A stretch of DNA of 31,799 bases. Source: a virus. Within the stretch, counting starts at the first letter, position 1, and every line of letters starts with the position of its first letter. Positions 1-31,799 of the stretch are shown piece by piece. The DNA is taken from the IMG/VR virus record IMGVR_UViG_3300042561_000503, positions 1 through 31,799 of that record; one strand, given 5' to 3'. A model generated the notes under the pieces. That model saw only the letters and a program-made list of their open reading frames with translations. It was not told where the DNA came from and searched no databases. The position numbers and the translations under genes were made by a program.

Positions 1-56
1 AGGTTAGCAGTTCGCACGGTCCACAGTGGCAAACGCCAGCTGAAAATATTGATCAT
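1..56 (-). CDS. Possible start of a gene running off the left edge
   Basis: An ATG at 54-56 overlaps the stop of the upstream gene in an ATGA arrangement, the junction style used repeatedly in this operon. The frame stays open for 18 codons to the window edge and begins MINIFSWRLPLW. No strong ribosome-binding site is seen, so translation would depend on coupling. Too little is present to assign a family. A lysis or tail-associated gene would fit the position, but that is a guess. Confidence 0.4.
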   Translation of the reverse strand, partial: MINIFSWRLPLWTVRTAN

Positions 57-277
57 GACTCAGGCGGTTGTGGCGGGGTTCGGTCCTGCTTGCCAGCGGC
101 CCATCCCGTCAACAGTCCCAATAGGCCACCGATCAGCGTTCCGGTCTGCTCGCGTGCCCATGCGACGTTCGAAACGTCCACATTGGGAAGGTGCATCAAA
201 TGAATGGTGGCACTCCAAGCGGCGCAAACCAGCACCGCCAGCAGCAACACGTTGAAGACGCTTTTGAACCAGTCCAT
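53..277 (-). CDS. Small two-helix membrane protein (holin candidate)
   Basis: 74 aa. There are two hydrophobic segments, about residues 4-25 and 46-63, with a short hydrophilic loop between them and a charged, proline-rich C-terminal tail. The start has GGAG about 8 nt upstream and follows the previous stop by 3 nt. Size, two membrane spans and position at the distal end of the late operon fit a class II-type holin, which would form the inner-membrane lesion at lysis. No holin family signature is recognisable by eye and no endolysin lies in the window, so this is a candidate only. Other possibilities are an i-spanin-like or superinfection-exclusion membrane protein. Confidence 0.6.
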   Translation of the reverse strand: MDWFKSVFNVLLLAVLVCAAWSATIHLMHLPNVDVSNVAWAREQTGTLIGGLLGLLTGWAAGKQDRTPPQPPES

Positions 278-280
278 GCG

Positions 281-502
281 TTAAGCTCCAAACCTCGCGG
301 CGATCTGCGGGAGGAACTCCGCAACGATGGCGCGAACCTTCAGCACTCCGGGCTTGTTGCCCAATAGCGGTTCAATGTCCGAGTACAGCGCCACGATTGC
401 AGCGGCCAGCATCGGCCCGCGTTCCGCCTTGTCCTTCTCGTTGCACGCGGCGATGAACAGCGCTGCACTGCCAGCGATCCGCATTCCGATCAACCATTTC
501 AT
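281..502 (-). CDS. Small protein with a possible lipoprotein signal
   Basis: 73 aa from the ATG at 500-502, chosen because GGAGG lies about 6 nt upstream and because that ATG overlaps the upstream stop (ATGA). A longer in-frame start at 604 would overlap the neighbour heavily and has no such support. The N-terminus is basic, then hydrophobic, and ends in IAAC near residue 20, which resembles a lipobox for acylation. The remaining roughly 53 residues are amphipathic and mildly charged. Next to a two-helix membrane protein this could be an outer-membrane lipoprotein such as an o-spanin or a superinfection-exclusion factor. The lipobox is plausible but not proven, and a simple membrane anchor is the alternative. 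Confidence 0.6.
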   Translation of the reverse strand: MKWLIGMRIAGSAALFIAACNEKDKAERGPMLAAAIVALYSDIEPLLGNKPGVLKVRAIVAEFLPQIAARFGA

Positions 503-669
503 TTGGCACCTCCGTGCTGTTGCATCCATGCGGCGTGCGACTTGCGCCAGGCCGCGAAATCGTCGAACCGATGCTGCTTTACCGCTGCGGAATACTCCGG
601 CCAAGTGGCATAGTGCGGGATACGGGAAAATACGTCACCCGTTGAGACTCCGCAGATCGGGCAGTGCAT
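499..669 (-). CDS. Small CxxC protein, unknown function
   Basis: 56 aa. It starts MHCPICGV, giving one CPIC pair at residues 3-6, and is otherwise rich in His, Trp and Ala, ending in QQHGGAK. GGGAG lies about 7 nt upstream of the ATG, the preceding gene stops 1 nt before it, and its own stop overlaps the next start (ATGA). A single CxxC with nearby His residues could bind one metal ion or form a dimeric zinc site. I recognise no family. The tight packing and good ribosome-binding site make it a real gene. Confidence 0.65.
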   Translation of the reverse strand: MHCPICGVSTGDVFSRIPHYATWPEYSAAVKQHRFDDFAAWRKSHAAWMQQHGGAK

Positions 670-670
670 G

Positions 671-871
671 TTAGGCTCCCGGTGGCCTAGTGTTCGGCGA
701 CACCGCCGCGATAGTCCGCCGAATCTGTGCCCACTGAGCCGCCGTCAGCAGGATGGACTTCTCGCCAACGGTGAGCACAGCGGCCCTCGGGAAACGCGCC
801 GGGGCAGCGGTATACACCACCCCGGAGTCGCTGTGCAGCGCCACTTTCGGGCTGAACTTGTAGAGCGGCAT
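671..871 (-). CDS. Hypothetical small protein
   Basis: 66 aa, overlapping the preceding stop in a TAATG junction. It starts MPLYKFSPKVALHS and has a central segment (about residues 33-52, GEKSILLTAAQW) that looks like a short folded domain. There is no signal peptide or membrane span. No family is recognised. Its place between the fibre genes and the small membrane proteins suggests an accessory late gene. The GEKSILLTAAQW style resembles small phage proteins that carry an alpha-helical motif, but I assign no role. Confidence 0.6.
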   Translation of the reverse strand: MPLYKFSPKVALHSDSGVVYTAAPARFPRAAVLTVGEKSILLTAAQWAQIRRTIAAVSPNTRPPGA

Positions 872-1113
872 TACGGCAGCGCTCCTTGGAAGTACCCAGT
901 GCCCTGGAGGATGTCCAGCACGGCCTTGTCTTTCATAGCCTTGAGCTGCATTTCCTGCTCGGCCAATGGCGAAAAAGTCAAAGCGCTCCAGCGCGCAAAC
1001 TTGACGGTGATGGCTTCCGGGTCGCCCGGGATCAGGCTGGTGCCGCCCCAGTCGATCTCGCTTGATCGACTAAAGCAGTATTTAATGGCGTCTTTTTGGT
1101 CTGCTGAGTACAT
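871..1113 (-). CDS. Hypothetical small protein, possible fibre accessory factor
   Basis: 80 aa. AAGGAG lies about 6 nt upstream of the ATG, and the fibre gene stops 10 nt before it. The protein is soluble and of mixed charge. The C-terminal half (about residues 47-75) is helical and ends in a GTGYFQGALP tail. Being directly downstream of the fibre gene, it could be a fibre assembly chaperone, a common position for such proteins, but no recognisable domain supports this. Confidence 0.6.
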   Translation of the reverse strand: MYSADQKDAIKYCFSRSSEIDWGGTSLIPGDPEAITVKFARWSALTFSPLAEQEMQLKAMKDKAVLDILQGTGYFQGALP

Positions 1114-1122
1114 TGGTTCTCC

Positions 1123-2508
1123 TTAGTTCACAAATGCGGTTGCGACAAGTGGCTGATTGCTCGCGCTAAACGTGCAGGTTGATGGCGGCGTGGTGCCAGT
1201 AAGCGACCCGGAGCAGGTTCCCACGGTACCGCTGGTCCCGGCGTTAAACATATTCGAAAAGTTAGTCACCGTGCTGGTAACCAGCGTCGATGGGGTCCCC
1301 GACGTGCCAGCAAACAAGAAAATATACCAGCCGGGGTAGACAGTGACCGGAGAAAAGTTGGTGCATTTCTGCGCCCCGGTCACAGCGGTAGGAATGGCAC
1401 AATGCGCAATGCGAGTGGCTCCGTCGCCGCTGTAGAGCGCCACGACGATGCTATCAGGTGCCGAGGTCGTACCCACGTGCGCCACAGCTGTTTGTATCGT
1501 AGTCGGAGTTGCGACCTGCACCCGAACAGCCCGCAACGTCGTAGTAGTGGCGCCAAGGCTTGTGGCGACGCCACCGCCGAAAAAAGGCACGGTCGCGATG
1601 TACCCAAGGGCAGGGCTTACCTGTGACAAAGATGCGGTAGGATTTCCGGCTACGCCGTCACCGTTGGCTATCGTGATCCCGTTGCCAGCGGTCAGCGTGC
1701 GGGCCGCGCTCGTCCCCGCGCCAGTGCGAGCGACAAGGCCGTTGCTGCCGGGGTCCGCCGCCGTGGTGTATCCGATGGCCGCTTGCTTGCCGTTGAACGT
1801 GGACCAGTCAGCCGAAGTCAGCAGCCCGCGATTGGCCGCGCTGGATGACGGCAAATTGAACGTGTGCGCGGTGCCAGTCGAGTTGATGGCAAAGTCGGTC
1901 CCTGCGCTGCCAGTGGCGAAGGTCTGGGTTGATCCAGTCAGCGTGTTGAGTGACGTTATACCGCTACCGCCGCCGCTTGGAGTCTGCCAGCTTGCGTCGG
2001 TGCCGTTGCTCGTCAACACCGTACCGTTTGCGCCAATGCCTAGCCGGGCCAGCGCCGATGCGCCGCGAACGATCAGATCGCCGCGCGTGGTTGTCGGGTC
2101 GGTCAGCAGCGACGGAACGCCCGTCAGTTGCGACCACGCGATGCTAAACGATGGCGTAGGCGGAATGGCCGTCTCGATTGCCGCGATGGTCGTGGGGCCG
2201 GAGGCGGGCACCACCCAATAGCGAACGTAGGACGGGCCGCTGGCGGGGTAATACGTGGCCTTGTAGGACGTGCCAGACGGAAGGCTCCCGGTATTCGGTG
2301 CCAGCGATGCGGTGAACGTGCCGCCGCTGACCGTGAAGGTCTTCGCGTACCCAGCGTAATAGGTGCCGCCGTTGGTGATCGGCCCACGCTCCAAAACAAC
2401 ACGCCCAAAAAATGCCCCGGCGTCGAATCCGGAATTGATCGGCCCGTTTACGGTCACCTGTGCCCAGATGGCCGCCGAAACAAAAAAGAGCGCGAATGTT
2501 TTGGCCAT
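1123..2508 (-). CDS. Tail fibre / receptor-binding protein with a Sec-like signal peptide
   Basis: 461 aa. The first 17 residues form a typical Sec signal: Lys at position 3, a hydrophobic core [10 protein letters not shown], then WAQ before VTVNGPI. Residues about 20-115 form a beta-rich module with GGTYYAGY and a SLAPN turn, a pattern I know from phage fibres. Residues about 120-280 are Gly/Ser/Thr-rich fibre repeats including [21 protein letters not shown] and a [14 protein letters not shown] segment, typical of trimeric fibre shafts. The C-terminal 170 residues look like a beta-sandwich tip and contain two Cys pairs. AGGAG precedes the ATG. The fibre role is well supported by repeats and context. 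The signal peptide is odd, since virion proteins normally assemble in the cytoplasm. Confidence 0.8.
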
Positions 2509-2525
2509 GTCTCTCCTAGTTTACG

Positions 2526-2729
2526 TCACTTGCTTACCGTTACAGTGGGCTTGATCTTTTCCCACAGCGGGGCCAGGATCGCCGCGCCCCATGCCGGAGG
2601 CTGAGCCACAAACTGAGCGATCAGGTTCTGGGTGACCAGCGTCCGGATGTAGCTCTCGATGTCGCCGCCGATGGCCGTTTCCAGCCACGTCACGGTCGCC
2701 TCGGGAAGGGAAATGGTAATGGTCTTCAT
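2526..2729 (-). CDS. Hypothetical protein between tailspike and fibre genes
   Basis: 67 aa. AGGAG lies about 5 nt upstream of the ATG and overlaps the stop of the tailspike gene. The protein starts MKTITISLPEATVTWLE, which could form an N-terminal beta strand and helix as in ribbon-helix-helix dimers (MKTITISLPEA resembles the strand of that fold), but the rest (about residues 25-67) does not continue the pattern clearly. Its position suggests a tail-fibre accessory protein. A small DNA-binding protein is possible but less likely in a late operon. Confidence 0.6.
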   Translation of the reverse strand: MKTITISLPEATVTWLETAIGGDIESYIRTLVTQNLIAQFVAQPPAWGAAILAPLWEKIKPTVTVSK

Positions 2730-2737
2730 TGTGGCTC

Positions 2738-5299
2738 CTAGATCGTGACTCCGTGAGTGTGCGCCGTGCCAGCGCTGGCCGGGCCAGTGGTGACGGTGCC
2801 GGTGGGCGCTTTGCCCGCCAGCGCCGCAGTGAGGCCGCTGATATCGCCGATGGTCAGCCCCAGCGCGGCCTTGATCGCCGCCACCAGCGCCGCGAAGTCG
2901 GCGTAGTTGCTGCCGGTGCCGCCGCGAGTGGTGGGGACAACGCCGGTGGTTTCGGTCGCCGACGCGAGGTCGATGGCCGCTGAAGTGATTTCCTTGCTGG
3001 CGTTCAGCTTCAGTGGCAGTGAAGCCGTGAGCGCCGACATGATGATCTTGGCCAGCGTCTCGATGTCACAGTTCGGCTTGATCGCGGTGAGCGTGGTTCC
3101 CGCATTGTTCTGGAACTGCACCAAATCGGTAGCCCCTTGGGTATCTCCGGCGCGCACGGCCAACTGAGTGAACGCCCCGGTTTCCTTGTCGTAGATCAGC
3201 ACCGTCTGCAATCCGCCCACTTCTTCAGCCTTGCGGCCCATCCAGACGCCAGACCTGCGCGCCGCCATGATCGAAACACCGGGGTCGGTGCCTCCGGTGT
3301 TGGTGGCATCGCCGAAGCTCAGGTCAAACAGTTCCGGTGACTTTCGGATGTACAGCGCGCGGAAAGACACCGCCAGCGTGTGCGTCCCGGTCCCGGCGCT
3401 CGTCAGGTTGATGGCCACGCCGCCCGCCGTCGCCGCCAGCTTCATCGATACGCCCGCCACCACGTCCCGCGCGTAGTACTTTGTGGCCGCCGCCAGGCCA
3501 GCGGGCAGCGTGCCGGTGGAAGCCACGTACAGCGCTTGTCCGTCGCTGAATGGATGCGCCACGGTCAGGATGTCCGTCGCAGCGTCAGCGGTGAAGGTGT
3601 AGATTCGGCTGGTTTGCCGCCAGTTCGGAAATGAGTCGTAGGCCGAATTGATGCTCTCGAATCCGCCCTGATCGTCGCCGCCAAAGTTCACGGTGTTGAT
3701 CCGCGAGATGTTCGGCAGCGAGTCATCCGGCCCGGTAGACTGAAGGCCGCCCAGCGCGTGAGTGAGTTCGATGGCCGGTGATTCGGTGCCGGTGTCCAGC
3801 ATCGCGTGTTCCAGCCGGGTCACCAACTGGCGGTCAAGCACCTGCGCCACGGTGCGCGAATACTGCGGGACATTCACGATCCGGTAGCCATAGGCATAGT
3901 CGGCCAGTCGGCCAGCCCTCATGCTGATGCCGCCGCCCACTTCCACCCGGCCGCCGCCACTGGCGGGGTCCCAGGCCTGCGAGATAATCGCGTGGGCGCC
4001 AGTCTCGCTCGAATAGACGTTGGCTTCCTCAATCGTGACGCCGCCACCGTTCAAGTTGATGGCCATCACCACGTTGGGAGTGCCGACGCCTTCCGTCGCT
4101 GACCGTTCGGCCTTGATGCTGTGAACGTGAACGCGGGTCGAAAACGCATTGACCACGCCCAGCGCCGCGACGTGGCAGTTGTCAGAGCTTACCCGCTCGA
4201 TAGTGTTTAGGCTGTTCTGGGACGGCTCGAACAACAACCCGAACCCGATGGCCACCTTAAATGTGCCGCTGCCGGTACTCGTGATATTGATCGCCGTCCC
4301 GCCGCTGGTGGCCGCCAGCTTGAACGTGTCGGTGGCCGCGTCCCGCACATAGTAGGGCATCCAGGCAGTAAGGCCACCGGGCATGGTGCCGCTGCTGTAG
4401 CAGAACACCATCTCGCCATCGACAAAGCCATGCGCCGCCGATGTAATTGTGTCGGTGCCGGTGTTGATGCCGCTAGGCGTTACCGTGGTGCCGTTGTAGA
4501 ACGATGAGAAGCGCCCGATGTGCGGAGGTGCGCCGAAATCATAGATGCGGCCACCGTGCCGCGGGAACCGCAGAGACCAAACGCGGTCGAGCAGGAAGTT
4601 CTCACCCAAGCGGTACAGATTGAATCCGCTGCCACGCTTGTTGGTGGCCTTGTCGCCGACTAGTGCGAGGTTCTGGATCGCCGCCGCGTGGAGGAAGTTG
4701 TCGCTGCCGCCGAAGTTCGGATCAAACGCCGAAATCAGCATATCCTCGTTGCTGTTCGGTGCCTGCCAGAGCGTTGTTGAGGGCCACTCACGATTGTTGA
4801 CCCAGGAGCCGTCGCCTACCAGTTCGGTGCCAAGCCACAGCTTCAGCCGCCCGGTCAGGTAGTCTCCTGACGGCAGCCCGATCCGGCCACCTGCACGCGT
4901 GTCCTTCATTGTGTCGATGACGCGCTGCAAGCTGGTGGTGTAGTCGAAAGCAGTGTAGCCCGCTGCGCTCGCTACGGTAGTTCCAGCAGCAGCCGCGAGC
5001 ACTGGATTGCCGCTGCTGATCGATGCGATGGTGGAAACGAGGGGAGCGCCGCCAGCACCTGCGCCTTGAATCACCATCGTCATGCCGATGTGATCGGCGC
5101 GGTAGGTGACACCCAGCACCGTTGCCGTACTGGATCCGCTGGAGATCGACACCCCGGACGCATAGGACCGGTAGTCTGGCTCAATGAATGCCTCAGTAGA
5201 GCCAACGCGCAGGAAGCTCCGCACGTCGATGGTGCGAAGCGCCAAGTCGTCGAGCAGTGCGCGGCCCCCACGTGGTGCGGTATCAGGTATATATCCCAT
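2738..5299 (-). CDS. Tailspike with beta-helix (pectate-lyase-like) fold
   Basis: 853 aa. The N-terminal about 110 residues form a virion-attachment region. Residues about 120-265 carry the start of a right-handed beta-helix (RIGLPSGDYL, LGTELVGDGSW) as in pectate-lyase-superfamily tailspikes, and helix-like rungs continue to about residue 560. Two related modules of about 85 residues, with a GTLPAGL/GTMPGGL turn, a YY motif and a FKLAAT/MKLAAT strand, lie at about 266-353 and 563-648. The last 60 residues resemble a fibre tip. Such proteins bind, and often cleave or deacetylate, surface polysaccharide. Catalytic residues cannot be named by eye. The start overlaps the hub stop (TGATG), so the two are coupled. 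Confidence 0.82.
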   Translation of the reverse strand: MGYIPDTAPRGGRALLDDLALRTIDVRSFLRVGSTEAFIEPDYRSYASGVSISSGSSTATVLGVTYRADHIGMTMVIQGAGAGGAPLVSTIASISSGNPVLAAAAGTTVASAAGYTAFDYTTSLQRVIDTMKDTRAGGRIGLPSGDYLTGRLKLWLGTELVGDGSWVNNREWPSTTLWQAPNSNEDMLISAFDPNFGGSDNFLHAAAIQNLALVGDKATNKRGSGFNLYRLGENFLLDRVWSLRFPRHGGRIYDFGAPPHIGRFSSFYNGTTVTPSGINTGTDTITSAAHGFVDGEMVFCYSSGTMPGGLTAWMPYYVRDAATDTFKLAATSGGTAINITSTGSGTFKVAIGFGLLFEPSQNSLNTIERVSSDNCHVAALGVVNAFSTRVHVHSIKAERSATEGVGTPNVVMAINLNGGGVTIEEANVYSSETGAHAIISQAWDPASGGGRVEVGGGISMRAGRLADYAYGYRIVNVPQYSRTVAQVLDRQLVTRLEHAMLDTGTESPAIELTHALGGLQSTGPDDSLPNISRINTVNFGGDDQGGFESINSAYDSFPNWRQTSRIYTFTADAATDILTVAHPFSDGQALYVASTGTLPAGLAAATKYYARDVVAGVSMKLAATAGGVAINLTSAGTGTHTLAVSFRALYIRKSPELFDLSFGDATNTGGTDPGVSIMAARRSGVWMGRKAEEVGGLQTVLIYDKETGAFTQLAVRAGDTQGATDLVQFQNNAGTTLTAIKPNCDIETLAKIIMSALTASLPLKLNASKEITSAAIDLASATETTGVVPTTRGGTGSNYADFAALVAAIKAALGLTIGDISGLTAALAGKAPTGTVTTGPASAGTAHTHGVTI
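3356..3609 (-). repeat. Tailspike internal module, copy 2
   Basis: Encodes about residues 563-648 of the tailspike. It is a diverged duplicate of the module at 4240-4500. Shared features in order are a TDILTVAHPF/TDTITSAAHGF strand, DGQALY/DGEMVF, a GTLPAGL/GTMPGGL turn, YY, then KLAATAGGVAINLTSAGTGT. Similarity is clear at protein level and partial at DNA level. Confidence 0.75.
4240..4500 (-). repeat. Tailspike internal module, copy 1
   Basis: Encodes about residues 266-353 of the tailspike, inserted between beta-helix segments. It pairs with the copy at 3356-3609. I recall the same module in unrelated phage structural proteins, so it is likely a mobile decorative domain, possibly carbohydrate-binding. 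Confidence 0.75.
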
Positions 5300-6648
5300 C
5301 AGTAAACATCCACTATAAATGGCTGTGCAATGCCGACATCTCCAAGGCTGATATTGGTAATGCCAGCCCCGCCGCCGCCTGAAAATTCCCCAAACGCTTC
5401 GAAGCCGTCGCGCGTGACGCCACCCGAGAAGGCCACCATCGTTTTCCGCACTTCGTTTGAGATCGTATCCCAGCGAATCTCTTTGATTGCGAATATGGTG
5501 CTGCTGATGCCCAATCGGTTAATGGTGACGCGAGAGCCGATCACTTCCGCCCCGGCCCCGGCGTTGGTCCACTGCGCACGGAAAGAAGGCCGCGCCGCCG
5601 CCGTCAGGAGAGCGTTGGCCAACTGCGTAGCGCTGGCAGCGCTGGCTACCGCCGTTAGCTCTCGCACGCTGTGATAGATACCGCTGGTCAATTCAATCGC
5701 CGCGCGCGCCGCTTGCTGTGCTGTATCGTTCACCGTGACGCTGACCAGCGCCGTCCCGATGTAGGCCACCGTGAGTGTTTCAGCGCCCGTCAGGGCCGAT
5801 GCGCCGCTGTCTTGCGTGATGACGGCGGACCCAGCGTTCCAGTAGAAGTCCTTGCCCGTGTCTACGCCGTCGATGCCAATCGTTTTGGCTGTGCCGTTAA
5901 CGTCCACCGTGGGCACCGACGCAACCGGATACACGAGCGTCCATTGCTTTGTTGTGCCGTCGCCGACAAACGATTCCGTCTGTAGATCGGTGGTGGCGTT
6001 TGGCATCCGCAACGTGATCCGGTTGGCGTACTCTTCAAGCGACTCGCTCACCTCGAAAGTGTTGGCCAGCACATTGGCTGAACTGGTGCCGATGGTGTAA
6101 AGCGATGAGCCGCTGGTGACATCGATTGTCTTGAGCTTTTTGTCAGCGTCGATCACCCATTTCCGGGAAACCTGCTCGCATGCCGCTGTGATGGCATCGC
6201 TAACGCTGCGAACATCGCTGAACTCAACACGGGTAACCGTTGGCCCGCCCCCAGCCGGAACGCTGGTTAGATCGATGCCGTCGCCCGCCGCGTAGGTGTT
6301 GACCAAATCGCGGAGAATGTCATTGAGCTTTTGTCCGACGTATTCAACCGTATTGACCCGCTGGGAGTCGAGCAGCAATTCATAGCCGGATGCCTGTACG
6401 GCATTGGCGCGCCGCGTGGTGCCCTGCTGCATCGTCCGGGTGACCGATAACACCTTGCCGCCAAAAATACGCGTGCCGTCAACGAAGATGCCGAGATCGT
6501 CGCCCGCCGCTGGTGAGTAGGTGTCATCCAGCGAATAGATGGTAAAGCTGGCAGAATCGCGGGAGCCGTAGGACTGGCTAATTGACAGCGAGCCAAGCTC
6601 TACGCCTGTGCGCGCCCCGCCTCCGAAAGTGAATTCAATCAGCGCCAT
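5299..6648 (-). CDS. Tail hub / baseplate protein (gpD/gp27-like)
   Basis: 449 aa. The N-terminus (about 1-65) is a beta barrel with SLSISQSYGSRDSASFTIY and then LGIFVDGTRIFGGKV, typical of late-control-D-type hub proteins that cap the tail tube and carry the spike. Residues about 75-205 contain the linker GYELLLDSQRV and a helix around LNDILRDLV that recur in hub proteins. Residues about 210-300 look like an inserted beta domain (ESFVGDGTTKQWTL to LTVAYIG). The C-terminus resumes the hub fold and ends in a Gly-rich stretch. It follows the tape measure gene with no spacer and is coupled to the tailspike. No separate distal-tail gene is visible, so this protein may combine those roles. Confidence 0.75.
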   Translation of the reverse strand: MALIEFTFGGGARTGVELGSLSISQSYGSRDSASFTIYSLDDTYSPAAGDDLGIFVDGTRIFGGKVLSVTRTMQQGTTRRANAVQASGYELLLDSQRVNTVEYVGQKLNDILRDLVNTYAAGDGIDLTSVPAGGGPTVTRVEFSDVRSVSDAITAACEQVSRKWVIDADKKLKTIDVTSGSSLYTIGTSSANVLANTFEVSESLEEYANRITLRMPNATTDLQTESFVGDGTTKQWTLVYPVASVPTVDVNGTAKTIGIDGVDTGKDFYWNAGSAVITQDSGASALTGAETLTVAYIGTALVSVTVNDTAQQAARAAIELTSGIYHSVRELTAVASAASATQLANALLTAAARPSFRAQWTNAGAGAEVIGSRVTINRLGISSTIFAIKEIRWDTISNEVRKTMVAFSGGVTRDGFEAFGEFSGGGGAGITNISLGDVGIAQPFIVDVY

Positions 6649-8763
6649 TTATGCGGGCTTCAGCGCGCCGGATTGCACCAGCGTCCGCGCTACCTCGTTG
6701 ACCAAATCGCGCATAAAGGAAGGCGACACGTTGAAGTCAACCGATGCGCGCGTTCCAGCCCGGTCCGGGTGAAGACCCCAAGTGTTTTCGTGAATCTGCT
6801 TGAGGTACGGCCAGTACTCGTTGGCCTTGTTCAGCGTGTTGAGCAGATGAATCTGCGAGTACCGCACTTCCTTTTCGATCAGGTCGAGCGTTTTGTTCAT
6901 GCCCATCATCTGGAAGTTGCCGACAATGCCGGAGACAGCCGACGCGATTCCGCTTACCACGTTCACCGCGCCCATGACGCCGCCCACCGCGCTACTAGCT
7001 GCCCCGCCAATGCCGCCAGCGGCCCCGCCAGCGCTTCCAGCCGCCGAACCAGCGGCGCTACCGCCACCGCCGAACACGCCGCCAAGGCCGGGGATTTTCG
7101 ATAGCACTTTGCCCAGCCCCGCCACTAGCTTATCGATCAGCCCGGTAGACTTCAGCAGTTGCTCGATAATGTTGCGAAGGATGGCTTCGCCGATGGCCTT
7201 TAGCGTGTTCATCGCCACATCGCCAAAGCCCTTCCAGTTGACAATGGCGCTGGCGATACCCCGGCTCATGTCCGTAAGGATGGTAGACACCTGTTGCAGC
7301 GCCTTCGATCCTTCCTTGCCCACGCTGACCGTGACCTTGCCTAAATCCTTCATCGCGCGGTCACCGCGCCGCGTGGCCTGTTCAGCGTTGATGCGGTCCA
7401 TGTTCGCCGCATCCATCGCGGCCCGCTGTGCATCGTTCAGTTGCCAAACAACATCGATCTGACGGAGCGCCGCCGCTTCCATCTCCTTGTAGGCTTTGCT
7501 GTACGTGTCGCCCAATTGGACCGTCGAATGAATCAGCGCCGTGCTGCTTTCGAGGTTACGGACGGATGCCGTTTCCCAGAATGCCGCAAATTCTTCAGCC
7601 CGCTTTGTCGCCGCTTCCCATGCGTCAGACTCACGCTTCAGTCCCGCCGCCGCTTTCGCGCTCTTTGCTTCATGAGCGGCCCCTAGCCCAGTGATCTTGT
7701 TGTACTGGTCGCTGTAGGCTACGGTCTGCTTTGCCGTGCCTTCCAGCATCGTTTTCATTGAACCGTCGAGAGTCTTTTTCGTGACATCGTTGAACGCTGC
7801 CACGTTGGCCGCTGCCTTCTGAAAAGACTCCCCAGTTGATCCCGGCAGTTTGGCCATCAACTCAAACAACGATTGAAGGCTCATGCCGACGCGCAACACG
7901 ATACCGCTGATGACCACCTGAAGCGCTGCCCACGCGCGGGAAACCGTTGTGGCAACCGCCGTGAGCGCTGGCCCCAAAACAGACATGGCAAAGTTGGCAA
8001 TCGGCAGAAGTGCCGTACCAAAACTGATGCCCATGTTTTTCAACTGGTCCATGAGGTTCGAGAAGCGGCCCGCCGTCGTGGTGGACTGCTTGGCCATCAT
8101 GCCGTCGAACTTCGCCCCCATGCCCTCGATGATTCCGTCAATGGCCTTGCTCGCGTCTAGCGTGCCCTTCTCCGCCATCTTCATGGCTTCAGGTACGCTG
8201 ACGCCGATACGCTTCGCCAGAATCTCCCAAGCCGGGATCATGGCCTCAGTAAGCTGATTCATCTCCTCAGCCGATACCTTCTGTTTCGCGCGCATCTGAC
8301 CAAGGGCGGTCACTACGCGGTTGATCTGTTCGGCGCTGCCACCCATCGCGGCCACGGCGTCACCGACGCGCCGCATGATCGGGATCACGTTATTGGCCTC
8401 GAAGCCAAACGCCATCAGCCGCCGCGCCCCGCGCGTCACGTCCTCAAACTCAAAGGGGGTCTTTTCGGCAAAGGCCCGCAACTGCCCAAGGTAAGCGGTA
8501 GCCTTCTCGGCAGAGCCAAGCATCTGGGTAAAGGCGATGTTGGTCTGCTCGAAGTCGGTTGCCAGCTTGATCGCCGCGCCACCGATGCCAAGGATACCCA
8601 CCTGAAGCCCCAGTGATCCCAGCGCGTTGGACATCCCGCCAAAGATGCCTTCGATTTTGTTGGCCGTGGACTGAGATTGATCCGCCGCGCGCTTCAGCCC
8701 GGTTTCGAGACCTTGGAGCCGCGCGCCAATTTCAACGTGAATACCGCCGAGTAGTTCGCTCAT
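6649..8763 (-). CDS. Tail tape measure protein
   Basis: 704 aa. It sets tail length and is ejected with DNA into the cell envelope. The N-terminal 260 residues match the conserved tape measure domain of siphoviruses: ATDFEQTNIAFTQMLGS, then LRAFAEKTPFEFEDV, GARRLMAFGF and LGQMRAKQKVSAEEMNQL. Hydrophobic segments lie at about 50-70 and 250-300. Long helices fill about 300-540. A Gly/Ala-rich hydrophobic stretch lies at about 555-620. It is shorter than many tape measures, predicting a modest tail. The start overlaps the tail chaperone stop (ATGA), the usual gene order. Confidence 0.93.
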   Translation of the reverse strand: MSELLGGIHVEIGARLQGLETGLKRAADQSQSTANKIEGIFGGMSNALGSLGLQVGILGIGGAAIKLATDFEQTNIAFTQMLGSAEKATAYLGQLRAFAEKTPFEFEDVTRGARRLMAFGFEANNVIPIMRRVGDAVAAMGGSAEQINRVVTALGQMRAKQKVSAEEMNQLTEAMIPAWEILAKRIGVSVPEAMKMAEKGTLDASKAIDGIIEGMGAKFDGMMAKQSTTTAGRFSNLMDQLKNMGISFGTALLPIANFAMSVLGPALTAVATTVSRAWAALQVVISGIVLRVGMSLQSLFELMAKLPGSTGESFQKAAANVAAFNDVTKKTLDGSMKTMLEGTAKQTVAYSDQYNKITGLGAAHEAKSAKAAAGLKRESDAWEAATKRAEEFAAFWETASVRNLESSTALIHSTVQLGDTYSKAYKEMEAAALRQIDVVWQLNDAQRAAMDAANMDRINAEQATRRGDRAMKDLGKVTVSVGKEGSKALQQVSTILTDMSRGIASAIVNWKGFGDVAMNTLKAIGEAILRNIIEQLLKSTGLIDKLVAGLGKVLSKIPGLGGVFGGGGSAAGSAAGSAGGAAGGIGGAASSAVGGVMGAVNVVSGIASAVSGIVGNFQMMGMNKTLDLIEKEVRYSQIHLLNTLNKANEYWPYLKQIHENTWGLHPDRAGTRASVDFNVSPSFMRDLVNEVARTLVQSGALKPA

Positions 8764-9089
8764 TGCTTTTTAGCCAGCCCCGCCGCCGCCAACATGCCCA
8801 AAAGCCCCCGCATTTGCGTGAGGTTGGCTTGAGGCGCAACCGTCTGCACTAGCGAGGGGAAGAAGTCGCCCGGAGTGAACGCGCGCTGATTCGGGGAACG
8901 GTGCGCGTTAGCGTAGAGAGTCGGCAGCATGGCGGCGCGATAATCTTCCATCCGGTCTACCTCCTGGTGAGCCTTCACGAGAGCGTCAAACTCTCTCATG
9001 CTCAACCGCCAAAATTCCCCGGTGCCGATTCCCCGCGCGCGCGCCCAGGCCCACAGCTTGAGCCAGTCTAGGCGAGCGGCGGGGCCGGA
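8760..9089 (-). CDS. Tail assembly chaperone, frameshifted C-terminal part (gpT-like)
   Basis: This frame has no convincing start of its own but lies open from within the upstream chaperone gene. A -1 shift at the slippery site 9089-9095 would join 93 residues of the first chaperone to 109 residues here, giving about 202 aa. The joined part runs through LDWLKLWAWARARGIG and GEFWRLSMREFDALV, which is the EFW-L-xxREF pattern of tail chaperones next to tape measure genes. In lambda the equivalent gpG-T product binds the tape measure protein and recruits tail tube subunits. The ATG at 8997-8999 could be an internal start but would lose the EFWRL motif. Confidence 0.75.
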   Translation of the reverse strand, partial: SGPAARLDWLKLWAWARARGIGTGEFWRLSMREFDALVKAHQEVDRMEDYRAAMLPTLYANAHRSPNQRAFTPGDFFPSLVQTVAPQANLTQMRGLLGMLAAAGLAKKQ

Positions 9090-9367
9090 GGGTTTTCCGG
9101 CCCGCTGTTGTTCGGCAACGCCTCCACAAGAGCCGCCAGCGCCACATTCATGAGCGCCGGGTCCACCATCGCCCCAACAGCTTCGACCGTCAGCGCCGGG
9201 TCTTCATGCTTCAACCCCGCCCAGATAATCACGCGCATCGCCGAAAAGGTGTTGCTGGAAACCGCTTCTGCGAGCGGCTTCCCGGTAGTCTCTTCGATGG
9301 CGCATAGCGCGTTGAGGTCGTAGCGCAACGTGCGCGGCTTGTCGAGTTCAATGGTGGTGGTCTTCAT
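9068..9367 (-). CDS. Tail assembly chaperone, N-terminal part (gpG-like)
   Basis: 99 aa. The core LRYDLNALCAIEETTG, then SAMRVIIWAGLKHEDPALT, matches the chaperone family that includes GTA gp10-type proteins. It follows the tail tube gene by 3 nt and precedes the tape measure gene, the standard place for this pair. The last six codons, rich in Pro and Ala, are replaced in the frameshifted product. It would be made in excess over the fusion, as in lambda gpG versus gpG-T. The start is the only ATG that keeps the conserved N-terminal strand. Confidence 0.85.
   Translation of the reverse strand: MKTTTIELDKPRTLRYDLNALCAIEETTGKPLAEAVSSNTFSAMRVIIWAGLKHEDPALTVEAVGAMVDPALMNVALAALVEALPNNSGPENPPAPPLA
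9082..9103 (-). other. Perfect 7-bp hairpin enclosing the slippery site
   Basis: On the minus strand GGGCCGG is followed by an 8-nt loop and CCGGCCC. The loop contains the complete slippery heptamer. A stem this strong would slow an approaching ribosome, but it must be opened before the slip codons reach the decoding sites, unlike a usual downstream stimulator. Confidence 0.75.
9089..9095 (-). promoter_or_regulatory. -1 ribosomal slippery heptamer
   Basis: Read on the minus strand the sequence is A AAC CCT in the zero frame, which fits X XXY YYZ exactly (XXX = AAA, YYY = CCC). A -1 slip gives AAA CCC and then enters the open frame that encodes the chaperone C-terminus. The zero-frame stop comes six codons later at 9068-9070, the expected distance for a programmed shift. 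Confidence 0.7.
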
Positions 9368-9370
9368 CGT

Positions 9371-9784
9371 TTACGCCAGCGACGGGACCGAGGTAATCTG
9401 GATCATGAAATCAGCCGTCAAGCGGCCATTTACGGCAATGCCTGACAGCGCAAACCCAGACACCAGCCCGGTGAACGTGTAGAGATCTTCCGGCGACGTG
9501 GGCAACAGGATGGCGCAATTCTGCTCATTCACGTTGGTGAGGTAGCCGAGCATGCCAGTCGAGCCATCGTTCTGCGTGGCCACGTTGGGATCAAAACTCA
9601 CCTTGACGGTGATCGACGCGCCCGCCGCGATGCCCTTCAGGAACTTCTGCACGGTGTCACCCAAAACGGTCGTGGGGACCATTTCGTAGTTCCAACCGAA
9701 GCCGTCGATGCTCTCAACCTGTGCCAAAGTGACCAGTGGAGAGCCAATCTGGAATACCGCCGTATTTGCGAGAAAGTTTGCCAT
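9371..9784 (-). CDS. Major tail (tube) protein
   Basis: 137 aa. The protein is compact and beta-rich, with an N-terminal FLANTAVFQIG strand, a central SFDPNVATQNDG loop, and SGFALSGIAVNGRLTADFMI near the C-terminus, as in short siphovirus tail tube proteins. GAGG lies about 8 nt upstream of the ATG. Its position just before the chaperone pair and tape measure gene strongly supports the call. It would polymerise as hexameric rings around the tape measure protein. It is separated from the tail terminator by two glycosyltransferase genes, which is unusual. Confidence 0.85.
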   Translation of the reverse strand: MANFLANTAVFQIGSPLVTLAQVESIDGFGWNYEMVPTTVLGDTVQKFLKGIAAGASITVKVSFDPNVATQNDGSTGMLGYLTNVNEQNCAILLPTSPEDLYTFTGLVSGFALSGIAVNGRLTADFMIQITSVPSLA

Positions 9785-9799
9785 TGCTGTACCTCGTTC

Positions 9800-10624
9800 C
9801 TATATTACCGCTTCTTGCTCGCGCGGGAACCGCGCATCTTCGCACGCCCTGATTTTGTTGAACACGGGCAACGATGGGTCAAGCTGCGACCACCGCCCCA
9901 AAAATATCGCCTTGCGCTTCTCGTATTCTTCCTTAGGATCAACGCCCGAAGCCCGCAGCGCATCCCATGAACTATGCCAGTTGCGGTGTAGATACGTGAC
10001 ACCGTGCAAGCTGACCGCATCCCCGGCAATCGCGCGGGTCCGCATCTGCATGTGAAGATCGTCATCTTCCCATCCCCAGCCGGGGCCGTAGCCATCGTAG
10101 AACCGTAGGCCTTGCTGGAAGCTCTTGACGCGGAACATGCCGTACTGTGTCCACGCGCACTCCCAGCGGTTGTACGATCTGTCCAGTACTTCATCCGGCT
10201 TGATGAGCGGCGTCACCTTCTCGCGGAAGCGGGATTGCCCCATCGACCAGAAGCCGACGCAATAGCTCGTATCGGGCTCCTCTTTGAGCGCCTTGGCTAG
10301 ATACAGCGCTGAACCGGGGATCATCTCGATATCGCCATCAAGGAACAGCAGCATATCGAACTGCTCACGTATAGCCAAGTCAATGGCCTTGTTCCGCGCC
10401 CGCGCGTTGCCGATGTTCTCCGGAAGCCGCATCACAACGGAATCGACCACTTTGGCGCGCTCCAGAATCTCCGCGCTGCCATCGGTCGAACCGTTATCAA
10501 TGGCAATGGCAAGCGCCTCATGCCCAGCCGCCTCCAGCGCCGCGCGTTCACGGAGCACCGAAAACCACGTATCAGCGATCACGTCGCCAGTCTGCCAGCT
10601 CAACATCGATAAAGCGATCTTCAA
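9800..10624 (-). CDS. Glycosyltransferase, GT-A fold (family 2 / 7C-like)
   Basis: 274 aa from a TTG at 10622-10624. That start is preferred because GGAGGG lies 7 nt upstream, because it overlaps the preceding stop (TTGA), and because the first strand KIALSMLSW of the fold follows at once. An upstream ATG at 10819 would only add antisense-like residues. The nucleotide-sugar domain shows DNGSTDGS (about 43-50), NIGNARARNKAI (70-81) and the metal-binding DGD (96-98). PGWGWEDDDL (about 181-190) is the acceptor-side motif of galactosyltransferase-type C-terminal domains. It would transfer a sugar to a surface polysaccharide, virion protein or DNA. The acceptor is unknown. Confidence 0.88.
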   Translation of the reverse strand: MKIALSMLSWQTGDVIADTWFSVLRERAALEAAGHEALAIAIDNGSTDGSAEILERAKVVDSVVMRLPENIGNARARNKAIDLAIREQFDMLLFLDGDIEMIPGSALYLAKALKEEPDTSYCVGFWSMGQSRFREKVTPLIKPDEVLDRSYNRWECAWTQYGMFRVKSFQQGLRFYDGYGPGWGWEDDDLHMQMRTRAIAGDAVSLHGVTYLHRNWHSSWDALRASGVDPKEEYEKRKAIFLGRWSQLDPSLPVFNKIRACEDARFPREQEAVI

Positions 10625-11268
10625 GCCACTACCCTCCACTGTTGACAGCCTAACACTACGCGCTTTGGTGACGTGTTGCCGTCGTGAATTCCGCCCATAA
10701 AATGCGCCTCGCCATTCAGCGTGGCAAGCTGGCCGCAATCCGCCGCGTCGTACACGAAAGCGTTGTCCTCGCCAATCGCGTAGGCCGGAAACATATGAGC
10801 TTCCCAGTACTTGCGCCAATAGGCGAGAGTGGCCCCCATCGCGTACCCCTCGCGGCTGGAATGGTACGTGTAAACCTTGCTGGCATCCCTGAATCGACCA
10901 CTGCTGTAACCGATCACCTGCTTCCCGGACTGAATGAGTCCTTCGACCAGATATTTGATATGCCCAGCGCCGTAGAAGTCATCGTCATCCATGTGAACGA
11001 TGATGTCTCCCGTTGCGGCCTCTACGGAGCGATTGCGCGCAAAGCCCGTGTTGTGGTGCTCAATCGGGAACCATCGCGTCTCCATGCGCTGACGCGCGGC
11101 CCGCGTGCGCATCACGGTCGTGTACTCCCGGCGCTCATCCGAAGAATCGGCAATGATCCACTCATCCGGCATCAGCGTTTGCGCCCTGATGCACGCTTCG
11201 AGCGCCGGGAGCATGTCGGCCCGGTTGCGCGTTGGCGTCACTACCGAAATGGAGAAGCTCTTAAACAT
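10621..11268 (-). CDS. Glycosyltransferase family 2
   Basis: 215 aa. The N-terminal strand ISVVTPTRNRADML, NTGFARNRSVEAATGD (about 73-88) and the acidic metal site HMDDDDF (92-98) are diagnostic of the GT-A family 2 fold. The C-terminal part holds an aromatic acceptor region (YHSSREGYAM) and IGEDNAFVY. It starts inside the end of the tail terminator gene (8-nt overlap) and its stop overlaps the next start, so the two enzymes are coupled and made with tail proteins. It may act on the same glycan as its neighbour. No signal peptide or membrane span is seen, so it should act in the cytoplasm. Confidence 0.88.
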   Translation of the reverse strand: MFKSFSISVVTPTRNRADMLPALEACIRAQTLMPDEWIIADSSDERREYTTVMRTRAARQRMETRWFPIEHHNTGFARNRSVEAATGDIIVHMDDDDFYGAGHIKYLVEGLIQSGKQVIGYSSGRFRDASKVYTYHSSREGYAMGATLAYWRKYWEAHMFPAYAIGEDNAFVYDAADCGQLATLNGEAHFMGGIHDGNTSPKRVVLGCQQWRVVA

Positions 11269-11659
11269 TGAACAGGATCACCCGCACTCTCACAATTCCA
11301 TGCCATTGCCGCGTCTTTGCGGGGTCGCCAGCGTCCTCGAACACATTCACCTGCTCTACCAGCGCTTGCACGTTCTGACAGCCTTCTACGTCGAACGTGG
11401 CCCGATGTAGCGCCTGATGCAATTGACCAACCAGCAAATTGACTTGATCCCGTTGCGGTTCGCGCGTGAACACGTGAACTTCGATCACCTGTTGAGAGCC
11501 GCGCTCAACCAGCAAATCATCCGGCGTTGCGATGGCGTCGCCTACCCGCACAAACGGGAATGGATCATGGCGCGGCGGTTCATCGAACACGCCCGTTATC
11601 GTGAGATCAAGCCCGGTGATGTAAGCGATCAGCGCCGCCCGCGCTTCGGTGATCTTCAC
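11261..11659 (-). CDS. Tail terminator / tail completion protein (DUF3168-like)
   Basis: 132 aa from a GTG that overlaps the upstream stop (GTGA). The layout fits ring-forming tail terminators such as lambda gpU: an N-terminal helix (ARAALIAYITGL), a central PFPFVRVGDAI strand and loop, a QVIEVHVFTRE strand, a helix QVNLLVGQLHQAL, and a final strand HGIVRVRVILFNV. It caps the tail and joins it to the head. Position after the gp10-like protein is standard. The next genes are glycosyltransferases rather than the tail tube gene. Confidence 0.75.
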   Translation of the reverse strand: MKITEARAALIAYITGLDLTITGVFDEPPRHDPFPFVRVGDAIATPDDLLVERGSQQVIEVHVFTREPQRDQVNLLVGQLHQALHRATFDVEGCQNVQALVEQVNVFEDAGDPAKTRQWHGIVRVRVILFNV

Positions 11660-12117
11660 TTTAGAGACTCCCGCACCGCTCGCTTCATCTTCGCCAGTAG
11701 CGTTTTCCGCGCGCGCTCAAAGGCTGGACCCAGCGCCGGACGCGCCGCCGTGCCCCGCCGTGCGATAGCCTGTTGAACCGCGTAGGCGATGCGCTCGCCC
11801 TCTTTGCCAAACTTGCGCTTTGCCCAATACAGCAGCGGCGCAATAGGTGCCCAATGCGGCCCGGTGCCGTGCTCGACAAACTTGGAGTGTTGAAGATCGG
11901 AGCCGACACGCGCCGCCATGCGCCCCGGTTGAATCACAATGCGGTAGCTCGCCCGCAGTTGCCCGGTGTTCACCGCTGGGTACGGTTGAGCGCTGGTCAG
12001 CGCCCGTTTTGTATCGCTCTCGATCTCCACAGCCGCTACCTGAATGGCACGCGCCACATAATCAGGGACGCGCGACGCAAGCGCCCGGACGGCCGGGGAG
12101 AAGGTATTCGTGACCAC
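11656..12117 (-). CDS. HK97 gp10-like head-tail joining protein
   Basis: 153 aa. The family hallmarks are in order: VNTGQLRASYRI (about 49-60), FVEHGTGPHW (about 80-89) and ARPALGPAFERAR near the C-terminus. These proteins sit at the head-tail interface of HK97-like siphoviruses. The start is a GTG directly after the connector stop. An ATG alternative is not available without losing the N-terminal helix. The stop overlaps the tail terminator start. Confidence 0.88.
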   Translation of the reverse strand: MVTNTFSPAVRALASRVPDYVARAIQVAAVEIESDTKRALTSAQPYPAVNTGQLRASYRIVIQPGRMAARVGSDLQHSKFVEHGTGPHWAPIAPLLYWAKRKFGKEGERIAYAVQQAIARRGTAARPALGPAFERARKTLLAKMKRAVRESLK

Positions 12118-12729
12118 CTACAGCACCTCGATTCGGTACTGATCGATTTCCGCCGCCACGTCAGACGGAATCGGCGCTTTGAGCGAAGCTTCATACTTGG
12201 GGTCTTGCCCTTGATCACCCGTGTAGCTGCGCATGGCCAACTTCATGATGGCCAGCTTGAGCGACGCGGGGACGGCCACAGGAGGCGATAGCGTAGTTCC
12301 AAAGCCCGCCGTATACCGCACCACCAGCCCGCCGATGAGCGTAGGCAAAGACGGAACCGAACTGAAGTACAGCCGATTGCCCAACAGGCGATAGGTCGTG
12401 CTGGCCAGCGTCTCTACCAACGCGCCTTGATCGTCGCGCGTGGTAACACTTGCGATCGCCACAGGCCCCATTGGAAGCCGAACAAAGGCTGACCCAGCGC
12501 CGTTTTCATCCATCGCGCTGAAGGTGACATCAATCACCCGATCCACAAAGAAACGTCGCGCCCGCTCTTCCGCCTGATTTAGTGCCCCATTTAAGGCCAC
12601 CTGAAGGATTGAATCGTGAGCGCTGAACCCAGCCGCGCGCGCGTAGTCCTTGAACTCGTACAGTTCGACCGGAACCGCCGCCGCATCAGTAACTAGCGTG
12701 ATCTGTTCGTACATGGTGGCTTCGGCCAT
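12118..12729 (-). CDS. Head-tail connector (phiE125 gp8 / HK97 gp6-like)
   Basis: 203 aa from ATG 12729; a second ATG at 12714 is equally possible and neither has a strong ribosome-binding site. It has YEFKDYARAAGFSAHDSIL near the N-terminus, a helix with QAEERARRFF, the beta segment GPVAIASVTTRDDQGA, and the C-terminal helices SLKLAIMKLAMRSY. This is the usual order of adaptor proteins that form a ring under the portal. The 5' end overlaps a small Cys-rich gene by 37 nt in another frame, suggesting coupled translation. Confidence 0.82.
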   Translation of the reverse strand: MAEATMYEQITLVTDAAAVPVELYEFKDYARAAGFSAHDSILQVALNGALNQAEERARRFFVDRVIDVTFSAMDENGAGSAFVRLPMGPVAIASVTTRDDQGALVETLASTTYRLLGNRLYFSSVPSLPTLIGGLVVRYTAGFGTTLSPPVAVPASLKLAIMKLAMRSYTGDQGQDPKYEASLKAPIPSDVAAEIDQYRIEVL

Positions 12730-12839
12730 TCTCGCGGTGCTGGTGGATAGGGCATCGGGTAGGCTTCATGGCATCGACAGCAAAACAGCCGCGATACGTG
12801 CGGCCTGTGCCCGAAGATGCGACAGAATAGCCAGTTCAT
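12693..12839 (-). CDS. Tiny Cys-rich protein with a CRIFGH...CCRC motif
   Basis: 48 aa in a frame different from the connector. It starts MNWLFCRIFGHRPH and continues to FCCRCHEAYPMP, then a proline-rich tail. CxxFGH followed about 10-12 residues later by CxRC is a pattern I know from very small phage zinc-finger-like proteins, so one metal site formed by Cys6, His11 and Cys20/21/23 is plausible. No good ribosome-binding site is visible; AT-rich bases precede the ATG, just after the hairpin at 12851-12872. The gene fills what would otherwise be a 158-nt gap. Confidence 0.6.
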   Translation of the reverse strand: MNWLFCRIFGHRPHVSRLFCCRCHEAYPMPYPPAPREWPKPPCTNRSR

Positions 12840-12850
12840 AATGGAACCAA

Positions 12851-12872
12851 GGGGCCGAGCGAACCCGGCCCC
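12851..12872 (-). terminator. Hairpin after the major capsid gene (partial terminator or stabiliser)
   Basis: On the minus strand GGGGCCG and CGGCCCC form a perfect 7-bp stem around an 8-nt loop, 15 nt after the capsid stop. The following bases (TTGGTTCC) are only weakly T-rich, so this may attenuate transcription or protect the capsid message from 3' decay rather than fully terminate. Either would raise capsid output over the downstream tail genes. Confidence 0.6.
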
Positions 12873-12887
12873 GATTGGCGTTACTGC

Positions 12888-14111
12888 TTAGGCGTAGGTG
12901 CCCGTGAAGAACGCGCCCGGCTGGTAGATCACCTGAGCCATGCGCATTTCCCCGCGGATGGTGACCAAGTTGGCTTGGAAGTTGGTCGCATCCTCGCTCG
13001 ACATGGCGATGGAGATCCCCTGACGCACGCGGTGAACCACATGCGAGGAGAACGCGCCCACCAGCCAGTTATCGACCACCGGGGAGCCAGTGCCCAGCAA
13101 CCGGAGTGTGGTAGCCACAGGAAGGCCCCAGAGCCGCATACCGGCCTGAGTGCCGTTCGGGTTGCCGATGAAGTACCCGCCCGCGCTGGACTTCAGCGTT
13201 TCCATCTGCGCCCATGCCGTGGGAGAGATCACAATGCCAGACGGCAAGTACTGCGCGTTGATCGTCTGCAAAATGGCGCGGCGGATGCGGTCCATCTGAT
13301 TGTCGCCGGAAACCGTCAGCGCGGTGCTGTAAGCAGTCGCACCGGGGATCAGCCCTTGCAGGTTCGGCGCGGTGCCCGAGCCGTTGAGGATCTGGTTTTC
13401 CTTGGCCACAGCCAAGCCAGACAGCAAGCGATTCTCGACTTCAAACCGCATGCCTTCCAAGTCTTCCATCGCCTGTTGCGACACTTGGATGAAGTGCGCA
13501 ATGGTCTGGACCGGGAAGTTCACCTGGGTGTAGGCGATGTCGGACTCGCCCTTAGCGCTGCCTTCCGTCTGCACGTTGGCGTTATTCGTGAACGTGCCCT
13601 GACGGATGATGGTCGCGCCGCCCGTGTCGATGGGCCGTTGGGCAATCAGCCCTTCCACCATGCCGTATAGCGAGAGGTCGATGGGGCCGCGCCCAAACTC
13701 CGCGTTACGGTTGGTGATGGACTGCGAAGCCGCCGCCGGGGTGGTGACGTCCTTGGTTTCGATGGTGAAGAACGCGCGGGAAGCCTTGCGCTCTGCCACG
13801 TTTCGAATCGCTTCGGCGTTGGCCTTCAGCGCATCGCCCAGCGCGTCCTTGGTCTGCTGCTCATCGCGGGAACCGCGCGCCAGCTTGGCTTCAAGATCGC
13901 TGATGCGGCTTTCCGCTTGCGCGGCCTTGGCTTCGCTGGCGGCCTTCTGTTCCAAAATCTCCGCAACGCGCTTTTCCAGCCGTTCGGCCTTTTCGCTCAG
14001 TTCCGGCGACGGTGCGCCGTTCTTGAGCTTTTCATCCATCATCCGGTTGATATTTGCATTCTGATCAACGATCAGTTGCTTGAATTCCTGCAAAATCGCA
14101 GTGGATTCCAT
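12888..14111 (-). CDS. Major capsid protein, HK97 fold
   Basis: 407 aa. Residues about 1-110 are a charged coiled coil (ERLEKRVAEILEQKAASEAK and onward), the delta/scaffold domain normally removed by the prohead protease. The mature shell begins near KDVTTPAAASQS (about 119-130). HK97-fold features follow: VNFPVQTIAHFIQVSQQAMED (E-loop to spine helix region), IVISPTAWAQME and GLPVATT. AAGGAGG lies 7 nt upstream of the start. It is preceded by the protease and followed by a hairpin that may set its expression level. Confidence 0.95.
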   Translation of the reverse strand: MESTAILQEFKQLIVDQNANINRMMDEKLKNGAPSPELSEKAERLEKRVAEILEQKAASEAKAAQAESRISDLEAKLARGSRDEQQTKDALGDALKANAEAIRNVAERKASRAFFTIETKDVTTPAAASQSITNRNAEFGRGPIDLSLYGMVEGLIAQRPIDTGGATIIRQGTFTNNANVQTEGSAKGESDIAYTQVNFPVQTIAHFIQVSQQAMEDLEGMRFEVENRLLSGLAVAKENQILNGSGTAPNLQGLIPGATAYSTALTVSGDNQMDRIRRAILQTINAQYLPSGIVISPTAWAQMETLKSSAGGYFIGNPNGTQAGMRLWGLPVATTLRLLGTGSPVVDNWLVGAFSSHVVHRVRQGISIAMSSEDATNFQANLVTIRGEMRMAQVIYQPGAFFTGTYA

Positions 14112-14123
14112 TGGGTTGCCTCC

Positions 14124-14771
14124 TTAGGCAGTGACATTCAGACGCGCCTTCTCGATGGCGATTACCGCCGCGAGCGTGGCCATTACAGCGCTATCATCAG
14201 CCTCCCGCTGAATCCCACGGTATCCCCGTGAGACGATAGCCTTTGCCTTTGTGCGTGAGAATCCAGCATCCCGCAGGAACTCTTCAAACTCTCGCTCCGT
14301 CAGTTCCTCATTGGCCTTGACGCGCTGAATCAATGCGCGGTCGTTGGCCGGAAACGTGACCGGAGAATACTCAAACATCTGTAGCTTGCTGATGCGGCGT
14401 ACCGGGTAGCTACCCGATTCGTCGAACTTCGCATCATTCGGCCCCAGTGAAAAACCGATAGACAGCGCCTTCAGCGCGCCCTGCTTCATCAGCGAAAACG
14501 CCTCGCGGCCCCGCTGTACTTCAAGGTTCAATTGCCCCTTGATGGCCAGCCCACGCGAGTCCTCAGCCGCCGCCATGTTGACGCCGATAGGCTCTTGCCG
14601 CTGGTGCTGCCAGAGAATCGGCCAATCGACGCCCTTGGAGATCGTCTCTGCAAACGCGCCGCGCTCGATCACGTCGTACTGCTTATCGAGATCGTACGTT
14701 GCGGCGTAGCCCTCGAAGATGCCAGCATCGCTGATCGAGTCAGCCTTGAACTCAAAGCCGATGGTCTGCAT
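14124..14771 (-). CDS. Prohead protease, HK97 family (U35)
   Basis: 215 aa. It carries FEGYAATYDLDKQYDVIERGAF near the N-terminus, the catalytic-region His at about 56 in LWQHQRQEPIG, and the nucleophile Ser at about 104 in LSIGFS, the arrangement of herpes-assemblin-like phage proteases. It should cut the delta domain from the major capsid protein and then itself. The C-terminal 60 residues are charged and helical (LTEREFEEFLRDAGFSRTKA) and probably bind the prohead interior. It sits 4 nt after the portal gene and just before the capsid gene. Confidence 0.93.
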   Translation of the reverse strand: MQTIGFEFKADSISDAGIFEGYAATYDLDKQYDVIERGAFAETISKGVDWPILWQHQRQEPIGVNMAAAEDSRGLAIKGQLNLEVQRGREAFSLMKQGALKALSIGFSLGPNDAKFDESGSYPVRRISKLQMFEYSPVTFPANDRALIQRVKANEELTEREFEEFLRDAGFSRTKAKAIVSRGYRGIQREADDSAVMATLAAVIAIEKARLNVTA

Positions 14772-14775
14772 GTCC

Positions 14776-16713
14776 TTACTCTACCACCTCATAGGTCTGC
14801 GTACAGCGGCAGTTGATCGTCTGAGCCGCCGCCGCGCCCATGCTCGAATCGCCGGGGAACATCAGCCGCGAGCCGGAAACGCTAAACGCTTCCTTCAGCC
14901 CGCGCACCTGCCCATTCACGGCCCGGTGCGAATCCCTGAGCCGTGGGTCAGGCGTGGCCAGCCACTTCTTACGCAGCTCTAGCCCGGTGGCCTGAGCCGC
15001 CGCCACGCTTCCCAGATTGGACGCCGCTACCACTTCCGTTCGCGCGATGCGTTCGGCCCGGTAGTCCGTGAACCCGGCATAGGACGCCGCGATGACGCGC
15101 TGAAGGTTGAACGTACTGGCACCTTCGAGCAGCGCCCGCGTGATGTCGGTCTTCAGCAGTTCGCGCGTGTAGTCGCCGATACCTTCTACCTTTTCCGCCG
15201 TGGTATCGCGTACCCATTGAAGCACCGCTGCCAGCCACACGTCAGAAACGGCTTTCGTCTCGAAGCGGCCGTCCTGCGCCTTGAGGTCGTTGGTGGTTTC
15301 CGTCGCAAAGTCGCTGGCCACCCGCATAACGATGGAGCGATACACCTCAGCCCATGCGGGTTCATTAGACTTCACCGCCTGATCGATGGCCGCGCTATTG
15401 CCATTCGCCGCCGCCGCAATGACCAACTCCCGCTCGCGGGCAAACGCATCTTCAATCGCCCGCCGCGCCTGAAGTTCAAAGCGCCGCCGCCGATCATCAA
15501 ACGATTTCCAGACAATCTCTTCATCAGACTTTGCCACCGCCGCCGCGTCAGTGATGTAGGTTCCGCCAGTGGGCACTCCGTAGCCCAGCTCATCTAGCGC
15601 CTGTTCCCGCGTCAGCAATCCCACCGCGTAGAGATCGCTAACGCGCCGATACGCGCTCTCGCGGTCCTCTGCCAGCGCGTCAATCTTGTCCTTGTCGAAC
15701 CCGATGGAGATTCCAGCGCCGAATCGCGGCATCAGCCAGTGATTCAGGAATCCCGTGATCAGCGTGAGCAGCGGGATAACCGCTTCCGTGTACAGGCCCT
15801 TACGCGCTTCCCTGAAGTTGCTGAACGTCTTGGAGTCGGTATCGCCGATCAGTTCCGGTGGAACGTGGAAGATCGCCGCGATAGTGCGCTTGTGAATCTT
15901 CAGTCCGTCCCACATGCCCAGCGCTGACGGAGACAGTCCCATCTCCTGCCACTTGAAGCCGCCCTCAAACAATCCCGGCTTGCCGTAGTTGGGGCCGCTG
16001 AATGTTTCATTCAGGCTTGTCTTCAGTTGGTTGAACTGGTCAGCAGTCAGCGAGCGCTCCGTGAACAGGCCACCAGACAAACGCCCCTGATTCTTCAATA
16101 CCCGCTTATTAAGTTCGTGCGCGTCGTTCTCCTGATCGATCACGGCCATAGCCGCCGCCATCGGCGAGAAGCCGTACCAATCGTCGTCAGGGTGGAAGAA
16201 TCGCACGTGGCCGACGTTTTCAGCTGGTAGCGTGATCCGCGCCACTGGCCCCTGATAGTCGTAATCCTTGACGGAGCCGTCGCGGTTGGTGTTAATCGTT
16301 ACCCGGTCAGAGCGCAGCACATACAGGAACCGTGGCGCGCCGCGCGTGTCGCTGGCCGCTTCGATGTAGGCCGTGCCATAAATCAGCAGGTTGGCCGCGA
16401 ATGCTTCAACGAACGCTGACCAGTCCTGATGCTCGTTGGGCCGTTCGATCAGGCGATAGGCCGGGTGAGTATACGGAAGGTCAATGTGCTGATCCCGCGC
16501 GCCCTCGCGGTAGAGAATGGGATCAATCTGCCGGAGGTTGGAAGTAATCAGGTTCACGCAGGCGTAAGCGTCCGGGTTGCGCATGTAGCCATTTCGGGCT
16601 AACGCAATCCCGGCATTGTCCGACCAGCCCGCAGAGCCCAGCCCCAGCGTGACCAGCGAGCGCGCCACCGCCGATTCTTTCGTTTCGGTCGTCTGCCAGA
16701 ACTTCCAGTTCAT
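14776..16713 (-). CDS. Portal protein fused to a MuF-type head morphogenesis domain
   Basis: 645 aa from ATG 16711-16713, which overlaps the terminase stop (ATGA) and has AGGAG just upstream; an in-frame start at 16770 lies inside the terminase gene and is unlikely. Residues about 1-400 are an HK97-family portal: NPDAYACVNLITSNLRQI, GTAYIEAAS, YGFSPM, then FHVPPELIGD and SNFREARKGLYTEAV. Residues about 500-645 match the Mu gpF / SPP1 gp7 domain: ERIARTEV, W..TPDPRLRDSHRAVNGQV, FPGD, NCRCTQTY. The portal forms the DNA entry ring. MuF-type proteins are minor head proteins, often injected. Here both are one polypeptide. Confidence 0.92.
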   Translation of the reverse strand: MNWKFWQTTETKESAVARSLVTLGLGSAGWSDNAGIALARNGYMRNPDAYACVNLITSNLRQIDPILYREGARDQHIDLPYTHPAYRLIERPNEHQDWSAFVEAFAANLLIYGTAYIEAASDTRGAPRFLYVLRSDRVTINTNRDGSVKDYDYQGPVARITLPAENVGHVRFFHPDDDWYGFSPMAAAMAVIDQENDAHELNKRVLKNQGRLSGGLFTERSLTADQFNQLKTSLNETFSGPNYGKPGLFEGGFKWQEMGLSPSALGMWDGLKIHKRTIAAIFHVPPELIGDTDSKTFSNFREARKGLYTEAVIPLLTLITGFLNHWLMPRFGAGISIGFDKDKIDALAEDRESAYRRVSDLYAVGLLTREQALDELGYGVPTGGTYITDAAAVAKSDEEIVWKSFDDRRRRFELQARRAIEDAFARERELVIAAAANGNSAAIDQAVKSNEPAWAEVYRSIVMRVASDFATETTNDLKAQDGRFETKAVSDVWLAAVLQWVRDTTAEKVEGIGDYTRELLKTDITRALLEGASTFNLQRVIAASYAGFTDYRAERIARTEVVAASNLGSVAAAQATGLELRKKWLATPDPRLRDSHRAVNGQVRGLKEAFSVSGSRLMFPGDSSMGAAAAQTINCRCTQTYEVVE

Positions 16714-17993
16714 AGGCTCCTGATCCTCAGTTCCGGTTCGGCGTCGATCACCAGCGCCGTGATTGCCCACACGAGAGCGTCAAGGCGGTCCGGCGATTTA
16801 TCGTAATCGGAGGTGAACTCCATCATCTGCAATTCTAGCGCGTTAAACGGAACCGTGTGTTTGACGCGCTTTTGCTCATAGAGCGCCGCGACTGGTTCAG
16901 CCCGCAGCACCTTACCCCGCGATGCCCTTACCGCGCTGTAGGCGATCTGAGGCCGTACCGTGCGGATCACGCGCTCTACCAGGTCGCCGCCGTTGTTCAC
17001 TTCAGCAATGATGCGATCGGCTCCGAATGAGTCGAAGGCGTTCACCGCCCTGTTTGCCCAGCCGTCAGGCGGTAGGCGGCAACTGAGATCAGCCAGCACG
17101 TACACCAGGCCATCGACGCCGACGCCAGCAACAATGATTCCGGTTTCGTCCGCATCCGCCCCGCTGGTGACTGCCGGGTCAATCGCCACCACAACACGCC
17201 GCAGGTCAGGCCGCGTAATACCGCACCGCGTGGCATCGATCATGGCCGATGTCCACAGCGCGCCTTCGGTATCCATCAGAATTTCGCCGTCAAGCTCCTG
17301 ACGGCCGATTCTGGTCCCTTCGTACCGTTTTACGATCTGGCTGAAGAATGACGGTGCGAGGTTGCGCCGATTCTCTTTGGTGGTGCCGCGTGATATCACC
17401 GCCGCTTCATTTGCCATCAGGTCAGTGAGCAGCTTGATAGGCCGTGGAGTGGTTGAGATCAGGCATCGCGGCTTCCCTTTGCGAAGGCCAAAGGACAGCA
17501 TGTCCCACGTATCCTGTACGTTCTTCCAAGCCGCCAGCTCATCGCACCAGGCCGCGTCAAAGTTGGGGCCGCGCAACCGATCCGGCTCCTCAGCAGAGTA
17601 GAGCCACGCGCGGGAGCCATCCTTCCAGATGAGCTTACCGTGGCTGGCCGCGTAGATAGGGCGATCATCAGGAGGATGCACGGCCATGATGCCGGATTCG
17701 CCCAAGACCATCGTTTCGCGCGCATCGGCCTTTGTCGGTGCCACCAGTGCAATACGCCTCGCTCCGTTGCGCCGTGCCCACCTGACGAACTCCGCGCCCG
17801 TGCGAGTCTTGCCCCAACCACGGCCCGCGAGTGCCAGCCAATACGTCCAATCGCCTGGTGGTGGCAGTTGGCCAGGTCTGGCGAACAACGTCCAATCGTA
17901 GGCAAGCTGCTGGATTTCCAGCGGTGACATTTCCGCCAGCGCGCGCCGTATGGCGTCTTTACTGCGATTCTTCGGAAGCGTCGTCAGATTCAT
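16710..17993 (-). CDS. terL: Terminase large subunit
   Basis: 427 aa from ATG 17993 (a TTG two codons upstream is possible). The ATPase domain shows Walker A GRGWGKT at about 57-63 and a Walker-B-like FDAAWCDE, with a probable coupling motif LISTTPRP. The nuclease domain has the acidic triad candidates in VVAIDPAV, IIAEVNNGG and SPDRLDALVWA, the RNase H-like order. It packages DNA through the portal, using ATP, and cuts the concatemer. It overlaps the small subunit by 35 nt and the portal by 4 nt. Confidence 0.96.
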   Translation of the reverse strand: MNLTTLPKNRSKDAIRRALAEMSPLEIQQLAYDWTLFARPGQLPPPGDWTYWLALAGRGWGKTRTGAEFVRWARRNGARRIALVAPTKADARETMVLGESGIMAVHPPDDRPIYAASHGKLIWKDGSRAWLYSAEEPDRLRGPNFDAAWCDELAAWKNVQDTWDMLSFGLRKGKPRCLISTTPRPIKLLTDLMANEAAVISRGTTKENRRNLAPSFFSQIVKRYEGTRIGRQELDGEILMDTEGALWTSAMIDATRCGITRPDLRRVVVAIDPAVTSGADADETGIIVAGVGVDGLVYVLADLSCRLPPDGWANRAVNAFDSFGADRIIAEVNNGGDLVERVIRTVRPQIAYSAVRASRGKVLRAEPVAALYEQKRVKHTVPFNALELQMMEFTSDYDKSPDRLDALVWAITALVIDAEPELRIRSL

Positions 17994-18396
17994 CAGCAAG
18001 TCGAGCGGCCAGCTTCTCCATCAGCGCTTCAGTGTCAGGCGGCGCGCTCATTTCGATCTTCTCCGGCGCATCGATGCCCAGCAGCTTTGCGCGGCGGCCC
18101 ATGATCGATAGCACCTGATTCGTTGACGATGGGTCAGCCTGTAGCGCCTTCTGCCAGTGCGCGGCCTGTAGTTCGTCCAAGCGTTGCATCTCGATATCGC
18201 GGACGTGTTCCGCCAGTTCCGCTGACGTTTCGCGCAACCGCTGAAGTTCACCGAGCACGAGGTTGTATGCGTGCGATGTAGCGATCCCGAGCGTCTGCCC
18301 GATGGCCACATATCCCATTCCGCTAATGCGCAGTTTCAGCGCATCCTGTGCATTCACAGCAGCTTTGACGGTTGAAGGCTTTGCTTTCTGACGCAT
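17959..18396 (-). CDS. terS: Terminase small subunit (probable)
   Basis: 145 aa. An N-terminal helix-turn-helix-like region (ALKLRISGMGYVAIGQTLGI, about 20-39) is followed by a long coiled coil (about 48-90, RLRETSAELAEHVRDIEMQRLDE) and an acidic C-terminal tail, the layout of phage small terminases that recognise DNA and oligomerise. Gene order and overlap with terL support it. The ribosome-binding site is weak (AGAAG), so it may depend on translation of the small gene upstream. Confidence 0.8.
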   Translation of the reverse strand: MRQKAKPSTVKAAVNAQDALKLRISGMGYVAIGQTLGIATSHAYNLVLGELQRLRETSAELAEHVRDIEMQRLDELQAAHWQKALQADPSSTNQVLSIMGRRAKLLGIDAPEKIEMSAPPDTEALMEKLAARLADESDDASEESQ

Positions 18397-18407
18397 ACGG
18401 GTTTCTT

Positions 18408-18560
18408 CTATTTATTGCCCCATAACCGTTCTGGGTCTTTGACAAGGGTTGCGACATTGCGCTCAAAATCACGCCAGAACTTTACCTCTGCATGGGCAAC
18501 CTTGCCGATCACAGCGAAGGCGCAAACAATCGACACGCCAGCAATCCACAGTAGTTCCAT
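18408..18560 (-). CDS. Small single-span membrane protein before terS
   Basis: 50 aa. Residues about 3-19 (LLWIAGVSIVCAFAVIG) form one membrane span, followed by a charged helix ending in LWGNK. It ends 11 nt before terS. No clear ribosome-binding site precedes the ATG. It overlaps the competing 67-aa frame at 18469-18672, so at most one of them is likely to be the main product, unless they are coupled. The membrane-span-then-charged-helix design looks like a real small phage protein. Function unknown. Confidence 0.45.
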   Translation of the reverse strand: MELLWIAGVSIVCAFAVIGKVAHAEVKFWRDFERNVATLVKDPERLWGNK

Positions 18561-18672
18561 CTGTGGTGAGTTTAGCATCTGCCGGGCTGGTCTCGGACGC
18601 TACGCGGTTATGCCAGTGATGCGCCGCTGACTCGCGGCTCACTGGCCTGAATTTCAAACACACTTCTACCAT
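18469..18672 (-). CDS. Alternative small leader gene of the late operon
   Basis: 67 aa, starting MVEVCLKFRPVSRESAAHHW. A GGGAGGG stretch directly precedes the ATG, a better ribosome-binding site than its competitor at 18408-18560, although very close to the start. The first 40 residues look protein-like, while the Cys/Arg-rich C-terminus overlaps the other frame and may be spurious. It would be the first gene after the late promoter. I recognise no domain. Confidence 0.3.
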   Translation of the reverse strand: MVEVCLKFRPVSRESAAHHWHNRVASETSPADAKLTTDGTTVDCWRVDCLRLRCDRQGCPCRGKVLA

Positions 18673-18881
18673 CCCTCCCTCACCGCGCCTAGCTGGTATT
18701 GCTAGCTCCCTGCTTTCGCTACAGGATTGCCGGATCGGCTCAGGCTTTCGCCATCTCGCCGGGGCTTGCGGGCTTTAGCGTATCGGCTGGCGTTGCGCGA
18801 TCCGCTGCCAGTGGCCAGCGTGGCCGTCACGCGTGACTCAGCCACACTAGCGCGCTGGACTTGCACCACTTTCGCTCTTCC
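18561..18881 (-). other. Leader of the late leftward transcript
   Basis: Apart from the doubtful start at 18672, no credible gene is seen here. The stretch lies between the predicted late promoter and the first late genes and contains the palindrome at 18820-18845. A long leader could carry an antitermination or regulatory site, but none can be named. Confidence 0.5.
18820..18845. promoter_or_regulatory. Large palindrome, candidate operator or hairpin
   Basis: A perfect 12-bp palindrome (GTCACGCGTGAC, 18826-18837) is flanked by GTGGC at 18820-18824 and its complement GCCAC at 18841-18845. It lies just downstream of the predicted late start site. It could be a repressor or activator site, or a hairpin in the late leader RNA. 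Confidence 0.5.
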
Positions 18882-18909
18882 ATTTTGCACGATTCCGCCG
18901 CCGCGTCAA
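18882..18909 (-). promoter_or_regulatory. Putative late (leftward) promoter
   Basis: On the minus strand TTGACG (18904-18909) is followed after 16 nt by CAAAAT (18882-18887). Transcription would start near 18875 and serve the terminase-to-tail operon. It stands back to back with the rightward promoter. Confidence 0.5.
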
Positions 18910-18937
18910 ACTATTTTCGCTGGCCGTCATTTTTAAT

Positions 18938-18966
18938 TTGACACGCAGCATATTTTCCGGCACAAT
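18938..18966 (+). promoter_or_regulatory. Putative early (rightward) promoter
   Basis: A perfect TTGACA (18938-18943) is followed after 17 nt by CACAAT (18961-18966). The predicted start is near 18973, about 40 nt before the first early gene. Together with the late promoter the two -35 boxes form an inverted repeat. Confidence 0.65.
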
Positions 18967-19013
18967 TGAGACATAGAACACAGGGTGGTGACCGACACCA
19001 AAGGAGAGATGAG

Positions 19014-19247
19014 ATGACCAACCAGCAACAAGCCTTCATTAAGCTCAGCGGCTCACGAGATAGCCAGTGGGAGCCCGCCGTGTACACGCCGGAGCTCGGC
19101 GACCGTACGCCGATCAACGTGATGCGCCGCAAGGGCAGCAATCAGCGCGTCGTGCGTGGCGGGGCCAAGGGCACCCATCGCGCCGTGGTCGATGTGATTA
19201 TGCCGAATGGCCAATTGTCCGAGGTATTCCGCGAGCTGACGGCGTAG
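19014..19247 (+). CDS. First early gene, small unknown protein
   Basis: 77 aa from the ATG at 19014, chosen because AAGGAGAG lies just upstream; an upstream in-frame start at 18966 would overlap the promoter. The protein is basic and mixed alpha/beta, with RTPINVMRRKGSNQRVVRGG in the middle and a final VVDVIMPNGQLSEVF. As first product of the rightward promoter it could be a host-takeover or regulatory factor. No helix-turn-helix or other domain is recognised. Confidence 0.7.
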   Translation: MTNQQQAFIKLSGSRDSQWEPAVYTPELGDRTPINVMRRKGSNQRVVRGGAKGTHRAVVDVIMPNGQLSEVFRELTA

Positions 19248-19275
19248 CAGTAGCCACCGCAGAGGAGAGAGCACT

Positions 19276-19518
19276 ATGGAACTAGATATCATGCAACAGG
19301 CCGCGCAAGAGGCGGCACAGTCCAGCCTAGACGCGCACGGCGAGTACGTTGACGCGCTGACCGCTTGGGACTTCATCGCCCAGCTTTGGTATCACGAGAA
19401 GCCAGCGCAATATGACACGTTGGTTGACGCGATCACCGAACCGATCGACGGGAAGTACTTCCCAATTCAGATGCCCGCCGCGTTCGCTGATGCCTACGCT
19501 GAGGAGGTGGCCCAATGA
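19276..19518 (+). CDS. Early hypothetical protein
   Basis: 80 aa. It is acidic and helical, starting MELDIMQQAAQEAAQSSLDA, and rich in Ala, Asp, Tyr and Trp. AGAGGAGAG precedes the ATG, the same style of site as other genes of this operon. Its stop overlaps the next start (ATGA). The acidic, small and early character is shared by phage proteins that inhibit host enzymes, but nothing specific is visible. Confidence 0.65.
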   Translation: MELDIMQQAAQEAAQSSLDAHGEYVDALTAWDFIAQLWYHEKPAQYDTLVDAITEPIDGKYFPIQMPAAFADAYAEEVAQ

Positions 19519-19730
19519 GCCGCCTCGCTGTTTCGCTGATTGACGATGCTCCGGGGTTGCGGCGCAACTCTCACGGAAGCCTATTTTACTACTGGAAAAA
19601 CATCGCCCATGCCGCGCTGTCGCGTGGACTTGATGCGGAAGCCGTCAAGGATTACGTTTTCGAGAATTGCACCGACACCGCCACCGCTGGCGAACTGTGC
19701 GATGCCTACAGCGATTGGAGGAAATCATAA
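19515..19730 (+). CDS. Early hypothetical protein
   Basis: 71 aa, joined by 4-nt overlap to the gene before and by a TAATG junction to the gene after. It reads like a compact helical domain: SLFYYWKNIAHAALSRGLD, then VKDYVFENCTDTATAGELCD. The two Cys residues are about 12 apart. No family recognised. Co-translation with both neighbours suggests a shared early task. Confidence 0.65.
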   Translation: MSRLAVSLIDDAPGLRRNSHGSLFYYWKNIAHAALSRGLDAEAVKDYVFENCTDTATAGELCDAYSDWRKS

Positions 19731-20284
19731 TGATGCCGCCCAGCAGCTGGAACCTACCGCCCGGATGCACGCCAGCCGACATTGACCGCCACTTCGGCGG
19801 CGACGATCCCTATCCCGAGGAAGGGCCATACACCGTCGATGTCCCCGGCGACTTGTCATTCTCACAGGTGAGCCATTTCACGATCAGCGGGGCCAAGCGC
19901 CACGCCGATGAGGTTGGCGGCGTCGTGCTGGATGAGAAAAACGCCGTGATCTACGGCCATTGTCGCGAGTGCGAATGCGGCTGGGATGCCGCAAAGATGC
20001 GCGAGGGCCACTGCCCGGAATGCACCAAGGCCGCTATTGATGCCGCTGGCACGCCGGAGCCCGCATGGGTCAATGATGCCCGCGCCTGGCTCCGGGACAT
20101 CGGCGCTAACGCTGGCCTGCCGTTCGTTGGGGCCGCGCTGCCAACGCGCGAGGAGCGGCTGGCAAAGCTGGCAGACGCGGACACACGCGCGGCATACATC
20201 GCCGCCAGCACCGCGCGAATCGTGGCGCATACGCGCCGGGTGGTGGCATCTGCGACCGATGAGGAGCAACACCATGACCGCTAA
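19730..20284 (+). CDS. Early protein with a zinc-ribbon-like centre
   Basis: 184 aa from the ATG at 19730 in a TAATG junction; the adjacent ATG at 19733 is equally possible. Residues about 67-90 hold HCRECECGW and, after a spacer, HCPECTK, giving at least four Cys suitable for one zinc site. The N-terminal third is acidic and proline-rich. The C-terminal third is an Ala/Arg-rich helix (EERLAKLADADTRAAYIAAS). Such zinc-ribbon proteins often bind nucleic acid or RNA polymerase. This role is an inference only. Confidence 0.65.
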   Translation: MMPPSSWNLPPGCTPADIDRHFGGDDPYPEEGPYTVDVPGDLSFSQVSHFTISGAKRHADEVGGVVLDEKNAVIYGHCRECECGWDAAKMREGHCPECTKAAIDAAGTPEPAWVNDARAWLRDIGANAGLPFVGAALPTREERLAKLADADTRAAYIAASTARIVAHTRRVVASATDEEQHHDR

Positions 20285-20483
20285 AGCCATAGCCGCCGCC
20301 CGCCGCGCTCTCGATGAGATCGAAGCGGCCATTGCCGGGAAGCGCTGCCCCTGCGGCGCTAACCCGCTGGCACGGGCGAAACGCCGCGCCTTCGACTGCT
20401 GCAAACGCGCCGGCCTGATGCCGCGCGGCAAGCGGGGCCGCCCGCCGCTGTGCAAGCTGCCGGAGGTGGCCAATGCAGTTTGA
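20274..20483 (+). CDS. Small basic Cys-containing protein
   Basis: 69 aa from an ATG inside the end of the previous gene, with GAGGAG about 8 nt upstream. An N-terminal helix (AIAAARRALDEIEAAIAG) leads into CPCGANPLARAKRR, then CCKRAG and RGKRGRPPLCKL. Five Cys and many Arg/Lys suggest a small zinc-bound nucleic-acid-binding domain. The RGKRGRPP stretch resembles an AT-hook. Function unknown. Confidence 0.6.
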   Translation: MTAKAIAAARRALDEIEAAIAGKRCPCGANPLARAKRRAFDCCKRAGLMPRGKRGRPPLCKLPEVANAV

Positions 20484-20751
20484 TGATGCCGCCGCATACA
20501 CGGACATGCTCAACAAGCAGCGCCGCGACCGCGACCAAGCGCTAATCGAAAAGCTGCTAGCCCGCATCAACCAGCTTGAGGCAGAGCGCCAGTGGCGACC
20601 ACTAGAAGCGCGCCAAGCGCTAACGCTCGAAGATGTCCAGCACTCGCGGTTTCGCCCGATGTTGCCCCATGAGCGGCGGCAGTGGGGATGCGATGAAGGC
20701 GTGATGAAAACGGATCGCGGCGGCTACAAGGTCACAGAGGTCATACTATGA
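20473..20751 (+). CDS. Early coiled-coil protein
   Basis: 92 aa, starting 11 nt before the end of the previous gene, with GGAGG about 6 nt upstream. Residues about 12-40 form a strong charged coiled coil (LNKQRRDRDQALIEKLLARI). The rest is soluble with a Gly-Gly-Tyr strand before the C-terminus. It overlaps the nuclease gene by 4 nt. It could be a partner of the nuclease, but no family is recognised. Confidence 0.6.
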   Translation: MQFDDAAAYTDMLNKQRRDRDQALIEKLLARINQLEAERQWRPLEARQALTLEDVQHSRFRPMLPHERRQWGCDEGVMKTDRGGYKVTEVIL

Positions 20752-20763
20752 GGCGCGCCGCGA
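20745..20763 (+). repeat. 19-bp repeat, copy A (inverted relative to copy B)
   Basis: The 19 bases are identical to the minus strand of 26054-26072. They include the start codon of the nuclease gene and the first codons MRRAA. An 8-bp GGCGCGCC palindrome lies inside. Confidence 0.8.
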
Positions 20764-21029
20764 AGATCGACGCCAACCAGCCGGATATTGTCAAGGCGCT
20801 GGTGCAGGCCGGGTGCTCCGTGCGGTCGCTGGCAGCGGTAGGGCAGGGATTCCCTGACTTGATCGTGGGCAGGCAGGGCTGGAACTACCTGCTAGAAGTT
20901 AAGGATGGCACGCTGTCACCCAGCAAGAGGGCGTTGACGGAAGATGAGGCCGAATTCCACGCTTCATGGCGCGGCAATGTGTTCATCGTGAACACCGTAG
21001 CGGAAGCGTTGGAGGCTGTAGGACTTTAG
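20748..21029 (+). CDS. VRR-NUC-type nuclease
   Basis: 93 aa. GFPDLIVG with Asp at about 37, followed by LLEVKDG with Glu 50 and Lys 52, is the PD-(D/E)XK core of VRR-NUC nucleases. The short N-terminal helix QPDIVKALVQAG and length near the family minimum agree. Stand-alone phage members are thought to act on branched or recombination intermediates. A Holliday-junction-resolvase-like role next to the replication gene fits. Its first 16 bases lie in a 19-bp repeat shared with 26054-26072. Confidence 0.88.
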   Translation: MRRAAKIDANQPDIVKALVQAGCSVRSLAAVGQGFPDLIVGRQGWNYLLEVKDGTLSPSKRALTEDEAEFHASWRGNVFIVNTVAEALEAVGL

Positions 21030-21157
21030 CCGCCGTGCGACCGGGACGTGTAAAACGGGTCTTTAGGAGTCTCTAACCCGCCTGAGACACGCGAAGGATC
21101 GCTGGGGCTGAACAAGGGGCGGCAACCCAAAGCCGCCCCGCAGTAGAGGAGAGAAAC
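21030..21157 (+). other. Structured leader before the replication initiator gene
   Basis: No gene is seen. An imperfect long-range pairing is possible between CGTGT near 21049 and ACACG near 21087, enclosing ACGGGT/ACCCG. A perfect hairpin follows at 21116-21139, then AGAGGAGAG for the initiator. This may control initiator translation. Confidence 0.45.
21116..21139 (+). other. Perfect 8-bp GC hairpin with 8-nt loop
   Basis: GGGGCGGC, loop AACCCAAA, GCCGCCCC. No T-run follows, so it is not a classic terminator. It ends about 8 nt before the ribosome-binding site of the initiator gene and may regulate it. The size resembles the hairpins at 9082-9103 and 12851-12872. Confidence 0.6.
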
Positions 21158-22114
21158 ATGGAAGAGTTGAAAAAAGAATTGTCGGCGCTCTACAGCATCA
21201 AAGACTGGGCGCTGCACTACGAGGTTAACCGGACCCGCGAGATGAAGCTGATGCAATGGCTACCGCTGCCGATCAAGCTGGACGGCGAAGGGTACGCGGC
21301 GCTCATGGATCACGAGAACGGCGCGGCTCACTTTGGCGTGTTCGTGGCTGTGCTCGAAGTGGCGGCGCGATGCCCTCAAAGGGGGGTACTCGCTGGGGCA
21401 TCCGGGCCGTACACTGAAAAATCAATCGCCCGTTTGATACGTATCCCTGAATCTACAGTGATCGAAGCGTTGCTACGCCTTGCATCTGATGATATCGGGT
21501 GGATCACTTTCACTGGTGAACGGAATCAACAGGATACGCGCAAGGGTGCGGAAAAGGTGCGGGATTCATGCGGCGAAGGTGCGGTGAAGGTGCGGGCAGA
21601 CTGCGGGATGCATGCGCTACATAATAGGACATTACATAACAAGATAGAACAAAAGACTATTGATCAATCGGCTATCGCCGATCGATCGACACATGATTCT
21701 CGCTTTCAGGCTTTCTGGGCCCTGTACCCGAAACGCGTAGGGCGCGGCAAGTGCGAGAGCTGGGCGAAGACTAACGCGAAAACAGCGGCGGCATGGGAGC
21801 CGATCATGGCCGGGTTGCAGCGGGCGCTTGATGCGGGGCTGGCAAGGAAGGGCGACTTTATCCCGTATCCGGCAACGTGGCTGAATCAGAAGCGCTGGCT
21901 TGATGAACTTGGGGCGGTGGCGGCCCTCAATGGCCGCTCCTCGCTCCCAGAGTCGCGCTGCAAGTTGTGCCACGATACCGGGGTGGTATTTCTTCCCGGA
22001 GCGACATCAGGCGCGGATTTAGACAAATGCGCGCGGGCCTGTAGTTGTGAAATGGGCCACATCGAGGCAGAACATGGCCTAAAACGCATCGATAGCGGGA
22101 CGGTGGCGGAATGA
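21158..22114 (+). CDS. Phage replication initiator (lambda O-like organisation)
   Basis: 318 aa. The N-terminal about 120 residues resemble a winged-helix DNA-binding region (YTEKSIARLIRIPESTVIEALLRLASDDIGWI). Residues 129-150 are two 11-residue repeats (KGAEKVRDSCG, EGAVKVRADCG) produced by DNA iterons. A linker follows. Residues about 183-255 contain FWALYPKRVGRGK and YPATWLNQKRWLDE, a C-terminal module common in phage replication organisers. A final Cys cluster (CKLCHDTG, CARACSC) may bind zinc. AGAGGAGAG precedes the ATG. It should bind the internal origin and recruit the host helicase; no phage helicase or polymerase is present. Confidence 0.82.
   Translation: MEELKKELSALYSIKDWALHYEVNRTREMKLMQWLPLPIKLDGEGYAALMDHENGAAHFGVFVAVLEVAARCPQRGVLAGASGPYTEKSIARLIRIPESTVIEALLRLASDDIGWITFTGERNQQDTRKGAEKVRDSCGEGAVKVRADCGMHALHNRTLHNKIEQKTIDQSAIADRSTHDSRFQAFWALYPKRVGRGKCESWAKTNAKTAAAWEPIMAGLQRALDAGLARKGDFIPYPATWLNQKRWLDELGAVAALNGRSSLPESRCKLCHDTGVVFLPGATSGADLDKCARACSCEMGHIEAEHGLKRIDSGTVAE
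21545..21617 (+). repeat. Seven iterons at exact 11-bp spacing
   Basis: Units begin at 21545, 21556, 21567, 21578, 21589, 21600 and 21611. Four read GGTGCGG, two keep TGCGG, and the last keeps TGCG. The unit is 11 bp, about one DNA turn, so bound initiator would line one face. The period is not a multiple of three, so the repeat is imposed on DNA rather than on single codons. Confidence 0.85.
21545..21682 (+). other. Probable replication origin inside the initiator gene
   Basis: The iterons are followed directly by a strongly AT-rich stretch (21621-21660, 75% A+T by hand count) suited to strand opening, then a perfect inverted repeat ATCGGC/GCCGAT at 21667-21682. Initiator binding sites plus an unwinding element inside the initiator gene is the lambda ori plan. 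Confidence 0.78.
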
Positions 22115-22317
22115 CGCTGACCGAAGCAGACCGCGACGCCTACGAGGAACGAATGGCGATTTGCACCATCGAGGGCGTGAGCGAGCAGCGCGCCGCTGAA
22201 ATCGCAATGGAGCAGGTCCGGCCAAAGCCACCGGAGCAACTGGACTTCATGGCGGTCATGGCGCGGACGCTGGGCCGGGTGAAGACGATTGATGGAAGAC
22301 CGAAGCGCCGACGTTAG
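22111..22317 (+). CDS. Early hypothetical protein after the initiator
   Basis: 68 aa, joined to the initiator by ATGA. It is charged and helical (EADRDAYEERMAICTIEGVS), with a basic C-terminus RVKTIDGRPKRRR. In lambda-like order a helicase loader would sit here, but the protein is far too small and has no P-loop. Function unknown. Confidence 0.6.
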   Translation: MTLTEADRDAYEERMAICTIEGVSEQRAAEIAMEQVRPKPPEQLDFMAVMARTLGRVKTIDGRPKRRR

Positions 22318-22471
22318 CGACATCGCACGGTGTTGGCTGGAGTTGGAGCGCATTGCCAACGAAACAGACCCCGGCGAGGGCTGGGGGCTATGCGTCGGCT
22401 GGTGCGATTGGCAGAGTGAACTACTGGAGATCAGGAGAGAGATGAATGCAACAAGAGAGATTGATGTTTGA
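22292..22471 (+). CDS. Small Trp/Cys-containing protein
   Basis: 59 aa from the ATG at 22292. It overlaps the previous gene by 26 nt and the next by 26 nt in other frames. It reads as an acidic helical protein with CWLELERIANETDPGEGWGL and CVGWCDWQSELLEIR. Three Cys and four Trp are notable for its size. The overlaps make it less certain than its neighbours. Confidence 0.5.
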   Translation: MEDRSADVSDIARCWLELERIANETDPGEGWGLCVGWCDWQSELLEIRREMNATREIDV

Positions 22472-23621
22472 TGATTCCGGCGATCCCGTGAGTGAGGCCG
22501 AAAAAGCGTTCTCCTCACTGGCCAACCTTGAAGAGGCGGCAAAAATTGAGGCTATAAACCGGATCAAGATTGCCCTTCGAAAGTATTCGCCGTTTGGCGC
22601 TGAGCCTGTTGATTGCGTTATCTGGGTTAAGTCTGATTTGGTTGAGGCCAACGACTACAACCCCAACAGCGTTGCGCCTCCAGAAATGAAGCTCTTGGAG
22701 CGCTCGATTGAAGCTGATGGCTACACTCAGCCAATCGTGGCTTGGCCCCGCGAAGACAAGTTTGAAGTGATCGATGGGTTTCACCGAAACCGGATCGGCA
22801 AAGAATCTGCTGTAGTCCGCAAGCGGACTCTTGGGTATCTTCCCGTCACAGTCATTCGGCAGGATCGCGAGGAGCTTGGAGACCGCATGGCGTCAACCAT
22901 TCGCCACAACCGGGCGCGCGGAAAGCACAAGGTTGAATCCATGTCCGATATTGTGATTGAGTTGAAGCGCCGCAATTGGACGGATGAACGCATCGCGCGT
23001 GATCTCGGCATGGATCAAGACGAAATTCTCCGGTTGTGCCAGATTACCGGGCTGGCTGAGATGTTTAGCGACCGCGAGTTCTCCGCATCATGGGACGTGG
23101 AAGGCAACATTACGGAGGACGATTTCAAAGGGATCACCGACGATGTGAGCGAGTATGGCGAGGATGCAAAAGAATTCCGCACCGTCAACACAAGCGACGA
23201 AGAGCGAATTTTCCACACGTACGAAAAGTGGGAATGCTTCAAGGCTGGCTTTTACGCCACCACATTGAACGGAATGACCAAGGAAGAGGCAGAGCGAAAG
23301 TATGCTGACTTTTTGGCCGACGATCAAGTGTTTGGCGCGGCCTTGGAGCGCGTCACCAGCCAATGGAAGAATTCGTGTGAGCATTACCTCACCAATAAGG
23401 CCATGAATCGTATAGCGTGGCTGGGGCAGGCGTCTGTATGCTTGGCTCTCGGAATTCCATCATCGTTTCGCGGTGGGTTCAATTTGCTGCCGCCAGACAA
23501 GCAGGAAGCAGCCAATGCGCTCGCGCTGCGGTATCTCAATCGCTGGCTTGTTGCCAATGGCCTGAAGGAAGTGACGCTGGAAGAAGCATACTCCGGCGAC
23601 CGTCAATCGGTGATCTACTAA
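22446..23621 (+). CDS. IbrB-like ParB/Srx-fold protein
   Basis: 391 aa. Residues about 55-160 are a ParB/sulfiredoxin-like domain: ANDYNPNSVAPPEMKLLERS, IEADGYTQPIV, then the nucleotide-site motif EVIDGFHRNRIG at about 107-118 and STIRHNRARGKH. A helix-turn-helix-like region follows (about 165-205). The last 180 residues are a specific extension that ends in AYSGDRQSVIY. This layout and the coupled PAPS-reductase-like gene match the IbrB/IbrA pair, known in E. coli for regulating eib genes. Its biochemical role is not settled; ParB-fold relatives bind CTP or ATP. AGGAGAG precedes the start, and the stop overlaps the next start (TAATG). Confidence 0.8.
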   Translation: MQQERLMFDDSGDPVSEAEKAFSSLANLEEAAKIEAINRIKIALRKYSPFGAEPVDCVIWVKSDLVEANDYNPNSVAPPEMKLLERSIEADGYTQPIVAWPREDKFEVIDGFHRNRIGKESAVVRKRTLGYLPVTVIRQDREELGDRMASTIRHNRARGKHKVESMSDIVIELKRRNWTDERIARDLGMDQDEILRLCQITGLAEMFSDREFSASWDVEGNITEDDFKGITDDVSEYGEDAKEFRTVNTSDEERIFHTYEKWECFKAGFYATTLNGMTKEEAERKYADFLADDQVFGAALERVTSQWKNSCEHYLTNKAMNRIAWLGQASVCLALGIPSSFRGGFNLLPPDKQEAANALALRYLNRWLVANGLKEVTLEEAYSGDRQSVIY

Positions 23622-24832
23622 TGGCGATCAAATGCTTTCGAGATGTCAACGTGCTGGAAGCTGCACGCAAGCGGATATCGATTACGTTCGACACAGTAGA
23701 GCGCGTGTTCGTGGCGTTCTCTGGCGGCAAGGATTCATCAGTCATGCTTCACCTCGTCATGGATGAGGCGATCAAGCGCAATCAGCGCGTGGCCGTCATG
23801 TACATCGATTTTGAGGCGCAATATGCGGAGACCGTTGCGCACGTCGAAGAAATGTTCGAGATGTACAAGGACCACATCGACCCGCATTGGGTTTGCGTTC
23901 CGATGCTGCTACGCAACGCAGTCACGAACTACGAGCCACGCTGGTGCTGCTGGGATGAAACAAAGCGGCATCTATGGATTCGGGAGAAGCCTAAGGTCCA
24001 CAAGAGCATTGACGATTACCCGTTTGCCCTGCCAGAAATGGAGTTTGAGGAGTTCGTGGTCTTGTTTGCCAAGTGGTACGGAAAGGGGAAGCGAACGGCT
24101 GGATTCATCGGGATACGCGCTCAAGAATCGCTTCACCGATATTGCGCGGTGGCCACTTGGGAGAAAAAAGACCTGATGCTAGACGGCCATCGGTGGACCA
24201 CGAAGATCACCGATCAGGCGTACAACATCTACCCTATTTATGATTGGCTCACCACCGACATCTGGACCTATCACGCCAAGTACCCTTGGAAGCCACACAA
24301 CGCGATCTACGACAAAATGCAGATGGCCGGGGTTCCTCTGTCTCAGCAACGCCTTTGTCAACCATTTGGAGATGACCAACGCCGGGGGCTATGGCTCTAT
24401 CACATTCTTGAGCCTCAGACGTGGTTCAAGCTGGTGGTCCGGGTGAACGGAGCAAACTCAGGCGCTCTCTACGTCGAAGAGAACGGCAATATCAGCGGGT
24501 ACAACAAGATCACGAAGCCAGCGAACCACACATGGAAGAGCTTCTGCAATCTGCTACTCCAGACGATGCCGAAAAAGACGAGAGAGCATTACGTCTACCG
24601 CTTTAAGAAGTTCATCCATGGCTGGCATGATCGCGGGTACACTTCCATCCCCGAAGAGGCCCCGCCAGAACTTGAGGCAAAGTGCTGGGCACCTTCATGG
24701 CGTCGGATGTGCAAGGTGCTTCTTCGAAACGATTACTGGTGCAAGGGACTTGGCCAGACTCAACCAAAATCAGACGCTTACGGGCGATACAAAGCCATCA
24801 TGAAGGAGAAGAAAGCAGATGGACAAAGCTAA
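23621..24832 (+). CDS. IbrA-like PAPS-reductase / PP-loop protein (DUF3440)
   Basis: 403 aa from ATG 23621. FSGGKDSSVML has the PP-loop SGGKDS at about 34-39, which activates a substrate through ATP pyrophosphate chemistry. A Cys/Trp-rich strip (YEPRWCCWDETKRHLW) and IGIRAQESLHRY follow, as in PAPS-reductase relatives. The C-terminal half (NIYPIYDWLTTDIW, PLSQQRLCQPFGDDQRRGLW) is the DUF3440 region of IbrA. Such enzymes resemble DndC of phosphorothioation systems, but DndC partners are absent. With the ParB-like protein it may modify nucleic acid, nucleotides or sulfur compounds, or regulate transcription. It is larger than classical CysH. Confidence 0.85.
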   Translation: MAIKCFRDVNVLEAARKRISITFDTVERVFVAFSGGKDSSVMLHLVMDEAIKRNQRVAVMYIDFEAQYAETVAHVEEMFEMYKDHIDPHWVCVPMLLRNAVTNYEPRWCCWDETKRHLWIREKPKVHKSIDDYPFALPEMEFEEFVVLFAKWYGKGKRTAGFIGIRAQESLHRYCAVATWEKKDLMLDGHRWTTKITDQAYNIYPIYDWLTTDIWTYHAKYPWKPHNAIYDKMQMAGVPLSQQRLCQPFGDDQRRGLWLYHILEPQTWFKLVVRVNGANSGALYVEENGNISGYNKITKPANHTWKSFCNLLLQTMPKKTREHYVYRFKKFIHGWHDRGYTSIPEEAPPELEAKCWAPSWRRMCKVLLRNDYWCKGLGQTQPKSDAYGRYKAIMKEKKADGQS

Positions 24833-24968
24833 ACAGGCGGCTGAAGATTTGATAGCGCGGGCTACGCTTCATTTGCGCCACGGGAAGATCAAGGATGCCG
24901 TCACTTGTCTGGACATGGCCCAAGCGATCCTGTACAAAATGGCGAAGGCTGACGAGGTGCCCTCATGA
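24819..24968 (+). CDS. Very small helical protein after the IbrA-like gene
   Basis: 49 aa. AGGAG lies about 9 nt upstream of the ATG, which is inside the end of the previous gene. It is almost entirely helical (KQAAEDLIARATLHLRHGKI, then DAVTCLDMAQAILYKMAK), like a pair of amphipathic helices. The stop overlaps the next start (ATGA). It may be a partner or inhibitor of a neighbour. No family is recognised. Confidence 0.6.
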   Translation: MDKAKQAAEDLIARATLHLRHGKIKDAVTCLDMAQAILYKMAKADEVPS

Positions 24969-25636
24969 CGCATCCAGACGCGATAGGCGGCAGCTACCCG
25001 GAGCGGCTGGCTGTACACCGTGCCACGGGGCAACCAAAGGCCGTGCGTGCGGCGCAGGCGTGGCACAAAGCTCACAAAAAAAAGAAGTGCCAGTGCGGAA
25101 CGTGCAAGATATGCCAGCAGCGGGCGCGGCGGATTGAGCAGAAAGCCAAGGACGAAGCGCGGATCGCCGGAGTAGTGGCGGCTGATCCAGCTACGCCAAA
25201 GGTCAAGCTATCGACCTCGCCTGAAATTGCCTTTCTTGATAGGCTGCTGGCCAGCAAGTGGAAGGGCGTGCCGTCTGCGCTGCTGCCGCCGTGCGTTGTA
25301 GCGGCTCTGCAAGCGTGGCAGGAGCCACCAGAGCCCAGCACGGCGATTACTGACGCTGTGAAGCTGTGGGAGCGCATCAACATACCAGACCCGGTTGCCG
25401 ATTGGGCTGATGATTGGCTGAAGGCCGACTATGCGCGGAGATTGGCCAACGCTGAGCGCGATATGGGCGCAAAGCGTCAGCGGCTTGCGGCGGCGATTGA
25501 GAAGTGGATGGAGGCGTGGGGAATACGTGCAAGCTGCCATCATGCAATGCAACGTATTCAGGCCGACCCCGCTTATCAGGCGAGCGAAGATGGAATACAT
25601 CTATCGATGGCATGCCAACCACTTGCACCGCAATAA
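24965..25636 (+). CDS. Early protein with a CQCGTCKIC motif
   Basis: 223 aa. After a short N-terminal region, KKKKCQCGTCKICQQRARRI (about 38-57) gives four Cys in a tight pattern that could hold zinc, inside a very basic stretch suited to nucleic-acid contact. The middle is ordinary globular sequence (LDRLLASKWKGVPSALLPP). Residues about 155-190 are helical and charged. The last 86 codons are antisense to the minus-strand gene at 25377-25724, and the final 35 residues look less protein-like, so the true end is uncertain. Function unknown. Confidence 0.65.
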   Translation: MTHPDAIGGSYPERLAVHRATGQPKAVRAAQAWHKAHKKKKCQCGTCKICQQRARRIEQKAKDEARIAGVVAADPATPKVKLSTSPEIAFLDRLLASKWKGVPSALLPPCVVAALQAWQEPPEPSTAITDAVKLWERINIPDPVADWADDWLKADYARRLANAERDMGAKRQRLAAAIEKWMEAWGIRASCHHAMQRIQADPAYQASEDGIHLSMACQPLAPQ

Positions 25637-25724
25637 ACATGAAATCGCTTTCGATGTTCACCTTCACCAACTCATCGATGCGGCGCTTCAGCCGCACCTC
25701 GGTACAACCTTTCCCAATCTTCAT
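25377..25724 (-). CDS. Hypothetical last gene of the right-arm operon, antisense to its neighbour
   Basis: 115 aa. A strong GAGGAGAG sits just upstream of the ATG, which overlaps the stop of the DUF551-like frame (ATGA). Residues 1-55 look genuine (RLKRRIDELVKVNIESDFMF, VQVVGMPSIDVFHLRS). From about residue 70 the sequence is Pro/Ser/Gln-rich and is antisense to the 223-aa plus-strand gene. Either the two operons really overlap by 260 nt or one frame is longer than the real protein. No family recognised. Confidence 0.55.
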   Translation of the reverse strand: MKIGKGCTEVRLKRRIDELVKVNIESDFMFIAVQVVGMPSIDVFHLRSPDKRGRPEYVALHDGSLHVFPTPPSTSQSPPQAADALRPYRAQRWPISAHSRPSANHQPNRQPGLVC

Positions 25725-26052
25725 AATCTCTCCTCGATAGGCGGCGCTGGCATCTCCATGAAGTGGGTAATCTCGGCAGTGATGCGGTCCCCAAATTCAT
25801 CAATCCAGCATTCTTGGCTCAATGACCAGCGGCCCTTCTTCCAGTACCCGCCATAATCAAGCAGCAGAAGCCACGCGCGGCCCGCTGGCGCTTGCTCAAT
25901 CGGGGAGCGTCTGAGGCGGAAAAGGACCGGACCATCTCCAAAAACTTGACGGGGTCAATGTGCCCAGTGCAGTAAATGCAAACTGTTTCCACGTCCCAAT
26001 CATTGAATCCAAAAGGAATCTCACGCAGCCCAATTCTACCTTTAGCGCTCAT
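25721..26052 (-). pseudogene. DUF551-like gene split by a -1 frameshift
   Basis: The zero frame begins at 26052 (MSAKGRIGLREIPFGFNDWD, then CIYCTGHIDPVKFLEM) and would end at 25819 with an unconvincing Arg-rich tail. A second frame, -1 relative to it and without ATG, GTG or TTG start, continues in protein-like fashion: RLRRSPIEQAPAGRAWLLLL, WSLSQECWIDEFGDRITAEI, THFMEMPAPP. The last piece is the H(W/F)MxMPxPP ending of DUF551 phage proteins. The switch must fall between 25954 and 25822, most simply near the runs of T at about 25940-25944 or 25921-25924; joined there, the product is about 110 aa. The -1 frame is coupled to the next gene by ATGA, so it seems functional. A programmed shift, a recent mutation or a sequence error are all possible. 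Confidence 0.65.
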
Positions 26053-26069
26053 CTCGCGGCGCGCCTCAT
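26049..26069 (-). CDS. Six-codon minicistron bridging two genes
   Basis: ATG at 26067-26069 overlaps the stop of the 150-aa gene (ATGA), encodes MRRAAR, and ends in a stop that overlaps the ATG of the DUF551-like gene (ATGA again). It gives a translational relay across a junction with no good ribosome-binding site. Most of it lies in the 19-bp repeat. Confidence 0.4.
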   Translation of the reverse strand: MRRAAR

Positions 26070-26072
26070 AGT
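26054..26072 (-). repeat. 19-bp repeat, copy B
   Basis: Minus-strand sequence identical to 20745-20763. In copy A the bases start the nuclease gene; here they give a six-codon reading frame. This may mark an old recombination or duplication junction. Confidence 0.8.
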
Positions 26073-26518
26073 GCTACCTTCTCAATCTGGTCCTTGGCGT
26101 TCAACGTGTCGGCGATGAGCCGCTCTAGTAGCGGTTCCATGCCAAGCTGAACCGAGATATTCTTGGCCCGCTGAAGCGCGGCATTTACCGCTTTGAACTC
26201 CGACAGGATAGCTTGTCGCGCCATGTCTTTAGAATTTCCGACGCTGAGAATCGACATGTACCCTTCAGCGGTCCGAGGGTCGCGAATATACAACGGGACG
26301 CGCGCCGTGATTGTGTCTTCGGTGACCACCACTGACAGACTCCGGATGATGGTCCGCGCCTGCTCGATCCAATGCCGATACGCGGCTTTCTTCAGGTCCC
26401 ACTCGAACAATCCGTGAAGCGGTGACGTGGGCCGCTTCGCCTCTTTCACCACAAGCTCAGGCGTTAATTCGCCTTTGCTTTCCATCTCTGCCAAACGGGA
26501 TCGCGCTTCTTGCGTCAT
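26066..26518 (-). CDS. Conserved phage protein, unknown function
   Basis: 150 aa from ATG 26516-26518, which overlaps the stop of the previous gene (ATGA); an upstream start at 26575 would run inside that gene. It carries LTPELVVKEAKRPTSPLHGL, then FEWDLKKAAYRHWIEQARTI, a pattern (SPLH, FEWD, AA-R-QAR) I recall from uncharacterised proteins of many temperate phages near recombination genes. The rest is a mixed helix/strand domain with two long helices at the end. It may work with the 263-aa neighbour. No enzymatic motif is visible. Confidence 0.75.
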   Translation of the reverse strand: MTQEARSRLAEMESKGELTPELVVKEAKRPTSPLHGLFEWDLKKAAYRHWIEQARTIIRSLSVVVTEDTITARVPLYIRDPRTAEGYMSILSVGNSKDMARQAILSEFKAVNAALQRAKNISVQLGMEPLLERLIADTLNAKDQIEKVAL

Positions 26519-27306
26519 GCGGCCCTCTTGCGAATCTGATCTTGACGCCCGGACTGCTTCACTGATGCCTGCCACCAGTCAAACAGCTCCGCCGATTCGT
26601 CATCGTAGAATCCCGGATTGGCCATCGCTGCCGCTTGTGCTTCATAGCTGCCAGTGGCCACGATGCTTTGAAACGCTTGGTCGGCCTTGTCGCAAACCAA
26701 AAAGCTGCCGTAGTTCAGCGCGCCTTTTTCTTGTCGGCCGTCGCCGATGCCCATCTTGATACCAGCATGGGCCGCAAGGTTGGCCAGTGTTTGCGGGTTC
26801 ATCTGCTGCGATTCAAACTCCACCACGAACGTTAGGCACCAGTTGGGCACAATCGCCCGCGTGCGGATGTCTGGCGTGCGGGCCATGTCACTGGACCGTA
26901 CGCCCATCATCGACAGTTGCGGAATTCCGTAAACCGGGATTCGGTCGCCCACCACCCAGATAAGCGTACCAACCTTTGCCTTGGTTACCGTTGTGTTGGC
27001 GATGCGCGTACACACATCGGTCATAGCCGCCTTCAATGCCGTTGACGGCATGGCCAGCAGCGTCGCCGGTTTCTGATCGCGGGCCGTCATCCGATACACC
27101 GAATCTTCAAATTCGGCCATTGGGTCATGCTTGACTGTCGATTCGCGCTCCGCTTTCGTCTTCTTGCGAGGATATAGCAATTCCCGCTTAGCTTTAGCCG
27201 ACATCGCGTTGAACAGCAATGGAGTCCTGCCAATGATAGACAGTTCGACACTGCCCGTCTTGATCTCTTCGATTTCAATAACCACGTTTGACTCTAGTTT
27301 CTTCAT
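26515..27306 (-). CDS. Unknown phage protein of the recombination region
   Basis: 263 aa from ATG 27304-27306, with GAGGAAGAGG directly upstream; a longer start at 27339 adds only basic residues. It opens with a strand and GRTPLLFNAMSAKAKRELL, a G-x-x-P-L-L-x-N/H start seen in many uncharacterised phage proteins. It continues with a conserved-looking LLAMPSTALKAAMTDVC and ends in a glycine-poor helical tail. The strand-rich character and small G-loop (GIGDGRQEKGALNYG) recall RAMP-like RNA-binding folds, but this is only an impression. It lies next to ssb and erf and may join DNA recombination or annealing. Confidence 0.7.
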   Translation of the reverse strand: MKKLESNVVIEIEEIKTGSVELSIIGRTPLLFNAMSAKAKRELLYPRKKTKAERESTVKHDPMAEFEDSVYRMTARDQKPATLLAMPSTALKAAMTDVCTRIANTTVTKAKVGTLIWVVGDRIPVYGIPQLSMMGVRSSDMARTPDIRTRAIVPNWCLTFVVEFESQQMNPQTLANLAAHAGIKMGIGDGRQEKGALNYGSFLVCDKADQAFQSIVATGSYEAQAAAMANPGFYDDESAELFDWWQASVKQSGRQDQIRKRAA

Positions 27307-27661
27307 CCTCTTCCTCTTTCTTGAACCGCCACAACTCACCGCGCCGGTCCCTGCCTATCCCGATATTGCCTCGACTGCCTCGATCCGCCTTTTCACGCCG
27401 AACCGTTCCACTCCTCAACCGCCCGGCCTCGCCAGAACTTACCGCGCCACGCCATGCCACACCGTGACCGCCTGTGCTCACCTCGCGGTGCCCTTCCACT
27501 TCCGGCCACACCTAGACCGCCACTCCATGCCTTTCACTGCCAATCCAGTCCGCAGTGCGCCGCACCTTGACCGCCGTGTCATTCTTTGCGCTCCGTCCGC
27601 CGGGGCCACCCGGAGCGCGCTTAGTGGATCATCGGGCACTTCAAACCCGCCCCGGCAAAGC
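27307..27661 (-). other. Repeat-rich, strand-biased non-coding gap
   Basis: No credible gene is found. The minus strand is very G-rich and the plus strand C-rich. A run of GG every 5 nt occurs on the minus strand opposite 27441-27463, and three 15-bp direct repeats lie at 27458-27575. Candidates are a second origin, a recombination or packaging-related site, or a structured RNA. Confidence 0.55.
27458..27575 (+). repeat. Three 15-bp direct repeats, CRCACCKNGACCGCC
   Basis: Copies on the plus strand are CACACCGTGACCGCC (27458-27472), CACACCTAGACCGCC (27507-27521) and CGCACCTTGACCGCC (27561-27575), spaced 49 and 54 bp. Ten of the fifteen positions plus one purine position agree in all three. 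Confidence 0.7.
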
Positions 27662-28075
27662 CTAAAACGGTACGTCGTCGTCAGTGATCCCGGTTTGGTC
27701 CCACTCATTGGCCGGAGCCGCCGTTGTTAGACGTGCCGCTGGTGGCCCGCTAGCCTTCGCAGTCGGCCCGGTGGCAAGAACGCTGGCGATCAGGTCCACC
27801 GATTCGCGCTCGATCCCCTTCGACTCGTACTTCCGCCGCGCCAGCCGCCCGATGGCCACCACGGTTTGACCCTTGACAATGGCGGCCGCGTAGTTTGCGA
27901 AGTGCTCATCGTGCGGCCAGTACGTCACGTTATGCCACGTCGTCTCTTCTTTGTCGCCATGCTTGTATGAGGTAGCCACAGACACGCTCACCACGGGCTT
28001 CCCCGCTTGCGTGTAGCGAAGCTCCGCATCTCGGCCCGCGTGGCCTACGACAATGTAGCTGTTTAAGTTTGGCAT
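27662..28075 (-). CDS. ssb: Single-stranded DNA-binding protein
   Basis: 137 aa. The OB-fold shows NSYIVVGHAGRDAELRYTQA, then VVSVSVATSYKHGD, TTWHNVTYWP and KGQTVVAIGRLARRKYESKG. A flexible Pro/Ala-rich tail ends in the acidic tip DDDVPF used to recruit partner proteins. It coats single strands during replication and ERF-driven recombination. AAGAGAG lies upstream of the ATG. It starts 17 nt after the erf gene ends, so both come from the same transcript. Length is short of E. coli SSB but normal for phages. Confidence 0.95.
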   Translation of the reverse strand: MPNLNSYIVVGHAGRDAELRYTQAGKPVVSVSVATSYKHGDKEETTWHNVTYWPHDEHFANYAAAIVKGQTVVAIGRLARRKYESKGIERESVDLIASVLATGPTAKASGPPAARLTTAAPANEWDQTGITDDDVPF

Positions 28076-28092
28076 TCAGTTCTCTCTTTCTT

Positions 28093-28788
28093 TCAAAACG
28101 CTGGCGTATTCGGCCCCATCTGATCGGCCTTTGCCTTCAGTGCCCGCCAGCAATCGCGGGCTTGCGCGTAGTCCTTGAACTCGTTGGCGTGTTCGACGCC
28201 TTGCGAACCCAGCACCTTATAGTATTCGGCTGGTCCAATGACGGCCTTGAACGCTTGCAGCGTCTTGACGATCTTCGAGAATTCCGATTCTACCTTGGCC
28301 TTGCCCACCGCTTGCGCGTTAGCCGCCGCTTCCTGCCGTGTCGGTGCTGGCTCAGGCGTGGCCGCGTCTGCGTCGTTGTCTCCCTCAGTGGGGATGCAGA
28401 ACGTCTGAAGCGCCATGTACTTGTAGGCCGCTGACATCGCTTTGTTGGTGGCCTTGTCGGCGCTGTCCATCGCTTCGCCGTAGCATCGGGCAGAGTGCAT
28501 GGAGCCGTCAACCGCTGACACCAGATCGAACCGTACCGCCACGGTCACATAGAACAATGCGCCGCCGCTTTTTGTCTCACGTTCCACCACCGCCCGTTCC
28601 TCGACAAACGGCACAATGGCCAGCTTCTCTTTGGCCAGCACGCTCGATAGCGCCGCGTACACGTCATCAATGCCACGGAAGGCGTAACCCTGCTGCTGAT
28701 TTTTCCGGCCCTTGGCAATGCCGACATGGGCCATTTCCGCAGTGACCGCGCAGATCGCCGCGTATACCGCTGCTGGTTTCTCGCTCAT
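28093..28788 (-). CDS. erf: ERF-family single-strand annealing protein
   Basis: 231 aa from ATG 28786-28788, preceded by GGAGG and overlapping the upstream stop (ATGA). The ERF domain has GIAKGRKNQQQGYAFRGIDD, then YAALSSVLAKEKLAIVP, and the diagnostic SAAYKYMALQTFCIPTEGD (about 130-148). The linker is Pro/Ala-rich and the C-terminal domain is helical (YYKVLGSQGVEHANEF). ERF proteins bind single-stranded DNA and anneal complementary strands, as in P22 Erf, aiding circularisation. Its SSB partner is directly downstream. The long start at 28857 is rejected because it lies in the upstream gene. Confidence 0.95.
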   Translation of the reverse strand: MSEKPAAVYAAICAVTAEMAHVGIAKGRKNQQQGYAFRGIDDVYAALSSVLAKEKLAIVPFVEERAVVERETKSGGALFYVTVAVRFDLVSAVDGSMHSARCYGEAMDSADKATNKAMSAAYKYMALQTFCIPTEGDNDADAATPEPAPTRQEAAANAQAVGKAKVESEFSKIVKTLQAFKAVIGPAEYYKVLGSQGVEHANEFKDYAQARDCWRALKAKADQMGPNTPAF

Positions 28789-29006
28789 TGCGCCTCCATC
28801 TTCGCGGCCAGGGCTTCCAGCGCGGCCCAAATGGTAGGCCCCTTGCCCCGGTAGCATTCATCGCCAGTTTTGGTCCATCGCGCTACCTGCGCAACCTTGT
28901 CATTAGCAATCGGTTGCTTGACCACCAAATTCCACTGGTACTCTTCCTCGGGCAGTTCGCTTTCCGACAGCCGCCGGATAAACTTCCCCATCGCTTCATT
29001 GTCCAT
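28785..29006 (-). CDS. Small hypothetical protein before erf
   Basis: 73 aa from ATG 29004-29006, with AAGGAG about 8 nt upstream. It starts MDNEAMGKFIRRLSESELPE and reads as a small folded domain with YQWNLVVKQPIAN, GDECYRGKGPTIWAALEALA. This ending resembles small phage proteins that have an amphipathic GPTIxxALxxL helix. It is linked by ATGA to erf. No function is known to me. Confidence 0.65.
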   Translation of the reverse strand: MDNEAMGKFIRRLSESELPEEEYQWNLVVKQPIANDKVAQVARWTKTGDECYRGKGPTIWAALEALAAKMEAQ

Positions 29007-29199
29007 TCTGCATCTCCTTCCATTCCTTCCACACTTCAATCGTCTTCGCCCAAATCCACCACACCGCGTATCCGCACGCGCCCACGGCCAACATGCCCAG
29101 CAGCGCGTACACGGTGGCCAGCGGCGCACGGTTGAGCCAGTATGCCAGCGATGCGCCTACCGCCGCCACAAAGCACCACTCCGGCCAGCGGCTACGCAT
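28996..29199 (-). CDS. Small two-span membrane protein
   Basis: 67 aa from ATG 29197-29199, overlapping the stop of the zinc-ribbon gene by 8 nt. Two hydrophobic segments, WCFVAAVGASLAYWL (about 8-22) and TVYALLGMLAVGACGYAVWW (about 28-47), are followed by a charged, Trp-rich tail (TIEVWKEWKEM). It overlaps the next gene by 11 nt. In an early operon such proteins may block superinfection or alter the membrane. No family recognised. Confidence 0.65.
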   Translation of the reverse strand: MRSRWPEWCFVAAVGASLAYWLNRAPLATVYALLGMLAVGACGYAVWWIWAKTIEVWKEWKEMQNGQ

Positions 29200-29329
29200 T
29201 GGGCACCACCGGCACAAACCCGCACGGGCACGCATCGCCCGCAAACTCGGCATTGCAGCGCCCGCAGACGCGCACGGTGCGGGAATCCTTGCCGGGGTCC
29301 ATCCCTACCATGAAGTCCTCGGGAATCAG
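29192..29329 (-). CDS. Mini zinc-ribbon protein, probable CTG start
   Basis: 45 aa if it starts at CTG 29327-29329, which overlaps the previous stop (CTGA) with GAGGAG about 9 nt upstream; an ATG at 29309-29311 would give 39 aa but lacks a ribosome-binding site. The protein contains IPEDFMVGMDPGKDS and then CGRCNAEFAGDACPCG, two Cys pairs suited to one zinc ion. The CTG start is rare but fits the 4-nt overlap pattern of this operon. Function unknown. Confidence 0.6.
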   Translation of the reverse strand: MIPEDFMVGMDPGKDSRTVRVCGRCNAEFAGDACPCGFVPVVPNA

Positions 29330-29760
29330 CGCATTCGCTCCTCAACTTCAGGTGGAAGGTTGACTCCGTTTCGGGCGGCTCTTGCGAGGTTCTCCTGAGT
29401 GTCTTGGGCGAAGGAGCTCGATGCTCTGGGTTTAACAATACTCAATGGCCGCTGGCCACGAAGTGCTGGAGGCTTTGCGAGGTAATGTGGTACTTCAATG
29501 TGCTCGCTCGCAAGCTGCCTCTCGGCAGCGAGAACCTCTTCAACCGTTTGCGGGATGAGCCAACCTTCCTGCCGAATGGCCTCAAAAATCTCGTCGTCGA
29601 GACCTACCGCCGCCCGCTGCTCATCGGTCAGCTTCCAGTAGTTCACCAGCCCCGCAGGGGTGCGCAGGAACAGCACGCCGTAGCCGTGGCCTAGCTGGTT
29701 GTCAGTGTCGTTGACAAATGCCGCGCCCAGCAACCGGGCATGCGCACGCGAGGGGATCAT
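29326..29760 (-). CDS. Hypothetical early protein
   Basis: 144 aa from ATG 29758-29760, with GGAGG upstream and an ATGA overlap with the previous gene. It has an N-terminal part with HGYGVLFLRTPAGLVNYWKL, a helix TDEQRAAVGLDDEIFEAI, then a proline-rich, apparently unstructured C-terminal half. No family is recognised. The length and context suggest an accessory factor of this operon. Confidence 0.65.
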   Translation of the reverse strand: MIPSRAHARLLGAAFVNDTDNQLGHGYGVLFLRTPAGLVNYWKLTDEQRAAVGLDDEIFEAIRQEGWLIPQTVEEVLAAERQLASEHIEVPHYLAKPPALRGQRPLSIVKPRASSSFAQDTQENLARAARNGVNLPPEVEERMR

Positions 29761-30119
29761 TCCGGCCTCCGCTGGAAGCCGGGGCATCGGGTGCCCTGGT
29801 GAGAAAGCATGTATACGCGCCCCGTGTAGGCGTCAGAGCTTGGCGGCAGTACGCAATCGCCGCTATTGCTGGCCGCTCCAGCACAATGCGACCGCCAGTG
29901 GGTGCAAATCCGGCAGCACTGAGGCTTCGGCATGACCTGCGCGGCTAGCGCGGCGATGGCCTCGCGTGGCGTTGCGCCGTCTGTGACCTTGGGTAACTGT
30001 TCCCTTACCTGAAATCGTGCACGCCACCCATCTGCCGCTGGATAGGTCCATACTGCGAAATCTGCGTGGCGTTGGCTTTTCATCCAGTCCACAAACGCGC
30101 CTAGTTGGTCGTTCGTCAT
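29757..30119 (-). CDS. Phage protein with Cys-rich C-terminal domain
   Basis: 120 aa from ATG 30117-30119. GGAG upstream overlaps the earlier ATG at 30131, so that one is unlikely. The N-terminal half is a small alpha/beta domain (FVDWMKSQRHADFAVWTYPA, ATPREAIAALAAQVM). The C-terminal half has CCRICTHWRSHCA, GDCVLPP and GTRCPGFQRR, a six-Cys arrangement I know from small metal-binding phage domains. It may bind zinc or an iron-sulfur cluster. It overlaps both neighbours by 4 nt. Confidence 0.65.
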   Translation of the reverse strand: MTNDQLGAFVDWMKSQRHADFAVWTYPAADGWRARFQVREQLPKVTDGATPREAIAALAAQVMPKPQCCRICTHWRSHCAGAASNSGDCVLPPSSDAYTGRVYMLSHQGTRCPGFQRRPE

Positions 30120-30292
30120 TGGTTTCTCCAAATCACTTTGCCCTCAAACACCACCACGGCATCTCCGCCAAAGGAACGGCACGTCTTTATCGCCTCCCGC
30201 TTCGTGTCTTCGATAGCCAGCACCGTTGCGGCGTCCACATCAAACCGCGCGCGACCGTCCATGATGAAATACGGCTGGTGAATCAGCGTCAT
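30116..30292 (-). CDS. Small hypothetical protein
   Basis: 58 aa from ATG 30290-30292 (ATGA overlap). It reads as a compact alpha/beta unit: MTLIHQPYFIMDGRARFDVD, then DTKREAIKTCRSFGGDAVVV and a last strand FEGKVIWRN. No family is recognised. The longer in-frame start at 30364 lies inside the upstream gene and is rejected. Confidence 0.6.
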   Translation of the reverse strand: MTLIHQPYFIMDGRARFDVDAATVLAIEDTKREAIKTCRSFGGDAVVVFEGKVIWRNQ

Positions 30293-30444
30293 CGCGTCAG
30301 CCCCCAGAGCGCCCGCACAATCGCGGGCATGTTGGCCAGCAGCAACGCACTGGCGATGGTCCACAGCAGCGTGCCGACGTTCAGGCCCGTGCGATGCTCG
30401 CTAATCTCGTGCGCCGTCTGTGCGCGGCGGATAGCGGGGCTCAT
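30289..30444 (-). CDS. Small single-span membrane protein
   Basis: 51 aa from ATG 30442-30444 (ATGA overlap), with AGGTG about 7 nt upstream. A basic N-terminus is followed by one hydrophobic span at about 21-42 (VGTLLWTIASALLLANMPAI). Early phage membrane peptides of this size often act in exclusion or host membrane remodelling, but nothing specific is visible. Confidence 0.55.
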   Translation of the reverse strand: MSPAIRRAQTAHEISEHRTGLNVGTLLWTIASALLLANMPAIVRALWGLTR

Positions 30445-30602
30445 CGCTGCACCTGGCCAGGCGGGCAAATCTTGCACTCCCACGGCACAGGCAGACGCGG
30501 CGCAGGCGCATCAGCCGCCAGCGCGCGCCCAGCGGCCAGCGTCAAGGCCAGCGCAAACACGCCAGCGGTAGCCCAGAGCAGGGCAAAGCGTACGCGGTTC
30601 AT
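30441..30602 (-). CDS. Small exported protein with a CxxC tail
   Basis: 53 aa. AAGGAGGGG lies just upstream of the ATG, one of the best sites in the window. Residues 1-30 form a Sec-type signal (Arg at 3 and 5, hydrophobic core, cleavage likely after RALA). The remaining peptide DAPAPRLPVPWECKICPPGQ is proline-rich with one CxxC. It would be periplasmic or membrane-anchored. Proline-rich short periplasmic peptides resemble o-spanins, but no lipobox is present. It overlaps both neighbours by 4 nt. Confidence 0.6.
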   Translation of the reverse strand: MNRVRFALLWATAGVFALALTLAAGRALAADAPAPRLPVPWECKICPPGQVQR

Positions 30603-30727
30603 TTCCCCTCCTTCGATGCAGCATCCAGCTTGCGCAAAATATCGTCAAGCTTAAACGCAACAAGCCAAACGCCTACCGTAATCATCGGCAGGCAGAACGA
30701 AATCACGGTCCACTGGTTTTCGGTCAT
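30599..30727 (-). CDS. 42-aa membrane peptide
   Basis: It starts MTENQWTVISFCLPMITVGV. A single span at about 6-25 leads into a charged helix LDDILRKLDAASKEGK. It overlaps the gene before and after by 4 nt each, which supports it despite its size; the ribosome-binding site lies in the preceding gene (GGCGAAATG context, weak). Function unknown. Confidence 0.6.
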   Translation of the reverse strand: MTENQWTVISFCLPMITVGVWLVAFKLDDILRKLDAASKEGK

Positions 30728-30984
30728 TTCGCCTCCTTTTTGCGAAACTTCGTAATCACACCTTTGAGCGCGCGCACCGTTCGTTGCAGTTCGTCCCGTT
30801 GGCTGGTGCGAATACGTTCATAATTCTTAAAGCGGTCGCGCTCATCGATCAGGTCTTGATACCGCTTGGCCATCAGTTCGGTAGCGGCGGCGATCCGCTG
30901 AAGCGATCCGCAGTTAATTTGCTCGATAGTCGGCGGGTCAGCAGCGCGCCACACTTCCTTTGATACGTCCGTCAGGTTCTTCAC
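30724..30984 (-). CDS. Small coiled-coil protein
   Basis: 86 aa from a GTG at 30982-30984, with GGAGG 4 nt upstream and a GTGA overlap with the previous stop; the upstream in-frame start at 31038 has no such support. Residues about 23-83 form a long charged helix (LQRIAAATELMAKRYQDLID, then ERDRFKNYERIRTSQRDEL), likely a coiled coil, with a basic C-terminus. It may be a small scaffolding or inhibitor protein. No family is known to me. Confidence 0.65.
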   Translation of the reverse strand: MKNLTDVSKEVWRAADPPTIEQINCGSLQRIAAATELMAKRYQDLIDERDRFKNYERIRTSQRDELQRTVRALKGVITKFRKKEAK

Positions 30985-31211
30985 AGCGCCTCCTGATAGC
31001 TCAACTGCGGAAAGTCCCGGCGAGCGCTGGCCAGCCACTGCGACGGCGTGTCAACTTTGTTGTTGATGACCACCAGCGGCCCCTTGCCAGTGGTGGCCAC
31101 CGCGCGATAGAGCAGGGGCCGCGACTGGTAGCAGTTCACTTTGACGCGAGCACCAGCGGGCAGCGCTGCTAGCCGTTGCCGCTCGATTGGGGAGAGAGCT
31201 AGGCGCTTCAT
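30981..31211 (-). CDS. Small hypothetical protein
   Basis: 76 aa from ATG 31209-31211, with GGAGG about 7 nt upstream and an ATGA overlap. It begins with a basic helix (LSPIERQRLAALPAGAR), then strands VKVNCYQSRPLLYRAVAT and GPLVVINNKVDTPSQWLASA. The fold looks like a small beta-sheet domain. No family recognised. Confidence 0.6.
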   Translation of the reverse strand: MKRLALSPIERQRLAALPAGARVKVNCYQSRPLLYRAVATTGKGPLVVINNKVDTPSQWLASARRDFPQLSYQEAL

Positions 31212-31405
31212 GCAATCCTCCACAAACGAACCCCGTCAGTCTCTTGTCGCTGCGTAAACTTGCGCGGCTTCAGCTTCGTCATCAAACTGCCCGGGATGTG
31301 TTTGTACGTTGGGAACTTAATGGAATCGCCAACTTCCATTGACCGAATCAACTCGGTAGCGGTCACTGGCGGCGCGATTCCCTTTTCGATCTTGAGTTCG
31401 GTCAC
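31208..31405 (-). CDS. Small hypothetical protein, GTG start
   Basis: 65 aa from a GTG at 31403-31405 that overlaps the upstream stop (GTGA). The longer start at 31519 falls inside the first gene. It reads VTELKIEKGIAPPV, then IRSMEVGDSIKFPTYKHIPG and RKFTQRQETDGVRLWRIA, a typical small phage strand-turn-strand protein that may bind nucleic acid (KFTQRQETDGVRLWR ends with an exposed strand). I recall similar ...F.tr...dG.RvWRi endings in phage proteins of unknown role. Confidence 0.6.
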   Translation of the reverse strand: MTELKIEKGIAPPVTATELIRSMEVGDSIKFPTYKHIPGSLMTKLKPRKFTQRQETDGVRLWRIA

Positions 31406-31578
31406 TTGGCACCGCCCGCGTCGGTTGACCACTTCGCCGTATACGACTGGAGAGCCTGCTCCACGCCGCCCTTGACGGTCAAGCCCATGCGCCGACAATT
31501 GGCCTTGAACGCCAGCCATGCGCGGCGGTCGATGCCCTTTACCGTGATATCAGTTGTTTCGTGTCGTTGCTTCGTCAC
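31402..31578 (-). CDS. Ribbon-helix-helix-like regulator, first gene of the right-arm operon
   Basis: 58 aa from a GTG at 31576-31578. The ATG at 31588-31590 lies in the predicted -10 box and would be upstream of the RNA start. The core DITVKGIDRRAWLAFKANCR, then GLTVKGGVEQAL, fits one strand and two helices of an Arc/MetJ-like DNA-binding dimer, with an exposed strand ITVKG. Being the first gene behind the promoter, it may repress its own operon. The predicted RNA start coincides with the GTG, so the message may be leaderless. Confidence 0.65.
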   Translation of the reverse strand: MTKQRHETTDITVKGIDRRAWLAFKANCRRMGLTVKGGVEQALQSYTAKWSTDAGGAK

Positions 31579-31585
31579 GCTTCCG

Positions 31586-31615
31586 ATCATGAGGCATGGC
31601 GCGGCCCGGTGTCAA
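31586..31615 (-). promoter_or_regulatory. Promoter of the right-arm operon
   Basis: On the minus strand a perfect TTGACA (31610-31615) is followed after 18 nt by CATGAT (31586-31591). The start site is predicted near 31578-31580. It follows a terminator, so this operon is insulated from transcription on its right. Confidence 0.6.
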
Positions 31616-31688
31616 GAAAAAAGTAAGAAAAAGATTGCGCGTTGCGTAGGCGCTACAGTGTCGCGTATCGGCTACGCTGGCCAGCAAC

Positions 31689-31715
31689 AAAAAAGGCCCG
31701 GTGATGAGCCGGGCC
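31689..31715 (-). terminator. Rho-independent terminator
   Basis: On the minus strand GGCCCGG (7-bp stem), a 7-nt loop and CCGGGCC are followed by six T. It would stop leftward transcripts entering from the right. A plus-strand reading lacks the T-run. Confidence 0.85.
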
Positions 31716-31755
31716 AGTCTGGAGGAGAGAAACTACAAGTCTCTGGAGGAGTGCT

Positions 31756-31799
31756 TTGATTGTACTACATCGCTTGCGTGACGCGCCCATCTTTCGAGA
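31756..31799 (+). CDS. Possible gene start at the right edge
   Basis: TTG at 31756-31758, with GGAGGAG about 5 nt upstream, opens a frame that reads MIVLHRLRDAPIFR and stays open to the edge. A near copy of the site, CTGGAGGAG, lies 30 nt upstream at about 31719. The alternative is that a minus-strand gene from the right ends here (stop at 31765-31767) just before the terminator. Evidence is thin. Confidence 0.3.
   Translation, partial: MIVLHRLRDAPIFR

Follow-up and report, generated by a model that had tools for sequence, protein, structure and literature searches.

In the GtrABC systems of O-antigen conversion, the membrane-anchored GtrB is found together with the membrane flippase GtrA. 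Glycosylation of the virion itself by phage enzymes is reported, in the literature found here, for mycobacteriophages, which modify capsid and tail tube proteins in this way according to the accessible part of PMC12363180; the same text, citing Freeman et al. 2023, states that the capsid cannot be glycosylated without Che8 gp110 and Corndog gp38, respectively. The positions of glycosyltransferase (GT) genes were viewed in seven annotated phage records, a non-random set hand-picked from match lists. They lie inside the head-tail genes in three records (LittleE, Sixama and Dylan), just upstream of the terminase in another three (JonJames, prophiGD27-1 and prophiFVLQ01-1) and at the right genome end in Che8. 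In Mycobacterium phage Dylan (Corndogvirus), the portal-protease slot is taken up by genes 32-35, one for a methyltransferase and three for GTs; of the four, three have homologues in the Che8 108-109-110 set. LittleE carries four GTs between capsid and connector, and Sixama carries two (genes 91-92) one gene upstream of the annotated major tail protein, gene 94, which bears that name by the record's note alone, PHROGs having given it no family. GT genes thus recur within virion operons, and in one lineage the outcome has been experimentally reported. An earlier note on the DNA analysed here goes too far in its premise that accessory regions are the usual place of phage GTs.

Organization of the locus

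The DNA analysed, hereafter the window, is a linear fragment (31,799 bases, IMG/VR) from an uncultured tailed virus of bacteria. On its minus strand, a run of virion genes starts with terminase, continues with those for portal, protease, capsid, connector and tail, and reaches as far as a candidate tailspike, and two GT genes, hereafter GT1 and GT2, lie on the same strand between the tail terminator and major tail protein genes (Table 1). The sequence bears out the coordinates that had been given for the pair in the earlier note, as well as the terminator/GT1 and GT1/GT2 overlaps described there. The gap between GT2 and the tube gene is 15 nt. The mechanically called frame of GT2 begins at 10819, and its TTG at 10624 is preceded by a GGAGGG located ca. 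7-8 nt upstream.

Table 1. Coordinates of the GT genes and of virion genes of the window
Feature	Position	Strand	Evidence or remark
Terminase	16710-17999	-	Start of virion gene run
Tail terminator, upstream neighbour of the GT pair, GTG start	11261-11659	-	PF11367 9.2e-13; phrog_176 1.7e-13
Terminator/GT1 reading-frame overlap, 8 nt	11261-11268	-	Sequence; kept in L002
GT1, glycosyltransferase family 2, 215 aa, ATG start	10621-11268	-	PF00535 3.2e-15
TTGA, GT1 stop codon overlapped by GT2 start codon	10621-10624	-	Sequence; kept in L002
GT2, glycosyltransferase family 2, 274 aa, TTG start	9800-10624	-	PF00535 7.3e-12
Major tail (tube) protein, downstream neighbour	9371-9784	-	phrog_158 6.3e-10; PF16460 3.3e-5 (under curated cut-off)
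Candidate tailspike	2738-5299	-	Weak pectate-lyase-type match

The overlapping frames suggest co-transcription, and possibly translational coupling, of the GTs with the tail genes; no promoter-like site was found on the minus strand from 9000 to 12800. The further claim that the two enzymes are made in the same amounts as tail proteins is unsupported: equal yields do not follow from overlapping codons, since the overlaps and the TTG start of GT2 fit far lower yields as well, and catalysts need no equal dose.

Two other features of the window are recorded here. The frame of the terminase large subunit (429 aa, TTG start) shares 61 nt with the portal frame, and terminase models cover chiefly its C-terminal part; the gene may be split, or its start wrongly called. 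On the plus strand, at 22446-24832, a ParB-like gene (phrog_2159) and a PAPS-reductase/DUF3440 gene (phrog_2302; PF11922 and PF01507, with a weak DndC match) overlap.

Properties of the two enzymes

Both proteins belong to glycosyltransferase family 2: PF00535, which has a curated cut-off of 23.3 bits, scored 56.9 bits for GT1 and 46 bits for GT2. GT1 is predicted to have an intact GT-A fold. Its structure model (pLDDT 82.9, pTM 0.84) aligned with solved GT-A enzymes with Z up to 19.4 over 193 residues, placing it in that fold, and the best matches, with Z of 17-19, were heparosan synthase 2, a Leptospira GT, WrtF, CgT/GalT1, RmlT and SpsA. Sequence-profile matches were to heparosan synthase B (9.6e-13) and GalT1 (2.3e-7). 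GalT1/CgT acts on a streptococcal surface glycoprotein, within a cytosolic protein-glycosylation pathway. With its acidic motifs HMDDDD and GED present, GT1 looks active. The description of the pair as two different GT-A enzymes is supported for GT1 by this model; for GT2, whose model has a pLDDT of 39.5, what stands is the PF00535 match that both proteins share.

GT2 carries the motifs DGD and GWGWEDDDL. The latter, at residues 182-190, had been noticed earlier as galactosyltransferase-like, and we take it to resemble eukaryotic galactosyl- and GalNAc-transferases; the motif is there, but Pfam galactosyltransferase models gave no match at E<=1. A search with the GWGWEDD pattern returned six viral stretches, two of which belong to the window's own group. 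As for the remaining four, the motif lies in a GT in L043 and in other proteins in L042 and L044, and it was absent from the ORFs picked in L046, which shares genes with L042. In L043 (659-2494), which is a short viral stretch, each strand carries one GT gene, and one of the two combines GWGWEDDDL with a Che8 109-like match (6.8e-8).

Conservation and probable gain of the gene pair

One independent relative of the window, L002, was counted, with 92.5% nucleotide identity over 4528 nt; six further stretches (L001, L003, L005, L007, L008 and L022), 100% identical to the window, were left out as non-independent. The terminator-GT1-GT2-tube order and both overlaps are kept in L002. Base differences between the two sequences, given as synonymous:nonsynonymous, were 29:6 for GT1 and 54:6 for GT2, comparable with 27:1 for the terminator and 25:7 for the tube gene. 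Judged by this synonymous bias, purifying selection appears to act on both GT1 and GT2, and, because their GC and GC3 are like those of neighbouring genes, they do not appear compositionally foreign. Chance open reading frames were also considered, and are ruled out by the Pfam matches of both genes together with the synonymous bias.

Distant relatives were picked by portal or capsid similarity. The terminator is followed directly by the tube gene in L035, and by a 116-aa unknown protein and then the tube gene in L034, with no GT between in either case. Nostoc phage Nsp-JY10 and Microcystis phage Mae-JY04 have tail genes without a GT at the terminator-tube site, and PF00535 is absent from both records. 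Since all four lack a GT at this site, the pair is probably a gain in the window's lineage. Such a gain would also be expected of accidental cargo, that is, a moron-like insertion that the tail operon tolerates and that does nothing for the particle. We consider this explanation distinctly unlikely, as the synonymous bias, the overlaps conserved in L002 and the neighbour-like GC3 all speak against it.

Searches further afield concerned the same site. Terminators matching PF11367 turned up in 3 of 246 genomes from the phylum of Pseudarthrobacter (G018) and in 12 of 249 from that of Neobacillus (G017), and a local GT1-derived profile together with phmmer with 22 GTs showed no GT in any of these 15 regions (495 genomes, from two phyla that are possibly not the host's, with some regions cut by contig ends). 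The survey is weak, as the profile falls short of a full PF00535 scan and itself misses GT2. Run in the same way on L009, L010, L023 and L034-L041, it gave no GT match in any of the 11. In the literature on phage virion glycosylation and tail-adjacent GTs, in a search with subscription papers mostly outside its reach, none of the titles listed dealt with terminator-tube GTs. The position between terminator and tube was not seen in the relatives examined.

Relatives of GT1 and GT2 in viruses and cells

The window DNA had no match among 50,697 phage records. At the protein level, GT2, the major tail protein and the L016 GT described below likewise had no match in phages, and GT1 had a single weak one (27.5% over 46%). 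GT2 matched 65 of the 246 genomes from the phylum of G018 at E<=1e-5, nearly all by short N-terminal GT-domain matches, and 3 of 72,556 plasmid records.

The nearest viral relatives of GT1 outside the window's group were found in L004 (same contig as L012) and in the IMG/VR phages L013, L016, L017, L018, L019 and L021. In L004, the GT1-like gene comes after apparent tail-tip genes and before an integrase-like gene, both judged from the ORF list. In L016 and L021, the relatives are 31-34% identical to GT1 and form part of a cassette which, as checked with PHROGs, lies between the portal and the next gene, a head-maturation protease in L016. The L016 cassette holds two methyltransferases, a phrog_2644 glycosyltransferase and the GT1-like gene; that of L021 holds three GTs, the middle one of which matches GTs of 59 actinobacteriophage records, including Che8 gp108, with 30-37% identity over 80-97% of its length among the 40 matches listed. 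These cassettes resemble the window locus in their virion-operon location and in holding the closest non-group viral relatives of GT1, and differ from it in their portal-protease slot, variable content and phage lineage. The contigs L013, L016-L019 and L021, near-identical otherwise, carry variable GT and methyltransferase cassettes from portal to head-maturation protease, a swap site.

GT1-like genes also occur in cells, as in the Neobacillus locus L026, where one lies beside genes resembling polysaccharide genes. A Pedobacter contig (L025, 1949-11336) has a tandem array of seven GT1-like genes mixed with other small genes.

The cellular polysaccharide-type locus L026 is consistent with a different acceptor, in that the pair could decorate a polysaccharide or cell-wall polymer of the host, for example blocking superinfection or the re-adsorption of released phage. 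The nearest solved folds of GT1, which include polysaccharide, rhamnan and teichoic-acid enzymes, point the same way, as do the exopolysaccharide GT models that GT1 and GT2 both weakly match and the candidate tailspike, whose weak pectate-lyase-type match suggests that the host may well bear a glycan coat. On the other hand, neither GT1 (maximum 19-residue hydropathy 0.58) nor GT2 (1.13) has a membrane segment, and no membrane-protein candidate was found among the 31 ORFs of the window, itself a fragment (maximum hydropathy 1.81). In this the locus is unlike GtrABC: it shares with those systems a phage-borne family-2 GT, and GT2 weakly matches the GtrB-like phrog_841 (0.055), but its GTs lack a membrane segment or flippase partner and sit in a tail operon, a position that would be late for superinfection exclusion. 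On balance, modification of the host surface seems unlikely.

Comparison with virion glycosylation systems

Like Dylan, the window has several virion-operon GT genes that overlap or abut each other and structural genes, so that the pair counts as a virion-operon GT cluster of the Corndogvirus type. Unlike Dylan, it does not use the portal-protease slot, and it has neither the methyltransferase nor the Che8 gp110-type GT. Che8 gp110 belongs to PF01755, for which neither GT1 nor GT2 gave a match at E<=1 (these two GTs having been scanned, not every ORF of the window). Genes 108-110 of Che8 resemble the pair as a phage GT set, and glycosylation of the virion is reported for them in the accessible part of PMC12363180; they differ in lying at the right genome end, away from virion genes. 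No phmmer link at E<=1e-3 was found between Che8 108, 109 or 110 and the window GTs. Profile comparison matched GT1 to the Che8 108-type GT domain (hhalign 95.5%), a link that may reflect the superfamily only, and aligned GT2 with the Che8 109-type over just 26 columns with a probability of 50%. LittleE genes 15-21 and Sixama genes 91-92 are alike in placing GTs among head or tail genes, and unlike in their slots and GT families; at E<=1e-3, phmmer connected none of their GTs with GT1 or GT2. By analogy, the window pair most likely works like the Che8/Corndog system; membership in that cassette family is not claimed.

A further use of phage GTs in general, proposed in the accessible part of PMC10202952, is DNA modification, whereby the enzymes would glycosylate modified phage bases and protect them from host nucleases. 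For the window pair this is very improbable: a PHROGs search of 30 ORFs of this genome fragment revealed no base hydroxymethylase or similar partner, and the location of the pair within the tail operon does not speak for it.

Proposed function

Taken together, GT1 and GT2 are most likely cytosolic GTs, made from the late operon, that assemble a short glycan on at least one virion protein, a reading to which we give somewhat better than an even chance. It is supported by the tail-operon position and the overlaps, kept in L002 with synonymous bias; by the lack of a membrane segment in either enzyme; by the GT cassettes in virion operons of L016/L021, Dylan, LittleE and Sixama; and by the requirement for Che8 gp110 and Corndog gp38 in capsid glycosylation, as given in the accessible text of PMC12363180. 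Against it count the lack of a PF01755 match (the Che8 gp110 family) in either GT, the occurrence of GT1-like genes in cellular loci as well (L026, L025) and the polysaccharide and teichoic-acid enzymes among the nearest solved folds. Late transcription of the virion operon would give both GTs together with the tail proteins. In the cytosol, GT1 and GT2 would use host nucleotide sugars on the acceptor protein, with one of them attaching a sugar to which the other adds, in an order that may be either, and the glycan would be built before or during particle assembly.

A narrower version of this proposal is that of a tail-dedicated module, in which GT1 and GT2 would modify the tail tube during its production, so that the tail ends up coated with glycan. 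The two genes would owe their place between terminator and tube to this role, and the operon slot would predict the acceptor. The Ser/Thr content is 26.9% in the candidate structural protein at 1123-2508, 20.3% in the tail tip and 17.5% in the tube protein; it does not favour the tube as acceptor and decides nothing. The protein at 1123-2508 (minus strand, 461 aa) has a weak virion structural match and is the richest in Ser+Thr of the 13 proteins counted. We regard dedication to the tail as doubtful. The earlier note had the pair glycosylating the virion, for example tube or tailspike; virion glycosylation stands as the most likely function, with precedent in other phages, and the tube is not favoured over spike or capsid.

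Were the tail-dedicated version true, the slot of a GT cassette (portal-protease, capsid-connector or terminator-tube) would predict which virion protein is the acceptor. More broadly, for the glycosylation of virion proteins in general, the presence of related GT cassettes in virion operons of uncultured, unrelated phages would point to a wider occurrence of sugar-coated particles, and this would bear on their adsorption, stability and recognition by the immune system.

Follow-up and report, generated by a model that had tools for sequence, protein, structure and literature searches.

Repeats within a phage initiator gene

The window, that is, the whole stretch of 31,799 nucleotides analysed here, is a 31.8 kb virus record in which head, tail and terminase genes occupy the minus strand to the left, and an early block lies on the plus strand at about 19-25 kb. 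The features of the locus are as follows.

21,158 to 22,114, plus strand: replication initiator gene (318 amino acids; PHROG 270 match), which hosts the putative origin
21,278 to 21,520, plus strand: N-terminal winged-helix-like DNA-binding domain (about amino acids 41-121), predicted with AlphaFold2 and VIA-align
21,497 to 21,676, plus strand: disordered linker (amino acids 114-173; AlphaFold2 pLDDT below 50), encoded by the putative origin
21,545 to 21,616, plus strand: iteron array of seven TGCG(G) units with an exact 11-bp period (k-mer chain scan, shuffles, permutations)
21,617 to 21,666, plus strand: putative DNA unwinding element, 72% AT; AT richness 3' of the arrays is a family feature
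21,662 to 21,687, no strand assigned: inverted repeat GATCAATCGGC-TATC-GCCGATCGATC, 10 of 11 positions paired
21,701 to 21,910, plus strand: conserved helical C-terminal domain FxxFWxxYPK...TWLNQKRWxD, common to hundreds of phage initiators
22,446 to 23,621: ParB-like ORF (PHROG 2159), downstream of the initiator gene

In the 31.8 kb record, the neighbourhood of the initiator yielded no recognisable helicase or loader gene, and no DnaA-box-like site lies near the array. The cumulative GC skew changes direction twice, at about 19 kb and about 25.5 kb; because both turns coincide with changes of gene strand, the skew is uninformative on the start point. Among the other genes, the ParB-like ORF shares some 200 bp, read in a different frame, with a PAPS-reductase-like and DUF3440 ORF, the two together spanning 22,446-24,832, and a minus-strand ORF adjoining the terminase (17,959-18,396) matches PHROG 645, which carries the label RNase E.

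The sequence-only reading had described seven TGCG(G) iterons in 11-bp steps without a phase slip. The k-mer scan confirmed them: TGCG cores start at 21,547, 21,558, 21,569, 21,580, 21,591, 21,602 and 21,613 (21,547 + 11k, k = 0 to 6), with TGCGG in six of the seven units, TGCGC in the last one, and a preceding GG in four of seven. The six bases between the cores have diverged, with the core kept. The array is the only such chain in the record, since no other 4-mer chain of at least five copies with a period of 5-40 bp was found in its 31.8 kb, and the second chain returned by the scan was the same TGCG array read one base later. There is no eighth unit in register upstream. The unit displays no dyad symmetry (dyad z -1.3), the array being made of direct repeats 11 bp apart. 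Its log-likelihood ratio is 28.9; codon-order shuffles did not exceed 15, and the best synonymous, protein-preserving permutation reached 21.5. With the amino acids and the phage codon usage fixed, about 2.6 cores are expected and seven are observed, and all seven occur in only about 2.5e-5 of the encodings, indicating that selection acted on the DNA. This earlier claim is thus borne out for this gene and, by the protein-preserving permutations described below, for the family. The 11-residue protein repeat that had been noted alongside is also present in the translation (GAEKVRDSCGE / GAVKVRADCGM). Conservation of the TGCG array is not traceable, because the sole close relative (L001) is identical.

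Directly 3' of the array, the expected AT-rich stretch was found at 21,621-21,660. It is 75% AT, compared to 40% for the whole record, in which no 40-bp segment is richer in AT, and only 0.01% of the 40-bp windows are as AT-rich. The inverted repeat reported at 21,667-21,682 is indeed perfect (ATCGGC-TATC-GCCGAT), but its arms are only 6 bp long, and it is rare rather than unique: six such repeats occur in the record, and the version with 11-bp arms and one mismatch (21,662-21,687) is one of two.

The initiator matches PHROG 270, 'replication initiation protein' (E 3.1e-18), and PHROG 9327/9474 (E about 2e-15). No Pfam or NCBIfam model matched the protein, hence neither a RepA_N nor a lambda O-family domain. 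In the AlphaFold2 model, N-terminal helices span residues 43-50, 55-71, 87-94 and 98-110, with moderate confidence (pLDDT 55-87). VIA-align matched residues 45-121 of this model to AldR/Lrp-type and CRP winged helices with Z up to 7.4, and Foldseek returned no significant match for it; since Z values of about 7 link it to winged helices of transcription factors, only a common fold is shown. At the sequence level, the N-terminus forms a singleton cluster, without close relative, and shows no match to the profile of the HTH_36 cluster. The array-encoded residues fall inside the low-pLDDT stretch 114-173. The C-terminal domain (FWxxYPK...TWLNQKRW), present here as in PHROG 270-type initiators, is confidently modelled as helical (pLDDT 79.7, 54 sequences), with no Pfam model and no PDB fold match. 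The protein ends in a cysteine cluster, CKLCHDTG...KCARACSC (amino acids 267-301, 21,956-22,060), absent from the other initiators aligned with this one, which we take to be akin to the zinc motif of DnaC/IstB-type loaders.

Array spacing among related initiators

Relatives were collected through a TWLNQKRW-like motif in several scans, yielding 382 loci, and the test set comprised 162 initiators with less than 60% identity and at least 80 amino acids before the C-terminal domain. Genes were scanned for ungapped arrays of at least four copies with a period of 8-26 bp; for the null, the protein was kept, synonymous codons were permuted, and the whole gene was rescanned. Significant tandem arrays were detected in 69 of the 162 initiators (about 40%), over half of the set having no passing array. 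The commonest period was 11 bp, in 28 of 162 genes versus 3.3 expected at the basic cut, and in 18 genes versus 0.67 expected at a stricter one, an 8- to 27-fold excess over protein-preserving permutations. Periods of 10 and 21-23 bp were likewise in excess. Period-12 arrays were considered as DNA-level evidence and rejected, as they are mostly protein repeats (15 observed versus 9.6 expected). None of 276 neighbouring control genes of the loci carried an 11-bp array.

Across the family, the arrays sit in the initiator linker, with a median distance of 107 nt between the end of period-11 arrays and the C-terminal domain. In the 50 bp lying 3' of period-11 arrays the AT content is high, above the gene mean in 20 of 23 genes (p = 1e-5), with no AT enrichment in the 5' flanks. 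The iteron motifs are unrelated between phages (GAACGACACCG, AGTACA, ACGCGT, GGCCA, TGTATACC), and in distant relatives the spacing is kept while the motif changes. One homologue pair with 65% identity (L305/L307), for example, keeps 11 bp although the motifs of the two differ. Among homologue pairs with 40-85% identity and strong arrays, which are not independent of each other, 65 of 132 share the same period, versus a 27% background. Three further scans with other anchors provided a replication set of 55 initiators whose N-termini are less than 60% identical to those of the first set. There, 11-bp arrays were found in 6 genes versus 0.21 expected, and 10-bp arrays in 5 versus 0.44; the 3' AT enrichment was recovered (p = 0.003), and array-less genes show none at that place. 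Some arrays stand apart: one relative (L072) carries five identical 11-mers, and one subgroup (L397, L024, L266, L341) has 8-bp arrays, below one helix turn (e.g. GGGGAACA).

N-termini were then grouped by single-linkage sequence clusters. Members of the HTH_36 cluster also match PHROG lambda-O-like families, and show eight two-turn arrays (21-24 bp) and one one-turn array. By contrast, all other clusters together show 46 one-turn (10-12 bp) and four two-turn arrays (Fisher p = 2e-6, and again 2e-6 without period 12). Period 11 was found in seven clusters, this virus's own cluster being a singleton. In the replication set, HTH_36-like initiators have two two-turn and two one-turn arrays, versus 0 and 20 for the rest (p = 0.02). 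The rule is not strict, because some HTH_36 genes carry 9-, 15- or 16-bp arrays. Dyad symmetry did not cleanly distinguish one-turn from two-turn arrays (a weak trend, p = 0.014) and was discarded as a main argument. Some HTH_36-type initiators (L384, L513, L593) have dyad-bearing units of 15 bp (TTCCACTGTGGA), a length that corresponds to neither one turn nor two. That spacing follows the N-terminal class is what would be expected if the N-terminal domain binds the units, and no other indirect evidence speaks as strongly for the domain reading them.

Comparison with known origins

The layout recalls that of lambda. In lambda O / ori-lambda, phi80 gp15 and P22 gp18, the origin lies mid-way in the initiator gene, as proposed here, and encodes the linker; lambda-type origins further share with this virus an iteron array with AT-rich DNA to its 3' side, and an N-terminal DNA-binding domain. 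Lambda iterons are 19-bp imperfect inverted repeats with an AT-rich tract beside them (PMC7466680), and are bound by O dimers (PMC5043065). The distances between their annotated starts are 20, 24 and 23 bp, and our array scan returned for lambda a period of 23 with three iterons, weakly above the null, and for phi80 a period of 21, with sites 20-21 bp apart. Unlike these, the repeats of this virus are short, direct and without dyad, and their 11-bp period is half the lambda spacing; in addition, this initiator matched neither Phage_rep_O nor the PHROG O-like families. The locus had been called 'lambda-style': the term holds for the layout and fails for descent, given the lack of a lambda O-family match, the lack of a dyad in the unit and the halved spacing.

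The one-turn period has a counterpart in a known origin. The lactococcal replisome organizers Rep2009 of Tuc2009 and ORF13 of TP901-1 are described as binding direct repeats in their own genes, which act as ori (PMC8965321). The rep gene of Lactococcus phage Tuc2009 contains four CAACCA at 2,439, 2,450, 2,461 and 2,472 of the retrieved sequence, in exact 11-bp steps, with an array score of 20.4, whereas permuted versions scored no more than 13.3 at period 11. By eye, the Tuc2009 Rep N-terminus resembles one of the one-turn clusters (cluster 3); it differs from this virus by its motifs, by a second, overlapping repeat (AGGATA) and by the absence of the TWLNQKRW domain. TP901-1 displayed at best a weak 15-bp pattern, not above permutations, similar to the 15-bp HTH_36 units. 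Because the relatives and Tuc2009 share the 11-bp spacing, one-turn direct-repeat iterons appear as a second, widespread layout for an origin type that is already known, and this virus as one case of that variant. Our literature search, in which subscription journals were sparsely covered, found no report of 11-bp iterons in phage initiator genes, and the variant seems not to have been described previously as a class.

More distant systems share parts of this organisation. In SPP1, gp38 / oriL combines direct repeats and an AT-rich unwinding element within the initiator gene (PMC6316719). The N-terminal winged helix of the RepA_N initiator of pSK41 binds boxes in the rep gene, the linker being encoded by ori, and its C-terminal domain contacts a host replication protein; the N-terminal module is swappable, as in pPR9 (PMC5703833). 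However, pSK41 belongs to a plasmid family, has four Rep boxes and showed no homology in the searches made. The bind locus of pMV158 RepB is a precedent for stacking on one helix face, but RepB is an unrelated, rolling-circle nicking initiator whose site lies outside its gene.

The locus as a probable replication origin

Taken as a whole, these data are best explained if the segment is a phage theta-replication origin located inside the initiator gene and bound by the N-terminal domain of its product, a reading drawn from sequence comparison to which we assign a probability of about 0.86. The placement of a putative origin within the gene is well supported by the array, the DNA-level selection, the AT-rich flank, the initiator family, the linker location and the one-turn pattern, and the corresponding proposal of the sequence-only reading gained support from the PHROG 270 match, the family-wide linker location and the AT-rich 3' flank.

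The array might instead be an operator or a centromere-like site, serving gene control or partition, for example for the ParB-like protein, whose gene lies downstream of the initiator. Centromeres and operators typically have tandem direct repeats, and initiators commonly autoregulate. Yet in the relatives the array keeps to the initiator linker whatever the neighbouring genes, its period follows the N-terminal class of the initiator, and an AT-rich 3' flank accompanies it; moreover, operators usually lie upstream of a gene rather than mid-gene. We therefore consider this explanation improbable.

Two further explanations, which we regard as still more remote, would deprive the array of a role as DNA. 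The pattern could be a by-product of an 11-residue repeat needed in the linker, and such a repeat is present, the period-12 arrays of the family being themselves partly protein-level (15 versus 9.6 expected). Nevertheless, only 2.5e-5 of the synonymous encodings keep seven cores, the 11-bp excess in the family reaches 8- to 27-fold when the protein is preserved, and the linker is predicted to be disordered and differs between relatives. The array could also be a functionless leftover of recent slippage or tandem duplication, in agreement with the near-perfect copies seen in some relatives (L072). Here, however, the core has been retained amid diverged intervening bases, the record contains no second such array, and the AT flank, the linker location and the class-specific spacing recur across many lineages.

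Under the origin reading, we propose that the N-terminal winged-helix domain binds the TGCGG units, probably with one subunit per unit, and that seven subunits would line up along the DNA on units spaced one helical turn apart, with each unit shifted by about 17 degrees relative to the last, given that one turn of B-DNA takes about 10.5 bp. The resulting filament or bend would strain the AT-rich stretch directly downstream, leading to its melting, and the C-terminal domain might then recruit or seat a helicase loader or a helicase. Binding, melting, the one-to-one stoichiometry, stacking on one face and the role of the C-terminal domain are what we infer from this arrangement. The suggestion that tight spacing may be a different way to build the complex gained support, one-turn spacing being family-wide and tied to the class of DNA-binding domain. 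More generally, and at even odds in our estimate, TWLNQKRW initiators may carry N-terminal winged-helix modules that can replace one another, each paired with linker iterons of its own, HTH_36/lambda-O-like modules acting as dimers over two turns and the others as monomers over one turn, the filament of the latter representing a second general way of loading an origin.

The origin of most sequenced phages is unmapped. A rule placing it at a tandem array in the initiator linker, with an AT-rich 3' side and a spacing predicted by the N-terminus, would make origins readable from sequence. Moreover, the family contains dozens of natural initiator-iteron pairs in which unrelated motifs occur on a shared scaffold; such pairs could be used to test how origin opening depends on spacing and stoichiometry, a question beyond the reach of lambda alone.

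Isolated phages agree with the class-spacing rule only in part. Arrays of 22 bp were found in two phages that match the HTH_36 profile, TaylorSipht and one of P. aeruginosa; Pontimonas phage phiPsal1 has a 15-bp array, and 11-bp arrays were found in Gordonia phage CheeseTouch and in PfAn1. In several isolated phages, a gene for a DnaC-like loader or a DnaB-type helicase adjoins the initiator or lies near it. The P. syringae phages psageB2, MR13 and phiPSA1 (L385, L386, L394) have near-identical initiator C-terminal domains, whereas their three N-termini are unrelated and their linker repeats differ, and thus represent natural module swaps. Finally, several Pseudomonas phage records (L394, L396, L386) give members of the initiator family the label 'pyocin large subunit' or 'putative antirepressor protein'.

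Follow-up and report, generated by a model that had tools for sequence, protein, structure and literature searches.

The IbrB-IbrA pair of a tailed-phage record: a PP-loop and ParB-fold core with recurring partners and a possible role in nucleic acid modification

The IbrA-IbrB pair is already known by name and is annotated in many phages. In E. coli, IbrA/IbrB and YbdN/YbdM belong to the same two families, a DUF3440 PP-loop protein and a ParB-like IbrB, whose adjacent and overlapping genes are carried by phages, islands and the K-12 chromosome. In strain ECOR-9, ibrB activates the eib prophage genes (Sandt, 2002, as cited in PMC7649339), and no paper on a function beyond eib activation was found in the literature searched, which contained few subscription papers or preprints. 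Additionally, E. coli lacking CitR shows raised ybdNM along with further genes, ybdNM standing in a table that also holds raised cys genes (PMC9068703). Among complete E. coli genomes, 5373 of 5426 (about 99%) match the pair, either of the ybdN/ybdM type or of the IbrAB type; many of these matches are ybdN/ybdM located between citR and ybdL, and in 2037 genomes the match covers at least 80% of the query and is annotated as PAPS reductase plus IbrB-like protein. The pair further occurs in phages of many hosts, in bacterial genomes of many phyla and in Heimdall- and Lokiarchaeota, and an Asgard virus carrying IbrA/IbrB has been published (PMC8813620).

The locus described here lies in IMG/VR virus record IMGVR_UViG_3300042561_000503, whose positions 1 to 31,799 form the 31,799-base window, i.e., the whole stretch of DNA that was analysed. 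The window is a tailed-phage record, with terminase, portal, major capsid and tape measure genes all on the minus strand, whereas its plus strand holds a run of overlapping genes comprising, among others, a replication-initiator/primosomal-like gene (21158..22114), IbrB, IbrA and two open reading frames (ORFs) of 49 and 223 aa. IbrB (391 aa; 22446..23621, plus strand) is a ParB/KorB-like NTP-binding protein with a helix-turn-helix (HTH) and a fused C-terminal domain, and an AGGAGAG Shine-Dalgarno-like stretch lies 6 nt 5' of its ATG. IbrA (403 aa; 23621..24832, plus strand), a PP-loop ATP pyrophosphatase with a PAPS-reductase/FAD-synthase fold and a DUF3440 region, begins at 23621 inside the stop codon of IbrB, and this TAATG overlap indicates that IbrA is translationally coupled to IbrB. 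Both are real genes: codon usage scores them as coding, and both evolve under strong purifying selection (IbrA with a dN/dS of 0.03 against contig L002 and synonymous sites near saturation, IbrB with saturated synonymous sites). The first-pass annotation had proposed a coupled pair in a phage early operon. The pair is indeed coupled in this manner and conserved, and the label of early operon is reasonable, given that the record is that of a tailed phage, that a replication initiator-like gene lies directly upstream and that SSB and Erf genes are found near the pair. A search for promoter and terminator signals found none above chance, and the window holds no RNA families or tRNAs.

IbrA had been described as a PAPS-reductase-like protein of the DUF3440 type, a description borne out by Pfam, in which it passes the cut-offs of both DUF3440 (E 4.7e-36, 124.7 bits, cut-off 25; residues 237-351, 24329..24673, plus strand) and PAPS_reduct (E 1.4e-13, 51.7 bits, cut-off 22.5); it also matches phrog_2302 of PHROGs (E 6.3e-82). 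In an alignment of 197 dereplicated IbrA sequences, the SGGKDS PP-loop (residues 34-39; 23720..23737, plus strand) is virtually invariant, with S34, G36, K37 and S39 in all 197, D38 in 196 and G35 in 190, and a GIRxxES motif is kept nearly throughout. The structural model (mean pLDDT 85) resembles FAD synthase, APS/PAPS reductase and the ATP sulfurylase subunit CysD (Z 14-16). Together, the SGGxDS-type loop and the HUP fold seen in the model assign IbrA to the PP-loop ATP pyrophosphatase superfamily. Enzymes of this kind cut ATP between the alpha and beta phosphates and adenylate their substrate.

In IbrB, residues 34-241 match the ParB-like phrog_2159 (E 7.5e-72), and the score against Pfam ParB_N is 18.0 bits, under the cut-off of 26.3. 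The model (mean pLDDT 86) predicts a ParB/Srx NTP-binding fold at residues 56-160 (22611..22925, plus strand; pLDDT about 70-98) followed by a KorB-like HTH at residues 163-212 (22932..23081, plus strand), in which the recognition-helix region carries a conserved GMxxxExLRLxQ. Its best solved matches are KorB, ParB and Noc, over both the nucleotide-binding domain and the HTH (8qa9, Z 14.8, 148 residues aligned, rmsd 4.9); sulfiredoxin, SbnI and SerK match more weakly (Z 7-9.5), those to SerK and SbnI (Z 7-8) across 71-84 residues only. The DGFHR-type GxxR motif (residues 110-114; 22773-22787, plus strand) is invariant, as D110, G111, H113 and R114 occur in 184/184 ungapped sequences in the form DG(F/Y)HR, and a second conserved motif reads N155-R156-A157-R158-G159-x-H161. 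The modelled fold and the GxxR motif thus assign IbrB to the ParB/Srx superfamily, upholding the fold named at first pass. The sulfiredoxin side of that name fares differently: the catalytic Cys of sulfiredoxin sits in a GCHR motif, and in IbrB it is absent, position 112 being Phe or Tyr in 182 of the 184 ungapped sequences, so a sulfiredoxin function was rejected. Nor does IbrB qualify as a chromosome or plasmid ParB, which would pass ParB_N and have a ParA partner: the ParB_N cut-off is not reached, the adjacent partner is IbrA, and the annotated loci inspected showed no parA-like gene. Across phyla IbrB sequences are 40-60% identical, with the HTH region among the most conserved parts. As for the ligand, a 2025 survey found ATP, CTP and GTP all to be possible for ParB folds, with no way of telling from the sequence which one a given fold takes, and it reported GTP binding by a ParB-acetyltransferase fusion (PMC12704722).

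The long extra C-terminal domain of IbrB, pointed out in the first-pass annotation, proved to be the most informative part of the protein. It spans residues 242-391 (23169..23618, plus strand) and is all-helical in the model; its 150 residues have no sequence match in Pfam, PHROGs or PDB, and the matches of a structure search with the whole IbrB model were filled by the ParB part. Elsewhere it is a separate gene, either between IbrB and IbrA (Microcystis phage Mwe-JY13 and Pseudomonas phage Amjad_SA) or behind IbrB (Mycobacterium phage Gaia and Pseudoalteromonas phage XCL1123). When the domain itself served as the query, 80 loci came up, and all 67 new ones among them carry both IbrA and IbrB; one locus cut at a contig edge, L022, has the domain with IbrA only. 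The domain was found only with IbrA and/or IbrB and is encoded separately elsewhere; it is thus a third component devoted to the pair, and in the clade of the window it has become part of IbrB by fusion. Homology between this domain and the GNAT partner described below was rejected (hhalign probability 0.2%).

The linkage of the pair was assessed in 392 loci with IbrB, reduced to 203 by dereplication at 85% identity. IbrA accompanies IbrB in 198 of the 203, far beyond chance; some of the remaining loci are cut by contig ends. The sample was gathered through resemblance to one of three queries (IbrB, IbrA or the C-terminal domain), and its percentages describe the sample and not nature. Within 100 bp of the pair, or fused to it, are the C-terminal domain (98 of the 203 loci), an SNF2 protein (43), a GNAT protein (25) and a cupin (10), counts in which one missing or extra neighbour in a short contig may change a label, and some loci hold the pair with no detected partner. 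The SNF2 partner, found beside the pair in other clades, is a helicase-like ATPase; SNF2 ATPases act on double-stranded DNA. Three GNAT members match Pfam Acetyltransf_1 (E 2e-9 to 7e-8) and the remaining ones are divergent and without the acetyl-CoA loop; a single-sequence scan of viral contigs for this partner returned nothing, whereas a profile does find GNAT in viral loci of the collected set. The cupin is ectoine-synthase-like (Pfam E 1e-32) and can be fused to IbrB. The roles of GNAT and cupin are guessed from fold alone. In mobile elements, SWI2/SNF2 ATPases are widely coupled to DNA methylases (PMC5512222). On a tree of 92 IbrA sequences the SNF2 label changes 13 times and that of the C-terminal domain 6 times, and partner labels are far more clustered than shuffled labels; the associations of SNF2 and of the C-terminal domain with IbrA arose repeatedly.

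The pair also appears to move as a unit. The nearest relative of the window's IbrA, with 92% protein identity, lies on the 40-kb contig L002, which lacks the window's capsid and portal genes and has different replication neighbours; hence, unrelated phages seem to pass the pair on to one another as a cassette, with the caveat that the L002 record may be incomplete.

The reading that we favour, tentatively and with somewhat less than an even chance of being right, is that IbrB and IbrA make up an enzyme module of two proteins and three domains whose task is to modify nucleic acid, DNA being the likeliest target, and which draws on swappable tailoring subunits. The modelled folds, the invariant PP-loop, the conservation and the linkage of the pair with its partners form its basis, and the case for a multi-enzyme pathway is built mainly on one core being joined, again and again, by the same few types of partner; from these we infer adenylation, DNA as the target, the product and a benefit to the phage. 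DNA is the most likely target because the HTH of IbrB is of a DNA-binding type, SNF2 partners point to double-stranded DNA and ParB-fold ATPases operate in the Dpd and Dnd systems. Specifically, the ParB-fold ATPases DpdB and DndB serve DNA modification systems (PMC12839542). In such a module, IbrA would spend ATP, releasing AMP and pyrophosphate, and would adenylate the target or a small donor group, and IbrB would use its HTH to bind DNA and its ParB fold to bind a nucleotide, and would bring or gate IbrA. The C-terminal domain would act as the dedicated third subunit; in other clades GNAT, the ectoine-synthase-like cupin or SNF2 would replace or join it, decorating the product or moving the complex along DNA. 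The likely pay-off for the phage would be DNA shielded from host defences or altered gene expression. Against this stand the near-universal presence of YbdN/YbdM in E. coli, for which there is no known matching DNA modification, and the activation of eib as the only published phenotype (Sandt, 2002, as cited in PMC7649339); no report of a modified nucleoside or of an enzyme activity for IbrA-IbrB was found in the literature searched. A modification of nucleic acid had been suggested at first pass, and the recurrent SNF2, GNAT and cupin partners and the ParB-plus-HTH model make it a sensible proposal, whereas the DndC-type sulfur insertion offered with it loses ground, as detailed below. A bolder version, rather unlikely though worth stating, is that phages, bacteria and Asgard archaea share an undescribed class of DNA hypermodification machines with IbrA-IbrB as their invariant core; the PP-loop enzyme, driven by ATP, would install a group on DNA, and interchangeable subunits (the helical C-terminal domain, a GNAT, an ectoine-synthase-like cyclase or an SNF2 translocase) would tailor the product.

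The main rival, which we consider unlikely, is a transcription co-activator: IbrB would be a ParB/VirB/KorB-like, nucleotide-switched DNA-binding clamp that activates phage or host genes, with IbrA as its modulator. The eib activation for which ibrB is named in ECOR-9 speaks for it, as do the joint rise of ybdNM with other genes on CitR deletion and the ParB fold with HTH in the IbrB model, whose best match, KorB, is a plasmid repressor. Yet a plain regulator needs neither an ATP-pyrophosphatase site that is intact in essentially every IbrA nor the near-constant presence of this partner, and the GNAT, cupin and SNF2 partners are left unexplained. Moreover, the HTH is conserved across phyla although promoter targets would differ, a pattern more in keeping with a constant catalytic complex than with a factor dedicated to particular promoters. 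DNA modification could also account for the co-activation of eib, by influencing expression indirectly.

Third comes chemistry on small molecules, also unlikely, in which the pair would make or destroy a nucleotide-like compound, for instance against defences that use nucleotide signals. The closest folds of IbrA (FAD synthase, APS/PAPS reductase and CysD) all act on small molecules, and SerK and SbnI, which are kinases of free serine, have folds of the ParB/Srx type (PMC5120207). The fusion of IbrB to an ectoine-synthase-like cupin in the Gaia clade points the same way, but IbrB has an HTH and an SNF2 translocase recurs among the partners, both of which suggest DNA.

Sulfur chemistry, either as phosphorothioation or thiolation in the manner of DndC and tRNA thiolases or as PAPS-reductase sulfate assimilation, is improbable. 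CysH-type PAPS reductases are defined by a C-terminal ECGxH catalytic cysteine motif, and this motif is absent from the IbrA sequence of the window. The PAPS_reduct match and weak DndC matches would suit a sulfur enzyme, but IbrA passes neither NCBIfam PAPS_reductase (25.4 bits, cut-off 254.2) nor TIGR03183, the DndC family (28.5 bits, cut-off 290.4). C246 and C374 are kept in the clade of the window, in 63 of 65 loci with the C-terminal domain; across the 197 IbrA sequences, however, no Cys is invariant, the best being C374 (86%) and C246 (60%), and position 246 is Ala in 24/24 cupin-type and in most SNF2-type loci. A conserved iron-sulfur or persulfide site was accordingly rejected for the family. 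DndC needs a Cys-bound 4Fe-4S cluster (three cysteines) and a cysteine dyad (PMC10853773), a set of cysteines that is not conserved in IbrA, so that the family as a whole is unlikely to insert sulfur in the way of DndC, and the lack of an invariant Cys argues against PAPS reduction too. The listing of ybdNM alongside cys genes in the citR deletion table favours a sulfur role; no desulfurase was noticed beside the pair.

Downstream of IbrA, and in the same operon, lie the 49-aa ORF (24819..24968, plus strand), which overlaps the end of IbrA by 14 nt, and the 223-aa ORF (24965..25636, plus strand), which overlaps the former in an ATGA. No relatives of either protein were found in the viral contigs searched, nor of the 223-aa protein in the phage records searched, and the codon score of the 223-aa ORF is weak. 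The neighbourhood survey proposed at first pass turned up other genes in closely related loci in place of the two ORFs, and in related phages IbrA is followed by a terminase, exonuclease, clamp loader, primase or small ORF (names read from sequences). Only one ORF, located behind IbrA in L020, bears a weak resemblance to the 49-aa ORF (33/2000 shuffles as good, uncorrected), and short two-helix ORFs lie 3' of IbrA in L020 and L003. The 49-aa ORF is therefore not a general component of the system and at most a local satellite, and the 223-aa ORF is not part of it. Thus, the claim of a single system made up of all four genes (22446 to 25636), for which the overlapping start and stop codons and the two-helix ORFs could be cited, is very hard to credit given the missing relatives, the exchange of downstream genes and the weak codon score.

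The favoured reading of a modification module bears on a biochemically uncharacterised pair, carried by about 99% of the complete E. coli genomes as well as by hundreds of phages. Neither the third component nor the partner network, nor the way cysteines are lost from clade to clade, was found described in the literature searched, mostly without subscription papers and preprints; the partner network turns vague labels (PAPS reductase, ParB, co-activator) into testable chemistry, and cultured phages carry the module (Mwe-JY13, Amjad_SA, Gaia and CHPC1148). Should the pair modify DNA, it would amount to a new class of enzymes that make hypermodified bases, and to a tool of counter-defence; should it not, the answer would still explain a core E. 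coli operon.

Among characterized DNA modification systems, the pair is reminiscent of Dnd phosphorothioation, in which DndB, of the ParB superfamily, stands beside the PP-loop PAPS-reductase-like DndC. IbrA differs in having no conserved cysteine set and in scoring far below the DndC cut-off, and no DndA, DndD or DndE was noticed beside it. A similar likeness extends to the Dpd system for 7-deazaguanine in DNA, in which the ParB-fold ATPase DpdB is paired with the base-modifying DpdA (PMC12839542), although DpdA is a TGT and IbrA a PP-loop protein. Closer are the systems of the same families. The E. coli type has the order A-B and no C-terminal domain, whereas in the window IbrB comes first with the domain fused, and an IbrA of the E. 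coli type, from phage PhiR5_2, is about 41% identical to that of the window. Mwe-JY13 and Amjad_SA share the order of the window, with IbrB, the C-terminal domain and IbrA in a replication/recombination cluster, but encode the domain separately. Finally, gp103-106 of Mycobacterium phage Gaia (with products described as PAPS reductase-like, an ectoine synthase/ParB fusion and gp106) differ in their A-B order, in the cupin fused to IbrB, in the C-terminal domain being a free protein and in the Ala of all 24 cupin-type IbrA at the position of C246 in the clade of the window, yet they bring together IbrA, IbrB and the C-terminal-domain family, as the window does.

Directly before the SNF2 gene, a recurrent partner of the IbrA/IbrB pair, lies a family of proteins of about 397 aa (phrog_16123; L178:3513-4706, in one of the collected loci, and its relatives) that has no match in Pfam. 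It is found in SNF2-IbrA-GNAT-IbrB loci from both bacteria and phages (22 of the 203 dereplicated loci). In the GNAT partner family, the acetyl-CoA-binding loop is seemingly lost in some Bacteroidota members (L139:7588-7998, L188:6173-6598 and L193:6212-6613), and this loss hints that these proteins have a structural function there and not a catalytic one.

Within the window, a small nuclease-like protein (20748-21029, + strand; phrog_93 endonuclease, with weak Holliday-junction-resolvase matches) is encoded upstream; L002, the contig that carries the IbrA closest to the window's, has a copy with 53% identity on the opposite strand. Additionally, a conserved unknown phage protein (26515-27339, - strand; phrog_4652) adjoins the SSB (27662-28075) and Erf recombination (28093-28857) genes.

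In L020, a phage contig whose IbrA is 85% identical, another PP-loop-like ORF, with the motif FSGGIDS, and one resembling a C5-methyltransferase (L020:92-1033 and 2753-3487) are located a few kb upstream of the IbrA/IbrB pair. A tRNA-Sec integrase island of E. coli UPEC_U013 (L394:1-11196) holds an IbrA copy and a frameshifted IbrB. Also in this island are perC and genes for a NotI-type restriction enzyme, a cytosine methyltransferase and an ATP-dependent nuclease.

In the Fusobacterium phage phiFN37, a second ParB-like gene overlaps a gene annotated as queuine tRNA-ribosyltransferase (L042:9754-11039), about 1.4 kb past the IbrA-IbrB-SNF2 genes; these two genes look like a pair of the Dpd type, the system for 7-deazaguanine in DNA.
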